Assembly (NCBI GenBank): GCA_902760645.1
Contig: CACWHC010000006.1
Coordinates: forward strand, 1-64,000
Direction of reading: 5' to 3'
DNA length: 64,000 nt
Origin: an uncultured bacterium
Lineage (GTDB): Bacteria > Cyanobacteriota > Vampirovibrionia > Gastranaerophilales > Gastranaerophilaceae
The position numbers were made by a program, and so were the translations under genes. Shown in pieces: positions 1-64,000 of this stretch (positions are counted from its first letter, which is position 1; each line of letters begins with the position of its first letter). The notes beneath the pieces are model-generated. The model ran no database searches. It saw only the letters and a list, made by a program, of their open reading frames with translations, and was not told the DNA's origin.

Positions 1-100
1 CCGGAGGGAATATCTTTGCCCAAAAGAACAAGATTTATAAATATACAATAAAATTTCCCTTTTAATTTCCCTAACGACTTACCCAAGTCGTTTTTTTTTG

Positions 101-410
101 TGGTCTAAGACCACTCTTCTTCGCCACCACATTTTCCGCAAGTTTTTTCAGTATTTCCGTTTTTTTTATTTTTAATGGTGCCGTTTATTGCGAACGGCAG
201 TGGTCTAAGACCACTTCTCTTAGCCACCAGAATTTCCGCAAGTTTGTTCAGAATTTCCGTTTTTTTGACTCAGCCACCAGAATTTCCGCAAGTTTGTTCA
301 GAATTTCCGTTTTTTTAACTTAGCCACCAGAATTTCCGCAAGTTTTTTCAGAATTTCCGTTTTTTAACTTAGCCACCAGAATTTCCACAAATATCTTCAG
401 AATTTCCGTT
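101..410. repeat. 50-bp tandem repeat block
   Basis: A unit of about 50 bp beginning AGCCACCAGAATTTCCGCA starts at 222, 272, 322 and 371. A more diverged copy starts near 121. Each unit also holds a second AGAATTTCCG and a run of T. The 15-base palindrome GTGGTCTAAGACCAC occurs at 100-114 and again at 200-214, so the first part also has a 100-bp period. The block lies directly downstream of the minus-strand kinase-like gene ending at 419. The same unit recurs in inverted orientation at 8841-9020. There are no unique spacers, so this is not a CRISPR array. I see no gene in bases 1-418. Confidence 0.85.
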
Positions 411-418
411 TTTATTTC

Positions 419-934
419 TTAATGTTTTAATTCGTTTATAATTTTTTCTACCTGTATTTTTAGGTTTTCATAGTCGGCATTGTTATCTATTATGTAATCC
501 CAGTCTTTAATATTATCTAAGCCCGTTTCAGTTACATCAGTTTCTCCTACGAGTTCCCCTCTTGTAAGACGGGTTTCTCTTGATGCTTCTACCCTTATTG
601 TGATTGCACCTGCTTTTTTGAATACTTCGTATTCGTGCGGAACTCTGACATCTGTTACAATAATATTTCCGTCCTGCTCGATTATTTTATTAAGCCAGTA
701 GTCAGGGTCTTGCGATCTTCCCCAGTTGCCGAGATTAATCAAATCTTGTCTGTATTGGGGTTTATTTTTTTCTATTTCTTCGTATGTTAAACCCTTTTCT
801 TTTCCATAAGTGAGTTTAATGATGTCACCCATTGCACAGCGTTTGAAATCGGGCATTTCTTCAAGCATAATTTTTGCTGCGGTATCTTTGCCGCTGTATT
901 GTTTCCCTGAAAATATAATTATCTTGTTTGCCAT
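419..934 (-). CDS. P-loop kinase, deoxynucleoside monophosphate kinase-like
   Basis: About 171 aa, a small P-loop NTPase. The N-terminus carries a Walker A-like GKQYSGKDTAA, and a central DVRVPHEYE motif resembles phage-type dNMP kinases and the phosphomevalonate kinase-like fold. Such enzymes transfer phosphate from ATP to nucleoside monophosphates in the cytoplasm. The substrate cannot be assigned from sequence alone. The start at 934 is preferred because AAAGGAG sits 8-9 bases upstream; an in-frame GTG at 943 would overlap that site. It is transcribed alone, divergently from glyQ, and its 3' end abuts the 50-bp repeat block. It could have been acquired from a phage; that is inference. Confidence 0.6.
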   Translation of the reverse strand: MANKIIIFSGKQYSGKDTAAKIMLEEMPDFKRCAMGDIIKLTYGKEKGLTYEEIEKNKPQYRQDLINLGNWGRSQDPDYWLNKIIEQDGNIIVTDVRVPHEYEVFKKAGAITIRVEASRETRLTRGELVGETDVTETGLDNIKDWDYIIDNNADYENLKIQVEKIINELKH

Positions 935-998
935 AACATTCACTCCTTTAAAATTATATTAGCATAAATAAAATGACTTAACATTTTTTATCATTTAT

Positions 999-1027
999 TT
1001 GCAATTGTGCTATGTTGGTAATAGAAT
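999..1027 (+). promoter_or_regulatory. Sigma-70-type promoter for glyQ
   Basis: TTGCAA (999-1004) and TAGAAT (1022-1027) are separated by exactly 17 bases. This leaves a leader of roughly 30 bases before the glyQ start at 1067. Confidence 0.6.
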
Positions 1028-1066
1028 AGACTAGCGAATGTATATAGTACAATATTGGAAAGAGTT

Positions 1067-1939
1067 ATGGCTTTAAATTTTCAAGAACTTGTTTTAAATT
1101 TACAAAAATTCTGGGCGGATTACGGTTGTATTATTCAGCAGCCTTATGATATAGAAAAAGGTGCATCTACTATGAACCCTGCGACTTTTTTAAGAGCATT
1201 GGGTCCGGAACCTTGGAATACCGCAATGATTGAACCTTGCAGACGTCCTACCGATGCAAGATATGGTGAAAACCCCAACAGACTCGGTCATTATTTTCAG
1301 TTTCAGGTTATTTTAAAACCATCACCCGATGATGCTCAGGAGCTTTACTTAAAAAGTCTTGAAGCTATGGGTATTAATTTAAAAGAACACGATGTAAGAT
1401 TTGTTGAGGATAACTGGGAATCCCCTACGCTTGGTGCTGCCGGTGTGGGTTGGGAAGTTTGGCTTGACGGTATGGAAATTACTCAATTTACTTATTTCCA
1501 GCAGGTCGGCGGATTGGAAATCAAACCTGTCGCTTTGGAATTAACCTACGGTTTGGAACGTATTGCAATGTATTTGCAGAATAAAGAATCCGTATACGAT
1601 ATAATGTGGAATAATGTATTGAAATACGGTGATATTTATCTCCAAAATGAAATCGAACAATCAAAATATAATTTTGAAGTTTCTGATACTAAATCTTTGT
1701 TTACTATGTTTGATTTATACCAAAAAGAAGTAGATAATTGTGTTAAGGCACAATTGGTTTTGCCTGCTTATGATTATGTATTAAAATGTTCTCATACTTT
1801 TAATCTTCTTGATGCAAGAGGAGTAATAAGTAAAGATGAAAGAAACAATTTCATCGGCAGAGTCAGAACTATGGCTGCAGCGGTAGCTAAGCTGTATGTC
1901 GCACAAAGAGAAGAAATGGGATTTCCTCTCTGCAAGTAA
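1067..1939 (+). CDS. glyQ: Glycyl-tRNA synthetase alpha subunit
   Basis: About 290 aa, the usual length for GlyQ. The N-terminal block ([38 protein letters not shown]) and the GLERIAMYL segment are diagnostic of the catalytic alpha chain of the alpha2beta2 glycyl-tRNA synthetase. This enzyme charges tRNA-Gly with glycine in the cytosol. The beta chain gene glyS is not next to it and is not in this window, so the two subunits are encoded apart. ATG 1067 is preferred over the in-frame TTG at 1055 because GGAAAGAG lies just before it. An APC permease gene follows 18 bases downstream and may be cotranscribed. Confidence 0.96.
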
Positions 1940-1957
1940 TAATATAAAGGAATATAA

Positions 1958-3658
1958 ATGGCTACAAAATTTCATCACCCTACGTTTAGTAAGAATTTTT
2001 TACGCAGAATTACCCAAATTAAAAGTCCTGATGCAATGTTAGAAGATGCAAAATCAGAAGGGCTTGAAAAAAATCTCGGAGTATGGGATTTAATAGTTCT
2101 TGGTATCGGTGCTATTATTGGTGCAGGTATATTTGCTATTGTTGGTGTTGCTGCTGCAGGTGCAAACGGTGCAGGTCCTGCTTTATGTATATCAATGGTA
2201 ATCGCTGCGTTTGCTTGTGTATTTTCAGCACTTTGTTATTGTGAATTTGCTACTATGATACCTGTTGCAGGTGGTGCTTACACTTATACATTCGCTACAT
2301 TGGGTGAATTTGCCGCTTGGATGGTAGGTTGGGTTTTACTGCTTGAATATGCCATCGGGTTTATTGTTGTAGCTTCGGCTTGGTCAAACCATTTTGTTCA
2401 GTTCATGAAAGGTTTTTCTAATGTATTGCCTAACTGGATAGCTAATCCTCCGTTATGGCTGGTAAGTGATATTGATTCGGCAACTAAATCTTTGATGGCT
2501 GAGGGTGTTGATCCGCATACAGTAATTCCGACTATTCATTCGATTTTGCCAAATTTAGGCATTATGCATTTTTTGGCTGTGAAATTACCTGTTTTTGCAC
2601 AACCTCTTGCCGAGCATATTGCAAGTGCTTGGAATTTTATGGCTCAAATGCCTATATGTTTGAATATTCCTGCAGCTGTTGTAATCATTTTGTCAACAAT
2701 GATTTTAATAAAAGGTACAAAAGATTCAGCTAAAATGACTGCTATAATGGTAGTTATTAAAATTGCAGTTATTGCATTGTTCGTTTTAGTCGGTTTATTT
2801 TATATTAAGCCTGCAAATTGGGTTCCGTTTGCTCCAAACGGATTATCAGGTGTTGCAAACGGTGCATTTTTAATATTCTTTGCATATATTGGTTTTGATG
2901 CTATTGCAACTGTTGCTGAGGAATGTAAAAATCCGCAGAGAGATTTACCGATAGGTATTATTGGCTCGCTAATTGCGGCAACTATTGTTTATGTACTTGT
3001 TGCACTTGTTATGACAGGTATGTACCCGACATCAGGTGCTGTTCCGGCTGAATTTATAAAAGCTCCTATGGCTTTTGTTATGTCTGAAATTGCCCATCAG
3101 GATTGGGTTGCGGGTCTGATTTCCATTGGTTCTTTGGCAGGTTTAACGTCTGTTTTGCTCGTTATGGAGCTTGCGGCTATTCGTGTATTATATGCAATGA
3201 GCCGTGATAATTTTATTCCGAGAAAATTGCAGCTTTTGCATAAAAAGTATCATACCCCGTATGTTTTAACATGGTTAGTCGGTATATTGTCTGTGATAGG
3301 TGTTATGACGTTAGATTTGCAGGCTGCTGCCGAGCTTTGTAACTTTGGAACATTTACATCGTTTATAGTTGTTTGTGTTGCGGTTCTTATTTTAAGACAT
3401 ACAGACCCTGACAGACCGCGTCCGTTCAGAGTACCGTTTTCCCCGTTATTTCCTTCTATAGGAATTTTATGCTGCGGAGGTTTGATGGTGTATAAACTTA
3501 TGCAGTCAGGTGAATCAAATTCGGCATTATTGTTCCCTGTTTGGTTAGGTTTAGGTGCTATAATTTACTTTAATTACGGATTCAGAAGCAACAGAAGAAG
3601 TGAAAATGAAGTTCACCTTGAAAAAGTTGAACATAAAAAATTGGAATTACAGAAATAA
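1958..3658 (+). CDS. APC-family amino acid permease (cationic amino acid transporter-like)
   Basis: 566 aa integral membrane protein with about 12 or more hydrophobic helices. TM1 contains the typical GIGAIIGAGIFAIVG motif of the amino acid-polyamine-organocation superfamily, and the FAYIGFDAIATVAEE segment matches the CAT/YfnA branch. It should move amino acids across the inner membrane, probably by proton symport; the substrate is unknown. The RBS is AAAGGAATATAA before ATG. Its TAA overlaps the start of the next permease gene (TAATG at 3656-3660), so the two are translationally coupled. The pair looks like a tandem duplication that has diverged. Confidence 0.88.
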   Translation: MATKFHHPTFSKNFLRRITQIKSPDAMLEDAKSEGLEKNLGVWDLIVLGIGAIIGAGIFAIVGVAAAGANGAGPALCISMVIAAFACVFSALCYCEFATMIPVAGGAYTYTFATLGEFAAWMVGWVLLLEYAIGFIVVASAWSNHFVQFMKGFSNVLPNWIANPPLWLVSDIDSATKSLMAEGVDPHTVIPTIHSILPNLGIMHFLAVKLPVFAQPLAEHIASAWNFMAQMPICLNIPAAVVIILSTMILIKGTKDSAKMTAIMVVIKIAVIALFVLVGLFYIKPANWVPFAPNGLSGVANGAFLIFFAYIGFDAIATVAEECKNPQRDLPIGIIGSLIAATIVYVLVALVMTGMYPTSGAVPAEFIKAPMAFVMSEIAHQDWVAGLISIGSLAGLTSVLLVMELAAIRVLYAMSRDNFIPRKLQLLHKKYHTPYVLTWLVGILSVIGVMTLDLQAAAELCNFGTFTSFIVVCVAVLILRHTDPDRPRPFRVPFSPLFPSIGILCCGGLMVYKLMQSGESNSALLFPVWLGLGAIIYFNYGFRSNRRSENEVHLEKVEHKKLELQK

Positions 3659-5196
3659 TGGATATTAAAAATATATTTAAAAAAGCCCTTACCCTCAGAA
3701 GTACTGATGAACTTATTGCAACAAGTAAGAAAACAGAACTTAAAAAGACGTTGAATGTTTTTGACTTAATTGTAATTGGTATTGGTGCTGTTGTCGGAAC
3801 GGGTATTTTTACAATTGTTGGTACGGCTATTACGGGCAGTCCTGAAAGTGCAGGAGCCGGTCCTGCAATTATTATATCAATGGTTTTGGCAGCTATAGCC
3901 TGTGTATTTTCAGCATTATGTTATTCTGAAATTGCTGCTATGATACCTGTTGCGGGTAGTGCTTATACATATACTTATGCAACAATGGGTGAGTTTATGG
4001 CGTGGATGGTAGGGTGGATACTGATGCTTGAGTATGCAATAGGTAATATTACTGTTGCAAATGCCTGGACCGGGTATTTTATTCATCTTTTAAAGGGCTT
4101 TAAACAGTATTTACCTGACTTTATAATTAATTTTCCGTTGTGGTTGAGATATGATTATACTACGGTTAATAATATATGTATAGCAAACGGTTGGGATATT
4201 CATGATAAAGTCCCGTTTTTGTTTGATAAAATACCTGTTGTAGTCAGTATTCCTGCTGTAGTAATAGTTTTATTGCTTACAGTGTTGCTTATAAGAGGTA
4301 TTAAAGAGTCTACAAGATTTGCATCAATAATGGTTGGTGTTAATATGTTTATGATACTTTCGTTTATTATTGTCGGTGCATTTTATGTAAAGCCTGAAAA
4401 CTGGACTCCGTTCTTCCCGTCTGATCCTTCGGGAATCGTTATGGGTGCATTTTTAATATTTTTTGCATACATAGGTTTTGATGCAATATCCACTACTGCA
4501 GAAGAAACGGAAAATCCGCAGAGAGATTTGCCTGTTGCGATATTGGGTACTCTTATAATATGTACTATATTGTATGTATGTGTTGCATTGGTTTTAACGG
4601 GTATAGTACCTGTAAGCAAAATTAATAATCTTGCCCCTATTGCACATGCTATGAGTTATATTGGAAAAGACTGGTTCTCGGGTTTGATTTCTGTAGGTGC
4701 TTTGTGTGCTTTAACTACGGTTTTGTTAGTTTATCAGCTTGGTACAACAAGAATTTTATATGCTATAAGCCGTGACAGATTTTTGCCGAAATCCTGGAGA
4801 TTAATTCATAAAAAATATAAAACTCCGCATGTTATGACCTGGATTGCAGGTTTGATTGTAATTCTTTGCGGTTTGTTTATGGATTTGAAAATTTCCGCAG
4901 AATTGTGTAATTTTGGTACGTTCACTTCATTTATTATAATTTGTATTGCTGTATTAATCCTGAGAAAACGTGAACCGGACAGGCCAAGACCGTTTAAAGT
5001 CCCGTTCTGCCCGTGGTTCCCTATTGCAGGTATTCTTATTTGTTCTTTTTTGATGGTTGTTACGTTAAAAACCATTAAGACATCTTCTATGTACTTTGGG
5101 CTTTGGCTTATTGTTGGATTCTTAATTTATGTTGCATACGGTTACAGGCAAAAAAGGCTTGATGAAACTTTACGTGCAAGAAAAAGCTTAAAGTAA
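3658..5196 (+). CDS. APC-family amino acid permease, tandem paralogue
   Basis: 512 aa, with the same architecture as its upstream neighbour: GIGAVVGTGIFTIVG in TM1, FFAYIGFDAISTTAEETENP, and a C-terminal LCNFGTFTSFIIICIAVLI. The start codon overlaps the stop of the first permease by one base. The two proteins are similar along most of their length but differ in the loop between about residues 150 and 210. That loop is shorter here, which could mean different substrates or a heteromeric pairing (inference). It sits in the inner membrane. No terminator is visible in the 76-base gap before recJ. Confidence 0.88.
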   Translation: MDIKNIFKKALTLRSTDELIATSKKTELKKTLNVFDLIVIGIGAVVGTGIFTIVGTAITGSPESAGAGPAIIISMVLAAIACVFSALCYSEIAAMIPVAGSAYTYTYATMGEFMAWMVGWILMLEYAIGNITVANAWTGYFIHLLKGFKQYLPDFIINFPLWLRYDYTTVNNICIANGWDIHDKVPFLFDKIPVVVSIPAVVIVLLLTVLLIRGIKESTRFASIMVGVNMFMILSFIIVGAFYVKPENWTPFFPSDPSGIVMGAFLIFFAYIGFDAISTTAEETENPQRDLPVAILGTLIICTILYVCVALVLTGIVPVSKINNLAPIAHAMSYIGKDWFSGLISVGALCALTTVLLVYQLGTTRILYAISRDRFLPKSWRLIHKKYKTPHVMTWIAGLIVILCGLFMDLKISAELCNFGTFTSFIIICIAVLILRKREPDRPRPFKVPFCPWFPIAGILICSFLMVVTLKTIKTSSMYFGLWLIVGFLIYVAYGYRQKRLDETLRARKSLK

Positions 5197-5272
5197 CGAT
5201 TTTATTAATTATTTTGGTTTGATAGGTTATAAAATTCATGGTATTATTGCATTATGAGAGCAGGGGTATGTT

Positions 5273-7639
5273 ATGACCGTTAAAGATTGGGTATACAGTA
5301 AGATTGAATCAAATGAGAAATCTTTGATAAAAAGGCTGCTAATTTCACGAGGAATAGAGTCGGAGGATGATATTGCCGAGTTTATTAATCCTTTGGAAAT
5401 GAAGCTTACTCAGCCTGACGCTTTTGTTGATATCCCAAAAAGTGTTGAAAGAATTGCTTTAGCTATCGAAAATCATGAAAAGATTGTTATATACGGTGAT
5501 TTTGATGCCGATGGTGTAACTTCTACTTCTCTTTTATATAAGACTTTGTCATTTCTTGGTGCAAATGTTAGTTATTTCATTCCCGACAGAGAAAAGGAGG
5601 GGCATGGTTTTGATACAAAGGCTATAGTAAAGCTGATGTCCGCCCTGAAACCTAAGCTTATTATTTCCGTTGATTGCGGAATAAGTAATGTCGATGAAAT
5701 TAATTTTATAAATAGTTTTAAAATTGATGTTATTATAACAGACCACCATGAAGCACCCGAAATTTTGCCAAATGCCTATGCTATTATTAATCCGAAATCG
5801 CCGAATGCTTTGGACGAAAATTTATCCGCAAAGCAGATTAAATTTTTGGCATCTCTTGCAGGTGTCGGTGTTGCGTTTAAGCTTGCTCAGGCATTGTTAA
5901 ATTATTATAATAAATTAGAATTTATAAATGAGATATTGCCGTTTGTTGCTGTGGGTACCGTTGCAGATGTTGTTCCGTTAATCGGCGAGAACAGATATTT
6001 TGTTGTCAAAGGTTTAGAACTTATTTCAAAAGGCAAACACTACGGTTTGAAGCGTTTGATTGAATCTGCAGGATATGATGTTACAAAGGGGCTTACTTCT
6101 GAAAATATTGCTTTTGGTGTTGCCCCAAGGATAAATGCTTCCGGCAGGTTAGAAACGGTTGAGGCTGCCGTTAAATTGTTGATTTCCGATAATCCTCAGG
6201 AAATTGAAATGTCAATTCAAACCTTAAACGAGTTAAATAAAATAAGACAAACTTTATGTCAGGATATATTTGCTCAGGCAGATGAAATGGTGCAGAAAGA
6301 GGGTAATAATAATCCTGCAATAATATTGTTTAATTCAAATTGGGCAGTAGGTATTATCGGTATTGTGGCTTCAAAATTAGTCGAAAAATATTATAAGCCT
6401 GCTTTTCTTATGACTTATTCGGAGGAAACTAAGCAAATTAAGTGTTCTGCCAGAAGTATTGAGGGTGTTCATTTATATGAAGTTATCAGTTCTATAGGGA
6501 GCATTCTGGATGGTTTTGGCGGACATTCTCTTGCTGCAGGTTTATCTTTCACTCCTGAAAAAACTCCGTTTAAGCGTGTAAAAGAACAGTTAAACAGTGC
6601 AATAAAAGAAGTTACCAGCGGGAAAATTCTTAAACCGTTTATTAATATTGATTTGGATTTATCTGCTGATGATATTGATGTGCCGCTTGTTGAAGAATTG
6701 TCTAAACTTGAACCTTTTGGTGCATCAAATCCGGCACCTGTTTTTTCTCTGAGAAATTGTGTTTTAAAAGAAAAACGTTTAATGGGTGAAAATAAAAATC
6801 ATCTTCGTCTTACGGTAGAAAATCAGGGTAAAGTTTTCACCTGTATAAAGTGGCAGTCCGGTGATGTTAATTTAAATGCAGGTGATGAATTAGATGTCGC
6901 ATTTCATCCGCAAATTAATGAATTTAACGGTAATATATCTGTTCAGTTAATCGTTGATGATATTCACTCAGAATCATTGAATGATGATGCTGTTAAAGAT
7001 GAGCCAATTATAAAAATTTATGATCACAGAAAAAAAACGGATATTCTGCCACAGGTAAACGATTATGTTTTGTCCTCAAAATTGAATATAAAAGTATTTG
7101 CAGAATGCCGTAAAACCAAAGAAGAATTGTCAAAATATAATGCACTAAACAGTAATATTGTATCAAGAAATGAATTATCGGAATGTGATGCTGTTATGTT
7201 TTTCGATTATCCTGCGGATATTGAGACTCTGCATAGTATTATTGAAATTTCAAAGCCTAAAGCTATTCATTTAATGAACTATGAAATTAAGTATTTTGAT
7301 GATATTGAGTTTCTGAAAGTTATGTCAGGTATGATTAAATTTGCTTGTAATAACAATAGTGGTAAAGTTGATTTGATACGTTGTGCAGGATTTTTAGGGA
7401 AGTCTGTAGAGCTTGTAAAAGCTTTCTTTGAATTGTTGCAGGAATGTAATGCCGTAAAAATTATTGAGCGTTCGGATGAATATTATGTACTTAGTATTGC
7501 TGATTTTGAAAAATTTAGTGATGTCCTGAAAAATCCAAAGTACGAAGAAATTGTTAATATGTCTGAAGAATGTGAAATGTTCCAAAAATCGCTTTTAGAA
7601 GATGATATTGAAGAAATTGAGCAGTTGATTTTAAATTAA
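5273..7639 (+). CDS. recJ: Single-stranded-DNA-specific exonuclease RecJ
   Basis: 788 aa, close to the long (about 780 aa) RecJ type rather than the shorter proteobacterial type. DHH-family motifs are clear: YGDFDADGVTST near residue 75 and TDHHE near residue 157. GIIGIVASKLVEKYYKPAF and GFGGHSLAAGLSF follow in the DHHA1 part, then an OB-fold region and an extra C-terminal domain of about 200 residues. RecJ degrades single-stranded DNA 5' to 3' with Mn2+ or Mg2+ and supports recombination and mismatch or base-excision repair. The start at 5273 has CAGGGG 8 bases upstream. An own promoter in the preceding 76 bases is likely. Confidence 0.95.
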   Translation: MTVKDWVYSKIESNEKSLIKRLLISRGIESEDDIAEFINPLEMKLTQPDAFVDIPKSVERIALAIENHEKIVIYGDFDADGVTSTSLLYKTLSFLGANVSYFIPDREKEGHGFDTKAIVKLMSALKPKLIISVDCGISNVDEINFINSFKIDVIITDHHEAPEILPNAYAIINPKSPNALDENLSAKQIKFLASLAGVGVAFKLAQALLNYYNKLEFINEILPFVAVGTVADVVPLIGENRYFVVKGLELISKGKHYGLKRLIESAGYDVTKGLTSENIAFGVAPRINASGRLETVEAAVKLLISDNPQEIEMSIQTLNELNKIRQTLCQDIFAQADEMVQKEGNNNPAIILFNSNWAVGIIGIVASKLVEKYYKPAFLMTYSEETKQIKCSARSIEGVHLYEVISSIGSILDGFGGHSLAAGLSFTPEKTPFKRVKEQLNSAIKEVTSGKILKPFINIDLDLSADDIDVPLVEELSKLEPFGASNPAPVFSLRNCVLKEKRLMGENKNHLRLTVENQGKVFTCIKWQSGDVNLNAGDELDVAFHPQINEFNGNISVQLIVDDIHSESLNDDAVKDEPIIKIYDHRKKTDILPQVNDYVLSSKLNIKVFAECRKTKEELSKYNALNSNIVSRNELSECDAVMFFDYPADIETLHSIIEISKPKAIHLMNYEIKYFDDIEFLKVMSGMIKFACNNNSGKVDLIRCAGFLGKSVELVKAFFELLQECNAVKIIERSDEYYVLSIADFEKFSDVLKNPKYEEIVNMSEECEMFQKSLLEDDIEEIEQLILN

Positions 7640-7687
7640 TTTGCCGGATATTTGATTTGTTCTGATAAATAATTTTTAATTTAAGGG

Positions 7688-7715
7688 TTGAAATAATCAT
7701 AAAAAATGTTATAAT
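7688..7715 (+). promoter_or_regulatory. Promoter of the decayed prepilin-like gene
   Basis: TTGAAA (7688-7693) and TATAAT (7710-7715) lie 16 bases apart, followed by a ribosome binding site GCGGAGGA at about 7736-7743 and an ATG at 7751. Expression signals are intact although the reading frame behind them is broken. Confidence 0.6.
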
Positions 7716-7750
7716 GAAAATGTAGATACAAAACAGCGGAGGATATTGCT

Positions 7751-8628
7751 ATGAGCGAATTTACACCTAGGGGGGGGGGTAAGAACCTCTCGCAGTAAGG
7801 GTTTGCAGGCTAGCCTGCCTTTAGAGATGCTTCGCTCGTGGGATTTTTTAAACCACGGTGATGAAAGAATTATGCCTATTTTACGTCATCCCGAACAGGG
7901 ACCAGTAAACAGTGAACAGTTAACAGTAAACAGTTCATTACGGGTTGATAAGCAATCCCAAATGTGCGACAGCGACACTGATTTCTAATTACCAAAAACG
8001 TGTTTATGTAACCCAGCTCAAAAAGTCTGCTTCGGTTTTGAGTAATGGATTTAGGCTTATGATGGCACATGATGGAGTAACAGAATTAAAAGATACTGAA
8101 GCATTTAGTGGAATAAAAGTTGAACAATGTACATCCTCTAAGGGTAATTTTTATACAGATTCATGTAAATCAATCCGAGAAGCTCTACAAAATACTTTTA
8201 CAGGTATAACTTTTACTACGGAAACGATCAATTTTAAATATTTGAATGGAACTCCTACAAGCTTTAATAATGTGCCTGTGATTCATTTCACGGACGGTTC
8301 ATATATTATTTATTTCATTTTTAATCAACATCTTACTGGAGCAACAAATACAATAGGCTCTATGGGCAGTTTAATGATAGATGTCAATGGTTACAAAAAC
8401 CCCAATACTAGAGGCAGAGATATTTTTGAATTTCAAATAAGTAATAGTGGTGTATTGTATCCAAGCGGTTCAAAGGCAGAATTAGAACTTACTACACGTC
8501 CGCAAAATATAGATAGTAGATATTGGAGGACAACTACTTCTAGTAGTTATGACTGCAAATCTGATGGGCTTAGTAAGGGCAGTGGTTGTGCCGGCAGAGT
8601 GTTAGAAGAAGACGCAATGAACTACTAG
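7751..8628 (+). pseudogene. Broken prepilin-like (type II secretion/type IV pilin-like) gene
   Basis: The ATG at 7751, with a strong RBS, opens a frame that stops after 15 codons. The frame includes a run of ten G at 7770-7779. From about 7972 a different frame reads ATLISNYQKRVYVTQLKK and continues to a stop at 8626-8628, ending GSGCAGRVLEEDAMNY. In prepilin-like proteins, SNYQKR normally follows the hydrophobic N-terminal helix with its FTLxEVLIT-type cleavage site. Here that helix is missing and is replaced by sequence resembling dispersed palindromic repeats. About 215 codons of the globular domain remain open. I call it a pseudogene. Translation from TTG 7945 would give a soluble fragment without a secretion signal. 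Confidence 0.6.
7882..7950. repeat. Short palindromic/tandem element inside the prepilin remnant
   Basis: The stretch begins ACGTCATCCCGAACAGGGA and continues with degenerate 7-base tandem units (AGTAAACAGTGAACAGTTAAC and similar). The CGTCATCCCGAA end is the reverse complement of the TTCGGGATGACG end at about 8800-8815, so the two flank the remnant in inverted orientation. The stretch replaces the part of the gene that should encode the prepilin N-terminal helix. Confidence 0.5.
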
Positions 8629-8640
8629 AACACATTAAAT

Positions 8641-8822
8641 AGCCTATTACGTCATGCTGAACTGGTTTGACTGCTTTTTCAAAAATCTTTGATTTTTTGA
8701 AAAATGTCCGGCTTTTCCGAAGCATCCAGCCGCCGTAAGATTTTCGGTATAACCCAAAAGAGGTTATTGCAACAAGTCCCATTGGCTAGATCCCGAAATA
8801 AATTCGGGATGACGTAAGATTT
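8641..8822. repeat. Hairpin-rich dispersed-repeat-like sequence
   Basis: The sequence starts ACGTCATGCTGAACTGG and ends with the palindrome ATCCCGAAATAAATTCGGGAT followed by GACGTAAGAT. It contains an inner inverted repeat of TTTTTCAAAAATC against GATTTTTTGAAAAA around 8670-8705. No credible reading frame covers it. It looks like a non-autonomous palindromic element that landed after the prepilin remnant. Confidence 0.5.
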
Positions 8823-8840
8823 GGGAAAAGCGTGAAATCT

Positions 8841-9020
8841 TGCGGAAACTCTGGTAGCTTAGATAAAAAAAACGGAAAATGAGTGATGATGTGCGGAAAT
8901 TCTGGTAGCTGAGATAAAAGTGCGGTAAAACAGTGAAGTCTTGCGGAAACTCTGGTGGCTGAGTAAAAAAAACGGAAAATACGTGATGATGTGCGGAAAT
9001 TCTGGTAGCTGAGTGAAAAA
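8841..9020. repeat. 50-bp tandem repeat block, inverted copy
   Basis: GCGGAAAyTCTGGTrGCT starts at 8842, 8893, 8943 and 8993, giving four units of about 50 bp. It is the reverse complement of the units at 222-395. The block ends directly at the 3' end of the minus-strand amidase gene (stop at 9023). In both blocks the array lies at the 3' end of a gene, but in opposite orientation relative to that gene. Confidence 0.85.
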
Positions 9021-9022
9021 TG

Positions 9023-10396
9023 TTATTTTTGATATTTAATAAAATCTTCTATCCCGTCTGCGATTGCTTTTACGGTATCTTTTCTAAACGTATCATCAAG
9101 AATTTTGGCATTATCGGACGGATTAATCAGGTATCCGACTTCTATTAATATGCTGACGGCATTTGTGTTTCTTATGACTGCAAAACTTGCCTGTTTTATG
9201 CCGTGGTTTACCGTATCTGTTTTTTCTAGCAGGTGATACATAATGTAGGATGCAAGCGGTCTTGCCTGAGGATAATAATAGTATATTTCGCTGCCGTAAT
9301 TTGTAACAGGGTCACTGTTATCCTGCAGTGCATTTCCGTGCAGACTTATAAAAATTACGGAATCCTCTTTGTTTGCAAGTTCAACCCTGTCCTGTAATCC
9401 TACATAGACATCTTCAGTCCTTATCATTAGTACATCTGCACCTTTTGACCGTAATTCCTGTTCTAATGCTTTTGCGTAAAGCAGATTTATGTCTTTTTCT
9501 TTATCCCCAAGACAACCTATTGCGCCTAGTTCACTTCCGCCGTGTCCTGCATCAATTGCAATTTTTATTCCTTTCAGCGGTTTCCTTTTATGAGGTTTAA
9601 TTGGCTGCCTTACTTTCAATATAAAATCATTACCCGAATAGTAACCGTTATAACCGATTAGTTTTTTCCCTGCCAGTAGTCTGTCTTTTGAATATTGCGT
9701 TTGGTAGATATTATTATTTGCATCAGTTATGTTATACAATTTTAATTCTAAATCGTTATTTTCAGTAATTTCCCAGGGTGTTTTCCCTGTAAGATGAAAA
9801 GTGTATTTGTAATATTTGCCGTCATTTTCAAATTCCGTGCCGAGTATTTGAACGTAGTTAACTTTTTCCTGCTTTTGCTTAATTGCGGATTTTGCGACCC
9901 AGCCAAAGTGGTCTGTCCCTAAGTCGATTTTGTAAAAATTATTGCTTTCACCGCATAATCTGAGCGGAAATCCTTCGGGCAGATGTGCCATTCGGTTAAT
10001 TCCGCCATCAACCGGAGTTGACCGTAAAGGGGTGTTATCTTTTGTTACCTCTCCGTATTTAATTTCTTTGTATGTAACAGAAATTGGTGGTTTTGAATTT
10101 CCGTTATTGTTTGGTTTCGGACGGATTATTGTATATATGAGTTTATCTTCTCCGGATGTTATTTCAAACGTATTTTTACCGTATTCTAAGTCTATTTGTT
10201 GAGCAAAGCCTCCTGACGGATGTACATCTGTTTCTTTACCGTTTATATAAAGCGGTTTTGTATAATCTGCCGAACCTATAAAGAATGATTTTGGCGAATT
10301 AATTACAGCCGTATCAGACTTAGGGTATACTATATCCAGTGCGTATACTTGATTACACAAAATCCCCAAAACAGATAACAATAATAATTTTTTCAT
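9023..10396 (-). CDS. N-acetylmuramoyl-L-alanine amidase (Amidase_3)
   Basis: About 457 aa from ATG 10396. It begins with a signal peptide (MKKLLLLSVLGILCNQVYA), so it is exported. The middle contains a bacterial SH3-like segment (TPLRSTPVDGGINRMAHLPEG and onward). The last 170 residues are the zinc amidase: DAGHGG, a following Glu, SLHGNA and LIEVGYLINP supply the metal and catalytic residues. It cleaves the bond between MurNAc and L-alanine during cell separation or wall turnover. The upstream in-frame extension (from 10429) would spoil the signal peptide. A TATATT box ends 6 bases before the ATG and no Shine-Dalgarno is present, which suggests a leaderless mRNA. It is divergent from the PBP-mur cluster. 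Confidence 0.9.
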   Translation of the reverse strand: MKKLLLLSVLGILCNQVYALDIVYPKSDTAVINSPKSFFIGSADYTKPLYINGKETDVHPSGGFAQQIDLEYGKNTFEITSGEDKLIYTIIRPKPNNNGNSKPPISVTYKEIKYGEVTKDNTPLRSTPVDGGINRMAHLPEGFPLRLCGESNNFYKIDLGTDHFGWVAKSAIKQKQEKVNYVQILGTEFENDGKYYKYTFHLTGKTPWEITENNDLELKLYNITDANNNIYQTQYSKDRLLAGKKLIGYNGYYSGNDFILKVRQPIKPHKRKPLKGIKIAIDAGHGGSELGAIGCLGDKEKDINLLYAKALEQELRSKGADVLMIRTEDVYVGLQDRVELANKEDSVIFISLHGNALQDNSDPVTNYGSEIYYYYPQARPLASYIMYHLLEKTDTVNHGIKQASFAVIRNTNAVSILIEVGYLINPSDNAKILDDTFRKDTVKAIADGIEDFIKYQK

Positions 10397-10490
10397 GACA
10401 AAAATATAATAGCATAAACAAGTAAACATTCGTTAATATTTTAGTTTTTGAAGTGTCCTTATGTTAAAATATAAGGGGAGAATAATTAAG

Positions 10491-12254
10491 GTGGAAGAAA
10501 GAAAAACAGGTCGTTCAAGAGAGGTAAATAAACGCAATAAACGCTTTGATAGTGTTCTTGCTGTTTTGTACGGCTTATTTATTCTTTTTGCAGCTTCATT
10601 AATTATTTATTTGTTTTTTATACAGGTAATTGATATAAAAAAATATAAAATCAGAGCCCAAAAGCAGCGTGCTAGTCAAAATTTTGCCGTAAGAGGTGAT
10701 ATATTTGACAGAAACGGATTTAAGCTTGCAACTGATGATGTATTCTATAATGTTTTTGCAAGACGTGTTGATTATGATGATGATGCATCATCCCCTGAAG
10801 CAATTGCAACGGCGCTTGCACCAATTTTAAAGATGTCAAAAGGTCAGCTTTTGAAAAAATTAAATTCACAGGATCAAATTATTGCAGTTAAAAAGGATGT
10901 TGACAGAAATACAGCAAAAAAAATTGCACAATTGCATCTAAGAGCAATAAGTCTTGATAAGAAAAATACCAGAGTATATCCGCAGGGAACAATGGCAGCT
11001 CATGTGCTCGGGTATTATAATTTTGATGCTGATATTGCAAACGGTGTAGAATATGCGGCTAAGGATAAGTTAGAGCATGTTGAAAAATCGGTTAAATACC
11101 AAAAAACGCAAAAAGGTAAAATCATATATGATTTATCAACCGACCCGGTTGCAACTGCAAAAAATCCTAAAGGGTTGGACGTAACCTTAACAATTGATGC
11201 TTCTATTCAGCATGTTTGTGAAAAAGAATTGCAAAAAATGGTGGATGAAAAACAGGCATTAAGAGGTACTGTAATCGTTATGAATCCGAGAAACGGTGAA
11301 ATCCTTGCTTATGCTGTTTATCCTACTTATGACCCGAATAACTACAGAAAAGCTACTCCTTTACAGATAAAAAACTGGACGCTGACTGATGTTTTCCCTC
11401 CGGGGTCTACATTTAAGACAATTACCGTTGCAAGTGCAATGGATTTAGGCAAAATCAACGAACATTCTACCGTTTTAGATACAGGTAAAATTAAAATCGG
11501 TAATTGGGAAATAAAAAATTATGACTATGAGGTACATCCGTACCCCGGTCAAATTTCATTAGAATATTTATTTGAGCATTCAAGTAATATCGGTTCAATT
11601 AATGTTGCAAAAACTATGTCACCAAGAGAATTTTATGGTGTCCTTAAAAATTTTGGTTTCGGAGCAAAGACAGGTATAGATTTACCTGGGGAATCTTCAG
11701 GGCTGTTGCCAAATTGGAGCAGTTGGGATAAAGGTATTCACGCTACAATGTCATACGGTTACGGTACATCAGTTACAGCCATGCAGATGATTTCTGCGGT
11801 TTCGGCGTTAGCAAATGACGGAATAAAAGTTACTCCGCATGTTATTAAATATTCACCGGAAGAGGAAGCCGTAAAAATTAAACGTGTTCAGGTTATATCT
11901 CCTGAAACGGCTCATTCCATAACAAGACTTCTTGCACAAAGTGTTAATCATGGGCGTTCGGTTATAAAAATGGATAAGTATAACGTTGCAGCAAAGACGG
12001 GTACATCCAGAAAGCCAAAAGAAAATGGTATAGGGTATACTCCGTATATGTACACATCCACGGTAGGATATCTGCCTGCATCTAATCCGCAGGTTTTGGT
12101 ATATGTTATGATTGATAGTGCAAAAGTTGGTGCTATTTGGGGGAATACTGTTGCAGGCCCGGTATTCCATGAGGTTACTACTCAGGTCGCAAGAATTTTG
12201 GACCTGAAGCCTGATAAAAATGTTACTACATCTGTTAAAACGAACAGTAATTAA
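10491..12254 (+). CDS. ftsI: Peptidoglycan DD-transpeptidase, FtsI/PBP2-like
   Basis: About 587 aa, class B penicillin-binding protein. One N-terminal transmembrane helix (VLAVLYGLFILFAASLII) is followed by the PBP dimerisation domain (RGDIFDRNG). The transpeptidase domain carries all three motifs: S-T-F-K in PPGSTFKT near residue 305, SSN near 363, and KTG in AAKTGTSRK near 501. It crosslinks peptidoglycan in the periplasm. Position directly before murE is the usual dcw-cluster place of ftsI, hence the symbol. I prefer the GTG at 10491, with AAGGGGAG about 10 bases upstream, over the ATG at 10461, whose codons contain that RBS. murE follows after 20 bases. Confidence 0.88.
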   Translation: MEERKTGRSREVNKRNKRFDSVLAVLYGLFILFAASLIIYLFFIQVIDIKKYKIRAQKQRASQNFAVRGDIFDRNGFKLATDDVFYNVFARRVDYDDDASSPEAIATALAPILKMSKGQLLKKLNSQDQIIAVKKDVDRNTAKKIAQLHLRAISLDKKNTRVYPQGTMAAHVLGYYNFDADIANGVEYAAKDKLEHVEKSVKYQKTQKGKIIYDLSTDPVATAKNPKGLDVTLTIDASIQHVCEKELQKMVDEKQALRGTVIVMNPRNGEILAYAVYPTYDPNNYRKATPLQIKNWTLTDVFPPGSTFKTITVASAMDLGKINEHSTVLDTGKIKIGNWEIKNYDYEVHPYPGQISLEYLFEHSSNIGSINVAKTMSPREFYGVLKNFGFGAKTGIDLPGESSGLLPNWSSWDKGIHATMSYGYGTSVTAMQMISAVSALANDGIKVTPHVIKYSPEEEAVKIKRVQVISPETAHSITRLLAQSVNHGRSVIKMDKYNVAAKTGTSRKPKENGIGYTPYMYTSTVGYLPASNPQVLVYVMIDSAKVGAIWGNTVAGPVFHEVTTQVARILDLKPDKNVTTSVKTNSN

Positions 12255-12274
12255 ATTTTATATAAGGAGAAAAA

Positions 12275-13753
12275 ATGAAACTTGATGAATTAATTGAGCA
12301 CTTAGGCTATAAGGATTTGATAAACTTTAAAAATGTTGAGATTTCCGGTATTTCATATAATTCAAAGACAACAAAAAAAGGTGATATATTTGTATGTTTG
12401 ACAGGTGAATATACCGATGGACATGAGTATGCCCAAAATGCTGTCGAAAATGGTGCGGCAGCCCTGTTTGTGGAACATAAAGTTGAAGCAGACAAGAAAA
12501 TTCCGCAGGTTGTAGTATCATCTACCAGACATCAGATTGCAGATATAGCCGATAGGTTTTATTCCAGTCCTTCAAGGGGTATAAATCTTATCGGAATTAC
12601 TGGTACTAACGGTAAAACTACGGTTACTCATTTAATTCAGAAAATTTTTGAAGAAAATAATCAAAAATGTGCTTTAATCGGTACATTAGGGTATAAATTA
12701 TCTTCAAACGGTGAGTATAGAGATGCTAAACATACTACCCCTCAGGCTCCTGAATTACAGGCAACGTTGAGAATGATTAAGGATGTCGAAAAAATTGATA
12801 ACGTTGTTATGGAGGTAAGTTCTCATGCGTTAGAGCAAAACCGTGTAGGCGGTTGTTGTTTTGATGGTGCGGTTCTTACTAACCTGACTCAGGATCATTT
12901 GGATTATCATATTACAATGGATAATTATTTTGAGGCAAAAGCGTTGCTGTTCAAACGTTTACAAGAAGGCGCTTATGCTGTTATAAATGCTGATGATAAT
13001 TGGAGTGATAAATTTTTGGCTGCTGTACCTGAGGGTGTCAGAAAATATACTTATGGGGTCAAAAATAATGCTGATGTTATGGCAAAAGATATTACTTTTT
13101 CCTTAAACGGTGCTGAATTTAAGCTTGTTGCCTGCGGGCAGGAATACAATGTTAATCTCCATATGAACGGTATGTTTAGTGTGTATAACGTACTTGCCGC
13201 ATTGACTTCCGCAATTGCCATGGGAATTGATATTAGTGTTGCCCTCAAGGCTTTGGAAAACGTAAAGGGTGTTGCAGGCAGATTTGAAGTAGTTGCCAAA
13301 AAGCCTCTTGTAATTGTTGATTATGCCCATACTCCTGACGGGTTGGAAAATGTCTTAAATTCTGCAAGAGAAATTACACCTAAAGACGGCAAGTTAATAT
13401 GTTTGTTTGGCTGCGGCGGTGACAGAGATGCTACAAAGCGTCCTAAAATGGGTGCTATAGCAGAACGTATTGCGGATAAAATTGTTATAACAAGTGATAA
13501 CCCCAGAAGTGAAGATCCTCAGCAAATTATAACAGATATAATTGCAGGTCTGAAATCTACTAATCCCGATAAAGTCACTATTGAACCCGACAGAGGACAG
13601 GCTATTGCTTTGTTAAAATCTGTTGCTGCAAATAATGATGTTGTTGTTATTGCCGGTAAAGGACACGAAGATTATCAAATTCTGAAGGACAGAACAATAC
13701 ATTTTGATGACAGAGAAGAAGCAAGAAAAGTATTTGAAGGTAGCGTAATTTAG
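12275..13753 (+). CDS. murE: UDP-MurNAc-L-Ala-D-Glu:meso-diaminopimelate ligase
   Basis: 492 aa, full length. The ATP-binding GITGTNGKTT lies near residue 109. HTTPQAPELQ and DNPRSEDP (near residue 407) mark MurE, and the DNPR form of the latter is the signature of enzymes adding meso-diaminopimelate rather than lysine. It adds the third residue of the stem peptide in the cytoplasm, so this organism should have DAP-type peptidoglycan. The start has AAGGAG 6 bases upstream. It is second in a tight run with the PBP, the NagA-like gene and murF (gaps of 15-20 bases), clearly one operon. Confidence 0.96.
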   Translation: MKLDELIEHLGYKDLINFKNVEISGISYNSKTTKKGDIFVCLTGEYTDGHEYAQNAVENGAAALFVEHKVEADKKIPQVVVSSTRHQIADIADRFYSSPSRGINLIGITGTNGKTTVTHLIQKIFEENNQKCALIGTLGYKLSSNGEYRDAKHTTPQAPELQATLRMIKDVEKIDNVVMEVSSHALEQNRVGGCCFDGAVLTNLTQDHLDYHITMDNYFEAKALLFKRLQEGAYAVINADDNWSDKFLAAVPEGVRKYTYGVKNNADVMAKDITFSLNGAEFKLVACGQEYNVNLHMNGMFSVYNVLAALTSAIAMGIDISVALKALENVKGVAGRFEVVAKKPLVIVDYAHTPDGLENVLNSAREITPKDGKLICLFGCGGDRDATKRPKMGAIAERIADKIVITSDNPRSEDPQQIITDIIAGLKSTNPDKVTIEPDRGQAIALLKSVAANNDVVVIAGKGHEDYQILKDRTIHFDDREEARKVFEGSVI

Positions 13754-13768
13754 TTAAGAGGATGTTTA

Positions 13769-14674
13769 ATGAAAACAAAACCGCTTATTGAACAGCATAT
13801 TCATGGCTGTTTTGGTATCGATTTTAATAAAGCAAGTGTAAATGATATGTTACATGTTTCTCAAATGCTTTCAAAAGCTTCTGTTGGCGGATTTTTCCCG
13901 ACAATCGTTACTGATAGCATTGAAAATACGCAAAGAGCAATAAACGTTATTAAAACTGCCGCAAAACAAGTTGAAAAAGGCTGTGCTAAGATTTTAGGTA
14001 TACATTTAGAGGGAATATTCCTTAACAAAGAGAAAAAAGGAATACATAATCCTGTGTTTTTTTTGGAGCCGACAATTGATAATTACAGATTAATTGAAGA
14101 TGATTTCATCAAAATTGTTACTCTTGCACCTGAATTGAATGTAGATTTGATTGGTTATTTGAATTCAAAAGGGGTAAAGGTTCAGGCAGGGCATTGTGTT
14201 GGGTCTGATTTGTCCGGTTGCAGCGGTGTAACCCACTTATTTAATGCAATGTCGGGAATTAATCATAGAGAGCCTTCTACAGCCTTGTCAGCATTGGTAA
14301 ATGATGATATTTATACCGAAATTATTGCCGATGGGGTTCATGTATCTGATGATGCCTTGAAGTTAGTATTCAAAGCGAAACCAAAGGATAAAATATTGCT
14401 TGTTAGTGATTGTTTACCTTGTGCATATAGTGGTAAAAAGGTATTTGTTTTTGCAGGTGAAAAAATTTATTATGATGAAGTAAATAATAGAGCAACTTCT
14501 GCTGCAGGCACTCTTGCAGGCAGTACTTCTTTATTGATTGATATAGTAAAAAGATTATTAAGAGCAGATTTGTTTGATGCTCAATATATTGAAAATCCTT
14601 ACAATTACCATAATATTGATATTGACGGTACGATTGATTGGGATGAAATGTTTGATAAAAAAATTATTAAGTAA
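13769..14674 (+). CDS. NagA-like N-acetylglucosamine-6-phosphate deacetylase homologue (short)
   Basis: 301 aa amidohydrolase-fold protein. NagA landmarks are visible in order: QHIHG near residue 9, GIHLEGIF, QAGHC, VTHLFNAMS, IIADGVHVS, LLVSDCLPCA and SAAGTLAGSTSLL. These supply the metal-binding Glu and His residues and the catalytic Asp region. Ordinary NagA is about 380 residues with a beta-sandwich domain made from both termini. This protein starts almost at the HxH and lacks most of that domain; the usual EGPF is EGIF. NagA deacetylates GlcNAc-6-P for amino sugar recycling. Its place between murE and murF suggests a role in wall-sugar recycling; the exact substrate is unproven. Confidence 0.75.
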   Translation: MKTKPLIEQHIHGCFGIDFNKASVNDMLHVSQMLSKASVGGFFPTIVTDSIENTQRAINVIKTAAKQVEKGCAKILGIHLEGIFLNKEKKGIHNPVFFLEPTIDNYRLIEDDFIKIVTLAPELNVDLIGYLNSKGVKVQAGHCVGSDLSGCSGVTHLFNAMSGINHREPSTALSALVNDDIYTEIIADGVHVSDDALKLVFKAKPKDKILLVSDCLPCAYSGKKVFVFAGEKIYYDEVNNRATSAAGTLAGSTSLLIDIVKRLLRADLFDAQYIENPYNYHNIDIDGTIDWDEMFDKKIIK

Positions 14675-14692
14675 ATTAGGATAAGGTGTCAT

Positions 14693-16084
14693 ATGAATTT
14701 TTGGAATGAAGAAAATTTAAAAGAGGCTTTAGGAACAGCCAATACATACAATTTCCCCGAGAATTGGTCGTCTAATGGCATGATTATATGGCAGGGTAAT
14801 TTTTTACCGGGTAATATGTTGTTAGCAAAAAATGACGGCGATTCTAAAGGAATTAATATAGAAAATAATCTTGATATTGTTAAAGATTGTGCAGCTATTC
14901 TTGCGGTTAATCCGGCTAAATATTTTAAATACAATAAACCCGTAGTTGAGCTTGTCGGGAATAATGGCGATGCTATTATAAAAATGGCGCGTTATATAAG
15001 AAAGTATTTTAGGGGTAAAGTTATAGGAATTACCGGCAGCTCAGGAAAATCTACGACAACAAAAATGTTAGTCGATATATTTTCCTCAAAATATAAAACA
15101 AATTCGAATATTGACAGCAAGGCAAATACTACCTGGGGACTTTCATGGAATATGACAAGATTTGATATTGATGATGATTATTGGATAATTGAAACTTCTC
15201 TTGGCGGTGGTATGAGTAGAAACGGTGCTATTGTAAAGCCTGATTATGCAATAATTACAAATGTCGCACCGGTTCATCTGACTGGCAGTATGCAATTAGA
15301 GGATATTGCCGAAGAAAAAAGTAAAATTTTTAATTCTATGAAAGAAGGTGCAGTTGCTGTCGTTTATAGCGGTATGCAATTTTTTGAAATTGCAAAAAAT
15401 GCAGCAGAATTTAAAGGGCTAAAGTTGCTGACTTTTGGTGAAAATGAAGATGATAATATCCGTATTCTTAATGATAACGGTGAAAATAAATTCATTATAG
15501 ACGGAGTTTCTTATACTTTGAATTCTGAAACGATTGGAAAGCATATTCTCCTTGATATGGCTGCAGCCCTTTGCGTTGCAAAAGAAGACGGGTTTCCGAT
15601 TGAGGATGCTTTGGTAGTCCTCAGAAATTTCAGAACTCTTGAGGGACGTGGTGAAGAATTTTGTGCAATCATAGATGGTGTTGGGAAAATTTATGTTACA
15701 GATGAGGCATATAATGCTAATCCGCTTTCTATGAATGCTGCTATTACTGCATTTGGAGAAAAATATCCGGATAAAAATAAGATTGTTATTTTAGGTGATA
15801 TGGCTGAATGCGGGGAGTATGCTTCTAAATTTCACAGAGAGTTATCTGTACCTGTTGATAGGATTGCTCCTCAAAAGGTTTTGCTTTGCGGTAAAGAAAT
15901 AAAGGTATTGGAAGATGAAATTAAGGATAAGTACGAAACTAAATTCTATGCTAATTCAGGAGTTTTAATAAGCAGAATAAACGAAGAGTTGTCTGAAGGT
16001 GATTATTTGCTGATTAAATCTTCACATTCGACTAGTTTATACAAACTGGTTGAGTATTTAAAAAAGTTTAAAACAGAGCCTTAA
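14693..16084 (+). CDS. murF: UDP-MurNAc-tripeptide:D-alanyl-D-alanine ligase
   Basis: 463 aa Mur ligase. The P-loop reads GITGSSGKSTTT near residue 114. EAYNANPLSMNAAI and GDMAECGEYASKFHREL match the MurF versions of the central and C-terminal motifs. It attaches D-Ala-D-Ala to the UDP-MurNAc tripeptide, the last cytoplasmic step of precursor synthesis. The N-terminal domain (residues 1-100) is typical in length, but the NTTWGLSWNMTRFD and SLGGGMSRNG regions are somewhat divergent. It is the last gene of the PBP-murE-nagA-like-murF operon. Its 3' end overlaps the convergent mntP-like gene by 17 bases. Confidence 0.88.
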   Translation: MNFWNEENLKEALGTANTYNFPENWSSNGMIIWQGNFLPGNMLLAKNDGDSKGINIENNLDIVKDCAAILAVNPAKYFKYNKPVVELVGNNGDAIIKMARYIRKYFRGKVIGITGSSGKSTTTKMLVDIFSSKYKTNSNIDSKANTTWGLSWNMTRFDIDDDYWIIETSLGGGMSRNGAIVKPDYAIITNVAPVHLTGSMQLEDIAEEKSKIFNSMKEGAVAVVYSGMQFFEIAKNAAEFKGLKLLTFGENEDDNIRILNDNGENKFIIDGVSYTLNSETIGKHILLDMAAALCVAKEDGFPIEDALVVLRNFRTLEGRGEEFCAIIDGVGKIYVTDEAYNANPLSMNAAITAFGEKYPDKNKIVILGDMAECGEYASKFHRELSVPVDRIAPQKVLLCGKEIKVLEDEIKDKYETKFYANSGVLISRINEELSEGDYLLIKSSHSTSLYKLVEYLKKFKTEP

Positions 16085-16610
16085 ACGCTAAAGCTATAAG
16101 AATTAGTCCTCCTGTTATTTCGAGGTTTTTTTGCGGTATGTGTTTAAGTATGTTTCCACCCCAAAACCCGGCTTGTGACATAATAAATGAGGCAAGTCCG
16201 ATAAGCGTAACTGAGCCTGCCAATTGACAATTCGTCAATTTTAGTGTTACACCTGCCCCAAGAGCATCAATACTTGTTGCAATCCCCATCATTATCAGAT
16301 ATTTAAAATCTATTTCGACTGTATTACATTCAGTTTTGTTATTAAGTGCTTCTGCAATGAATTTTATTCCCAAAAATAAGAATATTAAAAATACAATCCA
16401 ATTTGAATATGTTTGTAAGTAATCTATTAATGTGCCGGTGAGAAGATAACTGATGGCAGGCATTGTACCCTGAAATAGTCCCATTGTAACTGCAAGCAGA
16501 ACAGAATTTTTTAAACGATTTTTTTTAAGTATCAGTCCCTGACAGAATGATACTATCAAACAATCAATTCCAAGTGCAATTGCAAGTAATATTAGTTCAA
16601 GTAAGCTCAA
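16068..16610 (-). CDS. mntP: Putative manganese efflux pump, MntP family
   Basis: 180 aa with six predicted membrane helices in two similar halves, matching MntP in length. The paired acidic motifs are visible in helix 1 (ALGIDCLIVSF) and helix 4 (GIATSIDALGAGVTL), and the C-terminal ITGGLILIALAFKAL is family-like. MntP exports Mn2+ across the inner membrane. The start codon lies 14 bases inside the 3' end of the DUF4127 gene, so translation is probably coupled to it. The 3' end overlaps murF on the other strand. No riboswitch-like leader is present since it is second in its transcript. Confidence 0.85.
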   Translation of the reverse strand: MSLLELILLAIALGIDCLIVSFCQGLILKKNRLKNSVLLAVTMGLFQGTMPAISYLLTGTLIDYLQTYSNWIVFLIFLFLGIKFIAEALNNKTECNTVEIDFKYLIMMGIATSIDALGAGVTLKLTNCQLAGSVTLIGLASFIMSQAGFWGGNILKHIPQKNLEITGGLILIALAFKALF

Positions 16611-17943
16611 TTTCTACCTCAAACAATCTGTTCCACGGAAATGTATATTTCGCCGTAAATTCTATGTCCATAAGCTTTCTGATAGCATTTTCGTATGGCT
16701 GCATAGCTTCTGTTATTGTATTAATATCAGGCTGTTTTATCTCTTGTCGGACATTTGCCTGATAAGCCCAGTCATCGAGAAATCGTATCGCTTGTAAATG
16801 TTTAAAAGCAATTTTATTATATTGATTTGATTTTTTAGCAGCATATAAAAACTTCATCGCACATATAAGGCTGCCAAGTGTATTAGCGGATGTATTCCAG
16901 CCTGAATATCCGTAAAACAAATCGGATATTCCTGTTTTTAAAATTTGCTCAATAAGGTTGTTATCTGAACCGTTTGCGTTTCTTACATCAGCAATAATAT
17001 ATGGTTTATTCGGCTCTTCCCAGGTACCGCTGTATAATCTTGTTTTACGGTTCATTACAATTTCACCTTGGTGCCCTTCAAAATTATTTACATATAAAAC
17101 TATGTCTGCATCTTCGGTTGTAGTTATTTTACATCCCGCAAGCTCCAGTTGTCCTTTGACTGAATTTTCTATTGAAATATCTTCGTAATTTGATATTAAA
17201 TTTCTTGAGTTGGGTTCGTTAAAAATTATTACTGCTTTTAAGGGTTCATTTACTGCTGAAGCAAGTAGTGTAAGAGGTATTTCATCTGCTCCGGTTTTTG
17301 TAAATCCTCCCATTTTTTCGAGTTGTCTTGCTTCGCCGACATTTAATCCGTATTCTGTGCAATCGTCTTTTGAAAATATTAATTTTTCAAACAATCCTTC
17401 TTTTTGCCATTCTAAATATAATTTATTAATTTTAAAATTTCTATCCCTTGTTTCAAGATAGTCATTAAGTACATCCTGCGGTACATCGGTTTTACTTGTG
17501 CCAAATTTATCTTTTTCAAATGAATATTTAAAGATTTTTTCTCCATACAGATTCCAATATTCTTTTTCTTCAATATTTATGTTATTGTTGGAAATTCGCA
17601 TGATTGAAGAAAATGCGTAAACTTTTGCATTTGAATTTTCCAGTATTGATTTTAATTTATCTAATCCTTTTTTAATTGTATCATATGAATCAGTCGAACG
17701 TCTGGACGGAATGAGTCCTCCGTACGCAATTGTGTCAAGTGATATTATCACGGCATTTGTATCATTAGTTAAATTTTCGCTGAACCAATTCAATAACTTT
17801 TCTTTATCTGCTGATTTGGTTAAATCGCCTAAATATTCTTTAGGAGGGATAACGAGTTGAATTCCGTTATGAATTTCAGCAATCATTTTTGGAAGTTGAT
17901 AGCATACCGGTCTGTTATCTATTGGTAAAAACAGTATTCTCAT
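16597..17943 (-). CDS. DUF4127 family protein
   Basis: 448 aa. The N-terminus MRILFLPIDNRPVCYQLPK, the segment LDTIAYGGLIPSR and the later YSGWNTSANTLGS resemble DUF4127 proteins, whose biochemical function I do not know. No signal peptide or membrane helix is seen, so it is likely cytoplasmic. It is the first gene of a two-gene unit with mntP (14-base overlap). The ATG has no Shine-Dalgarno; instead TATAAT ends 7 bases upstream, which implies a leaderless message. It is transcribed divergently from menG. Confidence 0.72.
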   Translation of the reverse strand: MRILFLPIDNRPVCYQLPKMIAEIHNGIQLVIPPKEYLGDLTKSADKEKLLNWFSENLTNDTNAVIISLDTIAYGGLIPSRRSTDSYDTIKKGLDKLKSILENSNAKVYAFSSIMRISNNNINIEEKEYWNLYGEKIFKYSFEKDKFGTSKTDVPQDVLNDYLETRDRNFKINKLYLEWQKEGLFEKLIFSKDDCTEYGLNVGEARQLEKMGGFTKTGADEIPLTLLASAVNEPLKAVIIFNEPNSRNLISNYEDISIENSVKGQLELAGCKITTTEDADIVLYVNNFEGHQGEIVMNRKTRLYSGTWEEPNKPYIIADVRNANGSDNNLIEQILKTGISDLFYGYSGWNTSANTLGSLICAMKFLYAAKKSNQYNKIAFKHLQAIRFLDDWAYQANVRQEIKQPDINTITEAMQPYENAIRKLMDIEFTAKYTFPWNRLFEVEIELT

Positions 17944-17950
17944 ATGTTTT

Positions 17951-17978
17951 ATTATATGTTATTATCTAGATAAATCAA
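17951..17978 (-). promoter_or_regulatory. Promoter of the DUF4127-mntP unit
   Basis: On the minus strand, TTGATT (17973-17978) and TATAAT (17951-17956) are 16 bases apart. The -10 box ends 7 bases before the ATG at 17943, so transcription should begin at or next to the start codon. Confidence 0.65.
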
Positions 17979-17992
17979 TAAGGTTAAATTTT

Positions 17993-18661
17993 ATGACGAT
18001 TGATAAAAGTCCGGATAAAATTGAGTATATGTTTAATGAGTTGGCAAAGGATTATGACAGAAACAACAATATTATTTCTTTTGGATTACATAATCTTATA
18101 AAATGTTTTGCCGTTAAAGAATCGGGTATCAAAAACGGGGATGTGGTTTTTGATTTATGCTGCGGAACAGGAGATATTGCGGGTTTATTGTCAAAAATTT
18201 ATTCTGATATTGATATTTCCGGATATGATTTTTCTGATGAAATGCTTGAAATAGCACGAAATAAGTATCCTGACATAAAGTTTCAAAAGGCGGATATTAC
18301 CCGGTTACCTGTTGGTAGTTGTTTAGCTGATGCTATTACCATATCATTTGGACTAAGAAATGTTTTTGACAGAAGTTGTGCAATAAATGAGATGTACAGA
18401 GTTTTGAAATCACAAGGTCGGGTTATTCATCTTGATTTTGGAAAGCATAATATATTTTCTCACATTTTTGATGTAATTGTGCGGTTCTTAATTAAAAATT
18501 TTTCAAAAAGTGTATCTGCATATGAATATTTATTAAATTCAAAATCTGAATTTCCTGAGCCAACACAGCTAATTGAAGAATTTGAAAAGTGCGGATTTAA
18601 ACTTTTAAAAAGAAAAAATTTTTTACTGGGCATTATTTCTATGCAGGTATTTGTAAAGTAA
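17993..18661 (+). CDS. menG: Menaquinone/ubiquinone biosynthesis C-methyltransferase
   Basis: 222 aa class I SAM-dependent methyltransferase. VFDLCCGTGDIAG is the SAM-binding motif I. The ISFGLRNVFDR and EMYRVLKSQGRVIHLDF segments are typical of UbiE/MenG. It should methylate demethylmenaquinone or a related prenylated naphthoquinone, the final step of quinone synthesis at the membrane; menaquinone is the more likely product but no other men genes are in the window. AAGGT lies 9-10 bases before the start. The gene is monocistronic, with wecB converging on its 3' end after 5 bases. Confidence 0.85.
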   Translation: MTIDKSPDKIEYMFNELAKDYDRNNNIISFGLHNLIKCFAVKESGIKNGDVVFDLCCGTGDIAGLLSKIYSDIDISGYDFSDEMLEIARNKYPDIKFQKADITRLPVGSCLADAITISFGLRNVFDRSCAINEMYRVLKSQGRVIHLDFGKHNIFSHIFDVIVRFLIKNFSKSVSAYEYLLNSKSEFPEPTQLIEEFEKCGFKLLKRKNFLLGIISMQVFVK

Positions 18662-18666
18662 AAAAA

Positions 18667-19785
18667 TTATTGTAAGAAATATTTATCAATTTCTGATACA
18701 ATCTTCTTTGCTGATGTTCCATCTCCATAAGGGTTTTGTGCTTTAAGCCGTGTATTTTCTTTTGTGTCGGATAATATCTGAGAACTTATCGAAACTATTT
18801 TTTCATAATCAGCACCCACAAGAACAGATACTCCTGCATCAATTCCCTCTTGACGTTCGGTTTCATACCGCATAACAAGTGTTGGACATCCGAATGACGG
18901 AGCTTCCTCTTGTATTCCTCCGGAATCCGTCAAAATTAATTTTGCGTTTTTCATTAAATAAACAAGATTTGGATAATCAAGCGGTGTTAAAAGATTAATG
19001 TTATCATACTTGCTTAACCTGTCATGAATTTTTGTTTTTACATTCGGATTAGGGTGTACAGGAATTACAAATGTGTGGTCCCTGTATTTATCCGCAAGAT
19101 ATGAAATTGCCTCAATTATCCTGTCAATTCTTTCCCCGTGATTTTCTCTCCTGTGTGCCGTAATTAGTACAAGTTTATCGTTTATTGTGATATTCTGCTC
19201 CTCATAAAACTTTCTTGCGTTATTAAGAGTTTCTTCAGACAGACAGAAAAGTGCGTCTATTACGGTATTCCCTACTACACAAATCTTTTCTTCGTCTATA
19301 TTTTCTTTCAGCAAAGCATTCTTATTCTTTTGTGTCGGTGCAAAGTTTAAATCGGCAACACGAGATGTCATTTGACGCATAACTTCTTCAGGAAACGGTT
19401 CATATATGTCGTAAGAGCGTAGTCCGGCTTCTACATGAAAAACCGGAACTTTATTATAAAAGCTTGTTAATGCGCCGCATAATACCGTCATTGTATCACC
19501 TTGTACAATTGTAGCATCAGGTGTTTTTTCCCTAAAAACTTTGTCCAGGGAAGACAATATTCTTGTCTGAACTTCAGCTAATGATTGATTCGGCCGCATA
19601 CAGTCAAGATTAATATCCGCTTTTAAATTAAAATACGAAAGAGTTTGGTTAGAAAGCTCTTTTTGCTGTTCCGTATTACATATAATTACGTTATATTTAT
19701 CAGTATGATTTTTTAGTTCCAAAATAACCGGGGCAAGTTTTATTACTTCCGGTCTTGTCCCGAATACAAATAGTATAGTCTTCAT
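18667..19785 (-). CDS. wecB: UDP-N-acetylglucosamine 2-epimerase, non-hydrolysing
   Basis: 372 aa, standard length. The N-terminal FVFGTRPEVIKLAPVI, central HVEAGLRSYDIYEPFPEE (GLRS motif) and C-terminal LTDSGGIQEEAPSFG with MRYETERQEG are classic for the non-hydrolysing epimerase. It interconverts UDP-GlcNAc and UDP-ManNAc in the cytoplasm, feeding ManNAc-containing surface polymers. csaB (38.8 kb) and the LCP protein (59.4 kb) in the same window fit a secondary wall polymer. No Shine-Dalgarno precedes the ATG; a -10 box ends 7 bases upstream. Confidence 0.95.
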   Translation of the reverse strand: MKTILFVFGTRPEVIKLAPVILELKNHTDKYNVIICNTEQQKELSNQTLSYFNLKADINLDCMRPNQSLAEVQTRILSSLDKVFREKTPDATIVQGDTMTVLCGALTSFYNKVPVFHVEAGLRSYDIYEPFPEEVMRQMTSRVADLNFAPTQKNKNALLKENIDEEKICVVGNTVIDALFCLSEETLNNARKFYEEQNITINDKLVLITAHRRENHGERIDRIIEAISYLADKYRDHTFVIPVHPNPNVKTKIHDRLSKYDNINLLTPLDYPNLVYLMKNAKLILTDSGGIQEEAPSFGCPTLVMRYETERQEGIDAGVSVLVGADYEKIVSISSQILSDTKENTRLKAQNPYGDGTSAKKIVSEIDKYFLQ

Positions 19786-19792
19786 AGCTGAA

Positions 19793-19821
19793 ATTTTAAT
19801 ATAAAAGTTTTTTATTTACAA
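19793..19821 (-). promoter_or_regulatory. Promoter of wecB
   Basis: On the minus strand, TTGTAA (19816-19821), 17 bases, then TAAAAT (19793-19798). The -10 box ends 7 bases before the wecB ATG, again pointing to a leaderless transcript. A plus-strand TATAAT at 19829-19834 may start the divergent glutaredoxin transcript. Confidence 0.6.
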
Positions 19822-19855
19822 GAATGCGTATAATTACATTTTTGGAGTAGCTCTG

Positions 19856-19912
19856 ATGTGCAATGACAATTTATATTTGACGAATGATAATATTTCTGTA
19901 AAGGAGATTTAA
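19856..19912 (+). CDS. Possible 18-aa leader peptide before the glutaredoxin gene
   Basis: An ATG with TGGAG 8 bases upstream opens an 18-codon frame (MCNDNLYLTNDNISVKEI). It stops 4 bases before the glutaredoxin start, and its last codons contain that gene's AAAGGAG ribosome binding site. Translation of it would pass over the downstream RBS, so it could couple or modulate glutaredoxin expression. Nothing in the peptide itself suggests attenuation, and chance occurrence is possible. Confidence 0.35.
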   Translation: MCNDNLYLTNDNISVKEI

Positions 19913-19916
19913 ATAT

Positions 19917-20150
19917 ATGTTAGATTTATACTATTCAGAAACATGTCCTTATTGCATGAAGGTATTGAATTATTTTAATTCCAAAGGTATTGATTTTAAT
20001 TTAAAAGATATTCATATATCTGAAAACTATGATACTCTCATGCGTGTAGGGCATATTCCGCAGGTGCCGTTTTTAATTGATACGTCATCGGGACATGCCA
20101 TGTATGATTCAGACAGTATTATTTCGTATGTTGAAAGTAAATATGCGTAA
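19917..20150 (+). CDS. Glutaredoxin-like protein
   Basis: 77 aa, a single thioredoxin-fold domain of glutaredoxin size. The dithiol active site ETCPYCMK (CPYC) lies at residues 9-14 region, the cis-Pro segment is QVPFLID, and the C-terminal helix carries SDSIISYVESKY. It would reduce disulfides or glutathione-type mixed disulfides in the cytoplasm. Whether glutathione exists here is unknown. The RBS is AAAGGAG. The Hcp-like gene begins 16 bases after its stop, so the two are likely one operon. That suggests the glutaredoxin could act on, or alongside, the Hcp homologue. Confidence 0.85.
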   Translation: MLDLYYSETCPYCMKVLNYFNSKGIDFNLKDIHISENYDTLMRVGHIPQVPFLIDTSSGHAMYDSDSIISYVESKYA

Positions 20151-20165
20151 TAGATAGGCTTTGTT

Positions 20166-21722
20166 GTGTTTAATTTTTATCAAGATAATACCGAATATAA
20201 TGAGTGTGTTACAAAGGGAGTTTGTAGCGCTCATCCCGGTGTGGTTGCTCTTAAAGAAGTTATTCTGTTAATTTTAAAACAGTCTTCATTCTACATATTG
20301 AAGTTAAAGTCGTTCGAATATGATACATATTCTTATGAACGTTCATTATTGTGTTCTTTAACCTCAATATTTTCAGGTTCCGCTTTAAGTAACGAAAACT
20401 TGCTGAGTATTATTTCTACTTCTTATAACTTATTAGTTAAAATAAGGACTGTTTATTCAGAATTATGCAGGGCAAAAAATATAAAACCTGCTGAGTTAAA
20501 ATTTAAAATAAAGCTTACGCCTGATATGAGTATAAGTGATATAACCGCTGTCGGGGAAAAGCTTTTTAACGGTGAAAATTCCGCTTCGGGTTGCGAGAAA
20601 AAATATGCTGTTGATTTGGTTAATATAATTTTAAAAAATTTATCATTTAATCTTGTTTTACTAAGTGAATATACGGATTTGCCGCAGCATTGTATAAATT
20701 CTGTTTTGGATACTCTTAATTTGCAAAACAAATTTAGTACCCCAATTAAAAGATATTATTCTTTGATTTTAAAACTTGTTGATACAAATCATTTTGTATT
20801 AAAAGTTTTAAGTGAATTTTTGAGTGTAAATTTCGGTTCTGTTTCAAAAACTGAAGTTGATTTTTCATCATCAAAGGGGAAAGCTGTTCTTGTATCCGGT
20901 AATTCTTATTTAGATTTGTACAAATTATTGGAGTATGTCCAAAATTATGATATTGATGTTTATACACACGATGATTTGTTAACGGCACATGTTTATGATT
21001 CTTTTAAAAAATTTAAAAACCTGAAAGGCCATTTCGGAAATTGTTCGGATAACTGTTTGCTTGATTTTTCTACTTTCCCCGGTGCAATACTTTTAACTAA
21101 ATATTTTTCTACGAATTTGGAATATCTTTACAGGGGCAGATTGTTTACTACAGCTGATGTTATTCCAAAAGGTGTCAGTATGGTATCAGCAAACGATTTC
21201 TCGCCTGTAGCAATTTCTGCTGTTGAGTCAAAAGGGTTTGCAAAAGGACAAAAACGCCAGAAGCAGATTATTGGTTTTGATAAAAATGAATTTTTTGATA
21301 TCCTTGCGGAAATTTCCGACAAATTGAAGTCAGGTGTTATAAAACGTATTGTCGTAATATATCCGTTTAAGAATCCTGTAAATTCAATTTTAAATTTTTC
21401 AAAAGAGTTTAATGATTCTGATTTTATAATCAATTTTAATTCGTTTGATATCAAGGATTTAAAAAATATTTATTCTTTAAATTTTGCTTATAGTAACAGA
21501 ATGATAAATGACGTTTTGGATATGATGTTTGAATATTTAAATATTGATAAGAGTGCGTATACTTTTTATTTTTCAATATGTGATGCAGCTACAATTTCTG
21601 ATATTATATATTTGCACTCAATAAAATTCACCAATATTTTTGTTTCAGATTGCGTTCCAAATATTATTAATCCGGGTCTGCATAAATTTATAGTAACCTT
21701 GTATAATTTAAATAAATATTGA
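20166..21722 (+). CDS. Hybrid-cluster-protein (Hcp) homologue without cluster ligands
   Basis: 518 aa against about 550 for Hcp, from GTG 20166. Collinear similarity to Hcp, compared from memory, is clear: VLVSG near 242, IDVYTH near 263, FPGAILLT, GRLFTT, SGVIKRIVV near 390, and a C-terminal INPGLHKFIV. Every hybrid-cluster ligand of Desulfovibrio Hcp appears replaced: H244 to N246, E268 to D270, C312 to F314, C406 to F401, C434 to S426, C459 to S443, E494 to D473, and K496 to A475. Of the four N-terminal Fe-S cysteines only C14 and C20 remain. The frame is intact, so this is a divergent pseudoenzyme rather than a decayed gene. It follows a glutaredoxin gene and precedes the ATP synthase operon. 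Its role is unknown. Confidence 0.75.
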   Translation: MFNFYQDNTEYNECVTKGVCSAHPGVVALKEVILLILKQSSFYILKLKSFEYDTYSYERSLLCSLTSIFSGSALSNENLLSIISTSYNLLVKIRTVYSELCRAKNIKPAELKFKIKLTPDMSISDITAVGEKLFNGENSASGCEKKYAVDLVNIILKNLSFNLVLLSEYTDLPQHCINSVLDTLNLQNKFSTPIKRYYSLILKLVDTNHFVLKVLSEFLSVNFGSVSKTEVDFSSSKGKAVLVSGNSYLDLYKLLEYVQNYDIDVYTHDDLLTAHVYDSFKKFKNLKGHFGNCSDNCLLDFSTFPGAILLTKYFSTNLEYLYRGRLFTTADVIPKGVSMVSANDFSPVAISAVESKGFAKGQKRQKQIIGFDKNEFFDILAEISDKLKSGVIKRIVVIYPFKNPVNSILNFSKEFNDSDFIINFNSFDIKDLKNIYSLNFAYSNRMINDVLDMMFEYLNIDKSAYTFYFSICDAATISDIIYLHSIKFTNIFVSDCVPNIINPGLHKFIVTLYNLNKY

Positions 21723-21740
21723 TAATTTCTGTTAACTTTC

Positions 21741-21769
21741 TTGCAACTCATCTGAGTATATGTTATTAT
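21741..21769 (+). promoter_or_regulatory. Promoter of the ATP synthase operon
   Basis: TTGCAA (21741-21746), a 17-base spacer and TATTAT (21764-21769) lie just upstream of atpB. The ribosome binding site GAGGGAGATGAG follows at about 21775-21786. Confidence 0.6.
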
Positions 21770-21789
21770 TTATCTGAGGGAGATGAGTT

Positions 21790-22479
21790 ATGGAACATTG
21801 GATATATGTTTTTCATATATTTGGACATAAAATTTCGGTAAATTTAGATACTGTATTTACAATGTGGTTTGCAATGATTTCATTGCTCATATTTGCCTTT
21901 ATTGCTACCCGTAAACTTTCAATAATTCCAAATAAGTTACAGGCTGCATGTGAGGGTTTGATGAACTTCTTTTGGGGACTTATGGATTCAATGATGCCTG
22001 CCGATAACAGGAAGCATGTTCCTTTGGTTGCATCATTATTTTTGTTTATTTTGTTCGCAAATCTTATGGGTCAGCTCCCGTTGAGAATTATTCATTTAAA
22101 AGAAGGGGAATTGGCTTCTCCGACAAATGATATAAATATGACAGCGGCAATGGCTGTTATTGTTCTGATATATTATGTTACGGCGGGTATTATAAAAAAG
22201 AAACATAAATTTTTGTTAAAGGATTTTTCTTTTGTAAGTATAATAATGATGTTTGTTGATTTATTGGAAATGATAACAAGACCATTGAGTTTGGCAATCC
22301 GTCTTTTTGCCAATATATTTGCAGGAGAAGTCCTTGTGTCTATAGCTCTTGCAGCATATGCATATTTTGCACCGTTACCTGTAATGCTATTCGAAATTCT
22401 TGTCGCATTTATTCAGGCTACGGTATTTATGATGTTAACTATGGCATATATAGGCGGTGCAACAGGTGAGGAACATTAG
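21790..22479 (+). CDS. atpB: ATP synthase F0 subunit a
   Basis: 229 aa membrane protein, the stator subunit that forms the two proton half-channels against the c-ring. The essential arginine lies in RPLSLAIRLFANIFAGE near residue 175, and the C-terminal helix contains FIQATVFMMLTMAYI. It starts the operon a-c-b'-b-delta-alpha-gamma. This order with two b-type genes and no beta/epsilon in the operon is the cyanobacterial and chloroplast-like layout. No atpI precedes it. Expression is from the promoter just upstream, with a strong RBS. Confidence 0.95.
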   Translation: MEHWIYVFHIFGHKISVNLDTVFTMWFAMISLLIFAFIATRKLSIIPNKLQAACEGLMNFFWGLMDSMMPADNRKHVPLVASLFLFILFANLMGQLPLRIIHLKEGELASPTNDINMTAAMAVIVLIYYVTAGIIKKKHKFLLKDFSFVSIIMMFVDLLEMITRPLSLAIRLFANIFAGEVLVSIALAAYAYFAPLPVMLFEILVAFIQATVFMMLTMAYIGGATGEEH

Positions 22480-22509
22480 AAAATTTAATTAAAAATAAAG
22501 GAGAGAATT

Positions 22510-22731
22510 ATGGAAAATTTAGCACAATTAGGAGCAGGTATTGCAATCGGTTTTGGTGCCACCGGTGCAGGTTTGGGTATTGGTATTGCTACAAAGGGTT
22601 TAATGGATGCTATTTCCCGTCAACCGGAAATAGCAGGTAAGGCTGTGGGCTTCTTCCTTGTTGGTGCAGCTCTGGCTGAAGCTTGTGCATTGTATGCTTT
22701 TGTAATTGCCTTCCAATTGTTAGCAAAGTAG
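22510..22731 (+). CDS. atpE: ATP synthase F0 subunit c
   Basis: 73 aa hairpin of two membrane helices. Helix 1 is glycine-rich (GAGLGIGIATKG), the polar loop has SRQPE, and the ion-binding glutamate is E57 in ALAEACALYAF. The Gln of helix 1 and the Ser/Thr after the Glu that mark sodium-binding rings are absent (Ile and Ala/Cys instead), so proton coupling is more likely. It forms the rotor ring in the membrane. AAAGGAGAGAATT gives a very strong RBS, as expected for the subunit needed in most copies. Confidence 0.95.
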   Translation: MENLAQLGAGIAIGFGATGAGLGIGIATKGLMDAISRQPEIAGKAVGFFLVGAALAEACALYAFVIAFQLLAK

Positions 22732-22744
22732 TTTAGAGGCGATT

Positions 22745-23203
22745 ATGGAATTTAATGCAACTTTTCTTGTATCGATGTTTAGTTTTATTGTGTTTGTCTT
22801 TTTGATGAACAAGCTTTTTTATGCACCGATTACGAAAGTTATTGAAGAACGTGAAAAGTTGATGGCATCAAATTATGATGATGCACAAAAAATGAACAGT
22901 AAGGCTGACGGTTTGTTAAAAGAGCGTGATGAAAAACTCTCATCAGCTGAAGCTTCGGCAAGAAAAACTATTGCAGAAAAAATTCAGGAATTCAATCTTG
23001 AAAGCAAGAACGTTATCAAAGATGCTGTTGAAAAATCTTCTTCAGAAATCGCTGATAAAAAACAAGAACTCAAGCAAGAGTATTCTGATGCTCAAACTGT
23101 TTTAAATTCACAAATTGAAAGTTTAGCAAAAGCGGTCGAGGCAAAGGTTCTTGGTATTGAAGAAAACTCTTATATGCATAAGTCAGGGGATAATAATGAG
23201 TGA
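22745..23203 (+). CDS. atpF': ATP synthase F0 subunit b' (first b-type subunit)
   Basis: 152 aa with one N-terminal membrane helix (FLVSMFSFIVFVFLMNKLFY), then APITKVIEERE and a long charged helix. This is the peripheral-stalk b-type subunit that lies first, next to c, as b' does in cyanobacteria. It would pair with the following b gene to make a heterodimeric stalk. Its stop overlaps the next gene by 8 bases (ATGAGTGA). Which of the two is b and which b' is inferred from gene order only. Confidence 0.85.
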   Translation: MEFNATFLVSMFSFIVFVFLMNKLFYAPITKVIEEREKLMASNYDDAQKMNSKADGLLKERDEKLSSAEASARKTIAEKIQEFNLESKNVIKDAVEKSSSEIADKKQELKQEYSDAQTVLNSQIESLAKAVEAKVLGIEENSYMHKSGDNNE

Positions 23204-23705
23204 ATTGGGTAATCTTTGGAATTTAATAGTAGCATCTAACGCTTTTAATTTCGTTGTGCTTGTCGCAATTATTGCTGTTGTTATGTCTAAACTTAAAGTA
23301 TCTGAGATGTTGTCTGCTTTAAAAGATAGTATTATTGCTAAAATTGAATCATCAAAAAAGGCAAAGGCTGATGCCGAGTTATCCTTATCTGATGCTATGG
23401 ATAAAGTCAAAAATCTTGATTCTGAGGTAGATAATAAATTATCGCTTGCAAAAATGCAGGCTGATAATGTTGCAAAATCTATTCAGGAGGCAGCAAACAG
23501 ACGTGTAAAACAGATTTCGTCCAATGTTGATAAAGTTATAGATTCGGAAAGTAAAACACTATATACCAAATTGAGTGATGATACTGTCAGGGCTTCTGTA
23601 AGTATTGCTACGGATTATATTACTCGCCGATTAAAAGAAAATCCGAATTTACACAACAGATATATTGATGAGGGGATAAATGAATTGGAAAAGGTGGTAT
23701 TTTAG
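23196..23705 (+). CDS. atpF: ATP synthase F0 subunit b
   Basis: About 169 aa from ATG 23196, which has AGGGGATAAT upstream. An N-terminal membrane helix (AFNFVVLVAIIAVVMSK) is followed by a long coiled-coil helix rich in Lys, Ala and Asp, as usual for the second stalk. The earlier in-frame start at 23151 lies within b' and lacks an RBS. It overlaps b' by 8 bases and is followed 2 bases later by atpH, so expression is translationally coupled. It joins F0 to the delta subunit on top of F1. Confidence 0.85.
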   Translation: MSELGNLWNLIVASNAFNFVVLVAIIAVVMSKLKVSEMLSALKDSIIAKIESSKKAKADAELSLSDAMDKVKNLDSEVDNKLSLAKMQADNVAKSIQEAANRRVKQISSNVDKVIDSESKTLYTKLSDDTVRASVSIATDYITRRLKENPNLHNRYIDEGINELEKVVF

Positions 23706-23707
23706 TT

Positions 23708-24274
23708 ATGAGTATTAATAATGAGAAAAAAATATCATCCGCTGCTAAAAATTATGCAGATGCAATTGTAGATATGATAAGGGATAACAATTTATCATTC
23801 GATGATGTTGCAAAAGATATGAGTGTTATAAAAGAGGCCCTCGTAAATTCCGAGGATTTATCTGCTGTAATGATAAATCCGTCAATTAACCTTGAAGTTA
23901 AAAAAGATATTATTATATCAGTTTTCAAAGATAGAGTTTCTCAGTCTTTATTAAATTATTTGCAAATATTAGTAGAAAAAAATCGTATCGGTGAGTTCCC
24001 TCAAATTTATTCTCAGTTTATTATTAAAATGAATGAAGTAAATAATATTCAGCCTGTTACGGTTGTTTCTGCCGTTGAACTTAATCCTGAGCAGAAATTG
24101 AGAATTGTATCAAAGCTTTCAGAAAAATTGAAAAAGACTGTATTGCCTGATTGGTGTGTTGATGAAAGTATAATTGCAGGAATTATTATAAAAATTTATG
24201 ATAATGTTATTGATATGAGTGTAAGGCATCGTATTGATAAATTAAATAAAAGCTTGTTGTTAAGTAATAAATAA
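23708..24274 (+). CDS. atpH: ATP synthase F1 subunit delta
   Basis: 188 aa with the delta/OSCP pattern: an N-terminal helical domain ([41 protein letters not shown]) and a C-terminal part ([25 protein letters not shown], then [21 protein letters not shown]). It links the peripheral stalk to the alpha/beta hexamer at the cytoplasmic tip. It sits 2 bases after atpF and 11 bases before atpA. Confidence 0.92.
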
Positions 24275-24285
24275 GAGAGGTAAAA

Positions 24286-25797
24286 ATGGCAGCTATAAAA
24301 CCTGATGAAATAAGTTCAATTATAAGAAGTAAAATTTCTGATTTTGAGATAAAAACAGAGGTTTCAAATACCGGCAGCGTAATCGAAATTGGTGACGGTA
24401 TAGCTCGTATTTACGGTTTGAGAAATGCGATGGCAAGTGAGCTTGTTGTATTTGATGATGGCAAAGATACCCTGGGTATTACCATGAATCTTGATGAGGA
24501 TAATGTTGGTGTTGTTGTTCTTGGTGCTTATTCTCAAATAAAAGAGGGTATGACGGTTAGAACTACCGGTAAAATTGCGTCTGTTCCCGTTGGAGATGGT
24601 GTGATTGGCAGAATTATTGATCCGACAGGTAAGCCGATTGACGGTAAAGGAGATTATGAATATTCTAAGACAAGACCTATTGAAAGAGTCGCTCCGGGTA
24701 TTGTTACTAGGAAGTCTGTTTGTCAGCCTCTTCAGACAGGTTTGACTGCTATAGATGCTCTTACACCTATTGGCAGAGGACAAAGAGAACTAATTATAGG
24801 TGACCGTCAAACCGGTAAAACAGCGATTGCCCTTGATGCTATTATTAATCAAAAGGGTCAGAACGTTATTTGTATTTATGTAGCAATCGGGCAAAAGGCT
24901 TCTACTGTTGCACAAATTGCGAAAACGTTGGAAGAACATGGTGCTATGGACTATTCGGTTATTGTTTCATCTACTGCTGATGAGGCTGCTCCTCTGCAAT
25001 ATATTGCTCCGTTTGCCGGTGTTACTATTGCAGAAGAATTTATGGAACAGGGTAAAGATGTTCTTATAGTATATGATGATTTGAGTAAGCATGCACAGGC
25101 TTATCGTGCAATGAGTTTGCTTCTGAAAAGACCGCCCGGACGTGAAGCTTATCCCGGGGATGTATTCTATTTACATTCAAGACTTTTGGAGAGAGCTGTT
25201 AAGTTGAATGACTCTCTTGGTGGTGGTAGTATTACTGCATTGCCTATTATTGAAACTCAGGCAGGTGATGTTTCCGCATATATCCCTACTAATGTAATTT
25301 CTATTACGGATGGTCAAATTTTTCTGGAGGCAAATTATTTTAACGCAGGGGTTAGACCTGCTATAAACGCAGGTATTTCTGTATCTCGTGTTGGCGGTAA
25401 TGCTCAGACTAAGGGTATTAAGCAGGTTGCCGGTAAATTGAGGCTTGATTTGGCACAGTATAGAGAATTAGAAGCGTTTGCTCAGTTTGCTTCCGATTTG
25501 GATCAGACTACCAAAAATCAATTATTGAGAGGTGAAAAGCTTACTGAAGTATTAAAGCAGCCTCAGTATCATCCGTTGAGTGTTTCCGCACAAATTGCAG
25601 TTTTATATGCTGCAAACGAAGGTTATTTGGATGATGTAGATAATACTGATGTTCAAAGATTTAAAAATGACTTGTGTAATTATCTGAACGGTAATCTGAA
25701 AGAACTTATGAAAAAGTTAGATGATGGCGGTTCTTTGTCAGATGATGATAAAAAATCGTTGAATGATGCAATCAGTACTTTTAAAAAGACTTTTTAA
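24286..25797 (+). CDS. atpA: ATP synthase F1 subunit alpha
   Basis: 503 aa, standard length. The P-loop [13 protein letters not shown] lies near residue 173, [21 protein letters not shown] precedes it, and [33 protein letters not shown] is the conserved central block. It forms the non-catalytic nucleotide sites of the F1 hexamer on the cytoplasmic face. The catalytic beta subunit is not in this operon. AGAGAGGTAAAA is the RBS. The C-terminus after residue 470 is Lys/Asp-rich as usual. Confidence 0.97.
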
Positions 25798-25819
25798 AAT
25801 ATAACAGGTAAAATATTAT

Positions 25820-26752
25820 ATGGCGAATTTAAAGGATATAAAAAACAGAATAAAGAGTGTAGAGAGTACTAAGAAAATTACTCGTGCGATGAAGATGGTT
25901 GCTTCTGCAAAAGTTAAAAAAGCTGAAATGACGGTTAAGGCTTCTCGCCCGTTTACGGAAAATCTTAATGCCGTATTTAAAAAAATGCTTGCGTATGTTT
26001 CTGATTTTGATTCTTACTCTTTGAAAATTAAAAGTCCTGTTGATAATTATCCTGAATTACTAAAAGTCAGAGAAATTGATGCTGTCGGTTTGCTTGTAAA
26101 TACTTCTAACAAGGGATTGGCAGGTGCATACAATGCAAATGTTGTAAGACGAACTTTGACTAAGATTAAAGAATATTCCGATAATGGTATTAAAACTTAT
26201 TTGTTTATAATCGGACAAAAAGGGCTTACCGCCTTAAAACGGAGAGTGGCTGATTATAACTGTGAGATTGCTAAATCTTATATTGCTATTGCAAATAATC
26301 CTGATCCTGAGTCAGCAAAACTCGTAACGGAGGATTTGGCAGAATATTTTGTAGGCGGTAAAATTGATAAAATTGAAGTAATGACTACACGTTTTAAAAA
26401 TATGATGAGTTATTATGTTGAAGAATGGAATGTACTTCCCCTGAAAACCTTATCGGAAGACCGTGACAAGTTATATGACGGTGTAATTGACCCATTGATG
26501 GAGTTTGAACCTGATAAGCATCATATTTTGCAGAAAATTGTACCTATGTATATTACAAATATAATATATCAGTCTTTGCTTGAGGCACAGGCGAGTGAAT
26601 TGGCATCAAGAATGACTGCTATGTCAGCTGCTACAAATAGTGCTGAAAAAGTGATTGGAACTTTATCTGTGGAATATAACAAATTACGTCAGGCTGCAAT
26701 TACGAACGAAATTGTGGAAGTTATCTCAGGTGCTAATGCACAGATGAATTGA
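25820..26752 (+). CDS. atpG: ATP synthase F1 subunit gamma
   Basis: 310 aa, with the canonical ends of the central-stalk subunit: MANLKDIKNRIKSVESTKKITRAMKMVASAKVK at the N-terminus and LRQAAITNEIVEVISGANA at the C-terminus. It rotates inside the alpha/beta ring. It is last in the operon. I looked for the 30-40-residue regulatory insertion of photosynthetic gammas and saw no clear match. Its 3' end overlaps the convergent HExxH protein gene by 20 bases. No terminator is visible, so convergent transcripts may overlap. Confidence 0.94.
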   Translation: MANLKDIKNRIKSVESTKKITRAMKMVASAKVKKAEMTVKASRPFTENLNAVFKKMLAYVSDFDSYSLKIKSPVDNYPELLKVREIDAVGLLVNTSNKGLAGAYNANVVRRTLTKIKEYSDNGIKTYLFIIGQKGLTALKRRVADYNCEIAKSYIAIANNPDPESAKLVTEDLAEYFVGGKIDKIEVMTTRFKNMMSYYVEEWNVLPLKTLSEDRDKLYDGVIDPLMEFEPDKHHILQKIVPMYITNIIYQSLLEAQASELASRMTAMSAATNSAEKVIGTLSVEYNKLRQAAITNEIVEVISGANAQMN

Positions 26753-27587
26753 TGTTCAGACTGTTTTTATGTTTTATTCTCTCTTTTTTGATTAATTTGA
26801 ATGCTATTTCTTTTATCATCTTAATTTTTTCTTCAAACATGTATAATTCTACTTTGGTTATTAATTCGCTAGTGTCTACGTTTTTGGTTTTACCCATTAT
26901 TTCAATATATTTATTTTCAATGGTGAATGCGTGCAGTTCAAGCCATAGCTGATATCTCATGTTTTGTAATATATCAATTTTCTCTTTAATGGGTTGTTTG
27001 GCAATAAGTCTTTTTATTTTTTCTTTGTGTTTTGCTAAAATCTCATTTTTTTCTGCTTCTGTCGAAAATTTTTCGTATGTATCACCATACAGTGAATTAT
27101 AAACATTGTTATATTTATCTGTCAGAGAGCCATTTTTTGGAAAATTATAAAGTCTGTTATTCAAATTTACCATTCTTGTTATAATTTTCGGATTAAGCAT
27201 TTTATCCAGTATATGTATCATTTCATGTACAAAAATAAACGTGTCATGCAACGGAAAATGTTTATGTTTGAAATTTAGCTCTATAATGTGTCCGTTAACA
27301 TTGTCATGTTTGTCAAAATCGTAACCGGAAAAGCCTTCATACATTTCCCCGTCTTTTTTATTCATTTTACGCACGATTATATTTTTATTTTCAGGTAATT
27401 TTGAATGAATTATGCTTTCAAATTTGTCTTTTGTAATGTATTCAAGTTTTGATTCTTTGTTATAATCTTTTATCCCGTTATAAATTTTTTCTACAAGCTG
27501 CTCTGTCAGTTCTGTCCGTTTGGCGACTGAACCATGAGCCACTCTAAATGAAAACAGTGCATTTGGATTTATAATACTTTTTATCAT
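26733..27587 (-). CDS. Hypothetical protein with HExxH zinc-protease-like motif
   Basis: 284 aa, no recognised family. IFVHEMIHILDKM (HEMIH at residues 121-125) is a zinc-metallopeptidase-like motif, and LWLELHAFTIENKY about 90 residues later offers Glu candidates for a third ligand. The rest is Lys-rich and helical. No signal peptide or membrane helix is evident; the start MIKSIINPNALFSF resembles the short N-terminal tags of other hypothetical proteins here. It overlaps atpG by 20 bases on the opposite strand. The upstream infC gene is 56 bases away and may or may not share a transcript. The HExxH alone is not proof of activity. Confidence 0.6.
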   Translation of the reverse strand: MIKSIINPNALFSFRVAHGSVAKRTELTEQLVEKIYNGIKDYNKESKLEYITKDKFESIIHSKLPENKNIIVRKMNKKDGEMYEGFSGYDFDKHDNVNGHIIELNFKHKHFPLHDTFIFVHEMIHILDKMLNPKIITRMVNLNNRLYNFPKNGSLTDKYNNVYNSLYGDTYEKFSTEAEKNEILAKHKEKIKRLIAKQPIKEKIDILQNMRYQLWLELHAFTIENKYIEIMGKTKNVDTSELITKVELYMFEEKIKMIKEIAFKLIKKERIKHKNSLNINSSVH

Positions 27588-27643
27588 ATTGCTATAATCC
27601 GTGATTTATACAAATAACCGCCGATTTTTGACGGTTACTTTAC

Positions 27644-28186
27644 TTAGTTTGCACCTTGTGGTGCAAAATACATTGTTACATTACGTCCCTCTAGCATTGG
27701 TTTCTTTTCTAAAACTATCGGTTCATTTTTTAAATCTTCAATAAACCTGTCTGCAAGTTCAAAAGCTAAGCTCGAATGCTGCATTTCACGACCTCTCAGC
27801 ATTACTACGACCTTAACTTTATTACCCTGAGCGATGAACTTCTGGATGCTTTTTATTCTTACGAGATAGTCGTGTGTATCGATTTTATACCTTATTTTGA
27901 TTTCTTTTACATCTACGGTATGTTGTTTCTTTTTAGCTTCTTTAGCTTTCTTTTCTAATTCGTATTTATATTTTCCGTAATTTAAAATTTTTGCTACAGG
28001 AGGTGCCTGATTCGGACTGATGACAACAAGGTCTAAATCCTCATCATATGCCATTTGTAAGGCTTTTTGGGTTTCTACTATGCCTATATTTTCTCCGTCT
28101 TTTCCTATTAATCTGACTTCTTTTACTCTGATTTTCTCGTTCATAAGGACTTTGTCTTTGTCCTTTACTCTGGTATCGTTTGCTAT
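27644..28186 (-). CDS. infC: Translation initiation factor IF-3, probable AUA start
   Basis: IF-3 is unmistakable: NEKIRVKEVRLIG, APPVAKILNYGKYKYELEKK, and C-terminal VMLRGREMQHSSLAFEL. It binds the 30S subunit and checks start codons. The only ATG (28144) lies directly before NEKIR, has no well-placed RBS, and sits at the end of a hairpin (AAGGAC/GTCCTT). Fourteen codons upstream, an ATA at 28186 has TAGGAG 8 bases before it and reads into IANDTRVKDKDKVL, and an in-frame TAA lies just above. IF-3 genes often use AUU-type starts for autoregulation, so I place the start there (about 180 aa). rpmI and rplT, the usual partners, do not follow. Confidence 0.88.
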   Translation of the reverse strand: MANDTRVKDKDKVLMNEKIRVKEVRLIGKDGENIGIVETQKALQMAYDEDLDLVVISPNQAPPVAKILNYGKYKYELEKKAKEAKKKQHTVDVKEIKIRYKIDTHDYLVRIKSIQKFIAQGNKVKVVVMLRGREMQHSSLAFELADRFIEDLKNEPIVLEKKPMLEGRNVTMYFAPQGAN

Positions 28187-28418
28187 TGTCGTATCTCCTA
28201 TGTTTTAACTTGTTACATGCTAATCCTACCACAAGTATGTGATTTTGGCTATATAGTAATATTTTTTTATGTAACAATATGTGAAGTGGCTGAAATCCTA
28301 TCAGCTATTTATTATATATATATAGTATATCTATTAGTCGTAAAATTACTAAAGTTTTTATAATTTATGCCGATATATAAACATGTAAAGCGGATAAATA
28401 TTATAGGAGTATGAATTT

Positions 28419-28571
28419 ATGGAGACATTTACCCACAATTCTCGTTCGGAGGAAACGCTGGATATGATATCTTCCGAAATGTGTTTGTCGGAAGTTTCAG
28501 CGATTACATTACCATTACAGCAAATGTTTGATGAATTTGCTGTATTTATATCCAAGAGTGATTTTGAATAG
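28419..28571 (+). CDS. Small ORF, 50 aa, own terminator
   Basis: ATG 28419 has TAGGAG 9 bases upstream and encodes 50 residues (METFTHNSRSEETLDMISSE, then MCLSEVSAITLPLQQMFDEF and an FE end). It is acidic, with no membrane helix. A strong intrinsic terminator follows 20 bases after the stop, and a TATAAT-like box (TTTATAAT) lies near 28355, so it has the parts of a free-standing transcription unit. It shows no recognisable family. It lies in the gap between infC and the TPR gene; the other frame, from ATG 28411, stops after 18 codons. Confidence 0.45.
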   Translation: METFTHNSRSEETLDMISSEMCLSEVSAITLPLQQMFDEFAVFISKSDFE

Positions 28572-28590
28572 TTCAAAATCTATATGTTAA

Positions 28591-28617
28591 AAAATCCCCG
28601 ATAATTCGGGGATTTTT
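28591..28617 (+). terminator. Intrinsic terminator after the 50-aa ORF
   Basis: AAAATCCCCG, a 6-base loop, then CGGGGATTTTTT: a GC-rich perfect stem followed by six T. Confidence 0.85.
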
Positions 28618-28717
28618 TGTAATAATTAAAAAATATTAAATATCCGTTTATTTTAGATAGTTGAATATATACAAATTTTTATTCTTGTATTAGTATATTG
28701 TCTGTGAGGGCTAGTCA

Positions 28718-30856
28718 ATGAATAGAAAATTGGTACTTTTACTTAGTTTGTTAGTTATATCAAATCCTGTCTTTGCTGATTTTAAGGAGCACTTTGATTT
28801 GGGTACGGAGTACCTTTCTAATTATCAGTATTCAGGGGCTATTACTGAATTTAAAAATGCTTTAAGAATAAATTATAAAGATAATTCTGCAAGAATACAG
28901 ATTATTAACGCATATATGTCAAGGGGTCAGCATTTCGCAAATACCGAAAAGGATTGGGAAAAAGCTGCAAATGACTACAGAAGTGCACTATTTTATATGC
29001 AAATGTTTCCAACGGGTGAGAATGCACAGGTTTCTTCTGCTATTGGACCTGTAACCCAAAATCTGAATATTTGTTTAAATGTCCTTAAATTTGATAAATC
29101 TCCTGTTTCAAGATTTAATAAAGCAAAAGAATTGCGAGCAGAAGGGAATTTTTCAGCAGCGGCGTACGAATTTAGTCAGTCACTTGGGGAAGCGTCACAA
29201 ATAAAGAGTTCGTACAGTCAAATTGGGGACATAATGAAAATTTTAGGCAATGAGCCAAAAGCAGCAGAGTACTACCGTAAGGCATTAGCAATTGATCCTG
29301 CTGATGTACCGTTACGTTTGGCTTATGCAAAGTTGCTGGATAAACTTGGCTCAGAGGAAGCTGCGGTTCAGGAATATAATTATATTCTTTCAAAAAGTGT
29401 TGATAATAATGATGTTTTGTATGCGTTGGAGCGTATTTACAAAAAAAAATTGGAGGACAGTCCGTCTGATGCTGACTTAAATGCAAATTTAGGTGCAATT
29501 TTGCAGAAGCAAAATAAGTATGATGAGGCTCTTGAGCACTATAAAAAGGCTGAACAATTAAGTCCGTCTAATATCAATACACGAATAAATGTTGGAACTT
29601 TGTACCAGCAAAAAGGCGATTATAAGACTGCTATTATAGCGTATGATTCTGTATTGATACTTGAACCTAATAATATTAATGCAAATATTTATAAAGCGCA
29701 ATGTAAAGCTGCATTAGGGGAAGACAGGGCTGCACAGGATATTTATAAAAAAGTTTTGGCTTTGGATCCGGGGAATACCCTTGTTCAGAATGAACTGTAC
29801 AATTCCGCAAAAAATACTATGTCCCCTGCTGCATTTATTGAGTATCTTAATAAGAATGCATCAGGTATTGATACTACGGAAATGTTGTATGCTTATGCTT
29901 TAGACTTGCATAAAGCAGGTAAACTTGAAGATGCAAAAACTCTTTATAATTATTTGTTGCCAAAGGACAAAACAGGTGAGATATATTTGAATTTGGCAAT
30001 AACAGAGAGCCAGCAAAAAAATTATAAAGATGCGTTGAATGTTTTAAATGAAGCAAAAACTAAATTCCCTGACAATCAATTGATTGCAAAAACTATTACT
30101 GATATTAATGATACAATTTTAAGCGAGCAATTAGATGAGGCTGCGGCAGCTTTCAATAATAAAGACTATGAAAAGGCTATTGAAGCGTACTTAAAGGTTG
30201 TTCCGCCGACTTCTGATACTATGTTGGCAATCGCCTCAGCATATCAAAATCTTGATGACAATGTAAATGCAATAATTTACTATAAAAAAGCTTTTGAACT
30301 AAAACCGGGTGACTCTGAAATCGCCTATTATATTGCTGCTTTGTATGCTGACAAAGAAGATTGGGACAGTGCTGAAGCATACGCTCAAAAATCTTTATTG
30401 CTGAATAAAAATAATAAAGATGCTCAAAACCTGCTTGCAGAAATTAAAAAACAAGGAATTTCTCAATTGTTAGAACAGGCAATAGCTTTGTTTGATTCCC
30501 AAAATTATGAGCAGAGTTTGCCGTTGTTAAATCAGGTTATTTCAGCTGAGGATAAAAATGCATATGCTTTATACTATAGAGGTATGGTTTATGATGCAAT
30601 GGAAAAATATAGTGAGGCAATAGCTGATTACAAAAATGCAATTGCCGTAAAGCCTGATGACTTAAAAATAATCAATTATAATCTTGCTGTTGATTATGAT
30701 GCACAGGAAAAATATAAAGAGGCATATGAATATTATATGAAATATTCCGAGTCGGATGTCCCTGATGATGAATATAAAACGTATGCAACGGACAGAGCAA
30801 AGGAATTAAAGACTTATGTTGAACAATCAACAAAACCTGTTGCCGACAAAAAATAA
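28718..30856 (+). CDS. Exported tetratricopeptide-repeat protein
   Basis: 712 aa. A signal peptide (MNRKLVLLLSLLVISNPVFA) precedes at least ten TPR-like 34-residue units, for example YDEALEHYKKAEQLSPSN, YKTAIIAYDSVLILEPNN and YSEAIADYKNAIAVKPDD. It should be a periplasmic or outer-surface scaffold for protein contacts. No enzymatic domain is visible. GAGGGC lies 9-10 bases before the ATG. Its last 41 bases overlap the tRNA-dihydrouridine synthase frame, so the two genes are probably cotranscribed, although their functions seem unrelated. Confidence 0.85.
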   Translation: MNRKLVLLLSLLVISNPVFADFKEHFDLGTEYLSNYQYSGAITEFKNALRINYKDNSARIQIINAYMSRGQHFANTEKDWEKAANDYRSALFYMQMFPTGENAQVSSAIGPVTQNLNICLNVLKFDKSPVSRFNKAKELRAEGNFSAAAYEFSQSLGEASQIKSSYSQIGDIMKILGNEPKAAEYYRKALAIDPADVPLRLAYAKLLDKLGSEEAAVQEYNYILSKSVDNNDVLYALERIYKKKLEDSPSDADLNANLGAILQKQNKYDEALEHYKKAEQLSPSNINTRINVGTLYQQKGDYKTAIIAYDSVLILEPNNINANIYKAQCKAALGEDRAAQDIYKKVLALDPGNTLVQNELYNSAKNTMSPAAFIEYLNKNASGIDTTEMLYAYALDLHKAGKLEDAKTLYNYLLPKDKTGEIYLNLAITESQQKNYKDALNVLNEAKTKFPDNQLIAKTITDINDTILSEQLDEAAAAFNNKDYEKAIEAYLKVVPPTSDTMLAIASAYQNLDDNVNAIIYYKKAFELKPGDSEIAYYIAALYADKEDWDSAEAYAQKSLLLNKNNKDAQNLLAEIKKQGISQLLEQAIALFDSQNYEQSLPLLNQVISAEDKNAYALYYRGMVYDAMEKYSEAIADYKNAIAVKPDDLKIINYNLAVDYDAQEKYKEAYEYYMKYSESDVPDDEYKTYATDRAKELKTYVEQSTKPVADKK

Positions 30857-31814
30857 CGGGCGTGTTGAAAATCTTATAAAGAGCAAAGTTTCCCTTGCCC
30901 CTATGGCTGGCATCACAGATTATGTATTAAGAAAATTAGTCAGAACTTATTCGCCTGACTGTTTATTGACTACTGAAATGATTAGTTCTGAATTTTTAGC
31001 ACAGGTAAAAGAATCCGTAATAACAAAATTAGATGAAGTTCAGCATCCGATAAATTTCCAGATTTCGGGTCATAAACCTCATTTGATGCGTGCAGCTGCC
31101 GAATTTTTGTCTGATAAAGCTGATATGATTGATATAAATATGGGCTGTCCTGTAAATAAGGTTGTAAAAGGGCAGGACGGATGTTCTCTGATGCGGACGC
31201 CAAATCTTGCTTCTGATTTGGTAAGGGCTGTAAAGGATGGAACTGATAAGCCGGTAAGTGTAAAATTCCGGTTAGGTTATACGGCTGATGAGATGAATTA
31301 TGTTGAATTCGGGCAAAAAATGCAGGAAGCAGGTGCTGAATTTATAACAATACATGGCAGAACACGTTCTCAAATGTACTCAGGTCATGCAGATTGGGAG
31401 AAAATACGTTTATTAAAAGAGAATGTTGATATTCCTGTTTTTGCTAACGGTGATATTTGTTCTGTTGAGGATGCTATAAGATGTATTGAATTATCCGGGG
31501 CAGACGGTGTTGCGGTGGGTCGTGCCTCAATGGGTGATCCTACTCTAATCTCAAGAATTGCTCATTATTTTAAAACAGGTGAAATCCTAAATCCGCCCTC
31601 TTTAGCGGATAAAATGTCCATGTTAAAGACTCATCTTAATGGAGAAATTGCTTTAAGAGGAGAGCAGGTTGGTATGAAATTTATGAGAAAATTTTACTCA
31701 TTTTATATCTCAGAATTTAAAAATGCAGCAAAAATCCGTTCAGTTCTTGTTGTTGAGGATAATTATGATAATATAATTAAAATTTTGGATGAAATTCCCA
31801 ATTTAGTTGATTAA
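30816..31814 (+). CDS. dusB: tRNA-dihydrouridine synthase, DusB-like
   Basis: 332 aa FMN-dependent TIM-barrel enzyme. SLAPMAGITDYVLRKLVR, NMGCPVNKVVKGQDGCSLM (active-site Cys in MGC), IHGRTRSQMYSGHADW and PVFANGDI are typical of Dus, with the DusB/NifR3 form favoured. It reduces uridines in the tRNA D-loop using NADPH. The ATG at 30816 lies inside the TPR gene, giving a 41-base overlap. No in-frame start exists between the TPR stop and the conserved SLAPM, so the overlap is real or an unusual start is used. Confidence 0.92.
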   Translation: MLNNQQNLLPTKNNGRVENLIKSKVSLAPMAGITDYVLRKLVRTYSPDCLLTTEMISSEFLAQVKESVITKLDEVQHPINFQISGHKPHLMRAAAEFLSDKADMIDINMGCPVNKVVKGQDGCSLMRTPNLASDLVRAVKDGTDKPVSVKFRLGYTADEMNYVEFGQKMQEAGAEFITIHGRTRSQMYSGHADWEKIRLLKENVDIPVFANGDICSVEDAIRCIELSGADGVAVGRASMGDPTLISRIAHYFKTGEILNPPSLADKMSMLKTHLNGEIALRGEQVGMKFMRKFYSFYISEFKNAAKIRSVLVVEDNYDNIIKILDEIPNLVD

Positions 31815-31844
31815 CATTTATGTTTTGTGTAAAATAATAATTAT

Positions 31845-32156
31845 CGGAATGTAGCACTCTGCCGAGCAAAAATGATTAAGTATCATTTTTGTGAGAGGGG
31901 TAGCGCACCACACAAAACGAAAGTTTTGTGTTAAAATATATTTATTATCGGAATGTAGCACTCTGCCGAGCAAAAATGATTAAGTATCATTTTTGTGAGA
32001 GGGGTAGCGCACCACACAAAACGAAGGTTTTGTGTTAAAATATATTTATTATCGGAATGTAGCACTCTGCCGAGCAAAAATGATTAAGTATCATTTTTGT
32101 GAGAGGGGTAGCGCACCGCACAAAACGAAAGTTTTGTGTTAAAATATATTTATTAT
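31845..32156 (+). repeat. Three 104-bp tandem units derived from the tRNA-Pro 5' part
   Basis: Units start at 31845, 31949 and 32053, exactly 104 bp apart. The real tRNA-Pro starts at 32157, again 104 bp later. Each unit begins CGGAATGTAGC and later has GGTAGCGCACC, the acceptor and D-arm strands of the tRNA. About 40 bases are inserted between them, including a CAAAAATGAT/ATCATTTTTG hairpin. After GCACC each unit has an ACACAAAAC-GAAA-GTTTTGTGT hairpin and an AT-rich TTAAAATATATTTATTAT promoter-like tail. The units differ at only a few bases. None contains an anticodon arm. Confidence 0.9.
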
Positions 32157-32230
32157 CGGAATGTAGCGCAGCTTGGTAGCGCACCGTGTTCGGGTCGCGG
32201 GGGTCGCAGGTTCAAATCCTGTCATTCCGA
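32157..32230 (+). tRNA. tRNA-Pro (anticodon CGG)
   Basis: 74 nt. The acceptor stem CGGAATG pairs with CATTCCG (32223-32229), discriminator A. The D-arm is GCGCAGCTTGGTAGCGC, the anticodon stem CCGTG/CGCGG encloses TTCGGGT (anticodon CGG at loop positions 3-5), and the T-arm contains GGTTCAAATCC. CCA is not encoded. The gene begins as the fourth member of the 104-bp periodic array. A CGATTTTTTC/GAAAAAATCG hairpin directly after it can serve as its terminator. Confidence 0.95.
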
Positions 32231-32488
32231 TTTTTTCTTGTGAAAAAATCGTTTTCCAGGTTGAACCTACGGTTCACCTACGCACTTTGTGCTACGGATA
32301 CAGGCTCAATCAAAATCAAAGATTTTGTTTCGCTTTGTAAAATCCTGTCATTCCGATTTTTTCTTGTGAAAAAATCGTTTTCCAGGTTGAACCTACGGTT
32401 CACCTACGCACTTCGTGCTACGGATACAGGCTCAATCAAAATCAAAGATTTTGTTTCGCTTTGGCTTTGTAAAATCCTGTCATTCCGA
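32215..32488 (+). repeat. Repeated tRNA-Pro 3' end with hairpin-rich spacer units
   Basis: AATCCTGTCATTCCGA, the 3' end of tRNA-Pro, occurs in the gene (32215-32230) and again at 32341-32356 and 32473-32488. The two intervening segments of 126 and 132 bp are nearly identical to each other (the second has an extra GGCTTT and a C for T). Each holds several hairpins: CGATTTTTTC/GAAAAAATCG, AGGTTGAACC/GGTTCACCT, GCAC/GTGC and AAAATC/GATTTT. Reading frames through this part are by-products of the repeat. Confidence 0.88.
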
Positions 32489-32499
32489 TTTTTTAACAA

Positions 32500-32526
32500 A
32501 AAAAGACCGTTTTCAGCGGTCTTTTT
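32500..32526. terminator. Bidirectional intrinsic terminator
   Basis: AAAAAGACCG, a 7-base loop, then CGGTCTTTTT. It separates the tRNA-Pro repeat region from the minus-strand gene ending at 32552 and can serve both strands. Confidence 0.85.
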
Positions 32527-32551
32527 CTTTAACTATTCTTAATTCTAATTC

Positions 32552-33367
32552 TTATGCATTTTTAATGTTGTTATATTCTTTCGCAAAATCCGATTTAATT
32601 CTTGAAGGTTCGGATAATGATGAAAAGAACGTTGTAAATAAAGTGATTTCAGGTGCATATCTTAATATGCCTTTGCCAAAATCTTTGATTGCTGCAGGGG
32701 TATGCTCAGCAATTAAATTTGGTATCCCTTTAATACTTTCAGGTATGTATTTTGCAACAGCATCAATTCCGTTTTTAACAAATTTTGGAGTTTCTAATTT
32801 ATTGATGCGTTCTGCTACGTTACCAACATTTTTTGCAACACCTGCTTTAAATTCAGGGCTAAGTTTGGAGTATAATTTTCGTCCGCCCATAGGGAGTGCA
32901 ATTATTGCAGCGGTGAACAATGCCATATCACCTAAGAATGTTAGCGCCGGATGATTTACTCTGAAGTTTCTGTATCCGTCAGATTTATCTGCAATTGCTT
33001 TGAGTCCCAGACCGCCAACTACTGCTGTTCCCATAAGTCCTAGCCAGTTGCCTGCACTTTTTAATCCTTCAGAAACTTTAGCAGCCTTACCCTCTACAGT
33101 TCTGCCTAAGAATTCAGACACAGGCGGCATCCTTTTAATTAATCTTTCGTTTGCCTCAGTAATAACTGTTCCCATTTTACCTCTTGTTAAGGCTGCTGCA
33201 GTTAAACCTGCAATTACAGGAATTGAAGCATATGCTAATTTAGTTTTGCTTCTTCTTTTGTCTGCTTTTTCCAAGGCAGCACTCAATGCTATTCTTTGTG
33301 CGTCTTCATCTGAAATGCCATAACCTCTGCCGAAGCTGTTTGCTGATGAAATTGCTGATATTTGCAT
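32552..33367 (-). CDS. Hypothetical membrane-associated protein
   Basis: 271 aa, no recognised family. The N-terminus MQISAISSANSFG resembles that of the protein at 34788 (MISAISPVSFG). Three hydrophobic stretches are visible: near residues 45-60 (LAYASIPVIAGLTAAAL), 108-125 (LGLMGTAVVGGLGLKAI) and 143-158 (ALTFLGDMALFTAAIIAL). The remainder is helical with many Lys and Glu. It may be a membrane or membrane-peripheral protein specific to this lineage. It is monocistronic, with a terminator just beyond its 3' end. The mtaB promoter lies in the divergent upstream gap. Confidence 0.65.
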   Translation of the reverse strand: MQISAISSANSFGRGYGISDEDAQRIALSAALEKADKRRSKTKLAYASIPVIAGLTAAALTRGKMGTVITEANERLIKRMPPVSEFLGRTVEGKAAKVSEGLKSAGNWLGLMGTAVVGGLGLKAIADKSDGYRNFRVNHPALTFLGDMALFTAAIIALPMGGRKLYSKLSPEFKAGVAKNVGNVAERINKLETPKFVKNGIDAVAKYIPESIKGIPNLIAEHTPAAIKDFGKGILRYAPEITLFTTFFSSLSEPSRIKSDFAKEYNNIKNA

Positions 33368-33458
33368 ATATACACCTACACTTTCGTAAATTTATTATAT
33401 TATAGTAAAGAAGAAAAGTAAAATTTTTTGCTATTTTTCATATCCTTATTTATAAATG

Positions 33459-33487
33459 TTTACAATTGTTTATATTTAAAATATTAT
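33459..33487 (+). promoter_or_regulatory. Promoter of mtaB, leaderless arrangement
   Basis: TTTACA (33459-33464), 17 bases, TATTAT (33482-33487), then only 6 bases to the ATG at 33494. No Shine-Dalgarno is present. This is the clearest of the leaderless-type start regions in the window. Confidence 0.7.
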
Positions 33488-33493
33488 TGATTT

Positions 33494-34780
33494 ATGAAAC
33501 GGTTTTTAATTCATACAATGGGCTGTAAATCAAATCAGTTTGAAGGTACTTTGATTTGTGAAAATTTGCTGAAAAACGGTTATATTCAAGTTCAAAAATT
33601 TGAAGATGCAGATTTTTATATTCTTAATTCCTGCTCTGTTACACATAAGAGTGATAACGAAGCCTTATACTTGCTGCGAAATTCAAAACATAAAAATTCA
33701 AATATTATAAATGTTTTAACGGGTTGTTTTGCTCAGGTAGAAAAAGAAAATTTGCTTGAATATGATTTTATAGATTTCGTTGTCGGCAATAATGAAAAAC
33801 TTTCTATGGCAAATGTATTAGATAGCAATGTCAAAATATGCGTGTCTGATATTATGGATAGGAAAGAATTTACATATGTACCGATTACTGATACTTTAAA
33901 AACAAGAGCCAGTTTAAAAATTCAGGATGGGTGTAATAACAGATGCTCGTATTGCATTATCCCTTTTGCAAGAGGTAACAGCAGGAGTGCCGATTCAAAA
34001 TTTATAATTGAACAAATTAATAACTTAGTTGATAAAGGATATAAAGAGATAGTATTTACAGGTATACATATTGGTTTATGGGGAAATGAATTCGGTCTTA
34101 CATTGTTAGATTTACTTAAAAAAGTTGAGGAGGAAACTCAAGTCGTACGTTACAGGTTAGGTTCTTTGTACCCTAACGAAATTTCGGATGAGATGCTTCA
34201 ATTTTTAAGTCAATCAGACAAATTTTGTCCGCATTTCCACCTGTCTTTACAGTCGGCCTGCGATAAAACCCTAAGGTCTATGAACAGACACTATACTGTT
34301 GATGATTTCTTATGTCTAATTGATAAGATTAATTCAATTTTTAAATTGCCATTTATAGGAAGTGATATAATAGTTGGTTTCGCAGGTGAAACTGACGAAG
34401 ATTTTGAAGTAACACGTTCAAATTTGGAAAAATCCGGTTTAACTCAAATACATACATTCCCTTATTCAATAAGAAAAGGTACAGCAGGGGCATTGTCTGA
34501 ATATCAGATTGATGATTCCGTAAAAGAAACAAGAGCAAATATTATAAAAGCAATTTCCGCTGAAAAGTATTCTCGGTTTATAAATAAAAATATCGGTACA
34601 AAAGCAAGAGTTTTGGTTGAGAAGCATCCCGACAAAGCTTCCGGATATCTGAAAGGTGTAACTGATAACTATTTGACAGTTGTTTTAAATTCTAAAGATT
34701 ACCACTTGCTAAATTCTATTGTTTATGCTAAAATGTCCGGGCATATAAATGGTAAAATTTCTGCAAGCATAATGGAGTAA
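33494..34780 (+). CDS. mtaB: tRNA N6-threonylcarbamoyladenosine methylthiotransferase
   Basis: 428 aa radical-SAM methylthiotransferase. The N-terminal UPF0004 domain supplies three cluster cysteines (MGCKSNQFEG, NSCSVTHKSD, LTGCFAQ). The radical-SAM motif CNNRCSYC follows DGCNN near residue 145, and a TRAM-like domain closes the protein. TMGCKSNQFEG and VTGIHIGLWG favour MtaB over MiaB. It adds a methylthio group to t6A37 of certain tRNAs, using SAM and two 4Fe-4S clusters. A small hypothetical gene follows after 7 bases and is probably cotranscribed. Confidence 0.9.
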   Translation: MKRFLIHTMGCKSNQFEGTLICENLLKNGYIQVQKFEDADFYILNSCSVTHKSDNEALYLLRNSKHKNSNIINVLTGCFAQVEKENLLEYDFIDFVVGNNEKLSMANVLDSNVKICVSDIMDRKEFTYVPITDTLKTRASLKIQDGCNNRCSYCIIPFARGNSRSADSKFIIEQINNLVDKGYKEIVFTGIHIGLWGNEFGLTLLDLLKKVEEETQVVRYRLGSLYPNEISDEMLQFLSQSDKFCPHFHLSLQSACDKTLRSMNRHYTVDDFLCLIDKINSIFKLPFIGSDIIVGFAGETDEDFEVTRSNLEKSGLTQIHTFPYSIRKGTAGALSEYQIDDSVKETRANIIKAISAEKYSRFINKNIGTKARVLVEKHPDKASGYLKGVTDNYLTVVLNSKDYHLLNSIVYAKMSGHINGKISASIME

Positions 34781-34787
34781 ATAGCAT

Positions 34788-35192
34788 ATGATTTCTGCAA
34801 TTAGCCCGGTGTCATTCGGTGATTTAACGATGACTCGTTACGAAGACGGTTCAAAAATAGTTGAATCTTTTAATGATAATATAAGATTAAAACGATTAGT
34901 TTATGACAGTAAAGACAGAATTGTTGATAGTGTTTGTTTTGACAATTTGGGCAAAAAAATATCTCATAAACATAAAGAATATATCGAAAACGGCTGCATA
35001 GAGTCTTATAAAGACTTAAAACAAGAGTATGTTCGGCGTACGCAGATGGTTATAGAACCTCCTTTCAAACGTTTTCTGGAGCATTTTACTTCCATAACAT
35101 CTCCTGATAAGTCCTATGTCGCTGAATTTATCAGGACTTTGGAAAACAAACTCGTAAAGGTCATAGTTAACGGTAAAATAATTAATGTGTAG
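34788..35192 (+). CDS. Hypothetical protein with ISAIS..SFG N-terminus
   Basis: 134 aa, family unknown. It begins MISAISPVSFGDLTMTRYEDGS; the first eleven residues echo MQISAISSANSFG of the gene ending at 32552. The middle is a beta-rich pattern with repeated phrases of the type KRLVYDSKDRIVDSVCFDNLGKK, and the end is charged. No signal peptide or membrane helix is seen. It starts 7 bases after mtaB, probably as its cotranscribed partner. It overlaps the convergent cyclase gene by 11 bases. Confidence 0.6.
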   Translation: MISAISPVSFGDLTMTRYEDGSKIVESFNDNIRLKRLVYDSKDRIVDSVCFDNLGKKISHKHKEYIENGCIESYKDLKQEYVRRTQMVIEPPFKRFLEHFTSITSPDKSYVAEFIRTLENKLVKVIVNGKIINV

Positions 35193-37233
35193 GTCTGTCG
35201 GTTTTCGGTTCAGTTAAGCGTAAAACTTCATAGATATCCATTTTTTTAGCTTTGCCTCTGATTGTAACTTCGCTGATTTTTATTACGTCCGCTATATCAG
35301 TTATGTATTTGTATGTAGAACTGCTTACAAGCAGATTTGTATGATATACTTTGTTGTAATGCTCTATTCTGCTGGCAAGATTTACTGTGTCGCCGATTAC
35401 AGTGTATTCTAATCTCTTTTCTGAGCCAATGTTTCCAACGAATGCTTCCCCTGTATTTATTCCTACACCTATTTCAATTTTAGGTTTCCCTTCAAACAGC
35501 CATTTTTCCTGTAGTGTCTGAACTTTCTTCAGCATAGCATAAGCACATTTTACCGCATTAACAGGGTGGTTCAAATCTTGAATAGGTTCCCCAAAAATTG
35601 CCATAACAGCATCTCCTATGAACTTGTTTATTACCCCATTATGTTCTGTTATTATTGGTTCTATTTCGGTAAAATATTCGTTTAAAATGTTTGATACTTC
35701 TTCAGGAAGCATCTTTTCACTCATGCTTGTAAAACCTCGTATGTCCGCAAATAATACTGTTACGGTTGCACGTTTGCCGCCCAGTTTTATATTGTCTATG
35801 TCTTTTACAACATTTTTCATAATATCCTGAGATATGTATTTGCCCATGGCAAGTTTAATTTTTTCTTTGTTTCTTCCCTCAATTATGTATTTGTAGGAGT
35901 ATCCGAAAATGGATGATACAAGTTGTAAAGCTATCGGAGGTACAAGTATCAGTGCGTATCCCTTTGTGTAACAGGTTGCAGCAATAATGCAGTATATTAC
36001 TGAAATCAGAATTGATATTGTAATCGATTTGGTTAATGACAGTTTCGTAATTAGTATAAGCGTGAGGATTACCGCTCCGGCGCAAATTGTCAAAAGCTCA
36101 ATTAAATTTGTTGTTCTTACGAACTGATTGTATCTAATGTTATCATAGTTAGTTGCCTGAATGTCTGGTCCGGGATGGCTTGCATCAAGCGGAGTCGGGA
36201 TAGCATCCTCCAGACTGAGTGAGTGTGCTTTTGCATTTGCACCTATAAATACAGTTTTCCCATCAAATTCATGAGGGTCTACGATTGGTTTCTTCCCCTG
36301 TTTTATCATATCATAAGATCTTAAAATATCAGATGCCGAATACTTTTGGTGAGTATACATTCCTTCATTGTCAAATTCCATGTTTCCATATCTGCTGAAT
36401 ATGTATTTGAAGAATTTTGAAAAAGAATTTTTTTCGGATTTATTGTATTTACCATAATATCTTATGTAGTTTTGCATCCCGTCACGGTTTGGTATTACAG
36501 GTATTACAAGTCCCGTTTCTTCTATAATTATTTCATATGGGGTTAAAAGTAAACTTTTGAGATTGTTTTCGTACATGTACATTCTCAGTGCAAGTGATGG
36601 GTAATAATCACCGTTTACGGATATTATCTGGTTCATCATTGTTACATATCCGTAATTATTTGTAGGCACTGCAATTGAACCCATATTGTTCGCCGCAGAC
36701 AGGTATTTATCAGGGTATTCTATCATTGCGTTGTATTTTGGATATGGTATAGGGTTATTGTTTATGATTTCAACCGTGTAAAATTTGTTGAAGAATTTAT
36801 CAAGATAATTTTGAATTTTTTCTTTGTCATTTGTAAGGTCAAGCATAGGCTGAAACCCTACGACAAGGTTTTTTGTTTCTGAAACAGCCTTAAAAAATTT
36901 TTCATCTGATTTAGGATTATCTTTATCAAGTCCGGGAATTATAGCATCAAACCCTATAACTTTTGTTTTTGAGTATTCGTTCAGATAATTAATTATTTTC
37001 CCGTAATACTCTCTCGGCCAGGGCCAGCGGTGATACGATATTGATTTGTCATCAATCATTATAATAACTGTATTATTTGATGCGTTTGCTGATTCTGTCA
37101 TAAAATACTTTGTCATGTAGTTGTAAGCAAACGGTTCCAAAAATTCTACAGTCAAAAATATCGTAACAACGGTTAAAAATGCCATTGCCAAAAAAGATTT
37201 TATAAAAAAGCCTGTTGATTTTAATATTTTCAT
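35182..37233 (-). CDS. Adenylate/guanylate cyclase with CHASE2 sensor domain
   Basis: About 683 aa from ATG 37233. One N-terminal membrane helix leads into a periplasmic CHASE2-type domain (VIIMIDDKSISYHRWPWPRE, then the GKTVFIGANA segment). Three more helices (residues about 380-450) precede a cytosolic class III cyclase domain. Metal-binding aspartates are seen in FADIRGFTSMSE and near FIGDAVMAIFG; RLEYTVIGDTVNLASRIE supplies the substrate and transition-state residues. It would make cAMP (or cGMP) in response to an external signal. AGGG lies about 11 bases before the ATG; a GTG at 37251 is an alternative. No cAMP-binding regulator is in the window. Confidence 0.9.
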   Translation of the reverse strand: MKILKSTGFFIKSFLAMAFLTVVTIFLTVEFLEPFAYNYMTKYFMTESANASNNTVIIMIDDKSISYHRWPWPREYYGKIINYLNEYSKTKVIGFDAIIPGLDKDNPKSDEKFFKAVSETKNLVVGFQPMLDLTNDKEKIQNYLDKFFNKFYTVEIINNNPIPYPKYNAMIEYPDKYLSAANNMGSIAVPTNNYGYVTMMNQIISVNGDYYPSLALRMYMYENNLKSLLLTPYEIIIEETGLVIPVIPNRDGMQNYIRYYGKYNKSEKNSFSKFFKYIFSRYGNMEFDNEGMYTHQKYSASDILRSYDMIKQGKKPIVDPHEFDGKTVFIGANAKAHSLSLEDAIPTPLDASHPGPDIQATNYDNIRYNQFVRTTNLIELLTICAGAVILTLILITKLSLTKSITISILISVIYCIIAATCYTKGYALILVPPIALQLVSSIFGYSYKYIIEGRNKEKIKLAMGKYISQDIMKNVVKDIDNIKLGGKRATVTVLFADIRGFTSMSEKMLPEEVSNILNEYFTEIEPIITEHNGVINKFIGDAVMAIFGEPIQDLNHPVNAVKCAYAMLKKVQTLQEKWLFEGKPKIEIGVGINTGEAFVGNIGSEKRLEYTVIGDTVNLASRIEHYNKVYHTNLLVSSSTYKYITDIADVIKISEVTIRGKAKKMDIYEVLRLTEPKTDRPTH

Positions 37234-37291
37234 GTTAAAAATAGCCCTCACGATAATTTATGATATAATATTTTGAGTAAAAGGACAATTT

Positions 37292-37900
37292 ATGAACAAA
37301 GATTTAATAAAATTACTGGGAGAAGAAAAAATTTTCCCTATTATAAGAAGCCGTGACACGGATGCGGTTATCAATATGACAAAGGCATTTGCTGATGCAG
37401 GAATTAAAATTATTGAGATAAATGTCGAAACTCCTGAGATTTTCGATGCAATAAGTCAAGTTGCTGATAAAATTAATGTTTGTGCAGGAGGTATCATAAC
37501 TTCATTTCAGGCAAATGCTGCAATTGATGCCGGTGCTAAATTAATTTCATCACCAATATATCAAATGAATTTGGTTAAAATTTCTAAGGATAAGCATATT
37601 CCGCTTATTGCCGGTGCTTCTACTGCTAATGAGGCTTATGATGCGTGGAAATCCAGAGTTCCTCTGATTAAGTTGTACCCGATTACTGCTCTTGGCGGAG
37701 TATTGTACGTTGAAGATTTATTAAGACCTATGCCTTTTTTGAATATATTGGTTCAGGGCAATGTTAAAATTAATGAAGTTTCTGCATATTTGAATGCCGG
37801 GGCTTATGCTGTTGGTGTTGGAAGGGATTTATACGAAGGACATTCTTATTCTGAAATTACAAAGCGTGCAGAAAGTTTGCTAAAAAGATTGAAAGGTTAG
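37292..37900 (+). CDS. eda: KDPG/KHG aldolase
   Basis: 202 aa class I aldolase of the 2-dehydro-3-deoxyphosphogluconate type. FPIIRSRD, the Glu of IEINVETP and the Schiff-base Lys in PLIKLYPITALGG near residue 133 mark the active site. It splits 2-keto-3-deoxy-6-phosphogluconate to pyruvate and glyceraldehyde-3-phosphate. A PfkB kinase resembling KDG kinase starts 1 base after its stop, giving a two-step pathway from KDG. TATAAT (37264-37269) and AAAGGACAATTT precede the ATG. Confidence 0.88.
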   Translation: MNKDLIKLLGEEKIFPIIRSRDTDAVINMTKAFADAGIKIIEINVETPEIFDAISQVADKINVCAGGIITSFQANAAIDAGAKLISSPIYQMNLVKISKDKHIPLIAGASTANEAYDAWKSRVPLIKLYPITALGGVLYVEDLLRPMPFLNILVQGNVKINEVSAYLNAGAYAVGVGRDLYEGHSYSEITKRAESLLKRLKG

Positions 37901-37901
37901 T

Positions 37902-38843
37902 ATGGAGCAAAAACTGGATATTATAACAATTGGCGAGAGCTTAATTGAATTATCAAGTGATTTAAAATTGTCGAATGCTGAATGCTTACATAAATATTAC
38001 GGTGGAGATTCTCTTGTGTCTGCTGTTGCTGCATCCAGATTAGGAGCTAAAGTCGGTTTTATTACAAGAGTCGGAAATGACCCTTTTAAAGAATATTTGC
38101 TTGACTGTTGGACTTCCGAGGGGCTGGATATTTCTTATGTTAAAATTTCAGATGAACCAAACGGTTTTTATTTTATTACCCGTCCGAGTGTTGAAGAAAA
38201 AGAATTGATATATTACCGTAAAAAAGTTGCACAGTCGAAGCTTTCAATAGACGATATATCAGAGGATTATATAAAATCCGCAAAGATTGTTTATTCTACA
38301 GGAATTACTCAATCAATTTCTTTATCTTCAAATGAAGCAGTACAAAAGGCTTATTCATTAGCCAAAAAGAACGGAGTAATCACAGCTTATGACCCAAATT
38401 ATTCTTCTGTTATTCATACTCCGGAGAATGCCCGTGAAAATTTTAACAGTGTAATTTGTAATATTGATATTCTCTTTATGAGTACAAAGCATGATACTGT
38501 CAGTATATTGGAGCTTGATTCTGTAGAAAATATAATAAAACGTCTTATGGATTTTGGTGTTGCTACAGTTGTCCTCAAATCAAGTGAAAAAGGAGGATAT
38601 TATGTTGGATATGGCGGTCATATTGAATTTACCGAATTTTACACAAAAGAAGTAGTTGATACTACATGTTCCGGAGATGCCTTTAACGGTGCTTTTATGT
38701 ATGCAATTACTCATGGTTATTCGCCGGTGGAGGCGTCAAAACTGGCTAGTGTTGTTGCAGGTTTACAAGCAAAAGGAATAGGAGCTGTTAAATCTGTTCC
38801 TTATGCCGAAGAAGTTTTTTCTATTATTGGGAAGAAAGGATAA
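37902..38843 (+). CDS. kdgK: PfkB-family sugar kinase, probable 2-keto-3-deoxygluconate kinase
   Basis: 313 aa ribokinase-fold protein. YGGDSLVSAVAASRLGAKVGFITRVGNDPF is the N-terminal signature and DTTCSGDAFNGAF (catalytic Asp) the C-terminal one. DPNYSSVIHTPENAR is usual in KdgK and related kinases. It would phosphorylate KDG to KDPG, the substrate of the aldolase encoded 1 base upstream. The assignment to KDG rests on this pairing; another sugar is possible. csaB follows 3 bases later. Confidence 0.82.
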   Translation: MEQKLDIITIGESLIELSSDLKLSNAECLHKYYGGDSLVSAVAASRLGAKVGFITRVGNDPFKEYLLDCWTSEGLDISYVKISDEPNGFYFITRPSVEEKELIYYRKKVAQSKLSIDDISEDYIKSAKIVYSTGITQSISLSSNEAVQKAYSLAKKNGVITAYDPNYSSVIHTPENARENFNSVICNIDILFMSTKHDTVSILELDSVENIIKRLMDFGVATVVLKSSEKGGYYVGYGGHIEFTEFYTKEVVDTTCSGDAFNGAFMYAITHGYSPVEASKLASVVAGLQAKGIGAVKSVPYAEEVFSIIGKKG

Positions 38844-38846
38844 ATT

Positions 38847-39863
38847 TTGGCTAAAAAAGTTTTAATATCTGGTTATTATGGGTATGATAATTTCGGTGAT
38901 GAAGCAATTTTATCTGTTTTAATTGACAGACTAAACAGGTTTGGTGCAGATATTACAGTATTATCAAAATCTCCGTTAAAAACATCAAGGACATACGGTG
39001 TTAAGGCTGTTAAAAATTTTGATTTATTTTTATTAATGGCTTCAATTGCTTCTTGTGATGTCCTTGTATCCGGAGGGGGAAGCCTTTTGCAGGATATAAC
39101 CAGTTTTAAGAGCTTATTGTATTATTGCTTTGTAATATGGTTTGCTTGTGTTTGTAAAAAACCTGTTGTTATTTTTGCACAGGGGATAGGTCCTTTGCAG
39201 CGTGATATGTCTAAAAAAATAGTATTCAGCTTGTTATCTCGTTGTGCTTTGGTTACGGTACGAGATTTAAAAAGTCAGCTTTATTTAAAAAATAACGGAA
39301 TAGAAGCACAATTGGTATCAGATCCTGTGTTTTCCGTAGATTTGCCGTTAAATGAAAAAGAAGGTACTGTTGGTGTTCAGCTCAGAGATTTTAAATCCAT
39401 AGATGATGCATTTTTGTTTTCTCTTGCACAACAGGTTGTAAACAGGTATAGTGACAGAAAAATCGAGTTGTACGCTTTTCAGGAATCTTTAGACTACAAT
39501 ATATGTAAAAAGTTTGATAAAATGCTAAAAACTATTGCCCCTCGTATGATGACTGAGATAGTTAAATTTACTTCTCAAAGTGAGATTATTGTAAGAATAT
39601 CCAAATTAGAGTACATGATTGCAATGAGATTTCATGCTGTTCTTGTTGCTATAAAGACAGGTGTAAAAACTCTTGCTATAAATTATGATGCTAAAGTTGA
39701 GAAATTGGCTTATGAGGCATTCTTGCCGTTATTAACACTTTCTATAGAAGAGGATTTCAATGCACCTTTTGACAGAATGGAACAGCTAAATCCCGATGAT
39801 TTGCTGGAATTTAGCCGTTCTAAAAATTTTGAATGGAATTTATTTGATAGCTTTTTCGCTTAA
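38847..39863 (+). CDS. csaB: Polysaccharide pyruvyl transferase CsaB-like
   Basis: 338 aa from a TTG start at 38847, with AAAGGA 7 bases before it. ISGYYGYDNFGDEAIL at the N-terminus, SGGGSLLQDITS, FAQGIGPLQ and MRFHAVLVAI match the CsaB/polysaccharide pyruvyltransferase family. It transfers a pyruvyl ketal from phosphoenolpyruvate to a cell-wall glycan, usually so that SLH-domain proteins can bind. That would fit ManNAc supplied by WecB, but no SLH protein is in the window. The gene is last in a tight run with the aldolase and kinase (gaps 1-3 bases). Confidence 0.87.
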   Translation: MAKKVLISGYYGYDNFGDEAILSVLIDRLNRFGADITVLSKSPLKTSRTYGVKAVKNFDLFLLMASIASCDVLVSGGGSLLQDITSFKSLLYYCFVIWFACVCKKPVVIFAQGIGPLQRDMSKKIVFSLLSRCALVTVRDLKSQLYLKNNGIEAQLVSDPVFSVDLPLNEKEGTVGVQLRDFKSIDDAFLFSLAQQVVNRYSDRKIELYAFQESLDYNICKKFDKMLKTIAPRMMTEIVKFTSQSEIIVRISKLEYMIAMRFHAVLVAIKTGVKTLAINYDAKVEKLAYEAFLPLLTLSIEEDFNAPFDRMEQLNPDDLLEFSRSKNFEWNLFDSFFA

Positions 39864-39876
39864 TTAATTATTGGCG

Positions 39877-40320
39877 TTATTCGCCTTCATTGTTATCCTG
39901 AACACCTGTGTCCTGATTTTGTTGACTTTGCTGTGTTGTTGCTTGATTTTGGCTGCTGTTTTGTGTTGCTTGTGAATTGTATATTGAATTCATTCTTGCC
40001 TGTATATAATCGGGACTGATTAGTTGATTATTGCTATAGTTCAGGTTTTGAGCCATTCCCTGATTCATATAGCCGCCTTGGTATCCGCCGCAACTTCCCA
40101 TCATAGGGTACATACCGCCCATGCCTGCCATGTTATTCCAGTAATATCCGCCACCCATTCCGGGTCCGAAGCCGCCCCAAATACTTGGTCCGCAGCAAAA
40201 ATGATGATGTCTGTGCGAATTGTACTCAGCCATCATTGCTCCCATCATTGCGGTTTTACCCATATTCCTGCAAAAATCGGGTAATCTGTTTAGTACGCCG
40301 TTCCAGTATGCTTTAGACAT
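39877..40320 (-). CDS. Gly/Met-rich low-complexity protein
   Basis: 147 aa, family unknown. A helical N-terminus (MSKAYWNGVLNRLPDF) is followed by a His/Cys patch (HRHHHFCCG), a Gly-Met-Tyr stretch (FGPGMGGGYYWNNMAGMGG) and a Gln/Asn/Thr tail. There is no signal peptide. The His and Cys could bind metal, which is only a guess. Composition resembles the N-terminal part of the glucosaminidase-like protein at 52068. GAGAGG lies before the ATG on the minus strand. It is monocistronic and converges on csaB with a 13-base gap. Confidence 0.6.
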   Translation of the reverse strand: MSKAYWNGVLNRLPDFCRNMGKTAMMGAMMAEYNSHRHHHFCCGPSIWGGFGPGMGGGYYWNNMAGMGGMYPMMGSCGGYQGGYMNQGMAQNLNYSNNQLISPDYIQARMNSIYNSQATQNSSQNQATTQQSQQNQDTGVQDNNEGE

Positions 40321-40426
40321 AATTATACCTCTCTTTATATATATATTAAGTATTTATTTAATATATAATTTACCCTTTAATTTAATTTTGTTACATAAAT
40401 TCATAAATTGAAAAATAATTATTACG

Positions 40427-40455
40427 TTGACAATTCTTTATCTTTTTAATAATAT
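40427..40455 (+). promoter_or_regulatory. Consensus promoter for tRNA-Leu
   Basis: TTGACA (40427-40432), a 17-base spacer and TAATAT (40450-40455). Transcription would start near 40462, leaving a leader of about 90 bases before the tRNA that can fold (AAGAGG/CCTCTT, and GCATGCC/GGCACATGC). Confidence 0.75.
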
Positions 40456-40554
40456 ATACAAGAGGGGTAGCTTACATGCAGATGGGAGTTCCTCTTGTGA
40501 AAAGGTATAGATTTGAAAATAAAATAACAATGATTGCATGCCTTTGTGGCACAT

Positions 40555-40641
40555 GCCCTTGTGGCGGAATCGGTAGACGCGTCGGACTTAAAATCCGATC
40601 GGGGCTCAACCTCGGTGCCAGTTCAAGTCTGGCCAAGGGCA
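40555..40641 (+). tRNA. tRNA-Leu (anticodon UAA)
   Basis: 87 nt with a long variable arm. The acceptor GCCCTTG pairs with CAAGGGC, discriminator A. The anticodon stem TCGGA/TCCGA encloses CTTAAAA with anticodon TAA. The variable arm is TCGGGGCTCAACCTCGG-like and the T-arm contains GTTCAAGTC. CCA is not encoded. This decodes the frequent UUA codon of this AT-rich genome. Confidence 0.95.
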
Positions 40642-40646
40642 ATCTT

Positions 40647-40677
40647 AAAAAGACTTACAAAAGTAAGTCTTTTTTTA
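40647..40677 (+). terminator. Intrinsic terminator after tRNA-Leu
   Basis: AAAAAGACTTAC, AAAA loop, GTAAGTCTTTTTTT: a perfect 12-bp stem with a T run, ending 17 bases before the next ATG. Confidence 0.9.
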
Positions 40678-40693
40678 TTACTGGAGGTATTAT

Positions 40694-41158
40694 ATGAGTG
40701 AAAAATCAGAAAAAGCGAAAGAACTTTTTAAATCTGGCTATAATTGTTCTCAGGCAGTATTGGGTGTTTTCTGTGAGGAATTAGGTATGGATTTTGATAC
40801 TGCAATGAAGCTTGCATGTTCATTTGGCGGTGGTATGGGCAGAATGCGTGAGGTCTGCGGTACGGTGAGCGGTATGTTTATGGCTGCAGGTTTGGCGTTT
40901 TCATCTCCGGAGCCTACAAGTGAAAACAAGGCAAATCAGTACAAAATTGTGCAGGAATTAGCTAATCGTTTCAGAGAAAAAAACGGCAGTATAATATGCA
41001 GGGAATTACTGCAGGGTGTAGAAAGTTCAAACTCGCCGATACCAAGCGAAAGGACAGAAACTTATTATAAAAAGCGTCCTTGTATAGAGTTGGTTGCGGA
41101 TTCTGTTGAAATATTTGAAGAATATATGAAAGAATGCAGTTTAAAAGCAAGCGTATAA
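40694..41158 (+). CDS. C_GCAxxG_C_C family redox-type protein
   Basis: 154 aa. Conserved cysteines appear in the order known for this family: YNCSQAVLGVFC near residue 18, LACSFGGGMGRMREVCGTVSG near 49-62, then IICRELL and RPCIELV. The function of the family is unsettled; a metal or redox role is usually assumed. No signal peptide is visible. TGGAGGTATTAT is a strong RBS. It lies between the tRNA-Leu terminator and rsfS. A separate promoter for rsfS seems present (TATAAT near 41197), so it may be expressed alone. Confidence 0.8.
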   Translation: MSEKSEKAKELFKSGYNCSQAVLGVFCEELGMDFDTAMKLACSFGGGMGRMREVCGTVSGMFMAAGLAFSSPEPTSENKANQYKIVQELANRFREKNGSIICRELLQGVESSNSPIPSERTETYYKKRPCIELVADSVEIFEEYMKECSLKASV

Positions 41159-41222
41159 TCTGTTGTAATATGTTGCCAAGTATTGAAAAATTTGCTATAA
41201 TAACCTTAATTAAGAGGTAAAA

Positions 41223-41621
41223 ATGGCAAAAGAGGTTGATTCAAAATTATTAGCTAGTGTAATTGCTCGTATATTAGATGATAAACTTGGCAAGGATATT
41301 TCAATTTTAAATATCGGTCATGTTTCATCATTAGCGGATTATTTTGTTATTGTTACCGGTGATTCGACACCTCAGGTAAAATCTTTAATGGAATCGGTAA
41401 AAGACAGTATAAAAAAATCTTTTGGGCGTTTGCCTATAAGAATGGAAAATGATGCCAAAAACAGATGGAACCTGCTTGATTATGGCGATGTTGTTGTGCA
41501 TATTTTGCATAGGGATGAGAGAGATACATATGCAATTGAAAAATTTTGGAATCATGCATTCAGCTTAACGGAAGCAGAGTGGAAAGAATTATCAAAAGAT
41601 TATACGATTTATACAAATTAA
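41223..41621 (+). CDS. rsfS: Ribosomal silencing factor RsfS
   Basis: 132 aa Iojap-family protein. DISILNIGHVSSLADYFVIVTGDS, RMENDAKNRWNLLDYGDVVVHI and YAIEKFWNHA are the conserved blocks. It binds L14 on the 50S subunit and blocks subunit joining when nutrients are scarce. AAGAGGTAAAA gives the RBS. A TPR gene follows after 18 bases and is probably cotranscribed. Confidence 0.93.
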   Translation: MAKEVDSKLLASVIARILDDKLGKDISILNIGHVSSLADYFVIVTGDSTPQVKSLMESVKDSIKKSFGRLPIRMENDAKNRWNLLDYGDVVVHILHRDERDTYAIEKFWNHAFSLTEAEWKELSKDYTIYTN

Positions 41622-41639
41622 TAAGAGAGAGAATATATT

Positions 41640-42698
41640 ATGGAAAATCAGGATTTAGAAAAACAGATTAACGATACGCTAATGTTGATGGCAAAAGAGC
41701 CGAACAATTTAGAGCATTATCATTTGTTGTCAAGGCTTTATATGGAGCAACAAAATTATGATAAAGTTATATCGGTTTTAGAAAGTGTATTGGCTATTGA
41801 TCCAAAAGATGTCCAGGCTTTGGTCGGTATGGGTACAATGTGGTATTACGAAAAAGATTTCAGAAAATCACTTTCTTATTACAACAGGGCACTTGACGTT
41901 AATCCGAAGAATTATCTGATTTACTATAATATCGGTAATGTTTTTGCGGAATGGAAAAATTTTCCAAAAGCTTTATTTTACTACAACAGAGCTATTGATT
42001 TAAATTCAAAAAATCCTGAAATATATAATGCTATTGCACTTTTATATCAGGATAATGATGAGTTTATTGAATCAAAAGCATATTATGAAAAAGCATTATC
42101 TCTTGACCCGAATAACGTTACTGCACTTGTTGATATGGGTAATGTATGCTTTAAATTGTTTGATTATGAAACTGCTTTAGAATTGTATAAAAGGGTGTAT
42201 GACTTAAATATTGATAACAAGACTGTTGCAATATGTATAGGTAATACATTAACATTAATGAAGAATAAGAATGAAGCATATTCTTATTTTGAAAAAGCTA
42301 TTGAAATGGAAGGCAGTAATTACAGAGCATTTATATGTTATGCAATTTCTATGTCCGAGTTTGGCGAGTATGACAGGGCTATCGAATATTATAAAAAAGC
42401 CATAGAGCTTGAACCTAAGACAGTAAATGCATATCAGCTGCTTGCAAATTTGTATGCTAATTTGGGCAGGGTTGATGAAGCTGTAGAAGTGTACAAAACT
42501 ATACTTCATCAGGCTCCAAATGATGCAAGTACATATTTATTGCTTGGTAACGGTCATTATTTGCAGGGTGATATTGAAAAAGCAATTGCTGCATACAGAG
42601 CTGCAATAAATATTGAACCTGAAAATGACGAACATAAGCTCATTTACAATCTTGTTATGGATGAATATGTTGACAAAAAGCATAATAGTGGAGTGTAG
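41640..42698 (+). CDS. TPR-repeat protein, cytoplasmic
   Basis: 352 aa made almost wholly of about nine TPR units such as YDKVISVLESVLAIDPKD, FRKSLSYYNRALDVNPKN and YDRAIEYYKKAIELEPKT. No signal peptide precedes them, unlike the TPR protein at 28718. It probably works as a cytoplasmic scaffold; its partner is unknown. It lies between rsfS and a small membrane protein gene, which starts 5 bases after the stop, so the three may form one operon. Confidence 0.85.
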   Translation: MENQDLEKQINDTLMLMAKEPNNLEHYHLLSRLYMEQQNYDKVISVLESVLAIDPKDVQALVGMGTMWYYEKDFRKSLSYYNRALDVNPKNYLIYYNIGNVFAEWKNFPKALFYYNRAIDLNSKNPEIYNAIALLYQDNDEFIESKAYYEKALSLDPNNVTALVDMGNVCFKLFDYETALELYKRVYDLNIDNKTVAICIGNTLTLMKNKNEAYSYFEKAIEMEGSNYRAFICYAISMSEFGEYDRAIEYYKKAIELEPKTVNAYQLLANLYANLGRVDEAVEVYKTILHQAPNDASTYLLLGNGHYLQGDIEKAIAAYRAAINIEPENDEHKLIYNLVMDEYVDKKHNSGV

Positions 42699-42702
42699 GA
42701 AA

Positions 42703-43116
42703 TTGAGCAGCAATTCACTTCCAAGTATTTCAGACAGAATATTAGCGGCATTAACGTATTTGACAGCAGGTGCTGTAGGCTTTTTTTGGCTTATAATTTT
42801 ATGGGTTGCAAAAAGACGTTTTCCGAGTATCTTTTTGATGTTTCATATATCACAGTCAATATTACTTTCATTATGTTTTGTCGTTGTGAATTATTTATTC
42901 TGGCATATTGTCAATTTTTTAAATTATATACCGTTTATAAACAGACTTGTAAGACAGCTTGTGTATTTATTTAATATGCCCGTGCTTATGGGATATTCCA
43001 TTATGCAATGCCTGATATACGGTACAGTATTATATTTGGCTGTATTTGCATTTATGGGGTTGTATTCTTATTTTCCATGGATTACGGATTTAATTAAGTC
43101 GAATTTTAACAGATAA
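42703..43116 (+). CDS. Small membrane protein, DUF4870/Tic20-like
   Basis: About 137 aa from a TTG at 42703, with GTGGAG 9-10 bases upstream. The sequence SLPSISDRILAALTYLTAG is followed by four hydrophobic helices: VGFFWLIILWVAK, ISQSILLSLCFVVVNYLF, PVLMGYSIMQCLIYG and TVLYLAVFAFMGLY. The pattern (RILAALTYL, a helix, then H and SQ before helix 2) resembles DUF4870 and the related cyanobacterial Tic20-like proteins, but I would not name it. The longer in-frame reading from 42613 lies inside the TPR gene. It is an inner-membrane protein. Confidence 0.65.
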   Translation: MSSNSLPSISDRILAALTYLTAGAVGFFWLIILWVAKRRFPSIFLMFHISQSILLSLCFVVVNYLFWHIVNFLNYIPFINRLVRQLVYLFNMPVLMGYSIMQCLIYGTVLYLAVFAFMGLYSYFPWITDLIKSNFNR

Positions 43117-43212
43117 AATTTTACTTGATAATATTTTTTTAGCATAGTATGATGTTTTAGGTCGAAGTATAATTATCAAGTTTGGAATCTTGAGAAAGAA
43201 AGAGGTAAAATT

Positions 43213-43416
43213 ATGAAAGACGGAATACATCCTGATTATAAGAAAACTGTTATCAAGTGCGTTTGCGGAAACGAAATTGAAACAGGTTCCGTAACTGATG
43301 GTATTACGGTTGAAATTTGTAACAAATGCCATCCGTTCTATACAGGTCAGCAAAAAATCCTTGACTCTGAAGGTAGAGTTGAAAGATTTAATAAACGTTA
43401 CGGTAACAAAAAGTAA
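43213..43416 (+). CDS. rpmE: 50S ribosomal protein L31
   Basis: 67 aa. [20 protein letters not shown], then [15 protein letters not shown], is the zinc-binding (C+) type of L31, with Cys at CVCG and CNKC. It bridges the ribosomal subunits and can store zinc. AAAGAGGTAAAATT is the RBS. A bidirectional terminator follows. The zinc-free paralogue is not in the window. Confidence 0.96.
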
Positions 43417-43435
43417 TATAAATAAAATTAATTCA

Positions 43436-43467
43436 AAAAGTGCCGCTTTATATAGCGGTACTTTTTT
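43436..43467. terminator. Bidirectional terminator between rpmE and the anti-sigma gene
   Basis: AAAAGTGCCGCT, a short AT loop, AGCGGTACTTTTTT. It ends rpmE on the plus strand, and its A-rich side gives a T run for the minus-strand anti-sigma gene whose stop overlaps it. Confidence 0.85.
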
Positions 43468-43984
43468 AGTTATATAAATACAGTATTTCTATCGACCAGA
43501 ATATCAGAAACAGGGTAGATATAACAAGTGAAACATATTCTGAATTTATTCTTTTTCTACCTGAATTAAGAATTCTATGTATTATTTCTTCAGAGTAATC
43601 CTTTTTCAGATTATTTTTTGTTTTGTCAAATGAGTTTTGCAACATTTGCCTGAAATATAATATGTCTTCAAGTTTTTGTCTGGCTTGCGTATTTACTATA
43701 GATAATTTTCTGATTTTTATATTGTCCTTATCATCAAGTTCATTGTCTATATATGCTGACAAATTTTGTATGTAGTGTTCAATTTGTCGTTCTACCCTGT
43801 TTGAGTGTATTTTGGGTTTATCTTTAACATTATTTATTTCAGTTTTTAGTTCAAAATATTTTTTACGGCATTTAGGACATATATTAAGATGAAATTCTAT
43901 TGCATTAGCAAGTATAGGACTTAGTTTCCCGTTAATATAAAGTTCTAACAAATTTATGACTTGTTGACAGTTTGGATTTTCCAT
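43466..43984 (-). CDS. Anti-sigma factor with zinc-finger-like (ZAS) motif
   Basis: 172 aa. The N-terminal domain has CQQVINLLELYINGKLS and FHLNICPKCRKKY, giving the HxxxCxxC pattern of zinc-binding anti-sigma domains, with Cys5 as further ligand. A middle segment (QNLSAYIDNELDD) looks like a second, Cys-poor copy. A membrane helix (VSLVISTLFLIFWSIEIL) ends the protein. It would hold the sigma factor encoded 11 bases upstream at the inner membrane until a signal releases it. It is downstream of, and in the same transcript as, the sigma gene. Confidence 0.8.
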   Translation of the reverse strand: MENPNCQQVINLLELYINGKLSPILANAIEFHLNICPKCRKKYFELKTEINNVKDKPKIHSNRVERQIEHYIQNLSAYIDNELDDKDNIKIRKLSIVNTQARQKLEDILYFRQMLQNSFDKTKNNLKKDYSEEIIHRILNSGRKRINSEYVSLVISTLFLIFWSIEILYLYN

Positions 43985-43995
43985 TGTTACCTCTT

Positions 43996-44595
43996 TTAAA
44001 TATAATTTTTTAAGTTTTCCTGAAGTTTAAGTCTGGCTCTGGAAATTCTTGATTTAACCGTTCCAATACTTGATTTTGTTGCGTTGGCGATTTCATCGTA
44101 ACTCATACCCTGTAACTCTCTTAAAACAATTACTATTTTAAACGGTTCGGGCAGGTTGTTTATTTCATTTTTAATTATTTCTTCAATTTCAAGAGATATA
44201 CATTTTTCCTGAGGCTTGCATCTTTTATCCGGCAGAAGATTTTTTATGGTAAATTCGTTTGATTCTTCAGTTTCGCTGTCTATTGATATGGTGTTTGGTT
44301 TTCTGGAAATTTTCCTGATTTCATCATAGTAAAGATGCGTTATGATTTGATTCGCCCAGCCTTTAAAGTTTTTTGGATTTTTTAATGTTTTAATATTTCT
44401 TGCTATCCGAAGCAGTGCTTCCTGCGTTAAATCGGATATATCCTGCTTGTTTTGCGTCAGATAAGAAAAGGCCGCAAATACATTTCTCTGCTCCTGTTTT
44501 ATAAGTTCTTCAAGTGCTTTCATATCGTCGTTTTGAGCAAGTAGTATAAGTTCTTCAAATTTCATCTTTTTATATTGAAATTTTTGACCGGTCAT
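43996..44595 (-). CDS. ECF-type RNA polymerase sigma factor
   Basis: 199 aa with only regions 2 and 4. Region 2: FAAFSYLTQNKQDISDLTQEALLRIARNI and FKGWANQIITHLYYDEIRK. Region 4: LPEPFKIVIVLRELQGMSYDEIANATKSSIGTVKSRISRARLKL. It directs RNA polymerase to a specific promoter set. The anti-sigma gene follows by 11 bases. AAGGAGATTTTTT precedes the ATG. No sequence evidence for autoregulation was found. Confidence 0.93.
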   Translation of the reverse strand: MTGQKFQYKKMKFEELILLAQNDDMKALEELIKQEQRNVFAAFSYLTQNKQDISDLTQEALLRIARNIKTLKNPKNFKGWANQIITHLYYDEIRKISRKPNTISIDSETEESNEFTIKNLLPDKRCKPQEKCISLEIEEIIKNEINNLPEPFKIVIVLRELQGMSYDEIANATKSSIGTVKSRISRARLKLQENLKNYI

Positions 44596-44696
44596 AAAAA
44601 ATCTCCTTATTATTATAATAAGCAGATTTTTTAATTATAAATTCAACTATATCGTATACATTGAGGCTATTTTTATTGTGGGGAACATTTGAATGC

Positions 44697-45938
44697 TCAT
44701 TCCGCACTGATATAACCGTTTAAGGCAGTATATGCTGCAACATATGGGGAAGCAAGATAAATTTTGCCTTCCGTATTTCCCATTCTGCCCTGAAAATTTC
44801 TGTTTTGCGTTGCAAGACAAACTTCTCCGTCAGCTAAAGTCCCTGCGTGAACACCGACGCAAGGTCCGCAGCCGGGTGGTAATATTGTTGCATTTGCTTC
44901 TACAAAGATATTAATCAGTCCTTCATCAAGTGCTTTTAAGTAGACATCTTTGGATGCAGGACATATAAGCATTCTTAAATCAGGATTTATTTTTTTACCT
45001 TTTAAAATTTCTGCAACAGTCCTCAAATCCTCAATTCTGCCGTTAGTACAAGTGCCGACATATACCTGATCTACTTTTACATCTTTTAATTGTTCAACAG
45101 ATTTGGTATTATCAACCGTATGAGGACAGGATACCGTATGTGGAATATCTTCTGCGTATATTTTTATTACACGCTCGTATACAGCATCCTCGTCGGCCTG
45201 AATAAGCTTGAATTTATCTTCTCTGCCTCGTTCTTTTAAAAAGGCTTTAGTCTTATCATCGGTTGCGAATAATCCTGCTTTTGCACCTGCTTCCACAGCC
45301 ATATTTGCTAACGTAAATCTTTCTGACATAATCATATTTTCAATGGTATCGCCGCAAAATTCCAATGCTTTATATGTTGCACCATCTGCTCCTATCAGAC
45401 CAATCAAGTACAGCATTAAGTCTTTAGAGCATATACCCTTTTGAAAGTTCCCTGTTACCTCAATTTTGAAAGTTGCAGGAACTTTGAGCCATGTTTTTCC
45501 TAGTGCCATCGCAACTGCGACATCAGTTGAACCCATGCCTGTTGCAAATGCACCTAATGCACCTGATGTGCAGGTATGTGAATCTGCTCCGACAAGTATT
45601 TCACCCGGATTTACAAATGTTTCGACCAATCTCTGATGACAAACTCCGGCACCGATGTCTGATAACACCGCACCGTATTCTTTGGAAAATTCTCTTAAAA
45701 CTTTATGCGTATTGGAAAGTTCTTTTCTCGGACTTGGTGATGCGTGGTCAATAAATAGAATGCTGCGTTCAGGATTATGTAACTTATTTACACCAAGTTT
45801 TTTAAATTCCTGCACCGTTAACGGTCCTGTTCCGTCCTGTACTGCTGCGACATCAACGTTTGCAATAACAAGCTCACCTGCTTTTACGTCATGTCCAGCG
45901 TGTTCAGATATTATTTTCTCTGCTATTGTTTGTCCCAT
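44697..45938 (-). CDS. leuC: 3-isopropylmalate dehydratase large subunit
   Basis: 413 aa aconitase-family protein of the shorter (about 420 aa) LeuC type. FIDHASPSP, GADSHTCTSGALGAFATGMGSTD and PPGCGPCVGVHAG carry the three 4Fe-4S cluster cysteines. With LeuD it isomerises isopropylmalate in leucine synthesis; a homoaconitase role cannot be excluded. leuD and other leu genes are not adjacent. AAGGTGAAACT is the RBS. Confidence 0.92.
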   Translation of the reverse strand: MGQTIAEKIISEHAGHDVKAGELVIANVDVAAVQDGTGPLTVQEFKKLGVNKLHNPERSILFIDHASPSPRKELSNTHKVLREFSKEYGAVLSDIGAGVCHQRLVETFVNPGEILVGADSHTCTSGALGAFATGMGSTDVAVAMALGKTWLKVPATFKIEVTGNFQKGICSKDLMLYLIGLIGADGATYKALEFCGDTIENMIMSERFTLANMAVEAGAKAGLFATDDKTKAFLKERGREDKFKLIQADEDAVYERVIKIYAEDIPHTVSCPHTVDNTKSVEQLKDVKVDQVYVGTCTNGRIEDLRTVAEILKGKKINPDLRMLICPASKDVYLKALDEGLINIFVEANATILPPGCGPCVGVHAGTLADGEVCLATQNRNFQGRMGNTEGKIYLASPYVAAYTALNGYISAE

Positions 45939-45955
45939 AGTTTCACCTTTATTCT

Positions 45956-45985
45956 GTTATAGTCCGTGTGTTTATTTTATCACAA
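45956..45985 (-). promoter_or_regulatory. Promoter of leuC
   Basis: On the minus strand, TTGTGA (45980-45985), 18 bases, TATAAC (45956-45961). The leader to the leuC ATG is only about 10 bases, room for the RBS and no leader peptide. Confidence 0.5.
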
Positions 45986-46002
45986 AATGATTAATAAATA
46001 AA

Positions 46003-46031
46003 AAAAGGATTATCAATTTGATAATCCTTTT
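46003..46031. terminator. Terminator after metK
   Basis: AAAAGGATTATCAA and TTGATAATCCTTTT form a near-perfect stem. On the minus strand it is followed by TTTATTTATT, so it ends metK just before the leuC promoter region. Confidence 0.8.
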
Positions 46032-46050
46032 CTGTTATATATGATTTTTA

Positions 46051-47325
46051 TTATATGCAGGAACAACCGCTTAAAGCTTGTGATTTTAAGCTTTCAGCTT
46101 TATCTGTTTGTTCCCAAGGAACATTAATGTCAGTTCTGCCCATATGCCCGTATGCCGCTAATAACTGATAGAATTTACCTCCGTTTTTAGCCGGTAATCC
46201 TCTCAAGTCAAACTGGCTGATAATTGCTGCAGGTCTAAGGTCAAAGTTTTTAGAAACAAGTGCAGAAATCTCGTCATCTGAAATTTTACCTGTTCCAAAC
46301 GTATCAACCATAATTGATACAGGTTCTGCAACACCGATTGCGTATGCCAATTCGATTTCGCATTTATCAGCTAATCCGGCAGCTACAATATTTTTAGCAA
46401 CGTATCTTGATGCATATGCTGCAGAGCGGTCAACTTTCGTCGGATCCTTACCCGAGAATGCTCCGCCGCCGTGACGTGAATACCCGCCGTATGTATCAAC
46501 AATGATTTTACGTCCTGTTAAACCTGCATCACCCTGCGGTCCGCCTACTACAAATCTGCCTGACGGATTTACAAGAATTTTTGTATCTTTTGATAGTCCG
46601 ATTGGGGATTCATTTTCAAATACCCAGTCTATAACGTATTTCTTTATGTCATTTTTGATTATTTCCTGTACCTTTGAATTATCAGATATACCGTTAATAG
46701 CAGGGTCGTGTTGAGTTGAAATTAGAACGGTATTTATGTTTGAAGGCTTCCCGTCTGTATATTCGACTGTTACCTGTGATTTTCCGTCAGGTCTTAAATA
46801 AGGTAAAATCCCTTGTTTTCTGACCTGAGCTAATCTGTAGGACAATTTATGTGCCAAACTTATAGGTAACGGCATTAATTCAGGGGTTTCATTGCAGGCA
46901 TAACCGAACATAATACCCTGGTCACCTGCACCAATATTAGCTGTTTCACTTGTTGATGTATCAGCATTATCGTTTCTTGATTCAAAAGCTTTATTTACAC
47001 CTCCTGCAATATCACATGATTGCTCGTCAATACTTGTTAAAACGGCACAAGTGTCGGCATCAAATCCGCCGCCATGAGAACCTGTATAACCGATATTTTT
47101 AATAGTATTTCTTACTACAGCCGGGATATCTACATAACAATCTGATGTAATTTCACCGCATACGAGTGCCATTCCTGTTGTAACTGTTGTTTCTGCTGCA
47201 ACTCTTGATTGCGGATATTTCGTCAAAAATTCGTCCAAAATAGCATCAGAAATCTGATCGCATACTTTGTCGGGGTGTCCTTCTGTTACTGATTCAGAAG
47301 TAAATAAAAAATTTCTTGGTGTCAT
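46051..47325 (-). CDS. metK: S-adenosylmethionine synthetase
   Basis: 424 aa, slightly longer than the usual 385-400. [47 protein letters not shown] and [23 protein letters not shown] are hallmark motifs. It makes SAM from methionine and ATP. The extra length is partly an [10 protein letters not shown]-area insertion of ordinary size and a C-terminal end [13 protein letters not shown]. It is preceded by a structured leader of about 68 nt (separate entry) and has AAGGAG 8-9 bases before the ATG. Confidence 0.96.
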
Positions 47326-47328
47326 TTT

Positions 47329-47428
47329 TAATCTCCTTAATTTTTATTTCTACCTGCCGGTAAGGTTTTTAATTCCGACCCGGCATTCACTCTTAATGCA
47401 GTTTACATCAGAATAAGTTTAAAATCAA
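47329..47428 (-). promoter_or_regulatory. metK promoter and structured leader (riboswitch or operator candidate)
   Basis: Minus strand. TTGATT (47423-47428), 17 bases, TAAACT (47400-47405). An inverted repeat GCATT/AATGC (47383-47399) overlaps the expected start of transcription and could be an operator. In the RNA, GCCGG and CCGGC (plus-strand arms 47380-47384 and 47356-47360) form a stem with a 19-base loop. The loop's CCUUA is complementary to UAAGG of the metK Shine-Dalgarno (plus 47335-47339), so a pseudoknot could hide the RBS. I could not match it to a known SAM riboswitch class. Confidence 0.45.
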
Positions 47429-47504
47429 ATTTTCGTGTAAAAAATACACTTTTCTTAATAAATTTTTCTATTTTTTATCCGTCAATTTATGCTAAAATGT
47501 AATT

Positions 47505-49493
47505 ATGGAATATAAACTTTTTAAAATAAATTCAAAATATTCACCGGCAGGGGATCAGCCAAAGGCTATAAAAGAGCTTGTTGATGGTATAAATAACGGT
47601 GATGATGCTCAGACATTACTTGGTATTACGGGTTCGGGCAAAACTTTTACAATTGCTAATGTAATCCAACAGGTTCAAAAGCCCACTCTTATTATTGCTC
47701 ATAATAAGACTCTTGCTGCACAATTGTATAATGAATTTAAGGAATTATTTCCTGATAATGCTGTTGAATATTTTATCAGTTATTATGACTATTATCAGCC
47801 AGAGGCTTATATTCCCAGAACAGATACATATATTGAAAAATCCGCCTCAATAAATGAGGAAATTGACAGATTAAGACATAATACAACAAGAAGTTTATAT
47901 GAACGAAATGATGTAATTATTGTTGCATCTGTTAGCTGTATATACGGTTTAGGGTTGCCTGAAAATTATTTCAGAGGTTCAGTTGAATTAAAAATCGGCG
48001 ATGCTGTTGAGCGTGATGATTTACTCAGACATCTGATTTCTGTTCAGTATAAGCGGAATGATTTGGTTTTGGAGCGTTCAACTTTCAGGGCAAAAGGTGA
48101 CGTTGTAGAAATTATGCCTGCATACGAAAAAATTATTTCAAGAATATATTTCTTTGGAGATGAGATTGAAAAGATTGTCAGAATAGATAATGTTACCGGA
48201 GAGGTTTTGGAAACGCCAAATAGTGTCGTTATTTATCCTGCGGTACATTATTTATCATACGATGAAAATCAGGAGGAAACGATTTCATTAATCAGAGAAG
48301 AATTACAGCACAGATTGGTTGAATTACGAAATGAAAACAAATTAATTGAAGCTCAACGCCTTGAACAGCGTGTAAAATATGATATTGAAATGATTAAGGA
48401 AATGGGATATTGCTCGGGAATCGAGAATTATTCAAGGATTATTGAACGCAGGGTTCCGGGTTCCCCTCCTGCGACTTTACTGGATTATTTTCAGGGTGAT
48501 TTTTTGACCGTTGTTGATGAATCCCATGTAACGTTACCGCAGTTAAAGGGGATGTCACATGGTGATGCTGCCAGAAAAGATGTATTAATTCAATATGGCT
48601 TCAGACTTCCGTGTGCAAAGGATAATCGTCCTTTACGAAGTGATGAGTTTTTTAACAGAGTTCATCAAAAAATTTACATTTCCGCAACCCCCGGAGATTT
48701 TGAAAAAGAATCATCAAATAAAATTGTTGAACAAATTATTCGTCCCACAGGACTTGTGGATCCTAAAATTTCTGTCCGACCTATTGCTACTCAGATTAAT
48801 GATTTAAAAGCTGAGATTAAAAAACGTGCTGACAAAAATGAGAGGGTTTTGATTACTACTTTAACCAAGCGTATGGCTGAAGATTTGACTGATTTCTTTA
48901 TACAAGAAGGTATTAGAGTCAGATATTTGCACAGTGGTATTCAATCGTTAGAACGTGTTGAGATACTGAGAGATTTGAGATTAGGTGAATTTGATGTTTT
49001 AATCGGAGTAAATCTTTTAAGAGAAGGACTTGATATTCCAGAAGTTTCTCTTGTTGCCATTATGGATGCTGATAAAGAAGGCTTTTTACGTTCTGAAACA
49101 AGCTTAATTCAGACTGTCGGGCGTGCGGCAAGAAATGCTTGCGGAGAGGTAATAATGTATGCTGATAAGATTACTGATTCAATGAAAAGTGCTATTGATG
49201 AAACCGAACGCAGACGTGAAATACAAATTGCACACAATAAAAAATACGGAATTATCCCGAAAACGATTAAAAAGCCTATTGAAAACAATTTACTTTCTCT
49301 TGTTGCAAGTTATCGTGACTTAGAAGATATTGTAGCAGAAGAAATGGTTGATATGGGTGTAGATAAAAAAGATTTACCTAAACTCATTGATAAACTTGAA
49401 AAAGATATGCATAAAGCGGCAAAAATCCTTGATTTTGAGAGAGCAGCCGAAATACGCGACCAACTCAAAAAGCTCAGAGAAATGGTTAAATAG
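47505..49493 (+). CDS. uvrB: UvrABC system protein B
   Basis: 662 aa, full length. The Walker A is [14 protein letters not shown] near residue 40. The beta-hairpin region reads [22 protein letters not shown], the helicase motif [12 protein letters not shown] (DEAH-like) and [12 protein letters not shown] follow, and the UVR motif ([20 protein letters not shown]) ends the protein. It verifies damaged DNA in nucleotide excision repair with UvrA and UvrC, which are not in the window. No Shine-Dalgarno is present; TAAAAT (47493-47498) ends 6 bases before the ATG, so the mRNA may be leaderless. Confidence 0.97.
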
Positions 49494-49506
49494 TCTTGTT
49501 TAGTAA

Positions 49507-50250
49507 CTATTTTTTAAGTAATACAACGATGGCGGCATCCCCGTTTTTAATAAGTAAATCTGATGTATCCTGAGTTACTTTAAGGGTAATTCCCTGACCG
49601 TTTATGTCTATTTTATCAATTGAGGACACTTTTCCCTCAAAAACTTTTTCCGGATATTTGACAATAGTTATTTTGGCTTTGTCACCTTCTTTAATTCTGT
49701 GTTTATATTTAGGTGAAAAATAAGCCTTTATGTTCGCGTTTTCCTGATTTACGGTCCCGATTTCCGTATCAAATTTTACGCTGTCACCTTCTTTTATATC
49801 AGAATATGATATTACTCCGTCTGCATTAGCATAAATTGATTTTATAACTTGAGATTTCGGACCGCAATTTTTCGCAGTATTTTTTGTTTCCTCTTTATAT
49901 TCATTTAAGGATTTATCATATTCTTCTTTTGATATAACGCCGTCTTTATACATTATTGCTGCATCTTTATATTCGTCAGATGCTTCTTTTTCATTTACGC
50001 AATTAGATTTTGGTGTTGAAGATATATCCAGTTCCGCAATTATATCGCCTACTTTTACTTTTTCTAAATTCTTGTATTTTAGGGACAATACCGTACCATT
50101 ATCACCTGCAGTGATAATTTCATTATCATTTATTACATTGGCACTGAATGTTTCAATCTCTTTATTCAAATCTGCTCTCTTATACAATAAAAATGCTATT
50201 CCTGATATTAAGATTATACTGATTAACGTCAAAATAATTTTTTTATTCAT
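49507..50250 (-). CDS. HlyD-like periplasmic adaptor protein
   Basis: 247 aa. A single N-terminal membrane anchor (IILTLISIILISGIAFLLY) is followed by a biotinyl-lipoyl half (AGDNGTVLSLKYKNLEKVKVGDIIAELD), a short helical hairpin rich in Lys and Glu, a second lipoyl half (IYANADGVISYSDIKEGDSV) and a beta-barrel. This is the order of membrane-fusion proteins of secretion or efflux systems. The hairpin is very short and contains two Cys. No transporter or outer-membrane partner is adjacent, so its system is unknown. Confidence 0.72.
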   Translation of the reverse strand: MNKKIILTLISIILISGIAFLLYKRADLNKEIETFSANVINDNEIITAGDNGTVLSLKYKNLEKVKVGDIIAELDISSTPKSNCVNEKEASDEYKDAAIMYKDGVISKEEYDKSLNEYKEETKNTAKNCGPKSQVIKSIYANADGVISYSDIKEGDSVKFDTEIGTVNQENANIKAYFSPKYKHRIKEGDKAKITIVKYPEKVFEGKVSSIDKIDINGQGITLKVTQDTSDLLIKNGDAAIVVLLKK

Positions 50251-50301
50251 ATAAACCTCTCTTTTGCACTTAGAATATCATAAATTGTAATTTGTTACAA
50301 C

Positions 50302-51003
50302 TTATATTCCGACACTTAACCCTGCACAAAGGTTTATACCTTGTCCGGTAATTCCTTTTGCGTCATCAGAAATTAAGTATTTTGTAAGATTTGCAATTTC
50401 TATTGGTTCAACAAATCTTCGCTGCGGTATACACTCAATAATTTCTTCTTTTGAAAATTCACTTTCTTCAATTGATGTATTTCCTAAATCTGTATCAACC
50501 CAACCCGGGTTTATTGTATTCACAGTAATATTATATTCTGCAAGTTCAAGTGCCAGTGCTTTCGTTAATCCGATTAGACCTGCCTTAGATGCCGAGTATA
50601 CTGAAGCATTTGCTTCTCCCATTACTCCTGAAATTGAACCGATATTGATTATTCTGCCCCATTTTTGTTTTTTCATATACGGTACTGCTACTGATATGAG
50701 TTCAGTAGGACTTGTTAAATTAACTTTGTATATCTTAGAAATGTCTGAAGCAGAGGCTTTTTCAATGTTTGAGTAAATGTATTCCCCTGCATTATTTACA
50801 AGTACATCAATTTCTTTTTCAGTGATGTATTGTTTCAGTTCCGTTATGTCATCATTTAAGTCCGAAACAATGTATCCGTCAGGTTCAAGTGTTTTTAGCA
50901 ATTCTTCATTTCTGCCTGTTGCATATATGTTACCACAGGATTTTAATTGCTCGGCAATTACTCTGCCTATTCCTCTTGTAGCACCCGTAACAAGTATGTT
51001 CAT
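50302..51003 (-). CDS. Short-chain dehydrogenase/reductase, FabG-like
   Basis: 233 aa Rossmann-fold protein. TGATRGIG (cofactor), VLVNNAGEY, the catalytic Ser in INIGSISG and YSASK (Tyr/Lys) are complete. NPGWVDTDLG follows as in FabG-like enzymes. It should reduce a keto group with NADPH, possibly 3-oxoacyl-ACP, but no fatty-acid genes are adjacent. It starts 1 base after the secG stop and is likely in one operon with the Nudix protein and secG. Confidence 0.82.
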   Translation of the reverse strand: MNILVTGATRGIGRVIAEQLKSCGNIYATGRNEELLKTLEPDGYIVSDLNDDITELKQYITEKEIDVLVNNAGEYIYSNIEKASASDISKIYKVNLTSPTELISVAVPYMKKQKWGRIINIGSISGVMGEANASVYSASKAGLIGLTKALALELAEYNITVNTINPGWVDTDLGNTSIEESEFSKEEIIECIPQRRFVEPIEIANLTKYLISDDAKGITGQGINLCAGLSVGI

Positions 51004-51004
51004 A

Positions 51005-51229
51005 CTACTTTACGATACCAAATCCAAGTAAAAATGTGCTAACGATAAATATTGCTGCTATTATTCCGGTAAGCTTGTTTAATCCCTTTTCAGCACTTTT
51101 TTGTGAAGAAAATAATTGTGATGCTCCGCCTATACCTGCAATGCCATCACCTTTCGGGGAATGTAACAATACTAATACGGTTACAAGTAATGCCGATATC
51201 ACTTGTATTGTCCAAACAAATTTTAACAT
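51005..51229 (-). CDS. secG: Preprotein translocase subunit SecG
   Basis: 74 aa with two membrane helices (VWTIQVISALLVTVLVLLH and LTGIIAAIFIVSTFLLGFG) flanking the conserved loop HSPKGDGIAGIGGASQLFSSQK. It supports SecYE in protein export across the inner membrane. The ATG overlaps the stop of the Nudix gene by one base (TAATG), so it is translated by coupling to that gene. The SDR gene follows immediately. Confidence 0.93.
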   Translation of the reverse strand: MLKFVWTIQVISALLVTVLVLLHSPKGDGIAGIGGASQLFSSQKSAEKGLNKLTGIIAAIFIVSTFLLGFGIVK

Positions 51230-51915
51230 TATACTTTTTTCTCCTTTTTCTTTGAAATGAAATGTGCACGTTTTGAATTAAGTTTTATGCTTTCAAAAGT
51301 GTACAGTCTTGCAGGGCGTTTTGAAGATGATTTGGTAAATTCGTTTAATTCAATCAGCCCTTCAGTTGAAAGAGCTTTTTTCCTAAAATTACGTTTATCC
51401 AATTTTTTGCCCATGATTAATTCATATGCTTTTTGCATTTCAGTTAGTGTGAATTTTTCATTTAGTAATTGGTATGCAACAGGGCAGATTTCTAATCTCT
51501 CACGGGTTCTTTTCATTGAGTATTGGATAATTTCTTTGTGGTCGAACGCTAGCGGCGGCAAGTCTGAAACTTTATGCCAGCCTAATTCCGGTGTTGAAAT
51601 TACTTTTATGTCTTCTGCTCTTACAAGAGCGAAGTAGGCACAAGTTATAACCCTTGAATTTGGGTGTCTTAGCGGATCACCAAATGTATAAAGCTGTTCA
51701 AGATAAATGTTATCAACATTTGTTCTTTCTTTTAAAACCCTGAGAGCTGCCTGATCAAGGTTTTCGCTTAATCTTACATATCCGCCAGGGATTGCCCATT
51801 TGTCTTTAAACGGTTCATTTGTACGCTTAATCAGCAGTACCTGTATAGAACTGTTAATTATCGTAAGTATTACAACGTCGACTGTTATTTCGTGTGTTTT
51901 AGTTTCATTAAACAT
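51229..51915 (-). CDS. Nudix-domain protein with winged-helix C-terminus, NrtR-like
   Basis: About 228 aa from ATG 51915. An N-terminal Nudix fold (VLLIKRTNEPFKDKWAIPGGYV) has a degenerate Nudix box: the REUxEE part reads RVLKER, keeping one of the three glutamates. The C-terminal 80 residues look like a winged helix (FTLTEMQKAYELIMGK, then KRNFRKKAL). This is the layout of NrtR, a repressor of NAD genes that senses ADP-ribose and often lacks hydrolase activity. A regulator is thus more likely than an enzyme. Its targets are not visible here; secG is cotranscribed. Confidence 0.78.
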   Translation of the reverse strand: MFNETKTHEITVDVVILTIINSSIQVLLIKRTNEPFKDKWAIPGGYVRLSENLDQAALRVLKERTNVDNIYLEQLYTFGDPLRHPNSRVITCAYFALVRAEDIKVISTPELGWHKVSDLPPLAFDHKEIIQYSMKRTRERLEICPVAYQLLNEKFTLTEMQKAYELIMGKKLDKRNFRKKALSTEGLIELNEFTKSSSKRPARLYTFESIKLNSKRAHFISKKKEKKV

Positions 51916-52067
51916 AATTATCTCTACCCTAAGTTTATAATACAATAAAAATATATTTTGTATATTTCGTAATATAAATTTTGTTAAGATTTATTTACAT
52001 CATCTAAAAATCGGCAATTTTACTACTAAAGTTTACTTTATATATATAAGGTAAGGGAAAATTTACA

Positions 52068-53201
52068 ATGTGTTACGGTTATTACAATGGTTATGGCATG
52101 TATGATTGCTGCGGAATTATGCAGTTAGCAATGGGGATGAATATGATTGCTAATTTCTTTGGCAATTCAGGTCATAATAATAACAATTATAATCTTGGTT
52201 GTAACAGTAATCCGTTTTTAGTAGGTAATCTCTTATCTAATTCAAATTCAAATCCAAATTTGGTTGGAAATTTGTTAACAAATTCATCTAATACAGGGGG
52301 GGCATCAATTCCGCCTGATTTGGTAGGTAACTTGTTATCCGGCGGTGGTTCAGTTCCATCTACGGCTTATCCTGGTTCTGCTTATTTGCCGGGTTCTTTC
52401 CAATTTGATGGTAATATTTTTGCTAATGATAATAATTCAGGTTTGGACCCTACCGGACTTAGTTTGTATGATTTAACTTCTAATCCTGCACTATATCCGT
52501 ATCCTTCTTTACCCGGTGTTCCGTTACCGGAGTCTTGTCTTGTAGATGCATCCGGATTGCCTGCTATAACAACAGGTGCGTACACTGATATGCTTCAGTC
52601 TGCAATGCCAATGCCTCAGTTTCAGCCTGTTACTCCTCGCCAGCAGACTACTCAACAACAGGCTCCTCAATCACGTCAAGCTCAGCCGTCTGTGTCAGGA
52701 CAATCCCAACAGCTTCAAACTCAGGCTGCTGCACCAAGATTTTCCCAACTGACAAGACCGTCTGTAAGTTCAGGTGTTTCACTTGCTTCTCCTTATAACG
52801 GGACTGCAAATGATTTAAATTCAAAATTAGGTGGTCAGCTCAGCGGAAAGGGTCAGGTATTCCTTGATGCTCAGTCAAAATATGGTGTTAATGCCGGTAT
52901 ACTTGCATCAATATGTATTCACGAGAGTGCTAACGGTACAAGTAATTTGGCAAGAACTAAAAATAATGTCGGCGGAGTAAGATATGCGGGGCGTTCAGAA
53001 TTCAGAAGATATGATAGTGTTGATGATTGCATAATGCATATGGCAAAATTTTTGAAATCAGGTTATTTAGATAAAGGGTTAACTTCAATTGCACAAATTG
53101 GTGCGAAGTACTGCCCTACGAATGATCCTACTGACAGAGCCGGGATGAATGCAGGTTGGGGTAAAGGTGTAACCAATATTTATAACAGAGATTTTGCATA
53201 A
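52068..53201 (+). CDS. Glucosaminidase-like protein with low-complexity N-terminus
   Basis: 377 aa. The last 130 residues resemble a glucosaminidase domain: FLDAQSKYGVNAGILASICIHE (probable catalytic Glu), SNLARTKNNVGGVRY and YDSVDDCIMHMAKFLKSGYL. It would cut the glycan strands of peptidoglycan. The first 200 residues are low-complexity: MCYGYYNGYGMYDCCG, an Asn-rich part, three LVGNLL repeats at 51-56, 65-70 and 85-90, and a Gln/Pro linker. No signal peptide is seen, which is odd for a wall hydrolase. GTAAGGGAAAA lies before the ATG. Confidence 0.72.
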   Translation: MCYGYYNGYGMYDCCGIMQLAMGMNMIANFFGNSGHNNNNYNLGCNSNPFLVGNLLSNSNSNPNLVGNLLTNSSNTGGASIPPDLVGNLLSGGGSVPSTAYPGSAYLPGSFQFDGNIFANDNNSGLDPTGLSLYDLTSNPALYPYPSLPGVPLPESCLVDASGLPAITTGAYTDMLQSAMPMPQFQPVTPRQQTTQQQAPQSRQAQPSVSGQSQQLQTQAAAPRFSQLTRPSVSSGVSLASPYNGTANDLNSKLGGQLSGKGQVFLDAQSKYGVNAGILASICIHESANGTSNLARTKNNVGGVRYAGRSEFRRYDSVDDCIMHMAKFLKSGYLDKGLTSIAQIGAKYCPTNDPTDRAGMNAGWGKGVTNIYNRDFA

Positions 53202-53308
53202 TTCTCTCTTATTTGTTGCAACAATTCTAAATATTTTATTGCATAGCCGTATTTTTTTAAGTAATCTGTTGTTATCAGATTATTTTATGTGTTCAGGAAG
53301 GGAAATTA

Positions 53309-54211
53309 ATGGAAAAGGGATATGTAGAAAACGGCTTCATTATAGATTTGGCTCATTCTAAAAAAACATCCGATGTTATTTATGAATTGAGCAAAATTCT
53401 TGATATGCCTGAAGCTAAATACAAAAAGATTTGTCTGAAGTTAGGCGGAATGAATTTAACCGAGCAGGAATTGGTTAGTATTAAGGCACTTATTGAAACT
53501 ATGGATTCGCAGATTGAGTTTATCAGTACATCATCTGATGTTACGTCTTCTGCGGCAAAGGAATTAGGGATTCAAATATCGCAGTTGGATGCGGCTGTTT
53601 TGCCGGCTTTGGATATAACCGCCACCGAGGAAAAAAATAAGTCTGTAAATGAGGCTTTAGAAAATGCATTGGATAAAATTTTCGGCGGTGATGCACTGGC
53701 TGAAACCAAAGCAGAGGATGTCGCCTACACCGGTGAAGAACCTGATTATAAACCTACTGAAGATAGCAGTTCGGCTGTTGAAGGTGATGTTCAGGTTGTA
53801 ACATTTGAGGATGTTGATAATATTGAAGAATTACGAAATAACAATAAAGAAACTGAAAAATTACCGACATTATACATTCACAGAACCTTACATTCCGGTC
53901 AAAGTATATCATCTGACGGAAATATCGTAATTATTGGTGATGTAAATCCGGGTGCGGAAATAATTGCCAAGGGGGATATTACTGTTTGGGGTATATTGGG
54001 CGGTATTGCTCATGCAGGTTCTGATGGTAATAATTATTCAAAAATCAGAGCGTTAAAATTAAATGCCATTCAGTTAAGAATTGGTAATATACTGGCAAGA
54101 CGCCCTGATACGGTTAATACGCCTTATATTCACAGAACAGATACTTATGTTCCTGAAGAGGCAGTTGTTTGTAAAAATCACATAATGATATTTAAATTAC
54201 ATGAATCATAG
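53309..54211 (+). CDS. minC: Septum site-determining protein MinC
   Basis: 300 aa. The C-terminal beta-helix domain is clear: TLHSGQSISSDGNIVIIGDV, then NPGAEIIAKGDITVWGILGG and ALKLNAIQLRIGNI. The N-terminal FtsZ-binding domain covers about 1-105. An acidic linker of about 90 residues (EKNKSVNEALENALDKIF to NNNKETEKLP) joins them and is longer than usual. MinC inhibits Z-ring assembly away from mid-cell. AGGAAGGG precedes the start. minD and minE follow in one operon. Confidence 0.94.
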   Translation: MEKGYVENGFIIDLAHSKKTSDVIYELSKILDMPEAKYKKICLKLGGMNLTEQELVSIKALIETMDSQIEFISTSSDVTSSAAKELGIQISQLDAAVLPALDITATEEKNKSVNEALENALDKIFGGDALAETKAEDVAYTGEEPDYKPTEDSSSAVEGDVQVVTFEDVDNIEELRNNNKETEKLPTLYIHRTLHSGQSISSDGNIVIIGDVNPGAEIIAKGDITVWGILGGIAHAGSDGNNYSKIRALKLNAIQLRIGNILARRPDTVNTPYIHRTDTYVPEEAVVCKNHIMIFKLHES

Positions 54212-54275
54212 CGGAAAGGGTAATATGACAGCATTAGTTGAAGAAAAAAAAGTTGAAATTGAAAAAGGAGACGTA

Positions 54276-55091
54276 ATGAACGGTCGTGTAATAGTAATTA
54301 CATCCGGAAAAGGTGGAGTAGGTAAAACTACTACAAATGCAAATATTGGTACGGCTTTGGCAAGAGCAGGCAAAAAAGTCGTTATGATTGATACTGATTT
54401 GGGACTTAGAAATCTTGACCTGTTGCTTGGTTTGGAAAACAGAATCGTTTATACAATTGTTGATGTTGTTGAAGAACGCTGTAAGCTTAAACAGGCACTT
54501 GTTAAAGATAAGAAAAATCCTAATCTTTGTCTGTTAGCTGCTGCTCAGACAAGAGATAAAACCGCTGTTACGCAGGAACAGCTTAAAGATATTTGTGAAC
54601 AGCTGAAAAAAGATTTTGATTTTATTCTTGTTGACTGTCCTGCAGGAATTGAACAGGGATTTCAGAATGCAATAGCAGGAGCTTCTGAGGCTATTGTTGT
54701 TACTACCCCTGAAATGTCTGCCGTTCGTGATGCGGACAGAATAATCGGTCTGTTAGAGGCTAAGGAAGAAATTAAATCTTATAAGCTCCTTGTTAACAGA
54801 GTAAGACCAAATATGATTAAGACAAACGATATGATGAGTGTTGAGGATGTTTCAGAAATCCTTTCAACTCCTATTATCGGTATTATTCCTGAGGATGCAG
54901 GTATAATTACTTCTACAAATAAGGGTGAACCTATTGTAAATGACGAAAAATCCCTTGCAGGTCAGGCTTATGCAAATGTTGCAAGACGTGTTATGGGCGA
55001 AGATGTTCCGTTCCTGAATCTTGAAGAAGATACAAGCGTAATGGGAAAAGTTAAAAAGTTTTTCTCAGGTTTACTTGGTAAGGAGAAGTAG
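54276..55091 (+). CDS. minD: Septum site-determining ATPase MinD
   Basis: 271 aa from ATG 54276. VITSGKGGVGKTTTNANIG is the deviant Walker A; VMIDTDLGLRNLDLLLG and VDCPAGIEQGF follow, and the C-terminal amphipathic membrane-targeting helix is VKKFFSGLLGKEK. MinD binds the membrane with ATP, carries MinC, and is released by MinE. Two starts compete: ATG 54276 (AAAAAGGAG, 5 bases before) gives the usual length, while ATG 54225 (GGAAAGGG) adds 17 charged residues. I list the canonical one. It sits between minC and minE, 3 bases from minE. Confidence 0.95.
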   Translation: MNGRVIVITSGKGGVGKTTTNANIGTALARAGKKVVMIDTDLGLRNLDLLLGLENRIVYTIVDVVEERCKLKQALVKDKKNPNLCLLAAAQTRDKTAVTQEQLKDICEQLKKDFDFILVDCPAGIEQGFQNAIAGASEAIVVTTPEMSAVRDADRIIGLLEAKEEIKSYKLLVNRVRPNMIKTNDMMSVEDVSEILSTPIIGIIPEDAGIITSTNKGEPIVNDEKSLAGQAYANVARRVMGEDVPFLNLEEDTSVMGKVKKFFSGLLGKEK

Positions 55092-55094
55092 AAA

Positions 55095-55688
55095 ATGAAA
55101 GATATATTTACTGATTTATATAATAAAGTTTTAGGCTTCTTCCGTCAGACTGAGAAAAATCAGGAAGAAGAAAGTACAAAAGATGTTGCATGTAATCGTT
55201 TGAAATTTGTTTTGATGCAGGACAGAACTAATTTGACTCCTGAACTTATGGACAGAATGAGAAAAGAACTTGTTGAATTGCTTTCAAGATATGTTGAAAT
55301 GGACAAGGAAGCTCTTGAATTAGGTTTTGAACAGGAAGGTAATCAAATGGCTTTAATGCTTTCTATTCCTGTATTGAGAGCAAAAGATGAAGCTGAAATT
55401 GAGGCAACTTTAGCTAAAGAAGATGAAGAAAAAGCTAAATTAGAAGAAAATAAAGAAGCTGAGCCTGATGAAGCTTCTGATGATACTGCAGAGGTAATTA
55501 CTGACGCTGATAATTCAATAGCAGATGAAACTGATGAAACAGATACAGACGAAACTGAGGAAGAAATTTCTGCAGTTTCCGATGCTGATGAAACTGTTTC
55601 AAAATCCGATGCCGTTGTTACAAAACCTGTTTCTAAGACTGCAACAAAGACTGAAACGGAAGATAAAAAAGTTAAAGCTGTTAAATAG
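55095..55688 (+). CDS. minE: MinE with long acidic C-terminal extension
   Basis: 197 aa against about 85-100 for most MinE. Residues 1-100 hold the family core: an amphipathic N-terminus (MKDIFTDLYNKVLGFF), ACNRLKFVLMQDRTNLTPEL (anti-MinCD part) and the topological domain up to MALMLSIPVLR. Residues 105-197 are an Asp/Glu/Thr/Ser-rich tail ending in Lys/Thr (KTATKTETEDKKVKAVK), almost surely disordered. MinE stimulates MinD ATPase and makes Min oscillate. The open frame ends at a normal stop, and a terminator follows, so the tail is not read-through. Confidence 0.92.
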   Translation: MKDIFTDLYNKVLGFFRQTEKNQEEESTKDVACNRLKFVLMQDRTNLTPELMDRMRKELVELLSRYVEMDKEALELGFEQEGNQMALMLSIPVLRAKDEAEIEATLAKEDEEKAKLEENKEAEPDEASDDTAEVITDADNSIADETDETDTDETEEEISAVSDADETVSKSDAVVTKPVSKTATKTETEDKKVKAVK

Positions 55689-55711
55689 AAATAATTTAAT
55701 TTGTATTGCAT

Positions 55712-55739
55712 AAAAAGCCGATATTGTCGGCTTTTTTTT
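55712..55739 (+). terminator. Terminator of the min operon
   Basis: AAAAAGCCGA, a short loop, TCGGCTTTTTTTT. The stem lies 24 bases after the minE stop and its T run overlaps the end of the convergent 55738 gene. Confidence 0.9.
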
Positions 55740-56067
55740 ATTTATTTAGGTTGTTATTTCGGTTTTTAATTTCAGCAATTTTGTTTTCAAGTTTTACGAT
55801 TTGGATGCCGACTGCTCTATGTATAATTTCTTTGTATGCAGGTTTGTATTGGAGCATTTTGTTTATTGATTTTTCTGCCGCTTTTAAAAACATAAATCCA
55901 AATGCGGCAAAAAATACAGTAGTCGGCAGAGAATGTGAATGAGCTTCCATGCCTGCAATACCAAGATTAGCTACAGCAGGTCCAAGCATCATATTCCTTT
56001 TGAATTTTGCTGCCATGTATTTTTTGTTAACTAAATTGGGTAATGTTTTTCTTACTGCCATGCTCAT
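55738..56067 (-). CDS. Hypothetical small membrane protein
   Basis: About 109 aa from ATG 56067, which has AAGGA 9 bases upstream; a TTG at 56073 is less well placed. Two hydrophobic stretches, LGPAVANLGIAGMEA and LPTTVFFAAFGFMFLK, are followed by a Lys-rich coiled-coil-like end (IVKLENKIAEIKNRNN). No family is recognised. It sits between the min operon and argS, converging on minE at the shared terminator; whether it belongs with argS (74 bases upstream gene end) is unclear. Confidence 0.55.
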   Translation of the reverse strand: MSMAVRKTLPNLVNKKYMAAKFKRNMMLGPAVANLGIAGMEAHSHSLPTTVFFAAFGFMFLKAAEKSINKMLQYKPAYKEIIHRAVGIQIVKLENKIAEIKNRNNNLNK

Positions 56068-56146
56068 ATTCAATATTCCTTGTTATGTGTTTATAAAGTC
56101 GGTAAATGTTTGTTTTTGCTCGTATTATTAAAATTGTATTATTAAT

Positions 56147-57880
56147 TTACATTTTTTCCGGTGCTGAAACACCTAAAAGTCCAAGTGCATTTCTCAGAAC
56201 CTTTTTAACTGATATTACAAGTGATAATCTTGCTTTCATCATATCTGTATCATCAGAGATAACTCTGTTCGCATTGTAGAATGAATGAAATTCGCTTGCA
56301 AGCTCCTGTACATATCTGCAAATTGTGTATACCTGACGTGTTTCTGCCGAAGTTTTAATCATTGATTTAAATTCTTCTAATTTCAAGATTAATTTTTTAG
56401 CGGTGTCAAGTGTCGGAACTATTATATTTTCATTGTATGCGTTTTCTAATTTATCTAAATCCGATTTTGTAAGAGGTGCTTTTGTAACATCTCCTGTTTG
56501 AGAGTTAATTTTGTCTTCAACAGCGTTTCTTAAAATCGAGCATGCTCTTGCATGTGCATACTGTACATAAAATACCGGATTTTCATCCGTATTTGTCTTT
56601 GCAAGTTCTATATCGAAATCAAGAGTAGTATCAATGTTTCTCATTGACATCCAGAATCTTGTGGCATCAACGCCTACTTCATCAACCAAATCTTCAAGGG
56701 TAACCATATTTTTACGTTTACCCATTCTGACTTCATTACCGTTGATTACAAGATTAACAAGCTGTCCGAGTAAGATTTCAAGTTTATTAGGATCGTAACC
56801 GAGTGCTTCAAGTGATGCTTTTACTCTTGCAACATAGCCGTGATGGTCTGCTCCCCATATATCAATCATTCGGTCAAAGCCTCTTTCAAGCTTATCTGCG
56901 TGATATGCAATATCTGCTGTTAAGTAGGTATTTGAGCCGTCAACTTTTTTAATTACTCTGTCCTGATCATCTCCGAAGTCTGAAGATTTAAACCAGGTTG
57001 CCCCGTCTTTTTCGTAAATTTTGCCTGAATCAACAAGTTTCCCTACATAATGAGCAACTTTTCCCGAATTATGTAATGTTAATTCCGAATAAAAATTATC
57101 AAAATGTACTCTTAATTTGTCTAACAGTTCTCTTTGTACTTTTTCTTCGTACTCTTTTGCAAAGTCACAATATACCTGTAAATCAATTTTATCAACATCA
57201 GAGGATGTTTTGAGTTCAGAATGCTGTTTTAAAAATTCTTTAGCAACAGGAATAAGATAATCTCCCGGATAATAATTTTTTCTTTCGATTTCATCAGCCG
57301 GAAAATCTATTTTATCCCCTAATTCCTGTTTTACCCTTATAATTAAAGAATTTCCAAGTTTTTGTATCTGTGAACCTGCATCATTAATATAAAATTCCTG
57401 ATAAACTTCGTGTCCGTAAAATTTTAAAAGATTAGCAAGGACGGAACCCATAGCCACCCATCTGCCGTGTCCTATATGGAACGGCCCTGTTGGGTTTGCT
57501 GAAATGTATTCAAGGATTATTTTTTCAGTTTTTACGTTTTCGGGCTTACCAAAATCCGTATCTTTATCAAAAATTTCTTTTATGGTTTTCTTTAAAAGAT
57601 TATTTCCTGTTTTGAAGTTAATAAATCCGCCTATAACGGTATATTCATTGTCATCTTTATCAATATATTCAAGAATTGTATTTGCTATCTGAGGGGGTGC
57701 CATACGGGCAAATCTTGCTAACGAAGAAACATTTACTGCAAAATCACCAAAATCGGGATTTTTAGGACGTTCGGTGTTTAACGTTCCTTTTGTATATTCT
57801 TTCATTTCGCCCAGTTTGTTATCTGCTATGGCTTTAAGTATAGCTTCTTCAATATTGTTTAAAAAATAATCTTTTATCAT
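56147..57880 (-). CDS. argS: Arginyl-tRNA synthetase
   Basis: 577 aa class I synthetase. The N-terminal Add1 domain is followed by ISANPTGPFHIGHGRW (HIGH motif near residue 130). The KMSK loop is degenerate (RMGKRKN), as is common in ArgRS, and the C-terminal anticodon-binding domain ends LGLLGVSAPEKM. It charges tRNA-Arg. AGGAGAGAATACTG gives a strong RBS. It is monocistronic or first before the 55738 gene, and divergent from mgtE. Confidence 0.96.
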   Translation of the reverse strand: MIKDYFLNNIEEAILKAIADNKLGEMKEYTKGTLNTERPKNPDFGDFAVNVSSLARFARMAPPQIANTILEYIDKDDNEYTVIGGFINFKTGNNLLKKTIKEIFDKDTDFGKPENVKTEKIILEYISANPTGPFHIGHGRWVAMGSVLANLLKFYGHEVYQEFYINDAGSQIQKLGNSLIIRVKQELGDKIDFPADEIERKNYYPGDYLIPVAKEFLKQHSELKTSSDVDKIDLQVYCDFAKEYEEKVQRELLDKLRVHFDNFYSELTLHNSGKVAHYVGKLVDSGKIYEKDGATWFKSSDFGDDQDRVIKKVDGSNTYLTADIAYHADKLERGFDRMIDIWGADHHGYVARVKASLEALGYDPNKLEILLGQLVNLVINGNEVRMGKRKNMVTLEDLVDEVGVDATRFWMSMRNIDTTLDFDIELAKTNTDENPVFYVQYAHARACSILRNAVEDKINSQTGDVTKAPLTKSDLDKLENAYNENIIVPTLDTAKKLILKLEEFKSMIKTSAETRQVYTICRYVQELASEFHSFYNANRVISDDTDMMKARLSLVISVKKVLRNALGLLGVSAPEKM

Positions 57881-57974
57881 CAGTATTCTCTCCTGTAAAA
57901 TTATTTTAGCATAAACATATTTATAAAAATTTGTATTTAAGCCAAAATAATTCTGTTTAGTGTATAATGTACTT

Positions 57975-59339
57975 ATGAATACTCAAAGTGTCGTAGAAAG
58001 AATAAGAGAAATAATTGACGATGATACGCTTGTTCAGCTCAGAGAAGAGTTGGAAACTTATCATGTTGCGGATTTGGCGGATATCTTTCAGGAATTAAAA
58101 CCTGATGAGAGATTGACCTGTTTTAAGCTGCTTGATGTTGAAAAAGCTGCTGACCTTATGGAATATCTTAATCCGCAGATTCAGGTTGAATTGTTAGGCG
58201 ATATTGATGAAGAGATGGCGTCAAGAATCTTGACTAAACTGCCTCACGATGCTGCCGCAGACGTTTTGGGTGATATGGAAGACGATGAATCCGAAACTTA
58301 CCTTGATAAATTGCCTCATAAGTTTTCGGAAGAAGTCAGAGAACTTCTTACTTATGATGAGGACACAGCAGGCGGTATGATGAACCCTGTTGTATTAACA
58401 GTTAATTCGGATATGAGTGTTAAGGATGTCTTAAATCACATAAGAATTAGTGCGACTGAAGATAATATGGAACTTTATTATGTGTATGTTGTTGATAAGC
58501 ATAATCATTTGATGGGGGTTGTTTCGCTAAGAAGGCTTTTGACATCTCCTATTAATCAAAAAGTTCAGGATATAATGATTTCTGATATTGTAAAACTTCA
58601 TGTTGATGATTACAGCGATTTTATAATTGATGAATTTATGAAATATCAGTATAATGCTTTGCCTGTTGTTGATTTATATAACAGGTTAAAAGGTATGATT
58701 ACTTGGGATGACGTTCATGATTTGTTTGAAGAAGAAACTACGGAAGAAATCTTGCAGTCTTCAGGTATTTCGACAGAAGTTGTTGATGAAGATGAAATTT
58801 TGTCTGGTAATATGTTCAAGGCAATCCGAGCAAGAACGCCATGGCTATTTATAACTTTGCTTGGTGAATTTGTTGCCGTGCATGTTGCGAATCATTTTGA
58901 ACCTACTTTTTCTCTGTTACCTATAGTCGCTGCATTTATGCCGTTACTCGCAGGTTTAGGCGGTAATATTGGGACTCAGAGTATTACACTTATGGTCAGA
59001 GGTCTGTCTACAGGTCAGGTTACAATGAGCTCTGCCTTGCATCATATCATAAGAGAAACATGCATTGGTGCAATGATTGGTTTGTTCTTTGGAATGATAG
59101 TTTTGTTGGCAACATGGGGATGGAAAGACAGCATTGGTTTGGGCTGTGTTGTAGGACTTGCAATGGCTGTTAATATGACTATGGCTACTGTTATCGGGAC
59201 ATTGACTCCGCTTGCTTTAAAGTCAATTAATGTTGATCCTGCAGTCGCTTCAGGACCTGTTATTGCTACTACTATTGATGTTGTTGGTTTGCTTGTATAT
59301 TTTTCACTTGTCAGCATATATTTGGTTCATATAGTTTAG
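57975..59339 (+). CDS. mgtE: Magnesium transporter MgtE
   Basis: About 454 aa from ATG 57975. The N-terminal domain (LNPQIQVELLGDIDEEMASRI) and two CBS domains (DEDTAGGMMNPVV, YVVDKHNHLMGVVSLRRLL, DVHDLFEEE) sense Mg2+. Five membrane helices follow, with the pore segment GLGGNIGTQSITLMVRGL. It is a Mg2+ channel closed at high internal Mg2+. TATAAT (57963-57968) ends exactly 6 bases before the ATG and there is no Shine-Dalgarno, so the transcript is probably leaderless; no Mg2+ leader RNA can exist with that promoter. Confidence 0.95.
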   Translation: MNTQSVVERIREIIDDDTLVQLREELETYHVADLADIFQELKPDERLTCFKLLDVEKAADLMEYLNPQIQVELLGDIDEEMASRILTKLPHDAAADVLGDMEDDESETYLDKLPHKFSEEVRELLTYDEDTAGGMMNPVVLTVNSDMSVKDVLNHIRISATEDNMELYYVYVVDKHNHLMGVVSLRRLLTSPINQKVQDIMISDIVKLHVDDYSDFIIDEFMKYQYNALPVVDLYNRLKGMITWDDVHDLFEEETTEEILQSSGISTEVVDEDEILSGNMFKAIRARTPWLFITLLGEFVAVHVANHFEPTFSLLPIVAAFMPLLAGLGGNIGTQSITLMVRGLSTGQVTMSSALHHIIRETCIGAMIGLFFGMIVLLATWGWKDSIGLGCVVGLAMAVNMTMATVIGTLTPLALKSINVDPAVASGPVIATTIDVVGLLVYFSLVSIYLVHIV

Positions 59340-59420
59340 CTGTTGCTTAACAAATTGAACAATGCTTATTTTTAAGTTAGAATATATATGTTGATTTACT
59401 AATTATGAGAGAGAGATATT

Positions 59421-60788
59421 ATGACATCATATAGACAAGGCAGCAGCCCCAATTTTAACAGAGCTGCCCGTAACGGAAGGACAGGGGATAAAAGTAAAGC
59501 TTACTTAAATGAAGTAAAAAAACGTCAGCAGGCACATGCCAGATTTGTCCGCAGTTTTGTATTTTTATTTTTTGTTGTAGTTATATCTGTTGTTACACTT
59601 TTTTATTTTGGATTAAAAACTGATTTTTGTGCCAAACATTTTGGGGTTGATTCTCCAATAACAAAGATGTTTGCTAATATGTCAAAGTCTAATGCGAATA
59701 AATCGGAGGCAGATTTTTCTTTACCTTTTGGTTTAAGAAGAAAAAATATATTGCTGCTTGGGGTCGATGCAAGTGAAAATCCTGATGATTTATGGACGGG
59801 TACAAGGACAGATACAATTATTCTTGTAAATATTGATTCTAAATCGAAGTCTATTAATGCAGTATCTATACCAAGAGATAGTAAGGTTTATTTACCTGAT
59901 AATAACGGTGTCCAAAAAATAAATGCTGCGCATGCTATCGGTGGGGTTGAAATGACTGTTAAAACTGTTGAAAATACACTCGGTGTAAAAGTCGACAGAT
60001 ACATAATGGTTCATGATGATGCCGTTAAAGAGATTGTGAAAGCATTGGGCGGTGTTAATGTTTATGTTGAAAAAAACATGTATTATAATGATAACGCAGG
60101 CAGACTTCATATTAATCTTGCAAAGGGTAATCAACACTTGTCCCCTGAAGAAGCAGTTGGTTACTTAAGATTCAGACATGACCCTATGGGCGATATTGGA
60201 AGGACTCAAAGACAACAATGGTTTTTGAGAGGTATTTTAACTGAGTTGAAGAAACCGGAATCAATTTCTAAAATTCCTGATATAGTCGGTGTTGCGAGAA
60301 AGTACATTAAAACAAATATGTCTATGTACGAGCTTACTCAATTTGCTATGATGATGAAGCATGTTGATATGGATAAAATTGAAATTGCAACTTTGCCGGG
60401 TGCACCTAATAAAAAGGGGTATATAAGTTACTGGATTCTTGATCCTGAAAAAACTCAGGAGGTACTTAATCGATTAATTTACAGAAAGAAAATTGCCAAT
60501 GATTTTGATGAACCCGTTACTGCATCAATAGTTTATACTGATGGACAGTCTGCTCAGGCTCAGAATATCAGAGCAAAGTTAAAAGAGGATGGCATAGTTG
60601 TTGCATGTGAATCACATATTTCAAAGACTCATTCGCAGTTTATAGCTCATAAATCGAGAATAACGTCCGATTATTATAGTGACTTAAAAAAATCTGTTCC
60701 TGAGATAAACGGTTATCAGTTCGTTTATGAGCCTGCAATATTTATGTGTGCGGATACGGACTTTACTGTTGTCGTCGCAGGCAGATAA
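59421..60788 (+). CDS. LytR-CpsA-Psr (LCP) family glycopolymer transferase
   Basis: 455 aa. One N-terminal membrane helix (FVFLFFVVVISVVTLFYFG) anchors an external LCP domain: LLLGVDASE, TRTDTIILVNID, VSIPRDSKV, KINAAHAIGG and YLRFRHDPMGDIGRTQRQQ supply the conserved Arg/Asp residues that bind the polyprenyl phosphate. A LytR_C domain (ASIVYTDGQSAQAQNIRAKL) ends the protein. LCP enzymes attach glycans to peptidoglycan or S-layer proteins. It has GAGAGAGAT as RBS and a terminator behind it, so it is a single-gene unit. Confidence 0.92.
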   Translation: MTSYRQGSSPNFNRAARNGRTGDKSKAYLNEVKKRQQAHARFVRSFVFLFFVVVISVVTLFYFGLKTDFCAKHFGVDSPITKMFANMSKSNANKSEADFSLPFGLRRKNILLLGVDASENPDDLWTGTRTDTIILVNIDSKSKSINAVSIPRDSKVYLPDNNGVQKINAAHAIGGVEMTVKTVENTLGVKVDRYIMVHDDAVKEIVKALGGVNVYVEKNMYYNDNAGRLHINLAKGNQHLSPEEAVGYLRFRHDPMGDIGRTQRQQWFLRGILTELKKPESISKIPDIVGVARKYIKTNMSMYELTQFAMMMKHVDMDKIEIATLPGAPNKKGYISYWILDPEKTQEVLNRLIYRKKIANDFDEPVTASIVYTDGQSAQAQNIRAKLKEDGIVVACESHISKTHSQFIAHKSRITSDYYSDLKKSVPEINGYQFVYEPAIFMCADTDFTVVVAGR

Positions 60789-60806
60789 TAAAATTTTTGT
60801 AATGCG

Positions 60807-60835
60807 AAAAGACCGATTTTACTCGGTCTTTTTTA
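60807..60835. terminator. Terminator after the LCP gene
   Basis: AAAAGACCGA, 6-base loop, TCGGTCTTTTTT. It can also act for the minus-strand gene ending at 60868. Confidence 0.88.
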
Positions 60836-60867
60836 GTTAGGTTGTTATTGTTATTTATGGTTAAGGG

Positions 60868-61857
60868 TTATGATTTACTTCCTAAAATTTTATTAATAAG
60901 GTATGCACCAAAGCCTATTCCAGCACCCCATAAACCGTATCTTTTAAGTTGTGCTGTTTTGAAGTTTTTAAACATTCCTTTAAGGCTTTCGGGAGCACCT
61001 TCTTTTAAAATTCCTTTTTCTGAATCGACATGTGAAAGTATTTCAGTCTGAAATTCTTTTATTGCCTGCTTAAAGCCATTATTTCTTTTTTGAATTTCAG
61101 CAAGCAATTCTTCCTGATTCATTTTTGAAATTTTTTCAGTGTAATTTTTTAATTTTTTCGGATTATTTATTCCGAGTTTTGCCTGATTTTTTGTTACAAA
61201 CTCCTGAATTTGTGCAGGGGTTGCATCTTTACCAAGTTTTGTTAATTCTTCTTCCATAGCTGTATAATTTTTGATTTTTGCCTGAACAGCCGATTTTGAA
61301 TAATTTTCCATAAAGGATTTTTTAGCTGTTTCCCTTATTTTCGTAACATCAACTTTTTCTAATTTGGGTTTTGCCTTCTCGATAAATGTCTTTGCTTCGT
61401 CAGCCGTTTTTATTTCTTTTGGTAAAGCTTTTTTCAGTTCTTCAGATAATTCTTCGCCTTTAGCAAGTTTTTCAATCGCCTCATATTGTTTTAAATCTGT
61501 AATACCTAATGATGATAATGCATTTAGCTTACGCTTTTCCACAATTTTATCAACATATTCGCTGAATTTTTGTGCATCATAAGTATTTGTAAAACCTTCT
61601 TTTAAAGCGTATCCGTCTTCGGTTTTATTAATAGGATTACCTTTCCAGTAGTAACCTGCAGCTGCACCTAAACCTCCGCCTATACCAGTTAGTGCAACAG
61701 CACTTGTCGCTCCTACATTTGATGATTTTTCAAATGTATCATTTTCAAATTCTCCCTGAAAATATGGTCTTGATGCATACTGCTGTGATGGTATCGGTTG
61801 CTGTTGATATTGCATGAACGGATTATAACCGTTTACGCTGACACTTTCTCCTGTCAT
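60868..61857 (-). CDS. Hypothetical coiled-coil protein with glycine-rich hydrophobic segments
   Basis: About 329 aa from ATG 61857 (GGAAAGG 7 bases upstream; the ATG at 61863 is too close to it). A Gln/Pro/Tyr-rich start (MQYQQQPIPSQQYASRPYFQ) is followed by a hydrophobic glycine-rich stretch (VALTGIGGGLGAAAGYYW). A long Lys/Glu/Ala helical region of about 200 residues comes next, then a C-terminal hydrophobic stretch (YGLWGAGIGFGAYLINKIL). The two ends could insert in a membrane and hold the helices between them. No family is recognised. It is monocistronic between the LCP and aroA genes. Confidence 0.6.
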   Translation of the reverse strand: MTGESVSVNGYNPFMQYQQQPIPSQQYASRPYFQGEFENDTFEKSSNVGATSAVALTGIGGGLGAAAGYYWKGNPINKTEDGYALKEGFTNTYDAQKFSEYVDKIVEKRKLNALSSLGITDLKQYEAIEKLAKGEELSEELKKALPKEIKTADEAKTFIEKAKPKLEKVDVTKIRETAKKSFMENYSKSAVQAKIKNYTAMEEELTKLGKDATPAQIQEFVTKNQAKLGINNPKKLKNYTEKISKMNQEELLAEIQKRNNGFKQAIKEFQTEILSHVDSEKGILKEGAPESLKGMFKNFKTAQLKRYGLWGAGIGFGAYLINKILGSKS

Positions 61858-61955
61858 AAACATACCTTTCCAATAACTTAAATAACTAACCTACATAGTT
61901 ATAAAAAATTTTGTTTTCTCGTAATTGCCTATAAAACATTAAATGTTAAGAAAAT

Positions 61956-63233
61956 TTAATTTTGAAGAGTTTGAAATAATTGAGCAAATTCAGGGAATGA
62001 TATATTTACCCACTCAAAATCATTAATTGCAATTTCTTTATCGCAAATTAGTCCTGCAACATAAAGACTCATTGCTAATCTGTGGTCGTGATAAGTGTTC
62101 AGTTCCGTTTCACCCTTCAAATTTGTTTTACCGTTTATGATAAATCCGTCTTCTGTTTCTTCAATATTTGCTCCGAGTTTTTTAAGTTCACATACGGTTG
62201 ATTTAATCCTGTCAGATTCCTTGTTTCTCAAATCCTGTGCATCTTTAATTACTGTTTCGCCCTTTGCCTGAGTTGCAATAACAGCAATAATCGGAATTTC
62301 ATCTATAAGCTGCGGTATTAATTCACCGCCTATTGTTATACCTTTCAAATCTGATGTTTTTATTCTTATATCACCGACTTCTTCACCTGAAATTTTTTCT
62401 TTATTAAGTATTTCAATGTATCCGCCCATTTTTTCTATTACTTTAATTATTCCTGTCCTTGTCGGATTTAAGCCGACATTTTTGAGTATTATATCGGAAT
62501 TTGGGACGATAAGTGCTGCTGCCATAAAGTAGGCTGCTGATGATATATCTCCGCATATAATTATATCTTTAGCTGTTAATTCAGAGGGGTTAATTATAGT
62601 TGTCGTGTTTTTTGTCGTAATATCAGCTCCGAGATATTTCAGCAATATTTCTGTGTGATTTCTTGATATGTAAGGTTCCGTAAATTTTGTAGTTCCGTCA
62701 GCATAGAGTCCTGCAAGCAATACTGACGATTTTACCTGTGCCGAAGCTATCTGTGAATTGTAATCTATTCCCGTTAATCTGTTGCCGTAGATATTTAACG
62801 GTGCGTGATTATCTTCTGATTCAATTTTTGCTCCCATAAGCGATAGCGGAGTGATTATTCTTTTCATCGGTCTTTTTGACAGGCTGATGTCGCCTGTCAG
62901 CCTTGTATTAAAATTTTGCCCTGCTAAAATTCCGCTTGCTAATCTCATTGTTGTACCTGAGTTTTCGCAATCCAAGTCGGCAAGTGGCTGCCTTAGTTTG
63001 CCATCAGAGTTTACAATAACCGTTTTTTCGTCTTTATATGCTATATCAACCCCAAGCTGCCGGAATATTTTTAATGTTGATTTTGGATCTTCTCCGTTTG
63101 AAAAATTAATTATTCGCGAAGTACCTTTGGCAATTGATGAAAACATAATTGCTCTGTGTGAGATTGATTTATCAGACGGGATTTCAATATTCCCTTTAAG
63201 TCCGTGAACAAGCTTTTTAACATTTTTAATCAT
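61956..63233 (-). CDS. aroA: 3-phosphoshikimate 1-carboxyvinyltransferase (EPSP synthase)
   Basis: 425 aa. PSDKSISHRAIMFSSIAKG, ENSGTTMRL, TGDISLSKRPMKR and NKESDRIKST are the substrate-binding motifs. It joins PEP to shikimate-3-phosphate, the sixth step of aromatic synthesis. The SGTTMRL and RPM(K)R forms resemble class II enzymes; glyphosate behaviour cannot be told by eye. No other aro gene is adjacent. It lacks a Shine-Dalgarno, and TAAACT (63240-63245) ends 6 bases before the ATG. Confidence 0.95.
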   Translation of the reverse strand: MIKNVKKLVHGLKGNIEIPSDKSISHRAIMFSSIAKGTSRIINFSNGEDPKSTLKIFRQLGVDIAYKDEKTVIVNSDGKLRQPLADLDCENSGTTMRLASGILAGQNFNTRLTGDISLSKRPMKRIITPLSLMGAKIESEDNHAPLNIYGNRLTGIDYNSQIASAQVKSSVLLAGLYADGTTKFTEPYISRNHTEILLKYLGADITTKNTTTIINPSELTAKDIIICGDISSAAYFMAAALIVPNSDIILKNVGLNPTRTGIIKVIEKMGGYIEILNKEKISGEEVGDIRIKTSDLKGITIGGELIPQLIDEIPIIAVIATQAKGETVIKDAQDLRNKESDRIKSTVCELKKLGANIEETEDGFIINGKTNLKGETELNTYHDHRLAMSLYVAGLICDKEIAINDFEWVNISFPEFAQLFQTLQN

Positions 63234-63289
63234 AAAATGAGTTTACCATAAAAAGATGTTTGTGTTATTATATTTATATAATTTCATAT

Positions 63290-63376
63290 GGAGACGTGTC
63301 CGAGCGGTTTAAGGTGCAATCTTGGAAAGGTTGTGTGGGAGCAATTCCACCGTGAGTTCGAATCTCACCGTCTCCG
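63290..63376 (+). tRNA. tRNA-Ser (anticodon GGA)
   Basis: 87 nt with a long variable arm. GGAGACG pairs with CGTCTCC, discriminator G. The anticodon stem CAATC/GGTTG encloses TTGGAAA with anticodon GGA. The variable arm is GTGGGAGCAATTCCAC and the T-arm GAGTTCGAATCTC. CCA is not encoded. A terminator follows after 5 bases. Confidence 0.95.
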
Positions 63377-63381
63377 AATAA

Positions 63382-63405
63382 AGACCCGCTAAAAGCGGGT
63401 TTTTA
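63382..63405 (+). terminator. Terminator after tRNA-Ser
   Basis: GACCCGC, loop TAAAA, GCGGGTTTTTATTT. The same hairpin recurs at about 63562-63585 within the direct repeat. Confidence 0.85.
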
Positions 63406-63447
63406 TTTGAGATGGTAGAGATGAGAACCTCAAATAATGAGTTCGGC

Positions 63448-63535
63448 GGATTTTTTGCAGAAAGCGGAGGAGTTTTGACGAAAGAATGAAATTCTTGAAG
63501 TCAAAATCCGAAGACTCGTTTAACGCAAAAAATCC
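63448..63535. repeat. Large imperfect inverted repeat (hairpin element)
   Basis: GGATTTTTTGC (63448-63458) is complementary to GCAAAAAATCC (63525-63535). Nested inside are TTTTGAC (63473-63479)/GTCAAAA (63500-63506) and AAGAAT (63482-63487)/ATTCTT (63491-63496) around a GAA loop. It fills the gap between the two tRNA-Ser 3' copies and resembles a small non-autonomous element. Bases 63599-63705 hold no gene I can support. Confidence 0.7.
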
Positions 63536-63705
63536 AAGACAATCTCACCGTCTGAGAATAAAGACCCGCTAAAGGCGGGTTTTTATTTGAGATGGTAGCT
63601 TATATCTCATTTTGTTTTCTCGCACTGTCGAAAGCAAAAGAGTTTACTATACATACTTATCAGTGGGTTTTGTATTTAAAGATATATGTAAGTTTTAGTT
63701 TGATG

Positions 63706-63966
63706 CTAGAATTCTTTTAACTTAGATATCATTTGTTCAAGGTTTAAGTATATTGTCGGATTTATTTCTTTGTCATTATTATCGTAGAATTTGTCCTCCA
63801 GCACTCCATTTCGTAGGTTATCTACTTTTGTTACTCTCTTGTAGCTGGCATTATTCGGCATTATGATTTTTGTTGTATACGTATTTACTTCTTTGTCAAA
63901 TAATTTTTCGATTTCTAATGTTATATGTTCATTAATGTAGTTATGCTTCGTAAATTCTCTGAACAT
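63706..63966 (-). CDS. Hypothetical protein, probably cut by the window edge
   Basis: 86 aa from ATG 63966, family unknown. It is charged, with YKRVTKVDNLRNGVLEDKFYD in the middle and a Leu-rich end (YLNLEQMISKLKEF). The frame remains open above the ATG up to base 64000 with no stop and the ATG has no Shine-Dalgarno, so the true start may lie outside the window. The VxDxxxNGVLEDKFYDNNDK pattern is loosely like phrases in the protein at 34788. Confidence 0.5.
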   Translation of the reverse strand: MFREFTKHNYINEHITLEIEKLFDKEVNTYTTKIIMPNNASYKRVTKVDNLRNGVLEDKFYDNNDKEINPTIYLNLEQMISKLKEF

Positions 63967-64000
63967 AATATTTGTATTTCTGAATAAATCACGCTTGGTT

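Follow-up and report, generated by a model that had tools for sequence, protein, structure and literature searches.

The window analysed here is a stretch of 64,000 nt from contig CACWHC010000006.1 (GCA_902760645.1), which belongs to a member of the Gastranaerophilaceae, non-photosynthetic relatives of cyanobacteria. The features under study are a glutaredoxin gene and, directly downstream on the same strand, a gene that has been named hcpL:

19863-19891, forward strand: candidate promoter of the sigma-70 type ahead of grx (ATGACA-17-GATAAT), weakly supported
19917-20150, forward strand: grx, a small glutaredoxin/GST_N-like protein of 77 aa with a CPYC motif (matches to PF13417 and PF00462)
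20166-21722, forward strand: hcpL, a degenerate paralogue of hybrid cluster protein (Hcp), on the basis of its Prismane match and an AF2 model with Z 30.9 to D. vulgaris Hcp

The hcpL reading frame is intact, opens with GTG and encodes 518 aa, as the first-pass annotation of this DNA had reported; the glutaredoxin gene noted upstream is likewise a real reading frame, with 15 nt separating its stop codon from the hcpL GTG. An AAGGAG ribosome-binding site lies just 5' of the grx ATG, and the two genes are probably co-transcribed. The promoter candidate is not significant alone, as 17 such sites were found against 15.3 expected in shuffled sequence. ATP synthase genes (atpB, E, F, F', H, A and G) follow hcpL at 21790-26752 of the window; this neighbourhood is not conserved, as in most grx-linked relatives rpsG and rpsL come next, on the other strand.

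The product, HcpL, matches the Pfam Prismane family (PF03063) with an E value of 5.5e-23, all 78 aligned members of its family match the same profile, and its sequence matches among solved structures are Hcps. The NCBIfam hydroxylamine reductase models TIGR01703 and NF003658 are also matched (E values of 1.8e-44 and 3.1e-43), with scores below the equivalog cut-offs (152.3 bits against 367, and 148.1 against 360.8). The AF2 model (pLDDT 87.5, pTM 0.88) has the complete three-domain Hcp fold, aligning with D. vulgaris Hcp (1E1D) over 490 residues with a Z score of 30.9 and an rmsd of 3.8 Å, and HcpL thus has both the sequence and the fold of the Prismane/CODH family. The alignment to Hcp from end to end, as originally proposed, is upheld by the alignment of its relatives and by the predicted fold, but similarity to the profile fades after approximately residue 400.

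When HcpL is aligned with canonical Hcps from the same bacterial order, all eight hybrid-cluster residues (one His, two Glu and four Cys, plus the active-site Lys) are found to have been lost: H244, E268, C312, C406, C434, C459, E494 and K496, in D. vulgaris numbering, the motifs themselves having been located in the canonical sequences. The substitutions are H244 to N246, E268 to D270, C312 to F314, C406 to F401, C434 to S426, E494 to D473 and K496 to A475, while for C459 a deletion at this point leaves the exact column in doubt. The changes at these eight positions described in the first-pass annotation are therefore borne out by the multiple alignment, with this one column as the exception. 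Its further observation that two of the four N-terminal Fe-S cysteines are missing also holds, as C3 and C6 of the [4Fe-4S] motif have been lost, and C15 and C21 are retained as C14 and C20. A different register, in which the ligands might be intact, was considered and rejected: the stretch of HcpL from residue 298 to residue 471 is free of cysteine, which means that none of the four hybrid-cluster cysteines is present however the sequences are aligned, and 95 aligned orthologues agree. In every one of these 95 the canonical ligand set is destroyed, the substitutions, taken as a class, being conserved family-wide, with only single ligand letters left over (E268 in 20, a cysteine near C459 in 13 and one near C434 in 4). 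Among 120 f1 sequences, the former hybrid-ligand sites vary at background levels, with per-position entropies between the 25th and 85th percentiles.

These data support the view that HcpL is an Hcp homologue unable to bind the hybrid cluster. Because no hybrid-cluster ligands are left, activity as an NO or hydroxylamine reductase is expected to be absent, and as HcpL lacks the features that define Hcp, it is best classed in a new subfamily of the Prismane superfamily, one without a hybrid cluster, and not as an Hcp. No description of Hcp homologues without a hybrid cluster was found in the open-access literature; hence, while the fold is known, a protein of this type is apparently undescribed.

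The closest known systems are the class I Hcps (D. vulgaris 1E1D and M. thermolithotrophicus 8CNR), with which HcpL shares the three-domain fold (490 residues aligned at a Z of about 30), two of the [4Fe-4S] cysteines (C15 and C21) and many structural residues of domain 2. It differs from them in that all hybrid-cluster ligands and two of the four [4Fe-4S] cysteines are missing, the score is below the equivalog cut-off, and three cysteines, C472, C496 and C101, have been gained. Class III Hcps (M. marburgensis 7E0L and 7WSX; PMC10502027) have a related fold in domains 2 and 3, and their C67Y variant, like HcpL, is missing part of the [4Fe-4S] motif, its N-terminus being disordered (PMC10502027). 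However, in class III proteins domain 1 is shortened by the loss of its outer helices and the hybrid cluster is kept, whereas domain 1 of HcpL is full-length; HcpL aligns with class I and II structures over 480-496 residues, compared with 386 for class III. Ni,Fe-CODH belongs to the same superfamily with a Z score of only about 15. Most ligand positions of its C-cluster correspond to hybrid-cluster positions of Hcp (PMC10502027), and in HcpL the equivalent positions are all substituted. A precedent is provided by the structural groups of CODH with incomplete active sites, in which cluster ligands have changed and new cysteine motifs have been gained (PMC6344411); these keep most of the C-cluster ligands, however, while HcpL keeps none.

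The distribution of hcpL was studied through a profile search of the class followed by counting by hand. The gene is present in 181 of the 188 sampled genomes of the family, a count that leaves out G203, in which the sole match is the genome's own canonical Hcp. According to the record titles, these genomes belong to Candidatus Gastranaerophilales ('Melainabacteria'), most of them sampled from animal guts. Reading frames are open nearly throughout the family, and dN/dS between the closest orthologue pairs, calculated by the method of Nei and Gojobori and computable for 19 of 21 pairs, amounts to 0.04-0.14 for the gene as a whole, with low values in each of the three domains. This bears out the suggestion that hcpL is kept by selection. 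Ongoing decay, as a pseudogene lineage or under relaxed selection, would fit the absence of the gene without a remnant from a few genomes, as well as the single stop found in a few matches (G065, G067, G057 and G154), yet such low dN/dS values, the open frames, the near-invariant cysteines and the presence of the gene in 181 of 188 genomes make this explanation very improbable.

By contrast with hcpL, canonical Hcp is found in only about a third of family genomes by hand count, and a search of the source genome (29 contigs, 1.96 Mb, 99.8% complete) found neither a second Hcp nor any other Prismane protein. HcpL is therefore not a general partner of canonical Hcp, for about two thirds of family genomes, and the source genome too, have none, and the earlier idea of a non-catalytic partner for that enzyme is not supported. 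The genomes G273, G193, G209, G089, G234, G077, G217, G186 and G147, which are without hcpL, are also without canonical Hcp, where about a third would be expected by chance; G203 is the reverse case, with canonical Hcp present and hcpL absent. In G103, from the same genus as the source genome, the canonical gene looks split (two adjoining matches and one stop at C31:4266-5494), which suggests a recent loss of the Hcp enzyme while hcpL was kept.

Several cysteines stand out when conservation is expressed as entropy at each position of the 120 f1 sequences:

20205-20207, forward strand: C14, kept cysteine (D. vulgaris C15), in 119/120, entropy percentile 3
20223-20225, forward strand: C20, kept cysteine (D. 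vulgaris C21), in 120/120, entropy percentile 2
20466-20468, forward strand: C101, gained cysteine, in 107/120, entropy percentile 8
21042-21056, forward strand: C293 and C297 (CX3C), gains restricted to certain clades, C293 in 26/95 and C297 in 60/95
21579-21584, forward strand: C472-D473, the gained C472 directly before the former Glu ligand (E494 to D), in 111/120, entropy percentile 6
21651-21653, forward strand: C496, gained in what was the GPTLPAF loop, in 109/120, entropy percentile 7, usually co-lost with C472

C14, C20, C472, C496 and C101 are thus among the most conserved positions of HcpL, and the former E494 position that follows C472 is now mostly Asp. C293 and C297 were discarded as a core CX3C motif, being invariant in the genus but family-wide present in the minority and majority fractions listed above. 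The tree requires 6 to 7 changes for C472 or C496. In a test of independent pairs, approximately 4 to 5 of 5 to 6 pairs changed in the same direction and none in the opposite one, although with so few events the sign test gives p = 0.06-0.125. Taken together, the loss of all cluster residues, the strong selection and the new conserved cysteine pair imply that HcpL, on the evidence of sequence, must have a function other than Hcp chemistry.

In the model, C472 and C496 are on two domain 3 loops, which follow one strand and the next. Residues 1-20 have pLDDT values under 50 in both AF2 models (HcpL and one orthologue), so the position of C14 and C20 is not predicted. Guidance on this point comes from the C67Y variant of class III MmHCP, which lost one [4Fe-4S] cysteine and its [4Fe-4S] cluster; its N-terminal domain is disordered, and two loops, one around Glu434 and one around Trp461, have moved 5.3-5.8 Å into the room that this leaves (PMC10502027). 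In the alignment the counterpart of Glu434 is D473, next to C472, and the C496 position comes four residues before Trp461. As these loops are by alignment those of C472-D473 and C496, the gained cysteines should face the segment carrying C14 and C20, and by this analogy we infer that the four cysteines may meet at bonding distance.

The explanation ranked first, to which a probability of roughly 40% may be given, is that HcpL is a repurposed Hcp fold with a rebuilt four-cysteine metal or Fe-S site. An old class I Hcp paralogue would have become fixed in the Gastranaerophilaceae, giving up the NO/hydroxylamine reductase chemistry of the hybrid cluster, while its three-domain fold was retained to house a new redox site built on cysteines. 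With C14 and C20 kept from the old motif, C3 and C6 lost, and C472 and C496 newly placed in two domain 3 loops packing on the N-terminal cluster segment, a single site with four cysteine ligands could form at the interface, hold one Fe-S cluster or another thiolate-bound metal, and relay or sense redox state; where the glutaredoxin gene is adjacent, its product would act as a clade-specific redox or cofactor partner. A more specific version can be put forward only tentatively: HcpL dispensed with the hybrid cluster and had its [4Fe-4S] site rebuilt through a ligand swap across domains, C3 and C6 being replaced by C472 and C496, giving a new single-cluster redox protein encoded by a near-core gene of the family. 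The initial suggestion of a different cofactor is accordingly plausible as a general idea, though an Fe-S cluster or other metal at the four cysteines is something we infer. A single four-ligand site leaves unexplained the several lineages that are without C472 and C496 but still have C14 and C20, such as L184 and L185, in which there is no obvious substitute. The loss of both C14 and C20 from the f6 relatives likewise speaks against it.

This behaviour as two pairs, C472 and C496 usually being lost together while C14 and C20 stay, speaks for a thiol-disulfide protein that binds no metal. In the cleft of the former active site, C472 and C496 would then make up a redox-active pair, to which the N-terminal CX5C pair, in a segment predicted to be flexible, would shuttle electrons from glutaredoxin or thioredoxin. 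The neighbouring gene offers this explanation some support. Grx has a thioredoxin-like domain with a CPxC motif (E values of 5e-15 to PF13417 and 9.4e-8 to PF00462); it resembles the small glutaredoxins of the Glutaredoxin 2/GST_N-like type in its CPYC motif and cis-proline motif QVPF, but differs from GrxB equivalogs in scoring below their cut-offs and in being a single-domain protein. The grx gene immediately precedes hcpL, in the same orientation, in 60 of the 61 rows of one hcpL clade (SH-aLRT 100), with a median gap of 4.5 nt, and the pair is intact even where both flanks differ (L070 and L076). The linked copies are mostly dithiol, with CPYC or CPFC in 73 of 80, and glutathione-synthesis genes are represented in the genome by a gshB-type and a GCS2-type match; no E. 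coli-type gshA was found there. Against this, the remaining 7 linked copies have the monothiol motif CPYS, about half of the hcpL tree rows have no adjacent grx, and in other genera grx is unlinked, adjoining a panD-like reading frame in g14. Furthermore, grx is retained where hcpL has been deleted: in at least five genomes (such as G273, G077, G089, G217 and G234) the order is wecB - grx - rpsG/rpsL, the empty site being clean and any hcpL remnant absent. A thiol-disulfide function ranks second and is less likely than not. Obligate dependence on the glutaredoxin was rejected on the basis of the clean empty sites and the unlinked grx of g14. The glutaredoxin neighbour is hence a near-constant feature of one clade, unlinked elsewhere and able to survive deletion of hcpL; it is a clade-specific partner at most, and from gene order is best seen as such a partner or as sharing an operon.

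A third-ranked and unlikely explanation is that HcpL is a pseudoenzyme scaffold or regulator, the fold serving as a binding surface or the cleft binding a small molecule, with the cysteines playing a structural part. The newly conserved residues other than cysteine (P24, N188, D300, R323-G324 and N502) and the purifying selection in all three domains are what would be anticipated of such a protein. However, cysteines are the most conserved of the gained residues in domain 3, no constant partner genes were found by neighbourhood comparison in hcpL clades other than the one with grx, and a general partnership with canonical Hcp is impossible when most genomes have none.

A maximum-likelihood tree of 135 proteins places the degenerate proteins of family f1 and of the neighbouring families f6 and f7 on one side of the canonical Hcps (SH-aLRT 99, to be read with caution regarding long branches). 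P24, Y97, A274, R323 and G324 are substitutions common to all three, supporting a single degenerate lineage. In f7, L157 still has all four cubane cysteines together with C312, C406 and E268, and L166 and L167 have lost more ligands than L157; the f6 relatives L182 and L186 have C406 and C434 only, C14 and C20 being gone altogether. From these graded leftovers, the hybrid cluster seems to have decayed stepwise.

The role of Hcp has been debated for decades, and its unusual cluster seemed to be the point of the protein; a near-core gene with the fold but without the cluster separates the fold from the cofactor. The f7, f6 and f1 relatives, with their different residual ligands, form a natural series in which the loss of one cluster from a metalloenzyme, and perhaps the rebuilding of another, can be followed, and if the ligand swap is true, the repurposed protein is more widespread in the family than the ancestral enzyme. 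There is also a warning for annotation, in that automatic transfer of the name 'hydroxylamine reductase' to these gut bacteria would be wrong, and most family genomes have no Hcp enzyme at all.

In the hcpL clade of genera g17, g18, g22, g24 and g27 (L158-L165, L168-L181 and L183-L185), the profile match stops at approximately position 370-410, frames are shorter (about 485-530 aa) and domain 3 has diverged further, with equivalents of C472 and C496 in most members. In the genome of isolate STE_97 (Gastranaerophilales; contig label Sandtown_E), hcpL is present as three tandem copies, at 7998-12857 of L111.
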